7,115 bases of DNA, taken from the NCBI GenBank assembly GCA_000961805.1, contig LADV01000047.1, positions 1-7,115 on the forward strand. Reading direction: 5' to 3'. Under the pieces are notes generated by a model. The model did not search any database and had not been told where the DNA came from. It saw only the letters and a program-made list of their open reading frames with translations. Shown piece by piece: positions 1 to 7,115 of the stretch. Source of the DNA: Peptococcaceae bacterium BRH_c23. Its GTDB lineage: Bacteria > Bacillota_B > Desulfitobacteriia > Desulfitobacteriales > Desulfitobacteriaceae. Each line of letters starts with the position of its first letter. Within the stretch, counting starts at the first letter, position 1. The translations under genes and the position numbers were made by a program.

Positions 1-1996
<1,996 letters not shown>

Positions 1997-2023
1997 TGAT
2001 ATATTTGAAAGGCGGTCCTTAAT

Positions 2024-2914
2024 ATGGAATATAAGAAGATGTTAAGCAGAATCAAAAGTTTATACTTGGAAAATGCTAATATAATTAAATATTTAAAGGA
2101 TCTTGATAGGAGCAACACTAATTTGATTGAAGACATAATGATAAGTTATGATTTTCAGGCAGGGACGTATTACCAAGAATACAAAAAAGATCCATCATTA
2201 AAAGACAAATATTGCTCATATCTAGCAAATGTTATCAATAATTTTGGTCATTATAAAACTTTATTGGAAGTAGGGGTTGGAGAAGGAACCACATTAGGGC
2301 CATTGCTTCAATGTTTAAATAACAAGCCTGATAAAGCCTATGGATTTGATCTTTCTTGGTCCAGAATAAAATATGCTAATAAATTTCTCGAAGAACTAGG
2401 AATTAGAAATGTTGAATTATTTACAGGAAACTTATTTGCTACTCCACTAAAGGATAATTCGATTGATATAGTTTACACTTCCCATTCGATTGAACCTAAC
2501 GGAGGAAAAGAAAAGGAGGCATTAATTGAGTTATATCGCATAACTAATAAGTATTTAGTTATGCTGGAACCTTCCTATGAATTTGCTTCTATCCAGGCTA
2601 AAGAAAGAATGTTAAGTCACGGGTATGTGACAAAACTATTTTCCACGGCAGTAGAACTTGGTTTCAATGTTATCGAACATAGATTATTTGAAATATCGTC
2701 CAATCCGTTAAATCCGACAGGGTTAACTATTATTAAAAAAGAGTTTAATTCAGAGTCCTTAAATCCTCTATGTTGTCCTTTGACAAAGACAGATCTTATC
2801 CATAGGAATAACGCTTACTTTTCGGAGGAAAGCCTTTTAGCCTATCCGATAATCGATGGCATACCATGTTTGATGGCGGAAAGTGCTATTGTTGCTACCA
2901 AGTTTATAGAATAA
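2024..2914 (+). CDS. Class I SAM-dependent methyltransferase with YcaR/Trm112-like C-terminal tail
   Basis: A 296-aa predicted cytosolic methyltransferase (Methyltransf_11-like) of unknown substrate. Motif I, TLLEVGVGEGT (79-89), binds SAM; GFDLS (107-111) carries the acidic residue expected to hold the ribose; GNLFATPLKDNSIDIVYTSH (135-154) is the next conserved stretch. The last 50 residues look like a YcaR/Trm112-type module: LCCPLTKTDL (249-258), then AYPIIDGIPCLM (273-284), the usual YPxxDGIPxLL ending. Canonical zinc cysteines are mostly missing, leaving Cys250, Cys251 and Cys282. The ATG at 2024 has AAAGGCGG at 2008-2015, 8 nt upstream, and starts 27 bp after pseC, so it is probably in the same operon. 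Codon use is much more AT-rich than pseC: by hand count bases 2041-2100 are 22% G+C, against 55% for 1021-1080 in pseC. That is compatible with separate acquisition. A role in O- or N-methylating the nonulosonic acid or its nucleotide precursor is inferred from position only. Confidence 0.8.
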   Translation: MEYKKMLSRIKSLYLENANIIKYLKDLDRSNTNLIEDIMISYDFQAGTYYQEYKKDPSLKDKYCSYLANVINNFGHYKTLLEVGVGEGTTLGPLLQCLNNKPDKAYGFDLSWSRIKYANKFLEELGIRNVELFTGNLFATPLKDNSIDIVYTSHSIEPNGGKEKEALIELYRITNKYLVMLEPSYEFASIQAKERMLSHGYVTKLFSTAVELGFNVIEHRLFEISSNPLNPTGLTIIKKEFNSESLNPLCCPLTKTDLIHRNNAYFSEESLLAYPIIDGIPCLMAESAIVATKFIE

Positions 2915-3022
2915 GGTTTGTGATTAAAGGGATAAACTGAAAATAAGACTCAATAAGCAAAAAGCCAGTTACTGGAATATCATAGATTGTATCTATTTTA
3001 TAAAGATATTTATGGAGGATTT
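2915..3022. other. 108-bp intergenic gap between the two methyltransferase genes
   Basis: AT-rich spacer, the longest gene-free stretch in the window. It contains a perfect odd palindrome, CCAGT-T-ACTGG (2965-2975), which is too short and lacks the T-run of a terminator. A loose -35/-10-like pair (TTGTGA, 17 bp, AAATAA) starts near 2918, but it is no better than expected in AT-rich DNA. I see no RNA gene or reading frame here. Confidence 0.4.
3014..3018 (+). promoter_or_regulatory. Shine-Dalgarno GGAGG fixing the methylase start
   Basis: GGAGG lies four bases before the ATG at 3023. It supports that start over the in-frame TTG at 2987, which would add 12 residues and has no comparable ribosome binding site. 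Confidence 0.65.
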
Positions 3023-3646
3023 ATGAAAAAATACAAAACTGAGCAGGAAAGATTTTGGGCTGGTCAATTTGGTGACGAGTATATTAAGAGAAACGACAAC
3101 GAAGCAATAATCGCCAGTAATATTGCCATGTTTTCTAAAATACTGGATGGCATTAAAAATGTTGAGTCAGTGATCGAGTTTGGAGCTAATATCGGCTTAA
3201 ATTTGATAGCCGTAAAAAGTCTTCTTCCTAATACTGAAATCTCTGCTATTGAAATTAATCAAAAGGCAGTCTTAGAGTTGCAGCAACTAAGTGAGAAAAT
3301 AACGATCTATCATAAATCAATACTCGATTTCATACCTGAATATAAACGGGATTTTGTATTGATTAAAGGTGTGTTAATTCATTTAGACCCAAACTGTCTT
3401 CAAGATGTATACGATAAACTTTATCAAACAAGCAATCGTTATATCTGTATTGCAGAATATTATAATCCAGTTCCTGTAGAAATTTCGTATCGAGGACATG
3501 AGGGGAAACTTTTTAAAAGGGATTATGCTGGGGAAATGCTCGAAAAATTCAAGGATTTAAGTTTAATAAAATACGGGTTTGCCTATCATAGAGATCCTTC
3601 ATTTCCTCAAGATGATCTAACTTGGTTTCTATTTGAGAAAAAGTGA
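3023..3646 (+). CDS. Pseudaminic acid biosynthesis-associated methylase
   Basis: A 207-aa class I SAM-dependent methyltransferase that matches, as I recall the family, the 'pseudaminic acid biosynthesis-associated methylase' group (TIGR03587-type), found within Pse clusters. The opening KTEQERFWAGQFGDEYIKRN (5-24) is a family hallmark. Motif I is VIEFGANIGLN (50-60), followed by the acidic SAM-binding segment AIEIN (75-79), GVLIHLDP (116-123), EYYNPVPVE (145-153), RGHEGKLFKRD (157-167) and the ending FPQDDLTWFLFEKK. Length and end points agree with the family. It is separated from the preceding methyltransferase by 108 bp and from the next gene by 64 bp, with no terminator in either gap. Its exact acceptor has not been shown to my knowledge; a methylated nonulosonic acid or precursor is the usual guess. 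Family membership is strong, function is inferred. Confidence 0.88.
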   Translation: MKKYKTEQERFWAGQFGDEYIKRNDNEAIIASNIAMFSKILDGIKNVESVIEFGANIGLNLIAVKSLLPNTEISAIEINQKAVLELQQLSEKITIYHKSILDFIPEYKRDFVLIKGVLIHLDPNCLQDVYDKLYQTSNRYICIAEYYNPVPVEISYRGHEGKLFKRDYAGEMLEKFKDLSLIKYGFAYHRDPSFPQDDLTWFLFEKK

Positions 3647-3696
3647 CTTATATGCTTTTTGGTTCATTCTGATTTTAATTAAAACATGTTGTTTTT

Positions 3697-3702
3697 GGGG
3701 AG
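3697..3702 (+). promoter_or_regulatory. Shine-Dalgarno GGGGAG for the SpsF-type gene
   Basis: GGGGAG sits eight bases upstream of the ATG at 3711. This marks 3711 as the true start and argues against the longer reading frame opening with TTG at 3633, inside the previous gene. Confidence 0.6.
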
Positions 3703-3710
3703 TTTTGAAT

Positions 3711-4690
3711 ATGAGTTCTAAGATGAAGGTTGGAATTATCGTCCAGGCTCGGATGACGTCAACACGGTTACCAGGAAAAGTGCTTAGGCCTGTGCTGGGT
3801 AAGCCACTTTTAGAATATCAGATAGAACGGCTTCAGCGGGTTCGTCGCGCGGATGAACTTATTATCGCAACAACGACCAAGGACACGGATCAGCCGATTG
3901 TCGATTTAGCTGAACGGTTGGGAATTAAGGTCTTTCGAGGATCAGAAGAGGATGTACTATCACGCTATTTCTATGCGGCTCAGGAAAATGATTTAGATGT
4001 CGTTGTTCGTATCACTTCAGATTGCCCACTCATTGATCCGGTGGTGATTGACCGCGTTATTAGTGCATTTCTAGATAAAACGGTCAACAGTGACTATGTT
4101 TCGAATTGCTTGACCAGAACGTTTCCCAGGGGGATGGAAACCGAGGTCTTCCCGTTCGGTCTCCTAGAAACGGTCCAGAAGAGGATGTACTATCACGGTA
4201 TTTCTATGCGGCTCAGGAAAATGATTTAGATGTCGTTGTTCGTATCACTTCAGATTGCCCACTCATTGATCCGGTGGTGATTGACCGCGTTATTAGTGCA
4301 TTTCTAGATAAAACGGTCAACAGTGACTATGTTTCGAATTGCTTGACCAGAACGTTTCCCAGGGGGATGGAAACCGAGGTCTTCCCGTTCGGTCTCCTAG
4401 AAACGGTATATCGGGAAGCGATTGAGAAGCCATGCCGTGAACACGTCACCCCGTATATTTATGAAGATTGCCAGAGATTTAGCCTATTGAACGTTGCCTT
4501 TCAGCGTGATGAAAGCCAACAACGGTGGACGGTGGACACTCCAGAGGATTTTGAACTGATAGAGCGAATTATTGCAACACTCTATCCGATCAATCCCTTA
4601 TTCGAATTGGAAGATGTCTTGGCTCTAATGAGCGCTAATCCAAACTGGTTAGAGATCAATTCTCACATCGAACAGAAGAAGGTACGCTAA
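3711..4690 (+). pseudogene. SpsF-type cytidylyltransferase (probable CMP-pseudaminate synthetase), frameshifted by a tandem duplication
   Basis: Member of the CTP_transf_3 / spore coat polysaccharide SpsF family, which in Pse clusters is the likely enzyme for activating the nonulosonic acid with CTP. The N-terminal half is convincing: VGIIVQARMTSTRLPGKVL (7-25) is the nucleotide-binding loop, followed by FRGSEEDVLSRYFYAA (75-90) and RITSDCPLIDP (100-110). After Val155 a second copy of an internal 232-bp segment begins out of frame, adding 17 unrelated residues to a TAG at 4227-4229, for a 172-aa product. The rest of the protein, including the conserved RWTVDTPEDFELI, is encoded in another frame running to the TAA ending at 4690. 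Deleting one 233-bp unit gives a continuous 248-aa protein, a normal family length. As written, the gene lacks its C-terminal catalytic and dimer region in the translated product. It could be a true null, a reversible duplication or an assembly error. The pathway would need another CMP-sugar synthetase if this copy is dead. Confidence 0.85.
3943..4407 (+). repeat. 233-bp-period tandem direct duplication inside the SpsF-type gene
   Basis: Copy 1 spans 3943-4174 and copy 2 spans 4176-4407, with the single base C4175 between them. I aligned them by eye: the 232 positions agree except C3965 versus G4198, which is synonymous (CGC/CGG, Arg) in the gene's own frame. The period of 233 is not a multiple of three, so the duplication frameshifts the gene. 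Both boundaries are sharp: before copy 1 the sequence reads GGAT, before copy 2 it reads GGTC; after copy 1 comes CCAG, after copy 2 comes ATAT. No inverted repeats, target-site duplication or transposase are present, so this is not an insertion sequence. Confidence 0.95.
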
Positions 4691-4718
4691 ATCGATCATC
4701 TCATGAGAAAAAGAGCTG

Positions 4719-5828
4719 ATGAAATTGTTAATACTTATTCGTGCAGATGCTTCACAATCGATTGGTAGCGGCCATATCATGCGCTGTCTGACGTTCGCAG
4801 AACGACTATTAGTACGGGGTGGAGAAGTAGTTTTCGTATGCAGGGATCTCCCTGGCAACCTGTCTGAATATATTAGAAGTCAGGGTTTTGAGGTGCATCT
4901 TCTTCCCTTGGATGAAGCCTGTGACTTAGCCTTGAGAAGACCAGAGCAAGTATGGTCGAAAACCAGGTCAGAAGCAGATGCAGAGCAGACGATGGGAGTT
5001 CTAAAGAAGTATGGGAGAAGGATTGACTGGTTAATCGTCGATCATTATGGTATTGATCATCATTGGCAATCGCTTTTGAGGGGGGGAGTAGGCCATACCC
5101 TGGTGATTGATGATTTGGCCAATCGGCGTCATGACTGTGATGTCCTATTGGATCAGAATTACTATCACAATGCGGCGGATCGTTATCACGGATTGGTTCC
5201 TAAGGACTGCTCTTTATTTCTTGGGCCCCAATACCTTTTATTAAGAAACGAATTTTACAAAGCTCGGGAAGACATGAAAATCAGGACGGGCGAGGTTTAC
5301 AACATCTTGGTGTTTTATGGGGGAGCGGACGCGACGAATGAGACTGAAAAGTGTCTAACCGGATTAATGGATTATCTAGGCTCAACGATAGAAATTCATG
5401 TGGTAACCGGTCAGTCTAATCCAAACAAAGATAGAATTAAGGACATTTGCACTTCAAGGCGGAACCTATATTATCATTGTCAAGTTTCAAATATCGCTGA
5501 ACTTATGAACAATGCAGACCTAGCCTTTGGAGCGGGGGGCGCTACCACTTGGGAGAGATGTTTTCTGGGTCTACCTTCCGTCGTGACGGTAACAGCGGAA
5601 AACCAAATGGAAACAACTCAGGCAGTGTCTGAACTGGGCGCAATCTGGAATCTTGGCTGGTACGAGAAGGTCAATGTCAACGCGTTAGTTAAAGTTGCAG
5701 AGAGATTTTTAATGGAACCCAATAAATTAGAAGGCATGCAAAAGAAGGCTCTTGATTTAGTGGGAGTTAGAGGTTCCTCAGGCATAGAGCAGTTGGTCGA
5801 GGCCATATCTCAGAGAAGAGTGAACTAA
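4719..5828 (+). CDS. pseG: PseG, UDP-2,4-diacetamido-2,4,6-trideoxy-beta-L-altropyranose hydrolase
   Basis: Cleaves UDP from the fully acylated UDP-altrose derivative to release the free sugar that PseI condenses with phosphoenolpyruvate. The fold is a two-domain glycosyltransferase-like (GT-B, MurG-related) hydrolase; 369 aa fits PseG. N-terminal domain: RADASQSIGSGHIMRC (8-23), with His19 at the position of the catalytic histidine described for Campylobacter PseG, then VDHYGID (107-113), DDLANRRHDCD (131-141) and LLDQNY (143-148). C-terminal nucleotide-binding domain: VFYGGAD (198-204), GAGGATTWER (271-280) and TVTAENQ (290-296), which contact the UDP moiety in relatives. It starts 28 bp after the SpsF-type gene. 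The ribosome binding site is weak (AAAGAGC at 4710-4716, very close to the ATG), so expression may depend on translation arriving from upstream; the premature stop in the preceding gene could therefore lower it. Assignment is firm. Confidence 0.93.
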   Translation: MKLLILIRADASQSIGSGHIMRCLTFAERLLVRGGEVVFVCRDLPGNLSEYIRSQGFEVHLLPLDEACDLALRRPEQVWSKTRSEADAEQTMGVLKKYGRRIDWLIVDHYGIDHHWQSLLRGGVGHTLVIDDLANRRHDCDVLLDQNYYHNAADRYHGLVPKDCSLFLGPQYLLLRNEFYKAREDMKIRTGEVYNILVFYGGADATNETEKCLTGLMDYLGSTIEIHVVTGQSNPNKDRIKDICTSRRNLYYHCQVSNIAELMNNADLAFGAGGATTWERCFLGLPSVVTVTAENQMETTQAVSELGAIWNLGWYEKVNVNALVKVAERFLMEPNKLEGMQKKALDLVGVRGSSGIEQLVEAISQRRVN

Positions 5829-5872
5829 AGCATCGTGAATTTAATTGTTGAGCATAATTATCGATTGCGATC

Positions 5873-5880
5873 AAGGAGGT
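5873..5880 (+). promoter_or_regulatory. Strong Shine-Dalgarno AAGGAGGT of pseH
   Basis: A full-length anti-16S match eight bases before the ATG at 5889, clearly the strongest ribosome binding site in the window. It lies in a 60-bp gap after pseG, suggesting that pseH is translated independently rather than by coupling. Confidence 0.8.
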
Positions 5881-5888
5881 AGGTACAG

Positions 5889-6440
5889 ATGCTCAAACTG
5901 GTTGAAATTGAAGAATCAGATCTAGAAACACTGATGCACTGGCGAATGCTACCTGAGGTAACAAACTATATGTTCACCGAACCTCAGTTAACTATGGAAA
6001 TGCAAAACAAATGGTTTGATGCCATTAGTCATGATCCAACCTGTAGATACTGGATCGTTAAACTTGAAAATACGAAGATCGGGAGCGTCTACCTAACAAC
6101 TATCGATTTTCAAAACAGTCGGTGTTCGTGGGGATACTATATTGATCCCTCAATAAGAGGTCGTGGTTATGGAAAACTTTTAGAGTACAATATCTTTGAT
6201 TTTGTTTTCAATGAATTGGGATTAAATAAGCTAACGAGCGAGGTTCTGGCCTTTAACGAAAGAGTCGTTAAACTCAAAGCAAAGTGCGGCTCCCAAATTG
6301 AAGGAGTATTGAGAGAGCATATAAAAAAAGGAAACACATATCACGATGTTGTGGTCATGGGGATTTTAAGAGATGAGTGGCTGGAGCGCAGAACTAAGAT
6401 CGATTACAATAAGATTCACATAGAATGCAGTAGTAACTGA
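5889..6440 (+). CDS. pseH: PseH, UDP-4-amino-4,6-dideoxy-N-acetyl-beta-L-altrosamine N-acetyltransferase
   Basis: GNAT-family acetyltransferase (183 aa) that uses acetyl-CoA to acetylate the 4-amino group made by PseC, giving the diacetamido sugar that PseG hydrolyses. The opening LVEIEESDLETLMHWRMLPE (4-23) is typical of PseH/RimJ-like sugar acetyltransferases, with the WR..PEV.NYM stretch next. The central WGYYIDPSIRGRGYGKLL (81-98) contains the acetyl-CoA pyrophosphate-binding loop RGRGYG (90-95). The C-terminal region has the usual LNKLTSEVLAFN and GSQIEGVLREHI segments. The start is fixed by the strong AAGGAGGT. It is followed after 22 bp by a formyltransferase gene that may act on the same amine. 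A generic RimJ-like acetyltransferase is the alternative; position in the cluster makes PseH much more likely. Confidence 0.9.
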   Translation: MLKLVEIEESDLETLMHWRMLPEVTNYMFTEPQLTMEMQNKWFDAISHDPTCRYWIVKLENTKIGSVYLTTIDFQNSRCSWGYYIDPSIRGRGYGKLLEYNIFDFVFNELGLNKLTSEVLAFNERVVKLKAKCGSQIEGVLREHIKKGNTYHDVVVMGILRDEWLERRTKIDYNKIHIECSSN

Positions 6441-6462
6441 ATTCGAAAGTGGGAATGTTATT

Positions 6463-7115
6463 ATGCCTTATGTCATAGCTGCAAGCCGACCTGGATATGA
6501 GCAGATTACTCATCAGATAGCTCAGCTCACGGGTGACGAATGTCATTTGATCGATAAGCAAGAGAACTTAAATTTGAACGTGTTAAGAGAACTTAATCCG
6601 ACTTACGTGTTTCTTCCACATTGGTCTTATATAGTTCCTAAAGACGTGTATGAAGCCTATGAATGCATCATATTTCATATGACAGATTTGCCATTTGGTA
6701 GAGGGGGAAGCCCACTGCAAAACTTGATATCGAGGGGGATCTATGAGACTAAAGTTTCGGCTCTTCGATGTAGTGAAGGCATAGATACCGGACCAATCTA
6801 TGTCAAGCGAAATCTTTCCTTATACGGATCTGCGGAGGAAATATATCTCAGAGCAGCCAAAATTATTAAAGAAATGATCTTTTTTATTATAGAAAATTCA
6901 CCGCTTCCTAGAGGACAAGAAGGTGAAGTCGTTCATTTTAAGAGACGCCATCCAGAAGAAAGTAATATTGACGAGCTCGAAAGCTTAGAGAAAGTCTGTG
7001 ATTATATACGAATGCTTGATGCAGAAGGATATCCCTACGCATTCTTTGAGACAAAGCACCTGCGAATGGAATTTCGAAGAGCATCCTTGAAACAAGATTG
7101 TATTCACGCGGATGT
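6463..7115 (+). CDS. pseJ: PseJ-like sugar N-formyltransferase, 3'-truncated
   Basis: The frame starts at an ATG nine bases after AAGTGGG (6447-6453) and stays open to the right edge, giving 217 visible residues. It resembles the formyltransferase family that includes methionyl-tRNA formyltransferase and the Pse-cluster enzyme PseJ, which transfers a formyl group from N10-formyltetrahydrofolate to the amino sugar. Visible signatures: FLPHWSYIVP (50-59), FHMTDLPFGRGGSPLQNLI (71-89), EGIDTGPIYVK (105-115), PRGQEGEVVHFKRR (149-162) and IRMLDAEGYPYAFF (182-195), the last two belonging to the C-terminal domain. His72 and Asp108 align with the catalytic His and Asp of the family, but the usual Asn two residues before His is Ile70. 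It begins 22 bp after pseH, so it is in the same operon. Family call is strong; PseJ rather than a formyltransferase for another amino sugar is inferred from context. Confidence 0.85.
   Translation, partial: MPYVIAASRPGYEQITHQIAQLTGDECHLIDKQENLNLNVLRELNPTYVFLPHWSYIVPKDVYEAYECIIFHMTDLPFGRGGSPLQNLISRGIYETKVSALRCSEGIDTGPIYVKRNLSLYGSAEEIYLRAAKIIKEMIFFIIENSPLPRGQEGEVVHFKRRHPEESNIDELESLEKVCDYIRMLDAEGYPYAFFETKHLRMEFRRASLKQDCIHAD

What the first reader, a model, noticed from the sequence alone, without database searches (positions are those of the whole stretch)
3711..4690. Out-of-frame 233-bp tandem duplication splits the cytidylyltransferase gene of a Pse cluster
Two 232-bp copies (3943-4174, 4176-4407) sit head to tail in the SpsF-type gene. 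The period is 77 codons plus two bases, so translation leaves the true frame at residue 155 and stops at 4227-4229. The conserved C-terminal RWTVDTPED segment is lost. Removing one unit gives an intact 248-aa protein, so the ancestral gene was whole. All neighbouring genes are intact, which makes a lesion in this one step stand out: without CMP activation the sugar cannot be transferred.
Basis: seen in the sequence. Interest (0 to 1): 0.7.

Follow-up and report, generated by a model that had tools for sequence, protein, structure and literature searches.

The report
Doubled gene stretch, probably assembly error
A sugar-activation gene on a short bacterial DNA contig carries a doubled stretch that breaks its reading frame, but the small differences between the two copies look more like two strains' sequences laid end to end by the assembler than like a gene broken in a living cell.

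Summary
The repeat is really in the contig: 3943-4174 and 4176-4407, 231 of 232 bases identical, with one extra base (C, 4175) between. As read, the SpsF-type cytidylyltransferase gene leaves its frame after residue 155 and stops at 4227-4229. The window is a complete 7115-bp contig with no genome held, Desulfosporosinus-like. Relatives with the same gene order carry an intact gene; so does P0002, 97% identical to the N-terminal piece.

The copies differ at 3965/4198 (C/G): copy 2 has the base of all four relatives aligned, copy 1 the changed one. The junction base matches neither flank. Both odd bases fall on third codon positions that change no residue. Two strain variants in overlapping contigs laid end to end would give this, a known assembly error. 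A single-cell duplication would need an unexplained extra base, and a substitution before an unstable repeat collapsed.

I favour a false duplication (0.57) over a real, recent spontaneous one (0.36). If real, it resembles known duplication-inactivated glycan genes. Nothing found supports an evolved switch. Raw reads would decide. Interest is low.

The parts
3711..4229 (+). N-terminal part of the SpsF-type cytidylyltransferase gene as read in the contig; 155 true residues, then out of frame to TAG 4227-4229
   Evidence: ORF list and frame scan; CTP_transf_3 93.8 bits
3943..4174 (+). Copy 1 of the repeat (derived base C at 3965)
4175..4175 (+). Single junction base C, equal to neither flank; third codon position in the N frame
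4176..4407 (+). Copy 2 of the repeat (G at 4198, as in 4 of 4 relatives aligned)
4176..4690 (+). C-terminal part of the gene in its own frame, holding RWTVDTPED; open frame 4106-4690
   Evidence: ORF list; CTP_transf_3 46.0 bits for 4178-4687; matches intact relatives
1..800 (+). PseB (cut by the contig start; open frame from base 3)
   Evidence: TIGR03589 436.5 bits, cut-off 407.75
797..1996 (+). PseC
   Evidence: TIGR03588 542.2 bits, cut-off 423.5
2024..2914 (+). Methyltransferase-like gene
   Evidence: PF13649 38.2 bits, cut-off 27
3023..3646 (+). Pse-associated methylase
   Evidence: TIGR03587 292.4 bits, cut-off 112.05
4719..5828 (+). PseG
   Evidence: TIGR03590 315.6 bits, cut-off 153.55
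5889..6440 (+). PseH
   Evidence: TIGR03585 130.7 bits, cut-off 93.1
6463..7115 (+). Formyltransferase-like gene (cut by the contig end)
   Evidence: PF21553 80.6 bits, PF00551 31.6 bits

Best explanation
False tandem duplication made in assembly. Two overlapping contig ends from two closely related strain haplotypes of one Desulfosporosinus-like population, each running through the same stretch of one intact pseF-type gene, were placed head to tail instead of being merged. Haplotype A supplied the left part up to 4175 (C at 3965 and C at 4175). Haplotype B supplied the part from 4176 on (G at 4198 and A at 4408). In the living cells the gene would be whole. Shown: the two differences, their codon positions, the ancestral state of one, and the intact relatives. 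Inferred: the two strains and the misjoin.
For: The copies differ at 3965/4198, and the junction base 4175 differs from its counterpart 4408, so two haplotypes differing at 2 sites explain every odd base. Both are third codon positions and leave Arg and Val unchanged. At 4198 copy 2 has G like 4 of 4 aligned relatives, so copy 1 is the derived one; its changed base is about 210 nt from the junction, which speaks against error-prone copying at the junction. The breakpoints share one base of homology. The duplicated form was listed only as the window's own protein (1 member, 1 contig) in a search that scored 7999 candidates and listed 120; an intact 248-aa protein, P0002, matches the N-terminal piece at 97%. 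The parts of the gene evolve like the intact neighbours (dN/dS 0.13-0.37 against 0.10-0.32, three relatives), with no sign of decay. The window is a complete short contig (P0001, longest contig 7115) with no genome held. False duplications of this form (overlapping haplotype contigs placed next to each other) are described in PMC2864568 (passages).
Against: Assembler and read type are unknown, and that the contig is metagenomic is itself inferred. PMC2864568 treats vertebrate diploid genomes; its transfer to strain mixtures is my inference. Third codon positions at both sites would occur by chance about 1 time in 9.
Confidence: 0.57

Rival explanations
1. A real, recent, spontaneous tandem duplication in one lineage broke the gene. 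A template switch with almost no homology copied 232 bp twice, adding one untemplated base; copy 1 later gained a silent substitution. CMP activation of the sugar is lost unless a second cytidylyltransferase stands in.
For: The contig reads through without N. Spontaneous duplications with random sites and unique flanking sequences in the capsule locus are reported for Streptococcus pneumoniae, and loss of capsule by such duplications is called reversible (PMC3784515 passage; PMC4243769 passage; PMC4022640 passages). Lack of decay would fit a very recent event.
Against: Needs an untemplated base and also a substitution between the copies. Tandem repeats are unstable (PMC8378479 passages on 101-bp repeats in E. 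coli; no rate was read there). With a collapse rate of 1e-5 per generation (recalled order of magnitude) and 1e-10 to 1e-9 substitutions per site, the chance that a substitution comes first is 0.5-4%; slower collapse weakens this (at 1e-7, 32-82%). No 20-mer direct repeat at 100-400 nt spacing in 53 of 53 fetched loci, several of which cover the same gene.
Confidence: 0.36
2. A reversible on/off switch: out-of-frame duplication and collapse in this gene toggles the surface or flagellar glycan, as with pneumococcal capsule duplications.
For: Period not a multiple of three, gene of a surface-glycan pathway, and a known mechanism of the same sort. [quoted passage not shown]
Against: Breakpoint homology of one base only. 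No repeated 14-mers in 4 of 4 relatives' genes, and no tandem array in the gene in three relatives' loci. The copies are not identical. Nothing seen here shows recurrence.
Confidence: 0.04
3. A real duplication whose second copy came from another strain by recombination (merodiploid formation), so the copies differ because they have different parents.
For: Explains the C/G difference without waiting for mutation. Transformation-made merodiploids are known in S. pneumoniae (PMC3784515 passages).
Against: Needs two strains and a rare event, and leaves the junction base needing its own explanation. Competence genes were not looked for; no genome is held.
Confidence: 0.03

Closest known systems
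False segmental duplication by overlapping haplotype contigs ('duplicated overlapping contigs', PMC2864568; passages read)
   Same: Two adjacent near-identical copies in one place, differing by few single-base variants, each attached to single-copy flank on its own side.
   Different: Described for diploid vertebrate assemblies analysed with mate pairs; here a strain mixture is inferred and the join has no N.
Spontaneous tandem duplications in pneumococcal capsule genes (type 3 locus, cap8E, tts; Waite 2001 and 2003, seen only as reference titles and as cited in PMC4022640, PMC3784515 and PMC4243769; the gene name cap3A for the 2001 case is recalled)
   Same: Duplication inside a glycan gene, with unique flanks.
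   Different: Here the copies are not identical, one base lies between them, and reversibility is unknown. The host is known only from a contig.
SpsF / CTP_transf_3 cytidylyltransferase (PF02348) in Pse clusters of Desulfosporosinus-like genomes
   Same: Each piece matches intact 244-248-aa relatives; same gene order with the Pse methylase before and PseG after. Use of a B. subtilis sps-type gene for the PseF step, and a methyltransferase gene directly upstream of pseF, are also described in Clostridium (PMC13317340, passages).
   Different: In this contig the frame is split by the repeat.

Membership tests
CTP_transf_3 cytidylyltransferase (SpsF type) | Match to PF02348 above gathering score | tested here: met
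   N piece 93.8 bits, C piece 46.0 bits, cut-off 22.6; pieces scanned apart
PseF equivalog TIGR03584 | Score at or above the curated cut-off (205.7 bits) | tested here: not met
   N piece 30.6 bits; an intact relative's protein (L054:8449-9186) also only 30.5 bits, so the gene is an SpsF-type stand-in, not TIGR03584 PseF
Pse (pseudaminic acid) biosynthesis cluster | PseB, PseC, PseG, PseH present above NCBIfam cut-offs | tested here: met
   All four pass, plus the Pse methylase TIGR03587; PseB is cut by the contig start
Pse (pseudaminic acid) biosynthesis cluster | PseI synthase present | tested here: inconclusive
   Not among the 9 proteins scanned; the contig ends inside the next gene, so it may lie beyond the end
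False duplication by overlapping haplotype contigs | Copies adjacent, near-identical, differing only by variants that two haplotypes could carry | tested here: met
   231 of 232 identical; 3965/4198 and 4175/4408 both silent third-position differences
False duplication by overlapping haplotype contigs | Read pairs or depth fit one copy better than two | not testable with these tools
   No reads held
Duplication-based phase variation (pneumococcal capsule type) | Frame-shifting duplication inside a surface-glycan gene | tested here: met
   Period 233, stop at 4227-4229
Duplication-based phase variation (pneumococcal capsule type) | Exact copies directly abutting (recalled, not read in a paper) | tested here: not met
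   One mismatch and one extra base
Duplication-based phase variation (pneumococcal capsule type) | Reversion to the single-copy form at measurable frequency | not testable with these tools
   No culture or reads

The most novel reading that the evidence does not exclude
An environmental Desulfosporosinus-like population keeps a reversible off state of its nonulosonate glycan through an out-of-frame 233-bp duplication in the CMP-activation gene, while a neighbouring SpsF-type paralogue covers part of the function.
Probability: 0.03. Interest if true: 0.5.

Novelty: not a real feature. Interest (0 to 1): 0.12.

Why it matters
If the duplication were real and reversible it would extend duplication-based switching of glycan genes to environmental anaerobes. 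If it is false, as I think more likely, it is a worked example of how strain variation can mimic gene inactivation in an assembly, and of two signs that give it away: copy differences that sit at silent codon positions, and the ancestral base in the second copy rather than the first.

Tried and rejected
Error-prone template switch as the source of the copy difference: set aside, because the derived base is in copy 1, about 210 nt from the junction, while copy 2 next to the junction has the relatives' base.

Long-standing pseudogene: set aside. The part downstream of the stop shows the same range of constraint as the neighbours (C-flank dN/dS 0.21-0.37 against three relatives; the highest value of all parts, 0.369 against G412, is in this part) and keeps RWTVDTPED.

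Translation rescue: among positions 4101-4560 the C-terminal frame has starts at TTG 4106, GTG 4274 and 4277, TTG 4343, ATG 4367, TTG 4487 and GTG 4532. A product from 4106 or later would lack the N-terminal stretch 3711-3942 (GIIVQARMTSTRLPGKVL, which I take, from recall, to be the nucleotide-binding part). One search listed no protein of the window itself among its 120 rows. I consider rescue unlikely; it was not tested further.

Unitig boundary at k = 23 (copy 2 begins 22 nt before the first variant): noticed, but any odd k would have looked meaningful, so it is not used as evidence.

Searches without a hit: plasmid records with the whole window, no match; a 41-nt pattern across the junction in viral contigs, 0 matches. 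Literature searches gave no collapse rate in their listings, so the rates are recalled orders of magnitude. In PMC11868660 the words duplication, tandem and cap3A do not occur in the main text. Papers of which I saw passages: PMC4022640, PMC4235727, PMC8378479, PMC2864568, PMC3784515, PMC13317340, PMC4243769, PMC11868660. All others appeared in search listings only.

Full report
What was checked. The window holds two 232-nt copies at 3943-4174 and 4176-4407, identical at 231 of 232 positions, with one base (C, 4175) between them. Apart from this pair the longest exact direct repeat is 12 nt, and ten mononucleotide shuffles give 11-14 nt. The gene's frame from 3711 leaves the true frame after residue 155 and stops with TAG at 4227-4229; the conserved C-terminal part is open in another frame to 4690.

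Where it comes from. No genome is held. The N-terminal frame is listed as a protein whose only contig is 7115 bp, so the window is a complete short contig; that it is metagenomic is inferred. The best relatives are Desulfosporosinus-like. G405's contig has the same length (65,749) as the contig of P0008, named Desulfosporosinus nitroreducens, and G156's (4,926,837) that of P0024, whose name is cut off at 'Desulfosporosinus acidiph'.

The cluster. PseB (cut), PseC, PseG, PseH and the Pse methylase pass their NCBIfam cut-offs. The split gene matches CTP_transf_3 in both pieces but scores far below the PseF equivalog cut-off, as does an intact relative, so it is an SpsF-type gene in the PseF place. 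A Clostridium study likewise found PseC, PseF and PseG by homology to B. subtilis sps genes and a methyltransferase directly upstream of pseF (PMC13317340, passages). In G405, G412 and G422 (83-84% DNA identity over pseG) the same order PseB-PseC-methyltransferase(s)-SpsF-PseG is kept with an intact gene. In the genus of G156, 6 of 29 genomes have matches at E <= 1e-40 (8 matches); in a phylum sample, 27 of 398 genomes do (28 matches). The open frames of these matches are 243-284 aa. In three of the 36 rows (some genes are in both calls) a TAG was counted inside the match: L009, not followed up, and L039 and L040, whose genes are open for 245 aa without a stop. A scan of 53 fetched loci (L001-L053, several covering the same gene) found no 20-mer direct repeats spaced 100-400 nt. 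Tandem Repeats Finder found no array in the gene in L054-L056.

The overlooked detail. Aligning the left stretch (flank plus copy 1) and the right stretch (copy 2 plus flank) separately with four relatives shows G in all four at the position where the copies differ. Copy 2 is thus ancestral and copy 1 derived. The junction base C equals neither the base before copy 1 (T) nor the one after copy 2 (A at 4408). Both differences are third codon positions that leave Arg and Val unchanged. Two haplotypes differing at two silent sites 210 nt apart account for everything. A one-lineage duplication needs an untemplated base plus a substitution, and the breakpoints offer only one base of homology.

Weighing. 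[quoted passage not shown] coli, with 101-bp repeats as the example (PMC8378479, passages). If a 232-bp repeat collapses at around 1e-5 per generation (recalled, not measured here), the chance that one of 464 bases changes first is 0.5-4% for substitution rates of 1e-10 to 1e-9; at a collapse rate of 1e-7 it is 32-82%. The argument is therefore suggestive, not decisive. dN/dS against three relatives is 0.13-0.37 for the four parts of the split gene and 0.10-0.32 for its neighbours, so there is no clear decay: either the event is very young or there is no lesion. False duplications made when overlapping haplotype contigs are placed side by side are documented for vertebrate assemblies (PMC2864568, passages). 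Against this stands the clean join without N and the unknown assembler.

If it is real. Duplications in the pneumococcal capsule locus with random sites and unique flanks are known and are described as reversible (PMC3784515; PMC4243769; PMC4022640; passages only, and the original Waite papers were seen only as reference titles). It would then be a new member of a known kind. Loss of CMP activation would also not be certain: in G405, G399 and G422 a second SpsF-type protein (245 aa; 52-54% identical to the N piece, 42-44% to the C piece) lies directly upstream of pseB, beyond the window's start. Its specificity is unknown, and NCBIfam gives only sub-cut-off matches for the two copies scanned.

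Verdict. The repeat is present as described. It is most likely a false duplication from two strain haplotypes (0.57); next, a real, recent, ordinary duplication (0.36). Interest is low either way.

Noticed in passing
L054:4326-5063, L056:4286-5023, L058:10572-11309: A second SpsF-type cytidylyltransferase (245 aa, 52-54% identical to the N piece) sits directly upstream of pseB in three relatives, with PseC-like and PseH-like genes further upstream; perhaps a second nonulosonate pathway.
   Followed up: partly
window 2024-2914: Methyltransferase gene with counterparts in two of three close relatives (L055, L056) but none found in L054. Its C-terminus looks by eye like a short Cys-containing Trm112-like tail (recalled resemblance); no Pfam hit there at E 0.001.
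   Followed up: no
L055:1-444: About 49 copies of a 9-bp tandem repeat (GGAGCAACA, 82% matches) at the edge of a G412 contig.
   Followed up: no
window 6463-7113; L055:14777-15457: Formyltransferase-like gene next to pseH here, but about 4 kb beyond pseG in G412; no pseH match was found in L055 at the cut-off used.
   Followed up: no
L009 (G135:C1:174429-174884): One TAG counted inside the cytidylyltransferase match; it may lie upstream of the true start.
   Followed up: no
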